From contig JAHFRV010000032.1 in assembly GCA_023266095.1 (NCBI GenBank), positions 1 through 36,410 on the forward strand: a stretch of DNA of 36,410 nucleotides, given 5' to 3'. Below are positions 1 through 36,410 of this stretch, one piece after another; the stretch's first letter is position 1, and every line of letters starts with the position of its first letter. Under the pieces are notes generated by a model. That model did no database searches, was not told the origin of the DNA, and was given only the letters and a program-made list of their open reading frames with translations. This stretch comes from Gammaproteobacteria bacterium (GTDB lineage: Bacteria > Pseudomonadota > Gammaproteobacteria > DRLM01). A program made the position numbers and the translations under genes.

Positions 1-401
<401 letters not shown>

Positions 402-409
402 AAATGCAG

Positions 410-445
410 GGCGGGTTAGCCGCGTTTTTTGCGGCATAATCCGCC
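410..445 (+). terminator. Long hairpin just after gap
   Basis: An inverted repeat starts 9 bp after the gap stop. Outer arms GGCGG/CCGCC continue through a G-T pair and TTA/TAA to inner arms GCCGC/GCGGC around a GTTTTTT loop, with one bulged A. No T-tract follows, so it may protect the 3' end of gap mRNA rather than terminate it. Confidence 0.4.
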
Positions 446-507
446 AGGCGCGCGCATAAGCGCACCCTGCATGCGACGAGATAAGCTGCCGCCTGGCGGC
501 GCGGTGT

Positions 508-553
508 GGTGGGTTAGACGATGCCGGTGCATCACTAACCCACCTACATTTTT
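508..553 (+). terminator. Hairpin plus T-tract between gap and pgk
   Basis: Ten-base arms at 508-517 and 535-544 (GGTGGGTTAG / CTAACCCACC) enclose a second small stem GATGC-CGGT-GCATC. A run of five T follows at 549-553. It looks like a weak intrinsic terminator or attenuator that would tune read-through from gap into pgk. Confidence 0.5.
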
Positions 554-623
554 ATGACGAGAGATATTTGCCGAGAGACCGCTTTCGCCAAATTTCTTTT
601 AAAAATAGCAGGAGTTATCATCC

Positions 624-1802
624 ATGTCCGTAATTAAAATGACCGAGCTCGACCTCGCCGGCAAACGCGTGTTGATGCGCGAAGACCTCAATGTACCGCT
701 GAAAAACGGGCAGGTCGGTGACGATACCCGTATTCGCGCCGCGTTGCCGACGATCCAGCGCGCGGTCAAGGCCGGCGCCAAGGTGATGGTGATGTCGCAT
801 CTTGGGCGTCCCGACGAGGGCGTGTACAGCGAGGAGAATTCGGTGCAGCCTGTTGCAGTGCATCTGTCGAAGCTGCTGGGCCAGCCCGTGCGCGTGGTGA
901 AGGATTATCTCAACGGCGTCGACGTCGCCGCCGGCGAAGTGGTGATGTTCGAGAACGTGCGCTTCAACAAAGGCGAGAAGAAAAACAGCGACGACTTGGC
1001 CAAACAATACGCCGCGCTGTGCGACGTGTTCGTGATGGATGCCTTCGGCACCGCCCATCGCGCCGAAGCCTCGACCCACGGCGTCGCCAAGTTCGCGCCG
1101 GTGGCCTGCGCCGGTCCGTTGCTGGCGGCCGAGCTGGAGGCCCTCGCGAGCGCGTTGGAAAATCCCAAACGTCCGCTGGTGGCCATCGTCGGCGGCTCCA
1201 AGGTCTCGACCAAACTCACCGTGCTCGAATCGCTGTCGAAAGTCGTCGATCGGTTGATCGTGGGTGGCGGCATCGCCAATACCTTTATCGCCGCGGCCGG
1301 CAATAAAGTCGGCAAATCGCTGTGCGAAAATGATCTGATTCCCCAGGCGCGGAAACTCACCGAGCAGGCGCGGGCGCGCGGCGGCGACATCCCGGTGCCG
1401 ACCGATGTGGTATGCGGCAAAGAATTTTCCGAATCGGCGCGCGCCGAACTGAAGAAGGTCAGCGAAGTGACTGCCGACGACATGATCTTCGATGTCGGCC
1501 CCGAGACTTCCAAAGCATTCGCCAGGATTCTGAAGAACGCCGGCACCATCGTCTGGAACGGCCCGGTCGGCGTGTTCGAGTTCGATCAATTCGGTGAAGG
1601 CACCAAGTCCTTGGCCCAGGCCATCGCCGACAGCCCGGCATTTTCCATCGCCGGCGGCGGCGACACCCTGGCGGCGGTGGCCAAATACGGCATCGCCGAC
1701 AAAATTTCTTATATTTCTACGGGCGGCGGCGCCTTCCTGGAATTTCTGGAAGGCAAAGAGTTGCCCGCGGTGGCGATCTTGAAAGAGCGCGCCAAGGCTT
1801 AA
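624..1802 (+). CDS. pgk: Phosphoglycerate kinase
   Basis: The enzyme interconverts 1,3-bisphosphoglycerate + ADP and 3-phosphoglycerate + ATP in the cytosol. The 392-residue protein has normal full length. Visible family signatures are [11 protein letters not shown] near the N-terminus, SHLGRP in the substrate-binding basic patch, the [15 protein letters not shown] segment, GGSKVSTK, and the nucleotide-binding GGGDTLAAV and [13 protein letters not shown] near the C-terminus. The ATG at 624 is preceded by AGGAG with nine bases of spacing, which supports this start. It lies between gap and pyk on the same strand. A hairpin with a short T-tract upstream could modulate transcription from gap. A long antisense frame lies opposite this gene but is a composition artefact. 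Confidence 0.98.
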
Positions 1803-1902
1803 AGAGGACGTTCGCGTCATTACCATTACTATTCAGGAGGCAGCTCACTAGCGGTGAAAAGGCGTACTCGTGCGAGGCGCTGTCCGCGACAGTGACATAT
1901 CT

Positions 1903-3348
1903 ATGTTGAGAAGAACGAAAATAGTGGCCACCCTTGGGCCCGCCACCGACGACCCCAAGGTCTTGGACGGCATCATTCAGGCGGGCGTCGACGTGGTGCG
2001 CATCAATTTTTCCCACGGTGAGCCGGCCGAGCATCAGCGGCGGGTGGAGGCGGTGCGTAACCGCGCCCGCGCCCACGGTCGCCAGGTGGGCGTACTGGCG
2101 GATTTGCAAGGTCCCAAGATCCGTATCGACCGTTTCAAGGACGGCTCGGTCATTCTGGCCGAAGGCGACCAGTTCGTGTTGGACGCCAATTGGCCCGCCA
2201 CCGAAGGCAACCGGGAACGGGTCGGCCTTACCTATAAAGAACTGCCCAACGATGTGAATCGCGGCGATACCCTGTTGCTCGACGACGGCCGTATCGTATT
2301 GTGGGTGGAGAAGGTGGAAGCGGGCGAGATCGTTTGCAAAGTGATGGTCAGCGGCAAGCTCTCCAACAATAAAGGTATCAACCGCCAAGGCGGCGGTCTG
2401 TCGGCGGCGGCGCTCACCGACAAGGACATGGCCGATATCAAAACCGCGGCGGCCTTGGAGGCTGATTACCTCGCAGTTTCATTCCCGCGTTGCGCCGACG
2501 ATATTCACTTGGCGCGAAAATTATTGCGCGAGGCCGGCGGTCAGGGCGATATCGTCGCCAAGATTGAGCGAGCCGAGGCGGTACAGGCCATTGAGGAAAT
2601 CCTCGCCGCCACCGACGCGGTGATGGTCGCCCGCGGTGATCTCGGCGTGGAGATCGGCGACGCGGAATTGCCGGCGGTGCAAAAAAACATCATTCGCCTG
2701 GCCCGCTCCATGAACCGGGTGGTGATCACCGCCACCCAGATGATGGAGTCCATGATCGAAAACCCCATCCCGACTCGCGCCGAAGTGTTCGATGTCGCCA
2801 ACGCGGTACTGGATGGCACCGACGCGGTCATGCTCTCGGCGGAGACCGCGGCTGGCAAATACCCGGTCAAGGCGGTGGCGGCCATGGACCGTATCTGCCG
2901 CGAGGCCGAGAAGCAGCCGATCGCGATGGTGTCCGATCACCGTTTGAATACCCGTTTCGGCCGCACCGACGAGGCCATCGCCATGGCCGCCATGTACACC
3001 GCCAACCATTTGGGGGTGCGTGCCATCGCCTCCTTGACCGAATCCGGTTCCACGCCCTTGTGGATGTCGCGGATCAGCTCCGGCATACCCATCTACGCCT
3101 TGACGCCCCATGTGGCGACGCGTAGAAAAGTCACCCTCTACCGCGGCGTGTATCCGGTGAGTTTCAAAGTGGAAACCACCGACCATGCCGTGGTGAACAA
3201 AGAGGCGGTCGATGAGCTGGTGCGGCGCGGCGCGGTGCGCGACGGGGATCTGGTGATCATCACCAAGGGTGACCTGATGGGCGTGCACGGCGGGACCAAT
3301 GCGATGAAGATCGTACGGGTCGGCGATATGTTCACGGGCTCGGATTGA
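1903..3348 (+). CDS. pyk: Pyruvate kinase
   Basis: Pyruvate kinase makes pyruvate and ATP from phosphoenolpyruvate and ADP. From the ATG at 1903 the product has 481 residues and begins [15 protein letters not shown], the normal start of bacterial type II (PykA-like) enzymes. Further signatures are VRINFSHG, the KIERAEAV segment with the catalytic Lys, [21 protein letters not shown] and [12 protein letters not shown], and a C-terminal domain ending near [15 protein letters not shown] at 1870 would add 11 residues. An AGGAGG at 1835-1840 is too far from either start, so the start remains open, but homology favours 1903. It is about 100 bp from pgk and 87 bp from fba and is probably co-transcribed. 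No deviation in key motifs was seen. Confidence 0.96.
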
Positions 3349-3435
3349 AACCGGCGCCATTCCCGCCCAATGAGTTTTTTTTGTTAAAGCGTTAATATTT
3401 GATTACCAACCGACCTTACTGAGGAGATTACGACT

Positions 3436-4500
3436 ATGGCCCTGATATCTTTGCGCCAGCTCTTGGATCACGCGGCGGAACGCGGTTACGGCGTCCCCGC
3501 GTTCAATGTGAACAATCTCGAGCAGATGCGCGCCATCATGGAGGCCGCCGCCGAGACCGACAGCCCGGTGATCGTTCAGGCCTCGGCCGGCGCACGCAAA
3601 TACGCCGGCGCGCCTTTCCTGCGCCATTTGATTCTGGCCGCCGTCGAAGAGTGGCCGGAGATCCCCGTGGTGATGCACCAGGATCACGGCGTCAGCCCGG
3701 CGGTGTGCCAGCGCTCCATTCAATTGGGCTTCACCTCGGTGATGATGGACGGTTCCTTGAAGGAAGACGGCAAGAGCCCGGCCTCCTACGAATACAACGT
3801 CGAAGTGACCCGCAAAGCCGTCGAGATGGCCCACGCCTGCGGCGTGTCGGTGGAAGGCGAGCTGGGTTGCCTGGGTTCGCTCGAAACCGGCATGGCCGGT
3901 GAAGAAGACGGCATCGGCGCCGAAGGCCATCTGGATCACAGCCAGTTGCTGACCGATCCGGAAGAAGCCGCCGATTTCGTCAAGAAGACCCACGTCGATG
4001 CCCTGGCCATTGCCATCGGCACCAGCCACGGCGCCTACAAATTTTCCCGTCCGCCCACCGGCGACATCCTCGCCATCGGCCGCATCAAGGAGATCCATGC
4101 CCGCATCCCCAACACCCATCTGGTGATGCACGGTTCCTCCTCGGTGCCGCAGGAATGGCTGAAGATTATCAACAGCTACGGCGGCGACATGGGCGAGACC
4201 TACGGTGTGCCGGTCGAAGAGATCGTCGAAGGCATCAAGCACGGCGTGCGCAAGGTCAATATCGACACCGACCTGCGGATGGCCTCCACCGGCGCGATGC
4301 GCAAGGCCATGGCCGACAATCCCAAGGAATTCGACCCGCGTAAATTCTTCGCCGCCACCATCAAGGCGATGAAGGACATCGTCAAGGCCCGTTACGAAGC
4401 CTTCGGCACGGCGGGCAACGCCTCCAAGATCAAACCGCTCAATCTTGAGCAAATGGTCAAGCGTTACGACAAAGGCGAGCTGAATCCAAAGGTTAATTAA
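3436..4500 (+). CDS. fba: Fructose-bisphosphate aldolase, class II (CbbA/FbaA type)
   Basis: This zinc-dependent aldolase cleaves fructose-1,6-bisphosphate to dihydroxyacetone phosphate and glyceraldehyde-3-phosphate. In autotrophs the same type also condenses sedoheptulose bisphosphate. The 354-residue protein has the class IIB length. It shows [10 protein letters not shown] near the N-terminus, the Asp/His motif [26 protein letters not shown], the GELGCLG segment, the glycine-rich [12 protein letters not shown], and the phosphate-binding [12 protein letters not shown] and [10 protein letters not shown]. The start at 3436 has GAGGAG at good spacing. It is the last gene of the glycolytic block and is followed at once by a strong terminator. 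The gene order pgk-pyk-fba recurs in autotrophic proteobacteria, which suggests but does not prove that lifestyle. Confidence 0.97.
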
Positions 4501-4539
4501 TTTATAGTTTAAAGCGATCGTATTTCGAGACGATATATA

Positions 4540-4567
4540 AGGCGGGCCTCTGGTCCGCCTTTTTTTT
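4540..4567 (+). terminator. Intrinsic terminator after fba
   Basis: Nine-base arms AGGCGGGCC / GGTCCGCCT (one G-T pair) enclose the loop TCT and run directly into eight T. It marks the end of the gap-pgk-pyk-fba unit. Confidence 0.9.
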
Positions 4568-4633
4568 AGCGTGTGGATTTCGAACCATTTTATTTATGGT
4601 ATACCTTGCGGGTGATTCAGGAACGGATTCGAG

Positions 4634-6028
4634 ATGGACGCCTTAAGAAACATGAAGACGCCGACGATAGATGAACTGCTCAATCTGGCGAAGGACGGCA
4701 CGGATCACTATGCCTTGCATCTCGCCGAGGTCAACAAGGAAACCGATGTCCTCGCCACCGAGGACATTTACAACAACAAGGGTGTGTTGCTCACTCGCAA
4801 GGGAGCGCGTATTGACCATGGCGCCGCTACCCGTTTGGTGCAACATAAGCTGTTCAAACCCCTCGATCAACAAGTCCAGCTCACGGAGAGTCTGGATAAG
4901 CATCAGCTCTATCAAGCCAGTCTGGAAATGATGCATGCGTATCCGGATATGGCGCAGATTCATTCCGCGCTGCAATTTGAACCGGTGTGTCGTGAAGTGT
5001 GGGCCAAGGCGGATATCTCGCCTCTGATGATTCAGAAACTCACGGTGCTCAAGCGGCGTTTGCCCAAGCAATTCGAGAACGCGTTATTTTGTGGCTGGCT
5101 GTCTATGTTGGTGGCGCGGGAGATGGACCTCGACCCCGCCACGACTTCCGCGGCCTTGTTGGCGGGTTTGATGCACGATGTCGGGTTTTTGCACATCCCG
5201 CCGGCGGTGCTGGATAAAAACGCCGCGCTGACCGCCGAGGAGTGGCGGGCTATCCAGTCCCACGTGGTAATCGGGCAGATCTTTGTCGAGTCCATAGCCG
5301 ACGTGAATCCGATAGTGGCGCGGGCCGTACTCGAACATCATGAACGCTGTGACGGTACCGGCTATCCCCTCGGCCGCGCAGATGAACGTTTGGGCTTGCT
5401 GGGCAAGGTGGTCGGCATGGCCGACAGTGTGCAGGCCATCCGGGTCAATCAGTTTAAAAAAACCGGGCGCACGATGCGCGATTTGATGCCCTATCTGCAA
5501 ATGAACGACACCACTCATTCCTTGCCGCTCTACCGGGTGATGATGTCTATTCTCAAGAAATCAGGTTTGGAGCCGAGCTTGGTGAACTCGTACGGCAGTG
5601 TGCGCGCCATGTCGCTTTACCTGCGTCGGCGCGCGGTCATCCTGCTTAAGATTCGCGAATTGTTGCAGGTGTTTCACGCCAATTTGATGAAACACACCGC
5701 CGATCAAAAAAACTTCCCGACCTGCGTTACCTTGCACGCGCTGCTGAAAAACGTGTTGACGAAAACCACCTCCTCGGGCCTGGAAGGCAATGATATTCTG
5801 CAATGGCTGGACGGTTGCGCTCAAGATGACGATGTCAGCGCGTTGCGCGAACTCAACGAGCTGGAGCTGATCGAGAATGAATTGTTTTGGCATGTCGGCA
5901 ATGTGCATCGTACCGCCGGGATCTATTTCAACCGGGAGTGTCCGAAGGAAAACGAGACTAGCCGGACTCTGCAGGAAGTGATGCAACAGATCGGCCTCTG
6001 CCTCGCTGAGGCGCGGACCTTGAAGTGA
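4634..6028 (+). CDS. HD-GYP domain protein (probable cyclic-di-GMP phosphodiesterase)
   Basis: HD-GYP proteins hydrolyse cyclic di-GMP and thereby lower biofilm or exopolysaccharide output. The 464-residue protein has no signal peptide or membrane segment. Its N-terminal ~150 residues are not a recognised receiver domain. The HD motif is at His181-Asp182 (LMHDVGFLHIPP) and the GYP signature at 235-245 (HHERCDGTGYP), both with metal-binding residues kept. The usual HDxGK has Phe in place of Lys. About 190 extra C-terminal residues follow, with no motif I can name. The gene lies between the aldolase terminator and the sugar-nucleotide operon, convergent with the latter, which suits a regulator of exopolysaccharide. 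The start at 4634 has only a distant AGGAA; ATG 4652 is an alternative. Activity is inferred from family only. Confidence 0.88.
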   Translation: MDALRNMKTPTIDELLNLAKDGTDHYALHLAEVNKETDVLATEDIYNNKGVLLTRKGARIDHGAATRLVQHKLFKPLDQQVQLTESLDKHQLYQASLEMMHAYPDMAQIHSALQFEPVCREVWAKADISPLMIQKLTVLKRRLPKQFENALFCGWLSMLVAREMDLDPATTSAALLAGLMHDVGFLHIPPAVLDKNAALTAEEWRAIQSHVVIGQIFVESIADVNPIVARAVLEHHERCDGTGYPLGRADERLGLLGKVVGMADSVQAIRVNQFKKTGRTMRDLMPYLQMNDTTHSLPLYRVMMSILKKSGLEPSLVNSYGSVRAMSLYLRRRAVILLKIRELLQVFHANLMKHTADQKNFPTCVTLHALLKNVLTKTTSSGLEGNDILQWLDGCAQDDDVSALRELNELELIENELFWHVGNVHRTAGIYFNRECPKENETSRTLQEVMQQIGLCLAEARTLK

Positions 6029-6070
6029 GCGGAAGTGGGACGCGGCAGATCCCTTGCGCACTAAATAATC

Positions 6071-6099
6071 AAAAATCTCCGAGCCCTGATTATCAGGCT
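6071..6099 (-). terminator. Possible terminator of the leftward sugar-nucleotide operon
   Basis: Read on the minus strand, arms AGCCTGA / TCAGGGCT (one bulged base) around a three-base loop include the epimerase stop codon. They are followed six bases later by five T. It is weak because the T-run is not adjacent to the stem. Confidence 0.35.
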
Positions 6100-7100
6100 T
6101 GGTAATACTCCCGATACCACTGCACGAAACGTTCGATGCCCAGCTCGATCGGCGTGTCCGGCTTGAATCCGACATCCTGCATCAAAGCGCCGATGTCCGC
6201 GTAAGTGGCGGGTACGTCGCCCTGCTGCAAGGGCAACATGTTCATCTCGGCCTTTTTGCCCAGACACCGCTCGATGACTTCGATGTAGTGCATCAGCTCC
6301 ACCGGCTGGTTGTTGCCGATGTTGTAAAGGCGGTACGGTGCGCGGCTGCTGGCGGAGTCGGGCGCCTGGCCATTCCAGTCAGAATTCGGTGCGGCGACCT
6401 TGTCGAGAGTGCGCATCACGCCTTCGACGATGTCGTCGATGTAAGTGAAGTCGCGTTTGTGCTGGCCGTGATTATAGACGTCGATGGGTTTGCCTTCGAG
6501 GATGTTCTTGGTGAACTTGAACAAGGCCATGTCCGGCCGGCCCCACGGACCGTACACGGTGAAAAAACGTAGGCCGGTGGTGGGCAGGCCGTAGAGATGG
6601 CTGTAGGTGTGGGCCATCAGTTCGTTGGCCTTTTTGGTGGCGGCGTACAGGCTCACCGGATGGTCGACGTTGTGGTGCACCGAGAAGGGCATATTGGTAT
6701 TGGCGCCGTACACCGAACTGGTCGAGGCGTAGACCAAGTGCTCGACGCCGTGATGGCGGCAACCTTCGAGGATATTGAGAAAGCCCACGACATTGCTTTC
6801 GACATAGACGCGCGGATTGTCGATGGAATAACGCACGCCGGCCTGGGCCGCGAGATTAACCACCCGCTGCGGTTGATGTTGGGCGAAGACGGCTTCAATG
6901 GCGTCGCGGTCTTCCAGACTCACCCGTACATCGGTGAATTTCGGGTGGGCGGTGGTGCGCGCCAGTCGGGCCTTTTTCAGGTTGACGTCGTAGTAGTCGT
7001 TGAGGTTGTCGATACCGATCACCTCGTCGCCGCGCGCCAGTAATTTAAGGGCGAGGGCATTGCCGATGAAACCGGCGGTGCCTGTCACAAGTATTTTCAT
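6093..7100 (-). CDS. NAD-dependent epimerase, UDP-glucuronate 4-epimerase-like
   Basis: Extended short-chain dehydrogenases of this group invert C4 of UDP-glucuronate to give UDP-galacturonate, a precursor of acidic polysaccharides. The 335-residue protein has GTAGFIG at 7-13 for NAD binding, a Ser near 128 (ASTSSVYG) and Tyr152-x3-Lys156 (YAATKKAN) as the catalytic set. The [15 protein letters not shown] and [14 protein letters not shown] segments are characteristic of the CapI/LspL/WbnF type. The C-terminus ends WYREYY as in relatives. It is the last gene of a leftward operon behind two UDP-sugar dehydrogenases, so a supply of UDP-GlcA from Ugd makes biochemical sense. A TviC-like role on UDP-GlcNAcA is the alternative. 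Substrate cannot be fixed from sequence alone. Confidence 0.92.
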
Positions 7101-7151
7101 TGCATCTCTTTTCTAGTGGGGCGGCAAGCGGGGTGGCCGCCGCCCTGGTGT

Positions 7152-8432
7152 TTACAATCGGTCGTCGACTTGATCGGCGGGCAGGATACCTTTGACGTCG
7201 AACAAGACGTGATTGGGCTTACCGAGTCGGCGGATGGCCTGGGTGCCCATCTCGAGGAATTGGCGATGGGACACGGCCACGATCACCGCGTCGTACTGGC
7301 CGTCCTTGAGCTGCGGGATCAGAGTCAGACCGTTGTATTCATGTTTGACTTCCTCGGGATTGGCCCAAGGATCGTAAATATCGACTTGGGCGTGATAGCC
7401 CTCCAGCTCGTGGACAATGTCGATGGCGCGGGTGTTGCGGATGTCGGGGCAGTTTTCCTTGAAGGTGAGTCCCAGCACCAGCACCTTGGCGTCCACCACC
7501 GGCACGCGGCGGCGGGTCATCATTTTCACCACGCGCTCGGCGACGTGGGCGCCCATATTGTCGTTGATGCGGCGTCCGGCGAGGATGATCTCCGGGTTAT
7601 AACCGATCTCCTGCGCCTTGTGGGTGAGGTAGTACGGGTCGACGCCGATGCAGTGGCCGCCGACCAGGCCCGGCCGGAAGGGCAGGAAATTCCATTTGCT
7701 GCCGGCGGCCTCCAGCACTTCGAGGGTGTCGATGCCCATGCGATGAAACAGCAGCGCCAGCTCATTGATGAGGGCAATGTTGACGTCGCGCTGGGTGTTC
7801 TCGATGACCTTGGCCGCTTCGGCGACCCGGATGCTGCTGGCCTTGTGGGTGCCGACGGTGATGATGCGCCGGTACACGGCGTCCACGTAGTCCGCCACTT
7901 CGGGGGTAGAGCCGGAAGTGACCTTGACGATGTTAGTCACGCGGTGCTGCTTGTCGCCGGGATTGATGCGTTCCGGACTGTAACCGACGAAGAAATCCTG
8001 GTTGAATTTCAAACCCGATTCACGTTCGAGGATGGGCACACAGTCTTCTTCGGTGCAGCCGGGATAGACGGTGGATTCGTACACCACCACGTCGCCCTTC
8101 TTGAGGGTCTTGCCCACGCTGTGGCTGGCGCTGAGTAGCGGGCCGAGATCGGGACGCTTGTGACGGTCGATGGGGGTGGGGACGGTGATGATGTAGAAGT
8201 TGCTGTCGTCCAGGGCCGAGACATCGCTGGTGACCGTGAGGCGAGTGGCCGCGGCCAATTCATGCGGCTCCACTTCCAGCGAGCTGTCTTTGCCGGCCCA
8301 GAGCTCGGCGATGCGCGCCTTATTGATGTCGAAGCCGGTGACCGGCAGATGCTTGGCGAATTCCACGGCCAGCGGCAGGCCCACGTAGCCTAAGCCGATC
8401 ACGCCGATTTTGGTCTTGCTGATGTCGAACAT
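7152..8432 (-). CDS. Nucleotide-sugar dehydrogenase, TviB/WbpA type
   Basis: Enzymes of this group oxidise C6 of UDP-N-acetylhexosamines to the uronic acid (UDP-GlcNAcA or UDP-GalNAcA). From ATG 8432 the protein has 426 residues and starts [20 protein letters not shown], the classic dinucleotide fold. The frame is open further upstream, but that would add an unlikely basic leader, and GAGG lies before 8432. Also visible are [25 protein letters not shown] (the group-specific signature), the [21 protein letters not shown] helix, the catalytic Cys261 in [14 protein letters not shown], and the [15 protein letters not shown] domain. It sits 28 bp after ugd and about 50 bp before the epimerase, so the three are surely one operon. 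Whether it uses GlcNAc or GalNAc is unknown. Confidence 0.92.
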
Positions 8433-8460
8433 GCGCTGAATAACCTCGTGCGGACAGGGA

Positions 8461-9786
8461 TTATTGACCCCTGCCGATGGCGTAATACGTAAAGCCTTCT
8501 TGTGCCGCGAGGGCGGGGTCGTACAAGTTGCGGCCATCGAAGATGACGGGCTGTTTGAGCGTTAGCTTGAGCGCGGCGAAATCCGGGCTGCGGAACAGGT
8601 TCCATTCGGTGCAGATCACCAGAGCGTCGGCGCCGGCCAAAGCTTCGGCGGGCGATTCACACAACAGCAGATCATCGCGTTCGCCATAGATGCGCGCCGT
8701 TTCTTCCATGGCGGCGGGGTCGTGGGCCTGTACCCGGGCGCCGGCGGCCCACAGCGCTTCCATCAACACCCGGCTGGGTGCTTCGCGCATGTCGTCGGTA
8801 TTGGGTTTGAAGGCCAGGCCCCATACGGCGAAGCGGCGGCCGCTGAGGTCCGCGCCGAAGTGGCGGGTGATTTTGCTGAACAACACCTGCTTTTGCCGCT
8901 CGTTGACCGCCTCCACCGCCTGCAACAGCTCGGCCTGGTATTCGACGTTACGCGCGGTGCGTTCCAGGGCCTTCACGTCCTTGGGGAAACAGGAACCGCC
9001 GTAGCCGCAGCCGGGGTAGATGAAGTGATAGCCGATGCGCGGGTCGGCGCCGATGCCCACTCGCACCCGCTCGATATCGGCGCCGAGCCGTTCCGCCAGA
9101 TTGGCCAGCTCGTTCATGAAGCTGATCTTGGTGGCGAGCATGGCGTTGGCGGCGTATTTGGTGAGCTCCGCGGAACGGATGTCCATGGCGATGACACGGT
9201 CATGATTGCGGTTGAACGGCGCATATAAGGCGCGCAGCAACTCGGTGGTGCGCGGGTTGTCGGTGCCGACGATGATGCGGTCGGGGCGCATGAAGTCGTC
9301 GATCGCCGCGCCTTCTTTGAGGAACTCGGGGTTGGAGACCACGTCGAATTCGATCTGCGCGCCCCGTTGTTTGAGCGCCGCGTCTACCGCGCCGCGCACT
9401 TTGTCGGCCGTGCCGACCGGCACCGTGGATTTATTGACCACGATGCGATATTCGTTCATGTGGCTGCCGATGCTTTTTGCGACTTCCAACACATGTTTGA
9501 GATCGGCGGAACCGTCGTCATCGGGGGGTGTGCCCACCGCGATAAACTGAAATAAGCCATGGACGACCCCGGCGGCAATGTCGGTGGTGAAGTTCAGGCG
9601 GCCGGCCTCGGCATTTTTCTTGACTAGGTCGTCCAAACCGGGCTCGTAGATGGGAATGCGCCCCTCGTTGAGCATGGCGATCTTGCGCTCGTCGATGTCG
9701 ACGCACAGCACTTGGTTGCCCACTTCGGCGAGACAAGCGCCGGTGACCAGGCCAACGTAACCGGAACCAAAGATAGTGACTTTCAT
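8461..9786 (-). CDS. ugd: UDP-glucose 6-dehydrogenase
   Basis: Ugd oxidises UDP-glucose twice to UDP-glucuronate using NAD. The 441-residue protein has the Rossmann start [20 protein letters not shown], the [14 protein letters not shown] segment, the [19 protein letters not shown] signature, the central helix with [22 protein letters not shown], the catalytic Cys266 in [15 protein letters not shown], and the C-terminal domain [20 protein letters not shown]. Length and motifs are normal for the bacterial single-domain type. It is the first gene of the leftward three-gene operon. Its promoter must lie in the ~170-bp divergent gap, where a TATACT box is seen. No strong Shine-Dalgarno precedes the ATG at 9786. 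The product would feed the neighbouring epimerase and the exopolysaccharide pathway. Confidence 0.95.
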
Positions 9787-9953
9787 GGGGATGCACGCTA
9801 GCTAGTTGGGGGTAAAAAATGCCAGTATATTACATCGTTGCGCTGGCGGCGTAAGCCGCCGGAGAATAACAGAAAGGCAACAGTGCGTCATCCGTCTCCT
9901 CCCGTGCCGGGTACGGGCGTAAATTTTGTCCGAAGAACGGCCGTTATACTGCC
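9787..9953. promoter_or_regulatory. Divergent promoter region with a hairpin palindrome
   Basis: Leftward, a TATACT box lies at 9824-9829 (minus strand), about 38 bases before ugd. Its -35 position falls inside the perfect inverted repeat GGCGGC-GTAA-GCCGCC (9845-9860) and does not match the consensus. Rightward, a TATACT box at 9945-9950 lies just before the cyclic-nucleotide-binding gene, also without a good -35. Both boxes are guesses from sequence. The palindrome could be an operator. Confidence 0.35.
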
Positions 9954-10457
9954 ATGGGAATTATGCCTGGGGTAATGCCGTCCGTGCGCAGTGCATTGTA
10001 TAACTTGCTGGAGCATCCCGGATTCCGGGAAGGAGTCTTATGGCATACCCGTCATCTGAGCCCCAACCATACTGTATTCGCGGAAGGTGAACGCAGTCAT
10101 GAGGTCTATTTGATTCTGGCCGGCAACGTGCGGGTGGTGGGGAATGTGAATCTGGACGAACATCGCCAATTGCATCCCGGTTTCAGTGAATTGGGTAAGG
10201 GGCAACTTTTCGGGGAAATGCCCCTCTTCGACGGCGAACCCCGTTCGGCGACGGTGGTGACTTTGTCCGACTGCGAGTTGGCGGTGATGGACGGTGACAG
10301 GCTGATGGCATTTCTGGACGCCCATCCGGAGCTGGGTTATCCCATCTACAAAGAACTCATTCATTCCATGGTGGGACGCTTGAGGCAAGCAAACAAACGC
10401 ATATTTTCCCTGTTCGCCTGGGGGCTTAAGATGCGAGGCATCGATCAGCACTTGTAA
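9954..10457 (+). CDS. Stand-alone cyclic-nucleotide-binding (cNMP) domain protein
   Basis: The 167-residue protein is one cNMP-binding beta-barrel. LFGEMPLFDGEPRSATV matches the phosphate-binding cassette, with Glu and the Arg-Ser that bind the cyclic phosphate in CRP-type domains. Flanking helices follow (AHPELGYPIYKELIHSMVGRLRQANKRI). There is no helix-turn-helix, so it is not itself a CRP-like DNA-binding regulator. It may act through partner proteins. ATGs at 9954, 9963 and 9975 all fit the frame. If the TATACT box at 9945-9950 is a real -10, the first could not be used. The gene lies between ugd (divergent) and the priming sugar transferase, so a role in controlling polysaccharide synthesis is a guess from context. 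Ligand unknown. Confidence 0.8.
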   Translation: MGIMPGVMPSVRSALYNLLEHPGFREGVLWHTRHLSPNHTVFAEGERSHEVYLILAGNVRVVGNVNLDEHRQLHPGFSELGKGQLFGEMPLFDGEPRSATVVTLSDCELAVMDGDRLMAFLDAHPELGYPIYKELIHSMVGRLRQANKRIFSLFAWGLKMRGIDQHL

Positions 10458-10627
10458 AAACCATGTTTGGTTAAAATGACTCGGGCGCCGGGGCTGGCCT
10501 GGCACAGAGGATATTATCGGGAGCGCGTCTGGACGAGGTTGCCAGGACGCGGATTGAATAGGGAGTAGGGAATGAAATTGCGCATTGGGAGCCCGGTGGT
10601 ACGCTGGCGATGCCGGGAGGATGCGGC

Positions 10628-12022
10628 GTGATCAGGGTGTTCGGCCATTACATCCCGCGTTCCTTTATCATGCTCGGTCTGATTGAGTTCGGGTTGCTGA
10701 TCTGCGCCGTTTATGTCGGCGTCTGGTTGCGTTTCCGGAATGCACCGCTGGAGCTTGTCGAAGTCGAGCCGGTGGCGCTCAAGGCCTTTTTGTTCGCTGC
10801 GGTGATGATCTTCACCATGATCACGGTGGGTTTGTATCAGCGCAATTTCCGCGAAGGACTGGGCGGTATGCTGCTGCGGCTGGCGCTCAGCGCGGTGTTG
10901 AGTCTGATCGTCATGACCGTATTGTTTTATCTGTTCCCTTCGGTGTTTCTCGGTCGTGGCGCCTTCGGCATCGCCTTTTTTATCGCCGTGGTGAGCGTGG
11001 CGGCGGCACGAGCGCTATTTTTCCGGTTGGCGGATCAGGAAGCCCTCAAGCGCCGGATATTGGTGCTGGGCGCGGGCAAACGGGCCGAGCATATTTCGAT
11101 GTTGCGCCGCAAGTCGGATCGTCGCGGATATCACGTCGTCGGTTATGTGCATGTGCCCGGCGAACATGATGTAGTGGAATCCGAACTGGTGATCCGCCGC
11201 GATACGACGCTGCTGGAGTTGGCCCAGCAGCGCCGGGTGGACGAGATCGTGGTCGCGGTGGAGGATCGCCGCAAGAATTTTCCGGTGCATGAGATACTCG
11301 ATTGCCGGATGGCGGGCATCGAGGTGGTGGATATTCTTTCTTTTCTGGAGCGACAAATGGGTCGGGTCATGCTCAATCTGCTCCATCCCAGCTGGTTGAT
11401 TTTTTCCGAGGGATTCCGCTATGGCCTGTTGCGCGTGGTGACCAAGCGGAGCTTCGACGTCCTGGCGAGCTCGGCGGTGTTGCTGGTCACTTGGCCGTTG
11501 ATGCTGCTGGCGGCCCTGGCGATTTATCTCGAGAGTGGTTTGCGCGGCCCGATTTTTTACCGGCAGGTGCGGGTGGGCGAGAATTGGCGACTCTTTCAGT
11601 TGACCAAATTTCGCAGTATGCGCACCGATGCCGAATCGGACGGCGTGGCGCGCTGGGCGCAGAAGAACGACAACCGGGTGACCCGGATCGGGGCCTTCAT
11701 GCGCAAGACCCGTATCGATGAACTGCCCCAGTTGTTCAATGTGCTGAAGGGGGATATGAGTTTCGTCGGCCCCCGCCCCGAACGGCCGATCTTTGTCGAG
11801 CGGCTGTCGGAAAAAATCCCCTTTTATGCGGAGCGGCACCGGGTCAAACCGGGCATTACCGGTTGGGCGCAGATCTGTTATCCCTACGGCGCTTCGGAAG
11901 AGGACGCCGCCCAGAAACTCCAATTCGATTTGTATTATGTGAAAAACTACAGCCTCTTCCTCGATCTGTTGATTCTGTTGCAGACGGCGGAAGTGGTGAT
12001 TTGGGGACGGGGTGCCCGCTGA
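10628..12022 (+). CDS. Undecaprenyl-phosphate sugar-phosphate transferase, PEP-CTERM/EPS-associated
   Basis: This inner-membrane enzyme starts an exopolysaccharide repeat unit by moving a sugar phosphate from a UDP-sugar to undecaprenyl phosphate. About four N-terminal membrane segments (residues ~12-125) are followed by a Rossmann-like region ([14 protein letters not shown] onwards). A further membrane helix and a bacterial sugar-transferase domain come next, with the signatures [45 protein letters not shown] and [10 protein letters not shown] chose GTG 10628 because GGGAGG lies seven bases upstream and [13 protein letters not shown] matches the usual start of this family; ATG 10610 adds six residues. 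It resembles the EpsB-like subgroup found with exosortase systems. It stands directly before prsK, fitting that system. Sugar specificity is not readable. Confidence 0.92.
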
Positions 12023-12102
12023 CGCCGCGGGTCGATGTCGACCGGCCGTGCCGCACGGTTGCCGCGCGATAGTGGAATAAAACGAGAATGGAAGCGGGGG
12101 GC

Positions 12103-14175
12103 ATGATTAGTCTCGGTAGTCTGAGTTACGGTAGTGCGATGCTGGCCTTCGCGGTGCTGTCGCTATTGCTGCTGACCAGCTGGCGCGGCCGCCTGCAAGG
12201 CGGTTTGTTAGTAGCGGCTGCCCTGGTCAGCCTCCTCTGGGCGGGAGTGATCGCCGCCTTGCAGCTAGGCATAGTCGCCTTGTTGCCCGCCGCCGGCGTG
12301 CTGGAAGTGCTGCGTGCGCTGTTATGGGCGATTTTTCTCTTGAAATTGCTCAACCCCAACCAGGGTTGGCGGGTCTTGCTGGCTGGGCGGGCCCGTTGGT
12401 GGACCCTTGGTTTGTCGGCGCTCTCGGCGCTGTTGCTGGCCTTGGTGCTGGTGCCTATCGTGGCCAACGAACCCCTGGTGGATGCCCTGGGGGTGGACGC
12501 GCGCATCCTCGGCCAAGTGATCATGGCGGTGGCGGGGTTGGTACTGGTCGAGCAGGTGTTCCGCAACACCCGGCCCGACAGCCGCTGGGCCATAAAATAC
12601 CTATGTTTTGGCATAGGTGGACTGCTCGCCTACGACTTCTTTTTTTATTCCGATGCGCTTTTGTTCAAGCGGCTCGACCTCGATTTGTGGGAGGCGCGCG
12701 GCTTGATCAACGCCCTGGTGGTGCCGCTCATCGCGGTGTCGGCGGCCCGCAATCCGGAGTGGTCGCTGGATGTGTTCGTGTCGCGGCGTATCGTATTCCA
12801 CAGTGCGGCGGTATTGGCGGCGGGTCTCTATTTGCTGGCGATGGCCGCCGGTGGCGTGTATCTCCGTCTTTACGGCGGCAGCTGGGGCAGTCTGGCGCAA
12901 GCGGCGTTTTTATTCGGCGCCGGCCTGGTCTTGATCGTGTTGATGTTTTCGGGGCAGATGCAGGCCCGCCTGCGGGTGTTTCTCAACAAGCATTTTTTCA
13001 ATTACCGCTACGATTACCGCGAGGAATGGTTACGCTTCATCGGTACTCTGTCGGCCGGCGAACCCGGCGTGCCCTTGCGGGAGCGGGCGATCGAGGCGGT
13101 GGCCAATATCATGGACAGTCCGGGTGGCGCCTTGTGGTGGCGCCGCGAACCGACTTATTTTGAAATGATCGCTCATTGGAATATGTCGGAGGTGGGCAAG
13201 GCCAACGAACCCGCCGACGGGCCTTTGGCCCGTTTTCTCACCGATCGTGAGTGGGTGATCGACCTCAGCGAACACGATAACAAACCCGAGATCTACGCCG
13301 ACCTGCCGTTGCCGGATTGGTTGCGGGACTTGGAGCGGGCGTGGCTGGTAGTGCCGCTCATCCATCATGAAGGCCTGTTCGGTTTCATCGTGCTGGCCCA
13401 ACCCCGCGCGCCGCGCAGCTGCAATTGGGAAGACAATGATCTGCTCAAAACCGCCGGCCGGCAGGTCGCCAATCACATCGCCCAGCTGGAAGCGGCCGAG
13501 GCGTTGGCCAATGCCCGCCAGTTCGAGGCATTCAATCGACTCTCGGCGTTCTTGATCCATGATCTCAAGAATGTGGTGGCGCAGTTGTCGCTGGTGGTGA
13601 GCAACGCCGCCAAACACCGGCACAACCCCGCCTTCGTCGACGATGCGTTTAAAACGGTGGAACACGCCACCGGCAAAATGCAGCGGATGTTGGCCCAGTT
13701 GCGTTCCGGTGCGGTTCCCGGCCGGCGCTTAGCCCGCGTCGATCTGATCAAATTATTGAGCGAGGTGGTGAGCGCCCGTTCCATCGATCAACCGGTGCCT
13801 GTGTTAAAGTTTGCCGAAGCTGTTTTGGTCGTCACCGCGGAGCGGGAACGTTTGGCCGATGTGCTGGGACATGTGGTCCAAAACGCTCAAGAGGCGACTC
13901 CACCGGCCGGCAAGGTTGAAATCACCTTACAGCGACACGCCGAGGCGGCCGTTATAGAAGTGGTGGATAGCGGGTGCGGAATGGACGCGGATTTTATCCG
14001 CGACCGCCTGTTCAGGCCCTTCGATTCCACCAAGGGAAGGGCGGGTATGGGTATCGGTGCTTACGAGACCCGCGAATTTGTGCGCGAGATGGGTGGACAA
14101 TTGGATGTGGAAAGTCAGCCCGGGAAAGGCACGCTATTTCGCATCCAACTTCCCTTGGACCGCGAAGACGGCTAA
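12103..14175 (+). CDS. prsK: PEP-CTERM system membrane histidine kinase PrsK
   Basis: PrsK is the sensor kinase of the two-component pair found with exosortase/PEP-CTERM systems. From ATG 12103 it has 690 residues; ATG 12088 would add five. The first ~290 residues hold about eight or more hydrophobic helices. A GAF-like domain follows (from ~residue 310, with LVVPLIHHEGLFGFIVLAQP). The phosphoacceptor is His486 in LIHDLKNVVAQLS, a HDxKN box. The ATPase domain shows Asn594 (VVQNAQEAT), the G1 box at Asp622 (DSGCGM), an F-box (RLFRPFDSTK) and the G2 box GMGIGAYETREFV. All kinase motifs are intact. prsR begins about 45 bp later, so the two form an operon. The signal sensed is unknown. Confidence 0.95.
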   Translation: MISLGSLSYGSAMLAFAVLSLLLLTSWRGRLQGGLLVAAALVSLLWAGVIAALQLGIVALLPAAGVLEVLRALLWAIFLLKLLNPNQGWRVLLAGRARWWTLGLSALSALLLALVLVPIVANEPLVDALGVDARILGQVIMAVAGLVLVEQVFRNTRPDSRWAIKYLCFGIGGLLAYDFFFYSDALLFKRLDLDLWEARGLINALVVPLIAVSAARNPEWSLDVFVSRRIVFHSAAVLAAGLYLLAMAAGGVYLRLYGGSWGSLAQAAFLFGAGLVLIVLMFSGQMQARLRVFLNKHFFNYRYDYREEWLRFIGTLSAGEPGVPLRERAIEAVANIMDSPGGALWWRREPTYFEMIAHWNMSEVGKANEPADGPLARFLTDREWVIDLSEHDNKPEIYADLPLPDWLRDLERAWLVVPLIHHEGLFGFIVLAQPRAPRSCNWEDNDLLKTAGRQVANHIAQLEAAEALANARQFEAFNRLSAFLIHDLKNVVAQLSLVVSNAAKHRHNPAFVDDAFKTVEHATGKMQRMLAQLRSGAVPGRRLARVDLIKLLSEVVSARSIDQPVPVLKFAEAVLVVTAERERLADVLGHVVQNAQEATPPAGKVEITLQRHAEAAVIEVVDSGCGMDADFIRDRLFRPFDSTKGRAGMGIGAYETREFVREMGGQLDVESQPGKGTLFRIQLPLDREDG

Positions 14176-14220
14176 GTGATGATCGGCGGTTGATTGACGA
14201 AGACCTTGAGGATGGCACTG

Positions 14221-15579
14221 TTGAGTGATAAACAAACGACCTTGTTGATCGTTGAAGATGACCCCGGTCTGCAGAGCCAATTGCGCTGGAGTTTCGAGGG
14301 CTTCAATGTAGTGGTGGCCGGTGATCGCCAAACGGCTTTGGCTGAACTTAAAAAGCATCAGCCGCCGGTGGTGACGCTGGATTTGGGTTTGCCGCCCGAC
14401 GCCGACGGCGCGAGCGAAGGTTTAGCCACCTTGGAACAGATATTGGGCACGGCGCCCGATACCCAGGTCATTGTCGTTTCCGGTAATGAGGACCGCGAAA
14501 ACGCAGTGCGTGCCGTCGGTCTCGGCGCCTACGATTTTTATCAGAAGCCCATCGACGCCGAGATCCTCCGTCTGATCGTCGAGCGCGCCCATCACGTCTA
14601 TGTACTGGAGCAGGAAAACCGGCGGCTGAGCGCCACCGCCAATTCGCCGCTGACGGGTTTGATCGCCAGCAGCCCGCAGATGTTGAAGGTCTGCCGCACC
14701 GTGGAAAAAGTGGCACCCACCGATGCCACGACCTTGTTGTTGGGCGAGAGCGGTACCGGCAAGGAAGTCATCGCCCGCGCTCTGCATGATATGAGTCCTC
14801 GCGCCAAAAACCGCTTCGTGGCCATCAACTGCGCGGCCATCCCCGACACCTTGCTGGAGAGCGAGCTGTTCGGCTACGAGAAGGGCGCCTTCACCGGGGC
14901 CGCCAAACAAACTCTCGGCAAGATCGAATACGCCAATGGCGGCACCCTGTTTCTGGACGAGGTGGGCGACATCCCCATGACGCTGCAGGTGAAGCTGCTG
15001 CGTTTTCTCCAGGAACGGATCATCGAACGGCTGGGTGGACGGCAGGAAATTCCGGTCGAGGTGCGGGTGGTGTGCGCCACTCATCAAGATTTGACCGCCC
15101 TGGTGAAGAGTGGCCAATTCCGCGAGGACTTGTACTACCGTATCAGCGAGATCACCATCCGCATCCCGCCATTGCGCGAGCGCGAGGGCGATGCCTTATT
15201 ATTGGCGCGGACTTTTCTCGATCGTTACAGCGAGCAACATCGCCGTAACCTGAAGGGGTTCGCTCACGATGCGGTAGCGGCTATCGAGGCCCACTCCTGG
15301 CCCGGCAACGTGCGCGAGCTCGAGAACAAAATGAAGCGGGCGGTCATCATGGCCGAGGGCACTCGGCTCACCGCCGAAGAATTGGAGTTGAGCGTGGCCG
15401 CGGACGCGGGAGAATTGAATCTCAATCTCCGCGAGGTGCGCGAGACGGCGGAACGCGCCACGGTGCAGCGGGCGTTGAGCCTCTTTCACGGCAATGTTTC
15501 CCAGGCGGCCGAAGCGCTCGGTGTGAGCCGGCCCACCATGTATGACCTGATGAATAAATATGGACTGAAAACCGCGTAA
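14221..15579 (+). CDS. prsR: PEP-CTERM system sigma-54-dependent response regulator PrsR
   Basis: PrsR is an NtrC-type activator of sigma-54 promoters. The receiver domain has the acidic pair in IVEDD, phosphoacceptor Asp54 (TLDLGLP) and Lys109 (YQKP). The AAA+ domain has Walker A at 175-181 (GESGTGK), the sigma-54-contact loop GAFTGA at 222-227, the Walker B GGTLFLDEVGDIP, and the arginine-finger region. SWPGNVRELEN follows, and a C-terminal Fis-type helix-turn-helix (QRALSLFHGNVSQAAEALGVSRPTMYDLM). I place the start at TTG 14221 (product MSDKQTTLLIVEDD, 452 residues) because GAGGA ends eight bases before it. The same GAGG abuts ATG 14212 with no spacing, which makes that start poor. Two sigma-54 promoter candidates near 27.7 and 28.2 kb are likely targets. 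Confidence 0.94.
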   Translation: MSDKQTTLLIVEDDPGLQSQLRWSFEGFNVVVAGDRQTALAELKKHQPPVVTLDLGLPPDADGASEGLATLEQILGTAPDTQVIVVSGNEDRENAVRAVGLGAYDFYQKPIDAEILRLIVERAHHVYVLEQENRRLSATANSPLTGLIASSPQMLKVCRTVEKVAPTDATTLLLGESGTGKEVIARALHDMSPRAKNRFVAINCAAIPDTLLESELFGYEKGAFTGAAKQTLGKIEYANGGTLFLDEVGDIPMTLQVKLLRFLQERIIERLGGRQEIPVEVRVVCATHQDLTALVKSGQFREDLYYRISEITIRIPPLREREGDALLLARTFLDRYSEQHRRNLKGFAHDAVAAIEAHSWPGNVRELENKMKRAVIMAEGTRLTAEELELSVAADAGELNLNLREVRETAERATVQRALSLFHGNVSQAAEALGVSRPTMYDLMNKYGLKTA

Positions 15580-15657
15580 CGCAAACCCGCGGATGTGTCT
15601 GCCTGCCGGCGGCAATCCGTGTTAAGCTGACACCCCTCGGTAATTCTGGGGGATACC

Positions 15658-18447
15658 ATGATCAAGCATACCCGCCTTTGGCGCACTCTCGTCGGCGTCA
15701 GTCTGGCTCTCGTTTATATAATCACGGCGCAGGCCGCCTCTGTCGATCAATATCTAAAAGACGCGAAGGCTTATCAGCAAAAAGGCGACCATCGGGCCGC
15801 GATCATCGAACTCAAAAACGCCTTGCAGCAAGAAGCCGGCAATCGGGAGGCCCGCCTGCTGATCGCTCAGAGTTATCTCAAATTGGGAGATGGCGCCAGC
15901 GCCGAAAAAGAATTGAAACGCGCCCGCGAGTTGGGTGCGACGCCGGATCAGTTATTGCCCTTGCTCGGCCAGTCTTACCTGCAACAACATAAATTCCAGC
16001 AAATATTGGATGAACTGAAGGCCGATAAAGCCGCGTCGTCCCAGTTGCAGGCTGCGGTATTGTCGGTGCAGGGCACGGCGCAGATGGCACTCGGCGACTT
16101 GGCTCAGGCCAAAGAAAAATTCAGCGGCGCGCTCAAGTTGGATCCCATGACGCAAGAAGCCTTGCTGGGCCAGGTGCGAGTGGCGCTGTTGCAGCAGAAC
16201 CGCGCCGAGGCTGAGCAACGGCTCGCCGAGGTGTTGAAAAAACTGCCTAAGGTCGCTGACAGTTGGCTGCTCAAAGGCGAGCTGCATCGGGTCAACGGCG
16301 AGGCCCAGCCGGCGATCGACGCCTATCAGCAAGCGCTGGCCCTTGATCCGGATAATCTGAACGCCCGCATCGGCCGGGCCATGATGCTAGTCATTCAGCA
16401 GAAGTATCCGGCGGCGGAACAGGATATCGTCGCGGTATTGCGGGTCGTTCCTAAACACCCTATTGCACTGTATTTACGAGGCGTGGCTGCTTTCCAGCAG
16501 GGTAAGGGCCCCGCCGCGAAAGAGGTGTTACAGCAAGTGCTGGCGGTGGCGCCCAATCATATGCCCAGCCATTTGTTGCTGGGGGCCATCCAGTACGGCT
16601 CGGGGGAATTGGAGTCGGCGGCCGAATCCTTGAAGCGTTTCGTCACCGCGACCCCCGAGCATGTGCCGGCCCGCAAGCTTTACGCGGCGGCGTTGCTCAA
16701 GCTCAAACAGGCGGACCGCGCCGTCGAGACCTTGGATGTCGTGGCTAAACAGACACCCGACGATCCGCAGTTGCTGGCGCTGCTGGGCAGCGCCTATATG
16801 CAAAAAGGCGATTTGACCAAAGGCGTGGAATACCTCGAGCGGGCCGCCGAGGTGGCGCCTGATACCGCAGCGATACGCACCCAGTTGGCCTTGGGTTATC
16901 TGGCGTCGGGCGACAGCTCCCATGCGGTCTCTCAGTTGGAGTCGGCGGTGGATTTGGGGCAAGGCTTGGTGCAAGCCGACATGCTGCTGGTCTTCACTCA
17001 TCTGCAGCGCCGTGAATACGACGAGGCCATCAAGGCGGCGAGTGCCCTGGCCAAAAAGACCCCCACCAGTCCCGTGCCGGTCAATATGATGGGTGTGGCC
17101 TACTTGGGCAAACAGGATGCTGCCTCGGCCCGTAAACAATTTGATCAAGCGCTGAAGCTCGATCCCGCCTTCAGCCCGGCTCATATGAACCTGGCGAAGA
17201 TCGACGAGGCGGCGGGTAAGATTCCCGATGCCAAAAAGCATTACCAGGCGATTTTGGCCAAAGACGACAAACATGTCGGCGCTATGTTGTCGCTGGCCCG
17301 TTTGGCCGAGCAAAGCGGTAATTCCCAAGATGCGCTCACCTGGCTGGAGAACGCGCGCAACAAGGTTCCCGACGCCATCGAGCCGAGTCTGGTGCTGGTG
17401 CAATATCATCTGCAACACGGTGCCGCGCCTAAGGCGATGAGCGCGGCGCGGGAGTTGAGCAATCGCTATCCCGATCATCCCGCCGTCATCGAGACGTTGG
17501 GTAAAGCGCAAATGGCCAACGGCGAGGCCAATAATGCCGTGGCCAGTTTCCGTAGGCTGGCGGATAAACATCCCAAGGCACCGCAATCCCATTATCTGCT
17601 GGCTTCGGCGCAGGCGCAGGCCGGCGATACCAAAGCGGCGTCCGCCAGTTTGAATAAATCACTGGAGTTACAGCCTAATTTTGTTCCAGCTTTGGTGGCT
17701 TTGGCCGGCATCAAGTCGGAAGCCGGACAAGCGAAAGAAGCGCTCGACGCGGCGAAGCGTATACAAAAACACTATCCCGATGCGTCGGCCGGTTATGAGG
17801 TGGAAGGTAATATTTATGTCAAGGATGGAAAATTCGCCGAAGCGGTGAAGGCCTATGAGTTGGCTTACCAGAAAGGCGCCTCCGGGCCACTGGCCGTGAA
17901 ACTTTATCAAGCGCGGCGCAGCCTCGGCGAGCCCAATCCCACCGAGCCGCTCACGCGCTGGTTAAAGACCAATCCCGATGATGCCGGTGTGACCATGACC
18001 TTGGCGATGGTCTATCAGAACGATAAGCGTGGCAAAGAGGCCATCCCCTATTACGAGCGCGTCCTGAAAAAACAACCGGACAACGTGGTGGTTCTCAATA
18101 ATCTGGCGTGGATCTATCACGAACAGGGCGACAAGCGCGCGGCGGATTATGCCGAACGCGCTTATCGTCTAAAACCAGAAGACGCCCGCGTCGCCGATAC
18201 CCTGGGTTGGTTGCTGATACAACGTGGCGGGGGTGATCTGGCGCGAGGGGTGACTGTATTGCAAGAAGCCGCGATGCGTGCGCCGCAGCTGGCCGATATT
18301 CGTTATCACTTGGCGGTGGGCTTGGAAAAATCGGGCCGTAAAGATGAGGCGCGCAAGGAATTGGAGCGTCTGTTGAAAGGCAAAGATGAGTTTATGGATA
18401 AGGAAAATGCTCGTGTCCTGCTTGAGCGATTACGGGCCGGTAAATAA
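15658..18447 (+). CDS. prsT: PrsT-like giant TPR protein, secreted (no lipobox)
   Basis: This 929-residue protein consists of an N-terminal signal sequence (hydrophobic stretch ending AQAA, residues ~8-24) and then tetratricopeptide repeats over nearly the whole length. Typical TPR lines are AIDAYQQALALDPDNLNARIGRAMM, ARKQFDQALKLDPAFSPAHMNLAKI and KEAIPYYERVLKKQPDNVVVLNNLAWIYHEQG. It matches the PrsT family of exosortase systems in size, start (YLKDAKAYQQKGDHRAAIIELKNAL) and position after prsK-prsR. PrsT proteins are usually lipoproteins, but here no cysteine follows the signal, so it would be a soluble periplasmic protein. It is paired with a true lipoprotein paralogue downstream. A scaffold role for polysaccharide or PEP-CTERM export is a family inference. 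Confidence 0.92.
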   Translation: MIKHTRLWRTLVGVSLALVYIITAQAASVDQYLKDAKAYQQKGDHRAAIIELKNALQQEAGNREARLLIAQSYLKLGDGASAEKELKRARELGATPDQLLPLLGQSYLQQHKFQQILDELKADKAASSQLQAAVLSVQGTAQMALGDLAQAKEKFSGALKLDPMTQEALLGQVRVALLQQNRAEAEQRLAEVLKKLPKVADSWLLKGELHRVNGEAQPAIDAYQQALALDPDNLNARIGRAMMLVIQQKYPAAEQDIVAVLRVVPKHPIALYLRGVAAFQQGKGPAAKEVLQQVLAVAPNHMPSHLLLGAIQYGSGELESAAESLKRFVTATPEHVPARKLYAAALLKLKQADRAVETLDVVAKQTPDDPQLLALLGSAYMQKGDLTKGVEYLERAAEVAPDTAAIRTQLALGYLASGDSSHAVSQLESAVDLGQGLVQADMLLVFTHLQRREYDEAIKAASALAKKTPTSPVPVNMMGVAYLGKQDAASARKQFDQALKLDPAFSPAHMNLAKIDEAAGKIPDAKKHYQAILAKDDKHVGAMLSLARLAEQSGNSQDALTWLENARNKVPDAIEPSLVLVQYHLQHGAAPKAMSAARELSNRYPDHPAVIETLGKAQMANGEANNAVASFRRLADKHPKAPQSHYLLASAQAQAGDTKAASASLNKSLELQPNFVPALVALAGIKSEAGQAKEALDAAKRIQKHYPDASAGYEVEGNIYVKDGKFAEAVKAYELAYQKGASGPLAVKLYQARRSLGEPNPTEPLTRWLKTNPDDAGVTMTLAMVYQNDKRGKEAIPYYERVLKKQPDNVVVLNNLAWIYHEQGDKRAADYAERAYRLKPEDARVADTLGWLLIQRGGGDLARGVTVLQEAAMRAPQLADIRYHLAVGLEKSGRKDEARKELERLLKGKDEFMDKENARVLLERLRAGK

Positions 18448-18488
18448 AAAATCCTTGCAGGTAGCCTGTGTCGGCCAAGATTTTTTGT
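18446..18488 (+). terminator. Hairpin between the two prsT-like genes
   Basis: Arms AAAAAATC (18446-18453) and GATTTTTT (18479-18486), extended by TTG/CAA after one bulged C, enclose a small inner hairpin CAGG-TAG-CCTG. It overlaps the stop codon of the first gene and could partly terminate transcription, so the second gene may be expressed at a different level. The stem is A/T-rich and thus only a moderate terminator. Confidence 0.45.
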
Positions 18489-18539
18489 TGGATACATTTC
18501 CCTAAACCTAAACCAGAAAAATGATGAAGGGGTGAGTGC

Positions 18540-21356
18540 GTGAGTATCAAGAAGAGCGGACGTCTGCGTGCGGTAGTGGGTGGTCTTGCGTTGTTGATGG
18601 CCATGGCCACGCTGCAACTGACCGGTTGCGGAAAAAAAGAACTGAGCGACGCGGAGTATCTCAAGCGTGCCAAGGAGTATCAGGACGAAGGCAAGCTGCG
18701 AGCCGGCGTCATTGAATTAAAGAACGCCCTGCGGCAAAACCCGAATAACACCGAAGCGCGCTGGCTGTTGGGAAATTTCTACCTGGAGTTGGAGCAAGGT
18801 GCAGAGGCGGAAAAGGAACTGTTGCGCGCCAAGGAAATGGGTGTGGACTCCGCTGCGGTGGCCGTGCCGCTGGCCCGCTCGTGGCTGCTGCAAGGCGATA
18901 TGGCGCGGGTCTTGAAAGAAACGGATACGCTGAGCGTGACGCCCGGTGATGAGATGTGGATACACAACGTGCGTGGCCGCGCCTACCTGGCGCAAGGGGA
19001 ATTAGACAAGGCAGGGGTGGAGTTCGACCAAGCTTTGCGATTAAAGGCGGATTTCAGCGAGGCCCAACTCGGCCAGGCCCTGCTGGCTTTGGCGCGCGCG
19101 GATAATGCGGGTGGGCGTGCCTGGTTAGACAAAGTGCTCGCGGTGAATGACAAATCCGCCGAGGCGTGGAGCTTGTTGGGTGATGTGGAGCAATCCGCCG
19201 GTCAGGCCGAGGCCGCCGAAACCGCGTACGGCAAGGCCATTGAAGTCGATCCAGCAAATGATCGCCATTACTATAAGCGCGCATTGCAGCGCGTGACCAT
19301 GAAAAAACTGGACGCTGCCAAGGAAGACGTGGAGGCGATGCGTAATATCGCGCCGAAGCATCCGGCCGCGCTTTATTTGGACGGTTTGATAAGTTTTAAT
19401 TCTAAAAAGTACGCCGAGGCCCAGACCGCTTTCGAGCAGGCCTTACAGGTGGATCAAAACTTCATGCCAGCGGTGTATTTTTTGGGTGCGACTCATTTTT
19501 CCCAAGGCCATCTGGAACAAGCTGACCAGTATTTACGGCGGGTGGTAAATGCTTTTCCTAACGCCGTCGACGCGCGTTTGATGCTGGGTACTACCTTGTT
19601 GCGGCGAGGGGACGCGGCGGCTGCGGAGAGTATGATGAAGCCGGCGTTGAATGCTTTCCCCGACCATCCTCAAGCCCTCAGTTTGATGGGAGTGGCGACG
19701 GCCCGCCAAGGCAAAACCGACGAAAGCGTCATGTACGTACGTAAGCTGACTGCCTTGGACCCTGGGTCGGCGGCATCCCGCATGCAGTTGGGTATGAGTT
19801 TGATGATGGGCGGACAGCAAACGCAAGGTATCCAAGAGCTCAAAGCGGCCGTCGATCTCGATCCGGAGCTTCTCCAAGCGGATTTATTGATTGCACTGTC
19901 CTACTTGCAACAGCGAGATTTCCCCGCTGTATTGGAAACGGCGCAGCGCTGGCGAGCTAAAGATCCCAAAGATCCATTGCCGATCAACCTTGCCGGATTA
20001 GCCTATCTTGGCCAGAAGCAAAGCAGTAAGGCCCGCGAGACTTTCGTTGAAGCTTTGAAGCTGGCGCCGGGTGATCCTTCGGCCAGCTATAACTTGGCGG
20101 AGATGGCTATAGAAGACGGTAAACCGGAAGACGCGCGTAACTTTTATAAGGGTGTATTGAAGGCCCAGCCCGGTCATCTGCAAACCTTGCTCAAACTTGC
20201 CGATATGGAAGGTCATCTCGGGCGGGAGAAGGAATTTCTCGCTTGGCTGCAAGAGGCGCGGAAGTCCAACCCCGACGCATTGGAACCGCGTCTATTGCAG
20301 GCTCGCCACCAGTTGCAATTCGGTCAGGCTTCCGAGGCTCTGCGCTTGGTGCAGGAGGTCCGTGAGAAATATCCTAAACACGGTGATTTGCTGGCGGTAA
20401 CCGGCGAGGCGCAGCTGGCTTTGGATCAAAACAGCGAGGCCGTGGCCACCTTGAGTAACCTGGTCTCGACCCATCCGCGGGCCGCGCAATCCCACTATTT
20501 GCTCGCCAAGGCCTATGGGGCGACGGGTGACGTCGCGCGTGCGCGGGAGCAACTGAACGAAACGCTGAAACTCGACCCGAACCATGCCTTGGCTAAAATT
20601 GCCATGACCCGTTTGCTGGTGCTCGAGAAAAAGCCCGATCTAGCGGTGAAGCTGCTGGCGGAGCTGAAGAAGACCTATCCCAATCATCCCGAAGTACTGG
20701 CCCAGGAAGGCTGGGTGGCCATGAGCCGTGGACGGGCGGCAGAGGCGGTCACTGCGTACAAAGCGGCGCAGAAGCTCGCGCCCAATCATAAATGGGTTAT
20801 TTCGCTGGCCTTGGCCCAATGGCAGGCGAGTGATCAACAGGGTGGTTACGCCACTTTAGAAAGTTGGTTGAAACAATATCCCGATGATTGGCTGGTACGC
20901 TTTAATCTGGCCAATGGTTACCTGCTGGGCAAGCGCGACAAGGAAGCCCAAGCCGCATTGGAAAAGGTCATTGAGCAAGCCCCCGACTACGTGCCGGCCC
21001 TCAACAGCCTGGCCTGGGAATTGCGCAAAAGTGATTCCAACGAAGCGTGGACCTACGCCGAGCGCGCCCTTAAACTGATGCCGGAAAATCCGGCGGTGAT
21101 GGACACCGCGGGCATGGTGTTGCTGGAGCGGAAGGAGGACAAACGGGCGGCAGAGTTGTTGCAGCGTGCCGCCGAACTGGCGCCGCAGGACCCCGCCATT
21201 CAATATCACAGCGCCCTGGCCGCGGCGCGCAACGGCGATAACGCCCGGGCGAAGAAAACCTTGGAGACATTGCTGGCCAATAAAGCCCCCTTCCCTGAAA
21301 AAGGAGAAGCGGTGGCCTTGCTGAACGCCGTGAAGAAAGGGCAGGCCGGCAACTGA
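18540..21356 (+). CDS. prsT: PrsT-type TPR lipoprotein
   Basis: This 938-residue protein has an N-terminal hydrophobic segment ending in the lipobox LTGC with Cys30, so it is predicted to be a lipoprotein. Then TPR units fill the rest, for example AEYLKRAKEYQDEGKLRAGV, AETAYGKAIEVDPANDRH and AQAALEKVIEQAPDYVPALNSLAWEL. It is the better match to the lipoprotein PrsT family and is clearly a paralogue of the preceding gene, with a parallel start, similar length and the same repeat layout, pointing to an old tandem duplication. The start is GTG 18540; no ATG lies in frame nearby. It is followed 12 bp later by a glycosyltransferase, so the transcript may continue. The exact partner is unknown. Confidence 0.94.
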   Translation: MSIKKSGRLRAVVGGLALLMAMATLQLTGCGKKELSDAEYLKRAKEYQDEGKLRAGVIELKNALRQNPNNTEARWLLGNFYLELEQGAEAEKELLRAKEMGVDSAAVAVPLARSWLLQGDMARVLKETDTLSVTPGDEMWIHNVRGRAYLAQGELDKAGVEFDQALRLKADFSEAQLGQALLALARADNAGGRAWLDKVLAVNDKSAEAWSLLGDVEQSAGQAEAAETAYGKAIEVDPANDRHYYKRALQRVTMKKLDAAKEDVEAMRNIAPKHPAALYLDGLISFNSKKYAEAQTAFEQALQVDQNFMPAVYFLGATHFSQGHLEQADQYLRRVVNAFPNAVDARLMLGTTLLRRGDAAAAESMMKPALNAFPDHPQALSLMGVATARQGKTDESVMYVRKLTALDPGSAASRMQLGMSLMMGGQQTQGIQELKAAVDLDPELLQADLLIALSYLQQRDFPAVLETAQRWRAKDPKDPLPINLAGLAYLGQKQSSKARETFVEALKLAPGDPSASYNLAEMAIEDGKPEDARNFYKGVLKAQPGHLQTLLKLADMEGHLGREKEFLAWLQEARKSNPDALEPRLLQARHQLQFGQASEALRLVQEVREKYPKHGDLLAVTGEAQLALDQNSEAVATLSNLVSTHPRAAQSHYLLAKAYGATGDVARAREQLNETLKLDPNHALAKIAMTRLLVLEKKPDLAVKLLAELKKTYPNHPEVLAQEGWVAMSRGRAAEAVTAYKAAQKLAPNHKWVISLALAQWQASDQQGGYATLESWLKQYPDDWLVRFNLANGYLLGKRDKEAQAALEKVIEQAPDYVPALNSLAWELRKSDSNEAWTYAERALKLMPENPAVMDTAGMVLLERKEDKRAAELLQRAAELAPQDPAIQYHSALAAARNGDNARAKKTLETLLANKAPFPEKGEAVALLNAVKKGQAGN

Positions 21357-21368
21357 GCCGGCCCGGCG

Positions 21369-22583
21369 ATGGCGGAACGGCGGCCGCGCATTCTGTTCAT
21401 CGCCGAAGCGGTCACGCTGGCGCATGTGGCGCGGCCCTATGTTTTGGCCCGCGGGCTGGATCCGGCGCGTTACGAGGTGTTCTTCGCCACCGATCCGCGT
21501 TATGCGCGCCTGTTCAATCTGGACGGCTTGCAGGCGTGGCCCCAACGTTCCATTCCCAGCGAGCAGTTCCTCGCCGCCCTCGCGGCGGGCCGCCCGCTTT
21601 ATGAGCGCGCCACCTTGCGCGGCTACGTCCAAGACGATTTGGCCTTGTTGCGCGAGCTCGCTCCCGATCTGGTGGTGGGGGATTTCCGTTTGTCCTTGGC
21701 GGTGAGCGCGCCGTTGGCGGGCGTCCCTTACGCGACGATCAGCAACGCCTATTGGAGTCCTTATTCACAGCCACGTTACATCGTGCCCGAGCTGCCCTTC
21801 GTGTCTTACGTGGGCGCGGCCGTGGCGCAGGCGCTGTTCAACGCGGCACGTCCCCTGGCCTTCGCCCGGCATTGCGGGCCGCTCAACGGGCTGCGCCGCG
21901 AACATGGTTTGCCCGGGCTGGGCCATGATCTGAGAACCGTGTACACCCACGCTGATCACACCTGCTACGCCGACTTGCCGGAATTGGTGCCGACCGAAGG
22001 TCTGCCCGCGCACCACCATTATCTCGGCCCCATCATTTGGTCGCCGGCCGTGCCTGTGCCAGCCTGGTGGTCCCGCCTGCCGGAGGGACGGCCGGTGATT
22101 TATGTGACCATGGGCAGTTCGGGGGAGAGTGCGCTTTTGCCGGTCATCTTGGCGGCCTTGGCCGATGTGCCGGTGACGGTGATGGTGGCCACCGGCGCGC
22201 GCGGTGCGGCGCTAGCCATGGCGGCCAATGTGTATGTGGCCGATTATCTGCCCGGCGCGGAGGCGGCGGCGCGCGCGGCGCTGGTGATCTGCAACGGCGG
22301 CAGTCCCACCGCCTATCAAGCGCTGGCCGCGGGCGTGCCGGTGTTGGGTTTGCCCAGTAATTTGGATCAGTATCTCAATATGGATTACTTGGCGCGCAGC
22401 GGCGCGGGCCTGTGGCTGCGCGCAGGGCAGGCCACCGCGGAATCCGTGCGCGGCGCGGCGCGGCGGTTGCTGTACGAGCCGGCCTTTCGCCAAGCGGCGC
22501 AGCGCTTACAAAGCGCCATCACCGATTATCAGCCGGCGGCGCGCTTCGCCGCCTTGGTCGAGCAATGGGTGAAACGGATATGA
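21369..22583 (+). CDS. Glycosyltransferase, UGT/MGT-like (GT1-type fold)
   Basis: This soluble 404-residue GT-B glycosyltransferase resembles UDP-glucuronosyl/macrolide transferases. The N-terminal half starts RPRILFIAEAVTLAHVARPYVLARGL, an acceptor-domain start with a His in the usual catalytic position. The C-terminal half has PVIYVTMGSSGE, YVADYLPGAEAAARAALVICNGGSPTAYQALAAGVPVLGLPSNLDQYLNM, which fits the sugar-nucleotide binding region (HxGG.GT in classical members, here CNGGSPT). Such enzymes glycosylate small lipophilic acceptors rather than polymerise polysaccharide. The stop overlaps the start of the GMC oxidoreductase by four bases (ATGA), so the two are translationally coupled. Together with the SDR and hexapeptide transferases this suggests a glycolipid or other decorated metabolite. 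Donor and acceptor are unknown. Confidence 0.87.
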   Translation: MAERRPRILFIAEAVTLAHVARPYVLARGLDPARYEVFFATDPRYARLFNLDGLQAWPQRSIPSEQFLAALAAGRPLYERATLRGYVQDDLALLRELAPDLVVGDFRLSLAVSAPLAGVPYATISNAYWSPYSQPRYIVPELPFVSYVGAAVAQALFNAARPLAFARHCGPLNGLRREHGLPGLGHDLRTVYTHADHTCYADLPELVPTEGLPAHHHYLGPIIWSPAVPVPAWWSRLPEGRPVIYVTMGSSGESALLPVILAALADVPVTVMVATGARGAALAMAANVYVADYLPGAEAAARAALVICNGGSPTAYQALAAGVPVLGLPSNLDQYLNMDYLARSGAGLWLRAGQATAESVRGAARRLLYEPAFRQAAQRLQSAITDYQPAARFAALVEQWVKRI

Positions 22584-24205
22584 CCGCGCCAGCCGCGCCG
22601 GAAGATCAGGACTGGGAGGTGATCGTGATCGGCACCGGCATGGGCGGCGCGACCCTGGGTCACGCCTTGGCCAAGGCGGGGCGGCGGGTGTTGTTTTGTG
22701 AACAGGGACGCTCCACGCTGGGAGAGAGTGAGGCCTTGCGCGGCGCCTATGCCGAGACTTTTTTCCCCGCGCCCGCGCCGCCGCAAACCCGGCACAGTGA
22801 GATTCTGGCGCGGGCCGGGCGCAGCCAGCAGGTGGTGGAGGACATCTCCGCGCCGCGGCCGCGCCGCTTCATTCCCTTCATTGGCGCCGGTGTGGGCGGC
22901 TCGACGGCGCTGTATGGCATGGCGATGGAGCGCTTGTTTCCGGCGGACTTCAGTCCGCGCGACTTTCACACTGACCCCGCGGCGAGCCTGCCCGCGCAGT
23001 GGCCCATCGATTACCCGACCCTGCGGCCCTATTACGAAGCGGCCGAGCGGTTGTACCGGGTGCGCGGCGGGGTGGATGCCTTACGCGAAGGTGAACGGCC
23101 GGAGTACCTGGCGCCCCCCGCGCTGAGTGCCGGTTCCGCCTCGCTGTGGAACGACTTCGTCACGAAAGGTTTGCACCCTTATCGTTTGCCCATGGCCTGT
23201 GAGTATCTGCCTTCCTGCGCGGGCTGTCAGGGTTATTTGTGCCCGCGGCCCTGCAAGAATGACAGCGCCCGTATCTGTTTGGAACCAGCGCTGCGGGACC
23301 ATGGCGCGGTGTTGTTGCCGGAGTGCCGGGTGCTGAAATTGGAGGCCAGCCGCGACGAGGTGAACGGGGTGGTGTGTGTTTGGCGGGGTCGCACGCTGAA
23401 GCTGCGCGGGCGCTTGATCGTACTGGCTGCCGGCGCTTTGGCCACGCCGCGGCTGTTGCGGGCGTCCGCTTCGCCGTTGTGGCCGCGGGGCTTGGCCAAT
23501 GCGTCCGGTCTGGTGGGGCGCAACCTCATGCGTCACTTCGTCGATCTGTATGTATTGTGGCCGGAGGCGGCGCGCGGCGCGGGCGGTCATTTCAAAGAGC
23601 TGGCGTTGAATGATCTCTATTTGGCGGACGGCCATAAGCTCGGTTCAGTGCAGTCTTTCGGCGCCTTGCCGCCGGCCTCGCTATTGGCGGCGGGTCTGTT
23701 GGATGATCTGAGTCACGGTTCCTTGCCTTGGGCCGGCCGAGTTTTGCAGCCGTTCGCGCCGCTGTTGCGCTGGCTGCTGGCGCGCAAGTTGGCGAACAGC
23801 ATGGTGCTGGCCAGCATCATGGAGGATATGCCTTACTCCGATAATCACGTGCTGGAGACGAATTCAGTCAATGATACGGTACGGATCAGCTACCATATCT
23901 CCGACTATGACCGGGCGCGCATCGCGCTAATGCGCCGGCGCATGGATGATATCCTGAAGCCGCGGCGCTATCTGTTGCTCAAACAGGCGGAGAACAATCA
24001 GCAGTTGGCCCATGTCTGCGGCACCTGCCGCTTTGGCACGGATCCGCGACAGAGTGTGCTGGACGAGAACAACCGTGCCCATGGCCTCCCCAATCTGTAT
24101 GTGGTGGACAGTTCGTTTTTCCCTTCGTCGGGGGGCACCAATCCTTCTCTCACCATCGCGGCCAATGCTCTGAGAGTGGCGGAACATATTTTGCGGGGCG
24201 CATAA
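22580..24205 (+). CDS. GMC-family FAD oxidoreductase with a cysteine cluster
   Basis: The 541-residue flavoprotein begins (from ATG 22580, four-base overlap with the upstream gene) with VIVIGTGMGGATLGHALAKAGRRVLFCEQG, the FAD-binding motif. GAGVGGSTALYGMAMERLFP follows. The C-terminal GMC domain has LAHVCGTCRFG...LPNLYVVDSSFFPSSGGTNPSLTIAANALRVAEHIL, with His in HVCGTC and the family Asn in GGTNPSLT. Family members oxidise alcohols (sugars, sterols, long-chain alcohols, choline). A six-cysteine segment lies at residues 207-233 (Cys 207, 213, 216, 221, 225, 233). A related Cys-rich stretch occurs in long-chain-alcohol and cholesterol-oxidase-like members, so it may be structural or bind metal. 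ATG 22565 is an alternative start. Substrate is unknown; neighbours suggest a lipid- or sugar-linked alcohol. Confidence 0.9.
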   Translation: MTAPAAPEDQDWEVIVIGTGMGGATLGHALAKAGRRVLFCEQGRSTLGESEALRGAYAETFFPAPAPPQTRHSEILARAGRSQQVVEDISAPRPRRFIPFIGAGVGGSTALYGMAMERLFPADFSPRDFHTDPAASLPAQWPIDYPTLRPYYEAAERLYRVRGGVDALREGERPEYLAPPALSAGSASLWNDFVTKGLHPYRLPMACEYLPSCAGCQGYLCPRPCKNDSARICLEPALRDHGAVLLPECRVLKLEASRDEVNGVVCVWRGRTLKLRGRLIVLAAGALATPRLLRASASPLWPRGLANASGLVGRNLMRHFVDLYVLWPEAARGAGGHFKELALNDLYLADGHKLGSVQSFGALPPASLLAAGLLDDLSHGSLPWAGRVLQPFAPLLRWLLARKLANSMVLASIMEDMPYSDNHVLETNSVNDTVRISYHISDYDRARIALMRRRMDDILKPRRYLLLKQAENNQQLAHVCGTCRFGTDPRQSVLDENNRAHGLPNLYVVDSSFFPSSGGTNPSLTIAANALRVAEHILRGA

Positions 24206-24233
24206 GGCGTATCCCGTTGGCCAAGGAGTGCAA

Positions 24234-25031
24234 ATGAATCTGACACAATGCGCGGGTGCATGGGGTTTGGTGAGCGGAGCGTCCAGCGGCATCGGCCGGG
24301 AGTTCTGCGTGCAACTCGCCGCCGCCGGGATGAATCTGGTCCTGGTGGCGCGGCGCGAGGCGGTACTGGACGAGTTCGCCGCTGAGCTGAGGACGCGCCA
24401 CGGGATAGCGACACAGGTGATCGCCGCCGATCTTGCCCGCGAAGAGGCCGCCGCGGAGATTCAAGCCCGTTTGACCCGGGAGGCTATCGCTATCCGCTTG
24501 CTGTGCAATAACGCCGCGTTCGGCCGTTGGGGGCGTTTCGAACAGACCGAAGCCGAGGTGTATTGCGAGATGATTAGGCTCAACACCAGCGCCATGGTCT
24601 CGCTCTGTCACCGGCTATTGCCAGCCTTGAGCAGTCATCCCAGCAGCGTCGTCATCAATGTCTCCTCGCCCGCGGCCTATCAGCCTATCCCCTATATGGC
24701 GGTGTATGCCGCCAGCAAGGCCTTCGTGCACAGCTTCAGTCAGGCGCTGTATGGTGAGTGGCGTGCCCGTGGCGTGCTGGTGCAGACCTTGGTGCCCGGA
24801 CCGACCGATACTGGATTCGACGCCAAGGCCGGGGCCTATGACAGCGCGCTCAAAACACGGGCCTCGCCGGCCGAGGTGGTGCGCACGGCCCTCGCCCATC
24901 TCGGACAGGATCAGCCGGTCGTGGCCGCCGCCAAGGGGCTCTTCAAGCAACGCTTCTTCGCGGGCTTGTTTCCGCCGCGTACGGTGATCGAGCAAGTGGG
25001 CCGCATGTTCCGCCCGCCCGAGGAGCGTTGA
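24234..25031 (+). CDS. Short-chain dehydrogenase/reductase
   Basis: The 265-residue protein has the classical SDR layout: GASSGIG at 15-21 for the dinucleotide, a basic residue after beta-2 (VLVARRE), which hints at NADP, CNNAAFG in the NNAG position, Ser in INVSSPAAY and the catalytic Tyr158-x3-Lys162 (YAASK), then PGPTDTGFDAKA after beta-6. It looks like the DltE/YqjQ-type general SDRs that reduce ketones or aldehydes. The start ATG 24234 has AAGGAG five bases upstream; a GTG at 24228 lies inside that ribosome site and is unlikely. It follows the GMC oxidase by 28 bp and precedes the hexapeptide transferase by 3 bp, so it is in the same operon. A paired oxidation/reduction with the GMC enzyme is plausible but unproven. 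Confidence 0.93.
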   Translation: MNLTQCAGAWGLVSGASSGIGREFCVQLAAAGMNLVLVARREAVLDEFAAELRTRHGIATQVIAADLAREEAAAEIQARLTREAIAIRLLCNNAAFGRWGRFEQTEAEVYCEMIRLNTSAMVSLCHRLLPALSSHPSSVVINVSSPAAYQPIPYMAVYAASKAFVHSFSQALYGEWRARGVLVQTLVPGPTDTGFDAKAGAYDSALKTRASPAEVVRTALAHLGQDQPVVAAAKGLFKQRFFAGLFPPRTVIEQVGRMFRPPEER

Positions 25032-25034
25032 ATT

Positions 25035-25727
25035 ATGCGCAAGATCGCGCCGGCGCAGGTGTGGGTATTCGTCCTGCTGCTCAGCGTGGCGGTGGTCTTG
25101 GCGCTGGTCACCACCGCTGGCTTATTGGGCGCGCTGCCCTTGGGGGACTTTCGCGGCGTGGTTTTGCTGTTGGCCGCGGTAGTGCTGGTGTATGCCTACG
25201 CTATTGCGGTGTACCGTGTCTATTTGAGTTTTTCCCCGTTGCGGCCAGGGGTGATCGAGCCCGGTTCACGGGCCGAATTCGGCTATCACGTCTATTTGCT
25301 CTTTCATTTGGTGCTGTTTCACCCGCTCACCCGCGGTCTGCTGGTGCCGGTGCCGATCATGCGCATGATCTATCTCGCCTTGGGCGCACGTCTGGGTGCG
25401 GAGACCTACAGCGCCGGCACCATCCTGGATCCGCCGCTCACCGAGGTGGGCGCGCGCAGCATCATCGGCCATGACGCCGTGCTGTTCTCCCATGTGGTGG
25501 AAGGCACGGCGTTGTCTTTGGCGCCGATTCGCATTGGCGATGATGTCACCATCGGCGCCAAGGCGGTGATCATGCCCGGCGTGATGATAGAGAACGGCGC
25601 GATTGTGGCGGTGGGGGCGGTGGTGCCCAAGGGGACGCATATCGGTCCGCGCGAACTGTGGGGCGGGGTGCCCGCGCGCTGTTTGCGCCGGCTGGATGGC
25701 GGTGGTTCAGCGGAAAGGCTGGAGTGA
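25035..25727 (+). CDS. Membrane-anchored hexapeptide-repeat (left-handed beta-helix) transferase A
   Basis: The 230-residue protein has two strong N-terminal membrane helices (about residues 8-32 and 40-62). A short amphipathic region follows, and then a left-handed beta-helix with hexapeptide rungs: VGARSIIGHDAVLF, IRIGDDVTIGAKAVIMPGVMIENGAIVAVGAVV. It ends GPRELWGGVPARCL, the usual cap of such acyltransferases. This layout resembles the terminal domain of some NRPS-like membrane proteins (Pls type), here as a free protein. The His in IIGHDAVLFSH could be catalytic. It starts three bases after the SDR stop with GAGGAG upstream. A paralogue faces it across a 23-bp gap. Likely role: transfer of an acyl or aminoacyl group at the inner membrane. 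Substrate is not known. Confidence 0.83.
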   Translation: MRKIAPAQVWVFVLLLSVAVVLALVTTAGLLGALPLGDFRGVVLLLAAVVLVYAYAIAVYRVYLSFSPLRPGVIEPGSRAEFGYHVYLLFHLVLFHPLTRGLLVPVPIMRMIYLALGARLGAETYSAGTILDPPLTEVGARSIIGHDAVLFSHVVEGTALSLAPIRIGDDVTIGAKAVIMPGVMIENGAIVAVGAVVPKGTHIGPRELWGGVPARCLRRLDGGGSAERLE

Positions 25728-25750
25728 GCTTACACCACGCTGCATGCCGT

Positions 25751-26431
25751 TTAAGCCTTCACTTCATTGGGTGTGACGTCTTTTAACTTACGGGCCGGAA
25801 TGCCGCCCCACAGTTCTCTGGCAGGAATTTTCGTGTTCATGGGCACCACCGAGCCGCCCGCCACCACCGCATCGGCGCCGATCTCCACGCCGGGCATGAT
25901 GATGACGTTGACCCCCACCGTGGCCCTGGGTCCGATATGGATCTTACGCAGGATGATCTGGCCGCTGGTGATGGCGTGGCAGGTGAGCACGGAGTTATGG
26001 CCCAGAATGGCGCCGTCTTCCAAGGTAATCAAATAAGGTTCGGCGAGGCGGCCGCCCAGGGCCACGTTCACCCCCAGTTTCGCGCCGAATAAGGCCTCCA
26101 CCAGGGGTTTGGCGAATACGGTGGTGAAGGGCAACAGCGCGCCCCGCCCAAATTCGTAGATCACCGTGAGCAGTTTCCAATAAGTGAATTGCGGATGGTC
26201 CATGGTGTAGTCGCCAGGCTGCAACGGCCGGGCGCGGATCAAAAGATGGGTGATGGCGCTGGCGCCTAGCCCGAATAACACTAAAAAAAGTCCGCCCGCG
26301 GCGAGGATGTGGAAATCCCCCAGCCAGCTTTTTAACCAAGGATCCAAGAAGGCGATCATCAACAGAACCAAGCCAGACAACGACAGAAGTGTCAGGCCGG
26401 AGAGAATAAAATCCCAAGGACTGGTTTTCAC
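25751..26431 (-). CDS. Membrane-anchored hexapeptide-repeat transferase B
   Basis: This 226-residue protein is built like its convergent neighbour: two N-terminal membrane helices (about residues 10-32 and 42-66), then hexapeptide rungs (LEDGAILGHNSVLTCH, IHIGPRATVGVNVIIMPGVEIGADAVVAGGSVV) and the closing ARELWGGIPARKL. The two share the motif order ILGH/IIGH, VIIMPGV/VIMPGV and RELWGG-PAR. They are thus paralogues that now stand tail to tail, so one was inverted or inserted separately. The start is GTG 26431 with AAGGAG seven bases upstream. Upstream lies a 13-bp tandem repeat. Separate transcription from its paralogue means the two can be made under different conditions. Function is inferred from family only. 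Confidence 0.85.
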   Translation of the reverse strand: MKTSPWDFILSGLTLLSLSGLVLLMIAFLDPWLKSWLGDFHILAAGGLFLVLFGLGASAITHLLIRARPLQPGDYTMDHPQFTYWKLLTVIYEFGRGALLPFTTVFAKPLVEALFGAKLGVNVALGGRLAEPYLITLEDGAILGHNSVLTCHAITSGQIILRKIHIGPRATVGVNVIIMPGVEIGADAVVAGGSVVPMNTKIPARELWGGIPARKLKDVTPNEVKA

Positions 26432-26513
26432 GGATGGGCTCCTTGCGTTGGCCGTGTCGCCGCGGATGGATCGTTCAAATTGATGGGTCGACGCACTGGT
26501 TACTTAACGACAG

Positions 26514-26541
26514 TTTAAGAGCATTTTTTAAGAGCATTTTT
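26514..26541. repeat. 13-bp tandem direct repeat upstream of transferase B
   Basis: The unit TTTAAGAGCATTT is repeated at 26514 and 26527, with two further bases of the next copy. It lies about 85 bp upstream of the GTG start of the leftward transferase gene and between that gene and the PEP-CTERM terminator. It could be an operator; no protein can be named. Confidence 0.5.
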
Positions 26542-26552
26542 AAACGCAGCAC

Positions 26553-26581
26553 AAAAAAAGAGGGAGCCATTAGGCTCCCTC
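26553..26581 (-). terminator. Intrinsic terminator of the PEP-CTERM gene
   Basis: On the minus strand the nine-base perfect arms GAGGGAGCC / GGCTCCCTC around the loop TAAT are followed directly by seven T. It lies 41 bp past the PEP-CTERM stop and isolates it from the transferase gene. Confidence 0.92.
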
Positions 26582-26622
26582 GAGGATACTGCATATTTCT
26601 TTAGAAGTAGTGACTGGTGTTA

Positions 26623-27582
26623 TCAGGCCACTTGACGGCGGCGACGGATACCGGCGGCACCCATGCCCAAGAGACCCATGCCCAACAGCGCCAAGCTGGT
26701 CGGCTCAGGCACGTTGAAGGCCATATTGGGGTCCACTTGCAGCATGATGGCTGGGCTGGTCAAACCGTTTACCGAACCCACCGGCACATTGGCTGAACCG
26801 GCGCCGCCGACAGTCGGAGCACCACCACCCGCAGCGCCCACAAAGAGGGCCGAAGGGTTGGTCTGATTGTAGGGGATGATCTGCGAGCTATTGAACAACA
26901 AGTCGACCACCAGTTGGGTGACATCGGTCTTGAAGAAATCAGGGTGGGCGAAAGCCACGCTGATATCAACGGCCGTGCCGCCGGAACCTACCAAAGAAGC
27001 GATACCAGGGTAGTTATTTGTGCCGAAAGCATCCATGGCGGATGTGATGATCGGTATTCCGCCCGGAGCCAGAATCTGGAAAGCGCCGCCATTGCCGACG
27101 ATGGAGCCGGAGAGGATCAGGGTGCCATCATTGTAACCCGTGCCCGACAAGGCATTGGACTTGGTGGCGCCCATGGTGCCGTCATACCACACTTCAAAGA
27201 AGTTACTGAAGATGGGGGAGCTGTCGAGACCAAAGTTCACGGTGTCCGGAGAAACCGGGGTCACGGTTTCACCATAACCGCCGACGAAGGTGATTTCGAA
27301 CGCCGTATTCAGACCGGTAGGCGCGCCCGCAGGATTGCCACCCGTGTCGGCAAAACCTTGGAGGGTCGCTTGAATATAGAGCTGACCTGAACCACCGGCA
27401 GGGGCGGGGTTGGGGAGAAGAATGGCATTGCCCGGTGCCCAGTCGAACGCGGTGACGGTGGTTGTACCATTGGCAACCGCAGTGCCGTCGGCGTCGAATG
27501 AGATAGGCGCAGTAGCGTTAGCCGTAACCGACAGCCCCATCATCGCCGCAAGGCAGCATCCTTGTAATAGTGTCTTTTTCAT
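26623..27582 (-). CDS. PEP-CTERM sorting-domain surface/secreted protein
   Basis: This 319-residue protein is exported and then handled by an exosortase. It begins with a signal peptide (MKKTLLQGCCLAAMMGLSVTANA). The last 29 residues are a textbook PEP-CTERM tail: VPEPTSLALLGMGLLG, a hydrophobic helix, then RRRRQ. Between them is a ~265-residue beta-rich, Gly/Asn-rich domain without cysteine, whose N-terminal part starts ISFDADG and contains FEITFVGGYGE, FEVWYDG and NALSGTGYNDGTLILSG. The same motifs recur in the large divergent gene at 28273. The start ATG 27582 is fixed by AGAGGAG at ideal spacing and by the signal peptide; open frame upstream is not coding. A near-perfect sigma-54 promoter lies about 80 bp upstream. 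It may resemble flocculation-linked PEP-CTERM proteins, but I cannot confirm that. Confidence 0.95.
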   Translation of the reverse strand: MKKTLLQGCCLAAMMGLSVTANATAPISFDADGTAVANGTTTVTAFDWAPGNAILLPNPAPAGGSGQLYIQATLQGFADTGGNPAGAPTGLNTAFEITFVGGYGETVTPVSPDTVNFGLDSSPIFSNFFEVWYDGTMGATKSNALSGTGYNDGTLILSGSIVGNGGAFQILAPGGIPIITSAMDAFGTNNYPGIASLVGSGGTAVDISVAFAHPDFFKTDVTQLVVDLLFNSSQIIPYNQTNPSALFVGAAGGGAPTVGGAGSANVPVGSVNGLTSPAIMLQVDPNMAFNVPEPTSLALLGMGLLGMGAAGIRRRRQVA

Positions 27583-27667
27583 TTTTTCACTCCTCTTTGT
27601 AAAGTCAAATTGTAAGTTAGCTGTTGGTTGGCAAGTTATAAACGCAATGCTTTGTACTGACATGTTT

Positions 27668-27683
27668 AGCATTCTGCGTGCCA
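27668..27683 (-). promoter_or_regulatory. Sigma-54 promoter of the PEP-CTERM gene
   Basis: Read on the minus strand: TGGCACGCAGAATGCT. This matches the consensus TGGCACG-N4-TTGCW in all but one base, with exactly ten bases between the GG and GC doublets. Transcription would start near 27658, leaving a leader of about 76 bases. PrsR, a sigma-54 activator, is coded in the same window. Confidence 0.85.
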
Positions 27684-28090
27684 TAATGTTTATATTTATT
27701 ACTATCAATGACTTAAATATTATAAAACGGTGATCTCGAAGTGTGCAAAGGCTTAATGTAAAGTATTTCGACAGATATTTTTCAGTACAACCAAATGATG
27801 GAGCCAAGCTTTATTTTCTTTATCCATGAAGACCAGCAACGCGTAGGGAGTCCTAATTTTGAGAATTTCATGAAAACGAGTCTTTTCAGTTGAATTAGAG
27901 GTTGCAAGCCCCTGTCGAGAAGTGCCAGCAAACAACTCCATTTAAGCCATCTTTATGTCCTGGCTCTAGAACTTATTTTCCCTATACAACTTCAATTTTC
28001 AGAATAATTGATTTCGTAATTCAAGGATAGACATTGAGATCTGTCTGCGACTATGTCGGGAATATTTACATTCATCGATTTTGACGCATC

Positions 28091-28101
28091 GGCAAATTGC
28101 C
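28091..28101 (+). promoter_or_regulatory. Candidate activator-binding palindrome
   Basis: GGCAA-A-TTGCC is a perfect 5-1-5 inverted repeat centred about 84 bases before the predicted sigma-54 start of the 28273 gene, the usual distance for an enhancer of an NtrC-type protein such as PrsR. The true PrsR site is not known to me, so this is a guess. Confidence 0.3.
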
Positions 28102-28153
28102 AGGGTGGGGTCAAAAAATTTAATTTTATTATTTATCATGGCTTAATTTTGGG

Positions 28154-28169
28154 GGGCCCGAAACTTGCC
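28154..28169 (+). promoter_or_regulatory. Sigma-54 promoter candidate of the giant surface-protein gene
   Basis: GGGCCCGAAACTTGCC carries the GG and GC doublets at the required ten-base distance and matches TGGCACG-N4-TTGCW at all core positions except the first T, the A and the last W. The start would be near 28180, with a ~93-base leader before ATG 28273. Confidence 0.65.
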
Positions 28170-28207
28170 TTCAAAACCAACAAATTTAAATTTCACCGTT
28201 AGTTTGT

Positions 28208-28227
28208 CGGTTATCGTTGGATAACCG
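28208..28227 (+). repeat. Perfect inverted repeat in the 28273 leader
   Basis: Arms CGGTTATC and GATAACCG enclose GTTG. It lies downstream of the predicted transcription start, so it would form a hairpin in the mRNA leader or be a repressor site. It is about 30 bases before the ribosome site AAGGAG. Confidence 0.6.
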
Positions 28228-28272
28228 GTTACTCTGTAAAAAAAATATCCCCGACTCAAGGAGAATTAACCC

Positions 28273-31200
28273 ATGTTTAATATCGCGAAGCTGAAGGGAT
28301 GGGCTTTGAGCGTATGCCTGTGCGGGATCGTGGTGGCCCCCGCGGCGTGGTCAGCCGACGTGATCCAATTCGATGCGGATGGCCCCGCGTCAGCCAATGC
28401 ACCAGCACAAGTAGTGACGTTTGACTGGGTGCCGTCCAGCAACGTGATTACGGCCGCGCCCGGCTCAATAACGCCGGCGTTTCCGTTGTTGCCGGGCCAG
28501 TCCAGGTCGGTACAGATGTTGAGCCATGGTGCTTTGAATGGTTTCGCCGACATTAATGGTAATCCAGCCGGCTCGCCGGCGGGGTTGAACACTAATTTCG
28601 AAATTACCTTTGTGGTGGGCTTTGGGGCCCGGGTGACCAATAATAACGGTACGCTGAGCTTCGGCCCTATCGATACTGATCCTCAATTCAAACAGTTCCT
28701 CGAAATATGGTATGACCAAGGGCCCTCGTTGCAGAGTAACGCGCTCAGTGGTTTGGGTTACGCGGGGGGAAGCACACTGATATTGCGAGCTCAGGTCGTT
28801 GATATCGGTCAGAGCCCGCTGCCCATTAATGGACCTCTGGTCTCCTTTGACCAATTTGGGGGCAATGATTTTCCCGGTGTGCAAACCCCCTTTGGTACCG
28901 GTGGCATGCAACTCACCGCGCGGGTAACTGAAGTCAACCCTGATTTCTTCGTGAACAACTCGCTGCCGGTGGGATCGACCACTCTGTTCTTCAACCAATC
29001 CCTGCAGAATTTGTTTGCGCAAACCAATCCGTCCAAGAGTTTTGTGCGCGGTTCGGTGACGGACGGCCATCCGACTTTTAACCCCGTGCTGGGCGCGATT
29101 AATGGTCAATCCGGGCCCGACTTCCAGCAACAAGTGGACGCCAACAACAGCTTCACCGCGCCGCTGTGCACGGGCCAGATCGGCAACTTCGTCTGGAACG
29201 ATCTTAATAATAACGGTCTGCAAGATCCGAGTGAGCCGGGTATCGATGGCGTGCAATTGGTCTTGCGTAATGCTGCTACCAATGCCTTGATCGCGACCAC
29301 CAACACGGCGGGCGGCGGGCTGTATCTGTTCCGCGGCCTGTGTGCGGGTGATTACAAAGTCACAGTGACCGAAAGCACCTTGCCTGCCGGTTATGGCCCT
29401 ACTGGAAGTTTAGCCGGGGATACCAATCTTGACAGCAACGGCAGCCCGGCCACGGTCAATCTGCCCAGCAACACTCAAGATTTGAGTATTGATTTCGGTT
29501 ACCGTCTGCCGCCGGTGAACGCCTCCTTGGGCGACTTCGTCTGGGAAGACACCAATGGCAACGGCATCCAAGATGCCAATGAGCCGGGTATCAACTCGGT
29601 GACTGTGCAACTTCTCAGTCCGGGCGCCAGCGGTTGCGGCACGGGCGATGAAAGCGTTCTTGGTACGGCCATAACAGGTGATAATCCGGCGACCCCAGCG
29701 ATTGAGCAGGGTTATTATTCGTTTGGCAATCTTACGCCCGGTCAATACTGTGTACAGATCCAGAAACCGTCAAATTACCAATGTACGCTGGCCAATCAAG
29801 GTGTAAATAACAACGTCGACAGCGACATGGTTGATCAAAACAACGGTTTCTGCCAAACCGTGGATGCCAGCCAGAATCCGATCGACTTGAGCGCGGGTGA
29901 GAACGATCCGAGTTGGGATGTGGGCCTGGTGCGTCCGGCCTCGATCGGTAACCGGGTGTGGAACGACCAGGACCGCAATGGTCAGCAAAATGGTACGGAA
30001 CCGGGTATAGATGGTGTCACGGTGGAGTTGTTCCAATGTGCGGGCACGCCGCCTGCGCCGGGAGCCGCGTCGATCGCCACGGTGGTGACCGCGGGCGGTG
30101 GTCTCTATAACTTCAGCGGGCTGGCACCGGGTTCGTATGCGGTGCGTTTCACCAATCCCAATGCCGCACGGGAATTCACCACGGCGGGTCCGACCGGGAG
30201 CAAAGACGCGACGGACAGCGATCCGGTGTCCTTTAACCCGACCGGCACGCAAGGCATGACGGAATGCTTCACGGTGGTGTCGGGCGAGAACGACGACAGC
30301 TGGGATGCGGGCCTGCGGGAAAAGGCGGGTGCCAAACTGGGTGACTTCGTATGGCATGACTTAAATGCCGACGGTGTCCAGCAGACCGGTGAGCCGGGTA
30401 TCGCCAACGTCACGGTTGCGCTGATGCGCTGCGATGCGGCGGGCAACAAGACCTTGACCGGGACGACCACCACCACCAACGGCAACGGCATCTATGCGTT
30501 CGACAACCTGCTGTCGGGTCGTTACGCGGTGAAGTTCACCAAACCGGCGGGCTATACCGAAGCCAGTCCGAAGGATGTGAATGACGGCAATCCCAATCCG
30601 GGTGAGCGGGACAGCGATGCGGACCTGGTGACCGGCGAGACGGCCTGTGTCGACTTGGCCGCCAATGCCACCATCTTGACCTTGGATGCGGGTTTCTATA
30701 AGAAGACCGCCAAGTTGGGTGACAAGGTGTGGGAAGACACCAATAACAACGGTCTCCAAGATACGGGTGAGCCGGGTGTCGTTAATGTCACGGTCAACCT
30801 GTTCCGGTGCACGGGTACACCGCCTACACCGGGGGCTGCGCCAATAGCCACCACTACCACGAATAGCAACGGCATCTATAGTTTCCCCAACCTGGCGCCG
30901 GGCAGCTATATGGTGGCCTTTGTGAATGGGGGTCGGGTTTTCACCATCAAAGACGCTGGTGCTAATGCCAATGACACTACTGATAGTGATGCCGATACGA
31001 CCACCGGCCGTACGGTCTGTATCACCTTGGTGTCTGGTAAGGAGGACTTGACCTGGGATGCGGGATTGCGTCCTGCTGGCACGCCGCCTAGCGTGACTCT
31101 GAAGAAGTATGTCTCCGTGAAAACGGATCCCACTACTGGTATGCGTATCTGGGAAGATGCGAACTTTATTACCGGTCCTGTGGTGAAGGTCTGTCCGACG

Positions 31201-31791
31201 CCCGGTATGGATGGGGATAAAGATAAAGACAAAGATAAAGACAAAGATAAAGACAGCGACAGTAGTAGCAAGCTCAGTGTGACGACCACGACTTCCGGTG
31301 GTTCGGACAAAGATAAGGACAAAGACAAGGACAAAGACAGCGATGGTGGTGGTAGCTGTGTGACCAGTGTGTTCTTCAAGTTCGAGGTCAAAAATACCAG
31401 TACTACTACAGCGCTGACCAGTCTGAATCTGACGGATATCTCGTCCAATCCGGCGGACAAGGTGAATGTCAGCAGCTGCGTGTGGCCCAGCTCCTTGGGT
31501 GCGGGACTAACCGCCAAATGCATAGTGGGTCCGGTGCCCGCCCTAGTCGGGCAACACACGGACATCGGCAAGATCACCGCGGTAGGTAACGGCACGACCG
31601 TCAGCGCGACGGATAAGGCCAACTATCTAGGGGAGATCTGTTCCTCCTGTGGCGGTGATAGCGACAAAGACAAGGATAAGGACAAAGACAAGGATAAGGA
31701 CAAAGATAGCGACACTAAGAGCTCCAGCACTACCAGCACGAGCACCAGCAGTGGCTCGTACTGGGGTAGCTTTACAACCTTGTTTAAATAA
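28273..31791 (+). CDS. Giant secreted protein: PEP-CTERM-like module, five SdrD-B-like repeats, Asp-Lys tracts
   Basis: This 1172-residue exported protein starts with a signal peptide (to about residue 27). Residues ~28-300 are homologous to the mature part of the divergent PEP-CTERM protein (FDADG, GLNTNFEITFV, FEIWYD, NALSGLGY). Five SdrD-B-like beta-sandwich repeats begin near residues 301, 416, 557, 687 and 813. Each has a G(N/D)xVWxDxNxNGxQ-xxEPGI line that resembles a calcium loop. From ~937 a DUF11-like domain (VTLKKYVSVK ... VFFKFEVKNTS ... SATDKANYLG) is interrupted by Asp-Lys tracts at 982-994 and 1012-1022, and a third tract lies at 1131-1145. The end is SYWGSFTTLFK, with no PEP-CTERM, LPXTG or other known anchor. 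AAGGAG precedes ATG 28273. A matrix or adhesin role is inferred. Confidence 0.93.
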   Translation: MFNIAKLKGWALSVCLCGIVVAPAAWSADVIQFDADGPASANAPAQVVTFDWVPSSNVITAAPGSITPAFPLLPGQSRSVQMLSHGALNGFADINGNPAGSPAGLNTNFEITFVVGFGARVTNNNGTLSFGPIDTDPQFKQFLEIWYDQGPSLQSNALSGLGYAGGSTLILRAQVVDIGQSPLPINGPLVSFDQFGGNDFPGVQTPFGTGGMQLTARVTEVNPDFFVNNSLPVGSTTLFFNQSLQNLFAQTNPSKSFVRGSVTDGHPTFNPVLGAINGQSGPDFQQQVDANNSFTAPLCTGQIGNFVWNDLNNNGLQDPSEPGIDGVQLVLRNAATNALIATTNTAGGGLYLFRGLCAGDYKVTVTESTLPAGYGPTGSLAGDTNLDSNGSPATVNLPSNTQDLSIDFGYRLPPVNASLGDFVWEDTNGNGIQDANEPGINSVTVQLLSPGASGCGTGDESVLGTAITGDNPATPAIEQGYYSFGNLTPGQYCVQIQKPSNYQCTLANQGVNNNVDSDMVDQNNGFCQTVDASQNPIDLSAGENDPSWDVGLVRPASIGNRVWNDQDRNGQQNGTEPGIDGVTVELFQCAGTPPAPGAASIATVVTAGGGLYNFSGLAPGSYAVRFTNPNAAREFTTAGPTGSKDATDSDPVSFNPTGTQGMTECFTVVSGENDDSWDAGLREKAGAKLGDFVWHDLNADGVQQTGEPGIANVTVALMRCDAAGNKTLTGTTTTTNGNGIYAFDNLLSGRYAVKFTKPAGYTEASPKDVNDGNPNPGERDSDADLVTGETACVDLAANATILTLDAGFYKKTAKLGDKVWEDTNNNGLQDTGEPGVVNVTVNLFRCTGTPPTPGAAPIATTTTNSNGIYSFPNLAPGSYMVAFVNGGRVFTIKDAGANANDTTDSDADTTTGRTVCITLVSGKEDLTWDAGLRPAGTPPSVTLKKYVSVKTDPTTGMRIWEDANFITGPVVKVCPTPGMDGDKDKDKDKDKDKDSDSSSKLSVTTTTSGGSDKDKDKDKDKDSDGGGSCVTSVFFKFEVKNTSTTTALTSLNLTDISSNPADKVNVSSCVWPSSLGAGLTAKCIVGPVPALVGQHTDIGKITAVGNGTTVSATDKANYLGEICSSCGGDSDKDKDKDKDKDKDKDSDTKSSSTTSTSTSSGSYWGSFTTLFK
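31216..31707 (+). repeat. Three short tracts of GAY-AAR codon repeats (Asp-Lys)
   Basis: Tracts at 31216-31254, 31306-31338 and 31663-31707 consist of alternating Asp (GAT/GAC) and Lys (AAA/AAG) codons, 13, 11 and 15 residues long, with Ser/Thr/Gly-rich spacers. The interval given spans all three. The near-perfect hexanucleotide repetition could slip during replication; changes in steps of six bases would keep the frame. Confidence 0.9.
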
Positions 31792-31800
31792 CCCGCTCCA

Positions 31801-31820
31801 CCTAGCTGCGCGCAGCTAGG
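31801..31820. repeat. 20-bp perfect palindrome after the giant gene
   Basis: CCTAGCTGCGCGCAGCTAGG reads the same on both strands. It lies nine bases after the stop codon and 23 bases before the main terminator. It can form a tight hairpin in RNA and could protect the 3' end, or be a protein site in DNA. Confidence 0.8.
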
Positions 31821-31843
31821 GAAGGGCGAGTGTAAACAGACCG

Positions 31844-31879
31844 ATCAGGCGGCGTGTCACAACGCCGCCTGATTTTTTT
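31844..31879 (+). terminator. Intrinsic terminator of the giant surface-protein gene
   Basis: Eleven-base perfect arms ATCAGGCGGCG / CGCCGCCTGAT around TGTCACAA run into seven T. It is one of the strongest terminators in the window, so the following operon needs its own promoter. Confidence 0.95.
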
Positions 31880-31900
31880 GCTTGTTAATTAACGTGTGAT

Positions 31901-31929
31901 TTCGCTAGGGTGAATGACCGGCATATAAT
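31901..31929 (+). promoter_or_regulatory. Possible sigma-70 promoter of the ligase/carrier operon
   Basis: A perfect TATAAT at 31924-31929 has a weak TTCGCT 17 bases upstream (31901-31906). Transcription would start near 31936, about 47 bases before ATG 31983. Only the -10 box is convincing. Confidence 0.5.
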
Positions 31930-31982
31930 CGCCCGATGCCTGATTACAGGGCCCACTTGTCAGAGAACAGTGTTAACGGCTT

Positions 31983-33524
31983 ATGAGCGCCAACCCGGAA
32001 ACCCTATCGGCCCATGCTCCCGCCCCGCGCGCTCATGCCGTCGCCGCGGGTCTCGGCGCGCGAGCGACCTATCTCATTTTGTTCTTGGTGGGCGCCGCCC
32101 TGAGCATCGCCCAGTTCGTGATGATCCGCGACTTCGTCTCTATCTTGTACGGAGAGGAAGTGGTCATCGTCATGGTGACCGCCTCGTTTTTTCTGGGGCT
32201 ATCCGCCGGTTATTTGTTCGCCAACCGGCTCTCGCTCAAGGCCTTCCGTTATCTTTTTATCATCTCCATTTTTATTCACCTCACTTTCCCTTTTTCCTAC
32301 CGTTGGATCGCGGCCTGGCTGGCCTGGTCCGGTGCCGGGGGGGTGGCCTATCTGAGCCTATTGTTTATTTATGCCCTGGTCTTCAACACCATGTTCGCGA
32401 CCTTTCTCCCGCGCCTGGTGCATTTCGACGCCGGTGAACGGCTCACCCCTTTGGCGCGGCTCCAACGTTTTTACGGTTTGGAATTGGCGGGGTTCATCAC
32501 CGGCTTCGTGATCATCATTCTGAGCTGGAACCGCCCGCTGGTGTATTTGCTAGCCCCTTATTGGGTGATCATCGGGCTGGTGTTTTTTTTCGTGGTGCGT
32601 AATAAGTTTCTAATAGTGTCGTATGTCGCGCTGGCGACCTGCGCGGTGATGTTTCTCGCCGTGTTGGACAGACAGAGCACGGCGCTGCTCTATATGTTCA
32701 AACACGGCATCGACCTGCCCAAGGTGCTTTATTCGGTGAACTCGCCCTATCAGCGGGTGGATGTGATCGAAGACACCCGCGGCACCCGCTATTTGTATTT
32801 GGACGGTCTGCAGAATCTCAATTCAACCGATCTCGCCGCACTGAATTATTTCATCGCCGAGGTGCCCGCGGTGTTGATCAAACCGGAAAAGGCCCTGTTG
32901 ATAGGCAATGGCACCTTATCTTCGGTGCGCCGGGTCTATCCGCATTCCGGGGCGGTGACCTCCGTCGAGCTGGACGGCGGTGTGCTAGAGGCGGGGCGCC
33001 GTCATTTCACTTCGCCGGAATCCCTGGCCAGTTTTGATCGCTGGCGGCTGTTCGTGGACGACGGCAAACACTTTCTGCGGGATCATAATGAGCGCTACGA
33101 CCTCATCATCGTCGACGTGCCCTCGCCGCTCACCATACAAGAGGCCTATCTGCACTCCAAGGAATTTTACGCCTTGTGCCGCGACCATCTGACGGAGCGC
33201 GGCGTGTTGTCGGTGCAGCTCAGCGGTCCCTTGGAGCTGAATGACCGCACCCCGGCGCGGGTCGCGGCGGCCTTGCGTTCGGTGTTTCCCGAAGTAATGG
33301 CCCTCGACAGCCGCGAGGCGGACCGGGGCTTTGCCTATGCCTCGCGCAAATTGCCGTTCACCGAAGCGGCCCTGCGCGAGCAGGTGAAGGAGGATGGGCA
33401 GATAAATATCATCGCCCCCGAGCGGATCGACGCCTATCTGACCCATGCCGTCCCCCTCTCGGTGAACTCCATGGACCTGGTCTTGCGCCGCGGCTGGGAG
33501 CGTTTTGTGCGGAGATATTTTTGA
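31983..33524 (+). CDS. Membrane-fused spermidine-synthase-like protein
   Basis: The 513-residue protein has about seven membrane helices in residues ~28-235. A cytosolic domain of the polyamine aminopropyltransferase fold follows: SPYQRVDVIED, RYLYLDGLQNLNSTD, LNYFIAEVPAVLI, ALLIGNGTLSSVRRVYP, YDLIIVDVPSPL and LHSKEFYALC. The order and spacing match SpeE-type enzymes, but key motifs differ. The GGGDG nucleotide loop reads GNGTLSS, and the catalytic D-S-T-D-P reads D-V-P-S-P, losing the second Asp. So it may not make spermidine. The membrane half resembles the N-terminal half of fused spermidine-synthase-like transporters. The next gene overlaps by one base and may supply the other half. The start has no clear ribosome site. 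The reaction is unknown. Confidence 0.85.
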   Translation: MSANPETLSAHAPAPRAHAVAAGLGARATYLILFLVGAALSIAQFVMIRDFVSILYGEEVVIVMVTASFFLGLSAGYLFANRLSLKAFRYLFIISIFIHLTFPFSYRWIAAWLAWSGAGGVAYLSLLFIYALVFNTMFATFLPRLVHFDAGERLTPLARLQRFYGLELAGFITGFVIIILSWNRPLVYLLAPYWVIIGLVFFFVVRNKFLIVSYVALATCAVMFLAVLDRQSTALLYMFKHGIDLPKVLYSVNSPYQRVDVIEDTRGTRYLYLDGLQNLNSTDLAALNYFIAEVPAVLIKPEKALLIGNGTLSSVRRVYPHSGAVTSVELDGGVLEAGRRHFTSPESLASFDRWRLFVDDGKHFLRDHNERYDLIIVDVPSPLTIQEAYLHSKEFYALCRDHLTERGVLSVQLSGPLELNDRTPARVAAALRSVFPEVMALDSREADRGFAYASRKLPFTEAALREQVKEDGQINIIAPERIDAYLTHAVPLSVNSMDLVLRRGWERFVRRYF

Positions 33525-34093
33525 TGGGACTGAATCTATTCGCCACCTTGACCGGCCTGCACCTGGCCATCATGCAGTTCTGTTTTTTCTTTATCTTGCT
33601 GGTGAACGTCACCTCCACCTATGTGACCTACGCCTCGGTGGTGATCGCCTGGATGGTGGGCACCATCATCGGTTTGCTCCTGCCGCGGCTGCGTGCCGGG
33701 GTGGCCTTGCTGGCCGGCGGCCTGAGTTATTATGCGGTTTATTTTCTGGTGATCAGTGATCCGCTCGCGCCCTCGACCCTGCCCATCGCTACTTTCGGCG
33801 TGGCGGTGACCGGCTTGTGGGCCGGGCGTTTTTTTGTGGTGATGTTGCCGCTGTTCTCCGGCGCGGACCGCCTGTTCTTTCATGAGAACAATGGTTTTTT
33901 GCTGGGCATCATCGCGGTGTTCGTTGGATTTACCCTGCTGGGCATGCCCTTTTTGTTGTGGACGCCCTTGTTCTCTATCCTGCTGCTGATGGGGTATCTG
34001 CAATGGCTTTATCATCGCCACGGCCAGGACGCCCTGCGGCTTTTCGGCAAAGGACAGCCGCGTGCCGCCGCGACGGGTGATGAATTCGCCTGA
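33524..34093 (+). CDS. Small polytopic membrane protein, partner of the spermidine-synthase-like protein
   Basis: This 189-residue protein consists of about six membrane helices and a short basic tail. ATG 33524 shares a base with the stop of the previous gene (TGATG), so translation is coupled. The first ~45 residues (LHLAIMQFCFFFILLVNVTSTYVTYASVVIAWMVGTIIGLLLP) follow the same pattern as the first two helices of the upstream protein (SIAQFVMIRDFVSILYGEE...FFLGLSAGYLF). This suggests it is the second membrane half of a protein that is a single chain in other bacteria. I do not recognise a named family. It overlaps the ligase gene by 14 bases. Confidence 0.75.
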   Translation: MGLNLFATLTGLHLAIMQFCFFFILLVNVTSTYVTYASVVIAWMVGTIIGLLLPRLRAGVALLAGGLSYYAVYFLVISDPLAPSTLPIATFGVAVTGLWAGRFFVVMLPLFSGADRLFFHENNGFLLGIIAVFVGFTLLGMPFLLWTPLFSILLLMGYLQWLYHRHGQDALRLFGKGQPRAAATGDEFA

Positions 34094-35606
34094 TAACAAA
34101 CCAGCGGAGCGTTTAACGATTCCGCGCTGGGTCGCGGGCGCGCGCGGCGCGCGGCCCGCCTTGCGCGCCGGCGGGCGGTCGCTGACTTACGACCAGTTCG
34201 GTCAGGCGGTGTACGCGTGCACGCGGCACTTCCAGTCGTTGGGGGTGCGGCCCGGCGCGCGGGTGGTTGTGATACTCCCCAATGGCATCGAGCATGTAGT
34301 GGTCATCATGGCGCTGACCTCCCTCGGTGCGGTGGCGGTGCCCTTGAGCCCGGAAGCGGGGCCCATGCGCCTCGCCCAGGTGGCGGCGGATACGGGCGCG
34401 TCCTGGTGCGTGGCCCAGGGGGGTATCCAGTCCCCCGCGGGGGTGATGGTGTTGCGTCCGGCTGATTTACCTTTGGCTGAAGAAGCTGCGTCCAAAACGT
34501 CATTTGAGGAAGTCGCCGCCGCTTGTGAAACGGTGTGTTCCGCCAGTCTGGCCTATATCCGTTACTCATCCGGCTCCACCGGCGTACCGAAGGGGGTGAT
34601 GCTGAGCCATGGTCAAGCCATGTGGACCGCGCACATGCTGGCGGAGGTCTTCGGTTTTGATGAAGGGCACCGTGAGCTGGTGATCGCTCCCATCGCCCAT
34701 TCGGGTGCCTGGCAGCGGGTGGCCGCCACCCTCTATGGCGGTGGCTGCGTGATATTTTTCGAGGGGCCTTTGTCGGTGGCCGCTGTGCTGGAAGACGTGA
34801 CGGCCTATCAGGCCACGGGTTTTTACACGCCGCCGCCTTTGTTGCGCAGCTTGCTGAGCACGGGCCGCGAGCGGGTCGGGGAGGGTTTGCGGTCCTGCCG
34901 CTCCATCGAGATCGGCAGCGCGCCCTTGGCGGCGGATGAGTTGGCGGCCTTGCTGGACCTGCTGCCGCAGGCGCGGGTGTTCTTTCATTACGGACTCACC
35001 GAGTGCTCGCGGGCCATGGTGCTGGACGCGCGGGCCCACCCGGATAAATTGCATACCGTGGGTCGTCCCGCCCCAGAAGTGCGGGTGAGCTTGCGCGACG
35101 AGACGGGGCGGGAAGTGCGGCGCGGCGCGGCGGGGCAGATCTTCCTGCAAGGCCCCCAGCGCAGTGACGCCTATTGGAATCGGGACGATCTCAATCAAAC
35201 TCGCTACAGCGGGGGCTGGCTGGCTACCGGCGATTATGGCAGCCTGGACGAGGCGGGTTTCGTCGCTTATCTGGGCCGCCGCGACGATATGATCAACTGC
35301 GGCGGCTTCAGTTTCTTCCCCCCGGAGGTGGAGGCCTTGCTGGGCCGGGTGGACGGCGTGTCCCAGTATCTCATCATCGGCGTGGAGGATCCCCGCGGCG
35401 TGCTCGGCCAGGTGCCGGTAGCCCTGCTCGTGCCGGCCGAGCCGGCCGGCTGGCAGGCGAATGTTTTTCTCAAGGCCGCGCGCCAACGCCTGCCCGCGTA
35501 TATGGTGCCGCGGGCGGTGAGGGTGGTGACGGCGCTGCCCTTGACCGGCTCGGGCAAGCCGGACCGGCGCCGTGCCGCGCAAATCTACTCTATGGGTGAA
35601 GGATGA
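34080..35606 (+). CDS. AMP-forming acyl/aminoacyl ligase (ANL superfamily)
   Basis: The 508-residue enzyme activates a carboxylic acid with ATP to an acyl-adenylate and passes it to a thiol, here probably the carrier protein coded next. Visible ANL motifs: YIRYSSGSTGVPKGVMLSH (A3), YGLTECSRAM (A5), WLATGDYG (A7), YLGRRDDMINCGGFSFFPPEVEALL (A8 hinge) and TGSGKPDRRRAA with the catalytic Lys (A10). Length is normal for a stand-alone ligase. ATG 34080 gives MNSPDNKP; a GTG at 34062 would lengthen it by six residues. It overlaps the upstream membrane gene by 14 bases and the carrier gene by four (ATGA). It may be related to ligases seen with exosortase-A loci, or act as a DltA-like ligase. Substrate cannot be read. 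Confidence 0.93.
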   Translation: MNSPDNKPAERLTIPRWVAGARGARPALRAGGRSLTYDQFGQAVYACTRHFQSLGVRPGARVVVILPNGIEHVVVIMALTSLGAVAVPLSPEAGPMRLAQVAADTGASWCVAQGGIQSPAGVMVLRPADLPLAEEAASKTSFEEVAAACETVCSASLAYIRYSSGSTGVPKGVMLSHGQAMWTAHMLAEVFGFDEGHRELVIAPIAHSGAWQRVAATLYGGGCVIFFEGPLSVAAVLEDVTAYQATGFYTPPPLLRSLLSTGRERVGEGLRSCRSIEIGSAPLAADELAALLDLLPQARVFFHYGLTECSRAMVLDARAHPDKLHTVGRPAPEVRVSLRDETGREVRRGAAGQIFLQGPQRSDAYWNRDDLNQTRYSGGWLATGDYGSLDEAGFVAYLGRRDDMINCGGFSFFPPEVEALLGRVDGVSQYLIIGVEDPRGVLGQVPVALLVPAEPAGWQANVFLKAARQRLPAYMVPRAVRVVTALPLTGSGKPDRRRAAQIYSMGEG

Positions 35607-35860
35607 ATATGGACCGGCAGACGATCGTTGCGAAATTGCGCGAATTTTTGGAATCCGAGTTTCCCCACCAGGGCTTGAGCCTGAGTGAGACCACCGATCT
35701 ATTGGACGAGTGGTTCGTGGATTCCCTCGGCATCATCGAAACCGTGCTGTTTATCGAGAAGGCTTTCGGTCTGGAGGTGTCGCGGGCCGATATTAATGGA
35801 ACGAACTTCAAAAGCATCGCGACGCTGAGTGATTACATCTCGGCGCGCCTGGTGCGCTAG
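35603..35860 (+). CDS. Acyl/peptidyl carrier protein
   Basis: The 85-residue acidic protein has the phosphopantetheine site Ser in WFVDSLGIIETVLFIEKAFGLEV, where DSLG is the standard motif, and four-helix carrier length. The sequence after the Ser (helix with VLFIEKAFGLEVSRADI) resembles DltC and other discrete carrier proteins more than the fatty-acid ACP. The start overlaps the ligase stop by four bases (ATGA); ATG 35609 is an alternative. Coupled translation implies that the ligase loads this carrier. No condensing enzyme lies nearby, so the loaded group is probably transferred and not elongated. The membrane protein starting eight bases later is the likely acceptor partner. A holo-synthase must act from elsewhere in the genome. 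Confidence 0.93.
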   Translation: MNMDRQTIVAKLREFLESEFPHQGLSLSETTDLLDEWFVDSLGIIETVLFIEKAFGLEVSRADINGTNFKSIATLSDYISARLVR

Positions 35861-35868
35861 GCCGGACC

Positions 35869-36410
35869 ATGGCGGGCCTGCTCAGTCATGCCGCGCTCAG
35901 CGATGAGGCGCGGCGGCGCCACGACACGCATAGCGTGCCGGTGGTGTTCAGCGTGCTGGCGGTCTTGTGCGTTTATTTCTATCTGTTCACTTTCTTAGGC
36001 GACCCTTTCGGTTTGCCCCGGCCGCAACAGGTCTTGGAACGGGCCGGCCTCGCCATCGAGCATGTCTTCGACGAAGACGGCAATGTGGATTCCAATGTCG
36101 GCATATTGATGACGCAGCGTTACGCCTCGCCCGAAGGCGAGCGCATGGTGTTCGGCTTGGTGCTGATCGCGGCGTTTCTATCCGCCTATTTTTTACCGCT
36201 GCGCCTTAAGCAGCACGCCTTGCTGGGCTGGACCCTGCTCGCGCTGTATTTTCTCTATGGACCGCAGGCCACCGCCGGTTTGCTGGCCGCGCATCTCGGC
36301 GTCTACCTGGTCTTGCACCCCGATGCCTGGCGCGGCCGTGTCCCCAGTGCGCTGGCGGGCGCGGCGGTGGCTTACCTCGCGAATGAGGGGGCAGGATGGC
36401 CGGAGGCCGC
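35869..36410 (+). CDS. Membrane protein, incomplete at window edge (possible acyltransferase)
   Basis: An open frame starts at ATG 35869, eight bases after the carrier stop, and has no stop before the window ends (180 codons). The product begins MAGLLSHAALSDEARRRHDTH. It has a membrane helix at ~23-44, a ~50-residue soluble loop (PQQVLERAGLAIEHVFDEDGNVDSNVGILMTQRY) and further helices at ~95-110, ~118-135 and ~137-150. I do not recognise a family. Its tight coupling to a ligase and a carrier makes a membrane acyltransferase (MBOAT- or DltB-like) conceivable, and the YFLYGP segment faintly recalls that group. This is weak and rests on the missing C-terminal part, where the decisive His would be. 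Confidence 0.7.
   Translation, partial: MAGLLSHAALSDEARRRHDTHSVPVVFSVLAVLCVYFYLFTFLGDPFGLPRPQQVLERAGLAIEHVFDEDGNVDSNVGILMTQRYASPEGERMVFGLVLIAAFLSAYFLPLRLKQHALLGWTLLALYFLYGPQATAGLLAAHLGVYLVLHPDAWRGRVPSALAGAAVAYLANEGAGWPEA

Follow-up and report, generated by a model that had tools for sequence, protein, structure and literature searches.

Two divergent PrsR/sigma-54 units probably control a PEP-CTERM protein gene and a giant SdrD_B-repeat protein gene in a gammaproteobacterium

The window analyzed here, that is, the whole stretch of 36,410 nucleotides of gammaproteobacterial DNA, contains between two divergent genes a gap (27583-28272) that very probably serves as their control region, with two divergent PrsR/sigma-54 units through which PrsK, by way of PrsR and RpoN, would act on both surface-protein genes. 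To the left lies the gene of a PepA-like PEP-CTERM protein of 319 aa (26623..27582, minus strand), and to the right that of a giant, predicted secreted protein of 1172 aa (28273..31791, plus strand). A sequence-only reading of this DNA had already placed a sigma-54 promoter before each gene, with PrsR as the activator, and the present analysis defines the units to which these promoters would belong.

We then looked at the -24/-12 sites by themselves. The minus-strand site, TGGCACGCAGAATGCT (27683..27668), differs from the TGGCAC-N5-TTGCW consensus at one position and lies about 84-85 nt from the PEP-CTERM ATG at 27582, as the sequence-only reading had it (one base off consensus, 85 nt before the start). 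No other site on either strand of the 36 kb window comes within one mismatch of the consensus, and the chance of finding such a site in a gap of equal size and dinucleotide make-up is 0.0175. For the plus-strand site, GGGCCCGAAACTTGCC (28154..28169), placed earlier at about 104 bp before the giant gene, the position (about 102-103 nt from the ATG at 28273) and the ten-base GG-N10-GC spacing held, but the match itself is weak, with three mismatches; since chance alone would give about 2.5 sites of this quality in the gap, it is not evidence on its own. Taken alone, the candidate -24/-12 sites are convincing on the minus side only.

Decisive evidence for both predicted promoters comes from a 17-nt TGTC-N7-TTTACA box upstream of each, which the sequence-only reading did not include. 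The putative PrsR box of the PEP-CTERM gene, TGTCGAAATACTTTACA, is found at 27773..27757 on the minus strand, 73 nt before the T of the -24 element, and that of the giant gene, TGTCGGGAATATTTACA, at 28054..28070 on the plus strand, 83 nt before its -24 site. A pattern search returned only these two boxes in the window, both inside the gap. When the pattern was extended to a box with a GG-N10-GC site 55-85 nt further on, exactly two units were found in the window, again both in the gap. The organism's own genome (3.3 Mb) holds five and a set of six family genomes 27, while the reversed pattern, used as control, gave none in either genome set; these genome-wide counts rest on pattern searches. 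Moreover, both units were scored with a composite weight matrix derived from 41 others, against a null of 200 first-order resamplings per gap. The PEP-CTERM-side unit scored 38.6 (null maximum 16.4) and the giant-side unit 34.1 (null maximum 13.9), so that with the boxes included both promoters stand far above chance and the claim of two divergent sigma-54 promoters is confirmed. A single enhancer serving both promoters is not favored, because each has its own box in matching orientation, the two being approximately 280 bp apart.

This layout is the one described by Haft et al. (2006; PMC1569441) for PEP-CTERM genes of proteobacteria, where a motif 1 of 17 nt with TTTACA at its end is separated by 62.8 +/- 10.6 nt from a downstream sigma-54 motif 2 and the start codon comes about 71 nt later; the authors proposed PrsR as the protein binding motif 1. 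In the window, the 17-nt box ends in TTTACA on both sides, the -24(GG)/-12(GC) element follows after 73 and 83 nt (published range 32-92 nt), and the start codons, 84 and 102 nt past the promoter motif, both lie within the published 23-221 nt (mean 71). The target on the left is a PEP-CTERM protein; the giant on the right has no PEP-CTERM match, and Haft et al. likewise noted a few sites preceding genes other than PEP-CTERM ones (PMC1569441).

The left protein carries a signal peptide and a VPEP...RRRR sorting tail (PF07589; TIGR02595 27.1 bits, cut-off 16). It is called only PepA-like here because its score against the floc_PepA family (NF033554) is 72.6 bits, under the cut-off of 80. Its predicted structure, mostly of low confidence (mean pLDDT 54), would have beta strands in its core, and a fold search of the PDB with this model gave no match at E<=0.001. 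The giant has a signal peptide, an N-domain, five SdrD_B repeats (PF17210, 453 bits over five stretches) and a DK-rich C-terminus, and a family and domain profile search detected no PEP-CTERM in its 1172 aa. The N-domain of the giant is homologous to the PepA-like neighbor (43% identity, E 4e-42), and one switch therefore appears to command two proteins sharing an N-domain, one having the predicted sorting tail and the other a repeat stalk; both may be located at the surface or in the matrix. A first N-domain alignment was too diverse for a contig scan, and an alignment of giants only, scanned against the genome contigs, matched only two loci of the sister MAG. As for their C-termini, giant SdrD_B proteins were read at the window (28273-31791) and at loci L143, L144 and L141, and fall into two types: DK-rich and ending in GSYWGSF(S/T)TLFK (the window giant and G001:C53), or TPGYWKNH...NGLLCAPHRD (G000:C34 and G001:C63).

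Conservation of the units was examined in the sister MAG (G001), whose gene order is the same: a GMC-type oxidoreductase, an SDR, two acyltransferase-type genes, the PepA-like gene (minus strand), the giant gene (plus strand; 1379 aa at this syntenic locus) and a spermidine-synthase-like gene. The gap itself has diverged, yet the pepA-side box is identical to that of the window at 18 of 18 positions, and the promoter, TGGCACGCGGCATGCT, keeps the same position and the same 73-nt spacer. The giant side of G001 retains CGTCGATTATTTTAACA and TGGACTGGAAAATGCT, 85 nt apart, in a weaker unit (score 17.8, null maximum 13.7) whose box has TTTAACA. This weakness, together with the three mismatches of the window's giant-side -24/-12 site and the number of such sites expected by chance, is what speaks for the strongest alternative, namely that only the PEP-CTERM side works, the giant-side site being decayed or fortuitous and the giant transcribed otherwise. 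We consider this unlikely, as the same site has a full PrsR box 83 nt upstream and a composite score well beyond its null. In addition, the gene of a second, paralogous giant of the own genome (G000:C34) retains the box TGTCGGGAATGTTTACA and the -24/-12 site GGGCCTGAAACTTGCG in the same register while the rest of its upstream region has diverged. That GGGCCYGAAACTTGC and the box persist between diverged flanks argues most strongly for use of the weak-looking plus-strand site. The giant paralogue G001:C63 is likewise preceded by a box and promoter unit.

The candidate regulators of both units are encoded on the same contig, 12 kb from the gap: the histidine kinase gene prsK (12088..14175, plus strand; TIGR02916 858 bits, cut-off 300) and the gene of the NtrC-type response regulator PrsR (14194..15579, plus strand; TIGR02915 741 bits, cut-off 502.6). 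PrsR is composed of a receiver, an AAA+ sigma-54 interaction domain (PF00158) and a Fis-type HTH (PF02954), with Walker A GESGTGKE at residues 184-191 and GAFTGA at residues 231-236, where the loop announced by the sequence-only reading was indeed found. Two complete prsT genes follow in tandem (15658-18447 and 18540-21356, both TIGR02917 >820 bits). As the own genome encodes many NtrC-type activators (29 TIGR02915-type matches, partial and receiver-only ones included), real units could in principle be used by another sigma-54 activator of the same cell. This seems improbable: PrsR is the sole protein of the genome above the PrsR cut-off, prsK and prsR lie 12 kb from the units on their contig, and PrsR and this DNA motif share the same phylogenetic profile (Haft et al. 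2006, PMC1569441). In another genome, G003 (L075, G003:C136), PrsR boxes are present, yet no protein exceeds the PrsR cut-off, the best being a partial match of 418 bits.

Regarding the sigma factor, rpoN was found in all four family genomes searched but not in the own draft assembly (96% complete). The sister-genome order, read from translations, is lptA-lptB-rpoN-hpf-ptsN-hprK; lptB also has no match above cut-off in the own draft assembly, and the DNA of the sister-genome rpoN locus has no real counterpart there. LptB is essential in Gram-negative bacteria, and the rpoN locus is therefore most probably missing from the draft and not from the organism. We thus rejected a true loss of rpoN as the likely reading, because its neighbor lptB is lacking as well, and a single assembly gap is the most probable, if not proven, explanation. 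Transcription of both genes from ordinary sigma-70 promoters, with the sigma-54-like sites incidental, is the least probable alternative. One TGCACA-17-TATAAT match on the minus strand (27747..27719) speaks for it. Against it, two sigma-70-like sites were found in the gap where 2.1 are expected by chance, neither of them lies ahead of the giant gene on the plus strand, and the sigma-54 units are conserved in the sister MAG and the paralogue.

Overall, the circuit first proposed, from PrsK to PrsR to two surface proteins, is supported by equivalog-level PrsK and PrsR, by boxes at a plausible distance and by conservation at the sister locus and at C34. In this circuit the gap would hold two independent, inverted units. 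PrsK would activate PrsR, and phosphorylated PrsR would bind the 17-nt box of each unit and loop to the RpoN-RNA polymerase waiting at the -24/-12 site approximately 7-8 helical turns downstream, where its GAFTGA loop would drive open-complex formation. The PepA-like protein (leftwards) and the giant (rightwards) would thereby be switched on together. PrsR binding, RpoN dependence and co-expression are what we infer from the arrangement of the DNA.

The distance between box and promoter was further studied by surveying TGTC-N7-TTTACA-N55..85-TGGC-N8-TGC in 369 Gammaproteobacteria genomes, with a second search for N84..114. The strict unit (N55..85) was present in 97 of the 369 genomes, and the reversed control occurred once. 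Among the matches listed, spacers cluster at 61-65 (peak 63), 72-76 (peak 74), 85-87 (peak 85) and 95-97 nt; as the N55..85 spacers come from the first 150 matches listed and N84..114 was searched separately, the cluster sizes are not directly comparable. Circular concentration near an 11-nt period was 0.72 among the matches listed (<=0.31 with half-turn jitter), and 0.65 (at most 0.40 jittered) with one unit per genome in 66 genomes. Five matches were off-phase; the three loci read among them (57, 68 and 69 nt) all have no PEP-CTERM gene following, and these matches look like chance. In the own genome, where offsets of 55-111 were scanned, all eight boxes with a good -24/-12 site fall within a cluster or 1-2 nt off one. 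The window spacers fit this ruler approximately, 73 nt matching the second step and 83 nt being 2 nt short of the third. One-face looping is the usual explanation with enhancer-bound sigma-54 activators, and under the helical ruler PrsR would have to reach the RpoN polymerase across a short DNA loop from one face only. No report of such looping for PrsR was found in the openly available papers searched.

Beyond the window, other units of the own genome precede PEP-CTERM genes (C76, C103), the second giant (C34) and a DUF5658 membrane protein gene (C63). About half of the readable PEP-CTERM genes of this genome have no recognizable unit. The only own-genome protein over the floc_PepA cut-off (141.3 bits against 80), at G000:C95:20397-21218 (L032), has no recognizable PrsR/sigma-54 unit before its predicted start. 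The DUF5658 protein (approximately 160 aa) would be an unexpected non-PEP-CTERM member of the PrsR regulon, its PrsR box and sigma-54 site being conserved in four genomes (G000:C63:24775-24869, L083; also L068, L073 and L081). It is probable that PrsR follows a ruler in which the box is set off from the -24 element in 11-bp steps (63, 74, 85 or 96 nt) and hardly ever at distances between them, and that its regulon reaches both this membrane protein and giant SdrD_B-repeat proteins sharing the PepA-like domain.

In kind, the circuit is known, as it was predicted in 2006 (PMC1569441) and the rpoN dependence of a pepA was measured in Aquincola (PMC9850573). With the system of Haft et al., the window shares the TTTACA-ending 17-nt box, spacer, -24/-12 site, start codon, PrsK-PrsR and a long intergenic region ahead of the PEP-CTERM target; it differs in its two back-to-back units, the second of which would drive a giant without PEP-CTERM, and in spacers that fall on steps two and three of the ruler and not at the commonest value of 63. 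In Aquincola tertiaricarbonis RN12, the start of pepA was mapped to TGGCAC/CTGCTT, with rpoN1-dependent expression and a predicted enhancer upstream (PMC9850573). The window resembles it in its TGGCAC/-12 promoter shortly before a PEP-CTERM gene, but the Aquincola pepA adjoins prsT, no divergent giant was described there, and the window protein stays below the PepA cut-off. In Zoogloea resiniphila, as cited in PMC9012009, PrsK-PrsR and RpoN control PepA, and prsK or prsR mutants are non-flocculating; regulators and target class are the same as here, established by experiment in that organism and read from DNA in ours. What appears to be new is the back-to-back pair with a giant SdrD_B target that lacks PEP-CTERM but shares its neighbor's N-domain, as well as the DUF5658 element in four genomes and the helical ruler of box-promoter spacers.

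These results turn a promoter guess made by eye into a defined regulatory unit. They suggest that PrsKR, the switch associated with exosortase, can order two products together: a sorted PEP-CTERM protein, and a large repeat protein without PEP-CTERM that is built on the same N-domain. Moreover, the helical register offers a search rule for PrsR targets that is sharper than the mean spacer of Haft et al. (62.8 +/- 10.6 nt), and could find such targets, non-PEP-CTERM ones included, in biofilm and floc formers.
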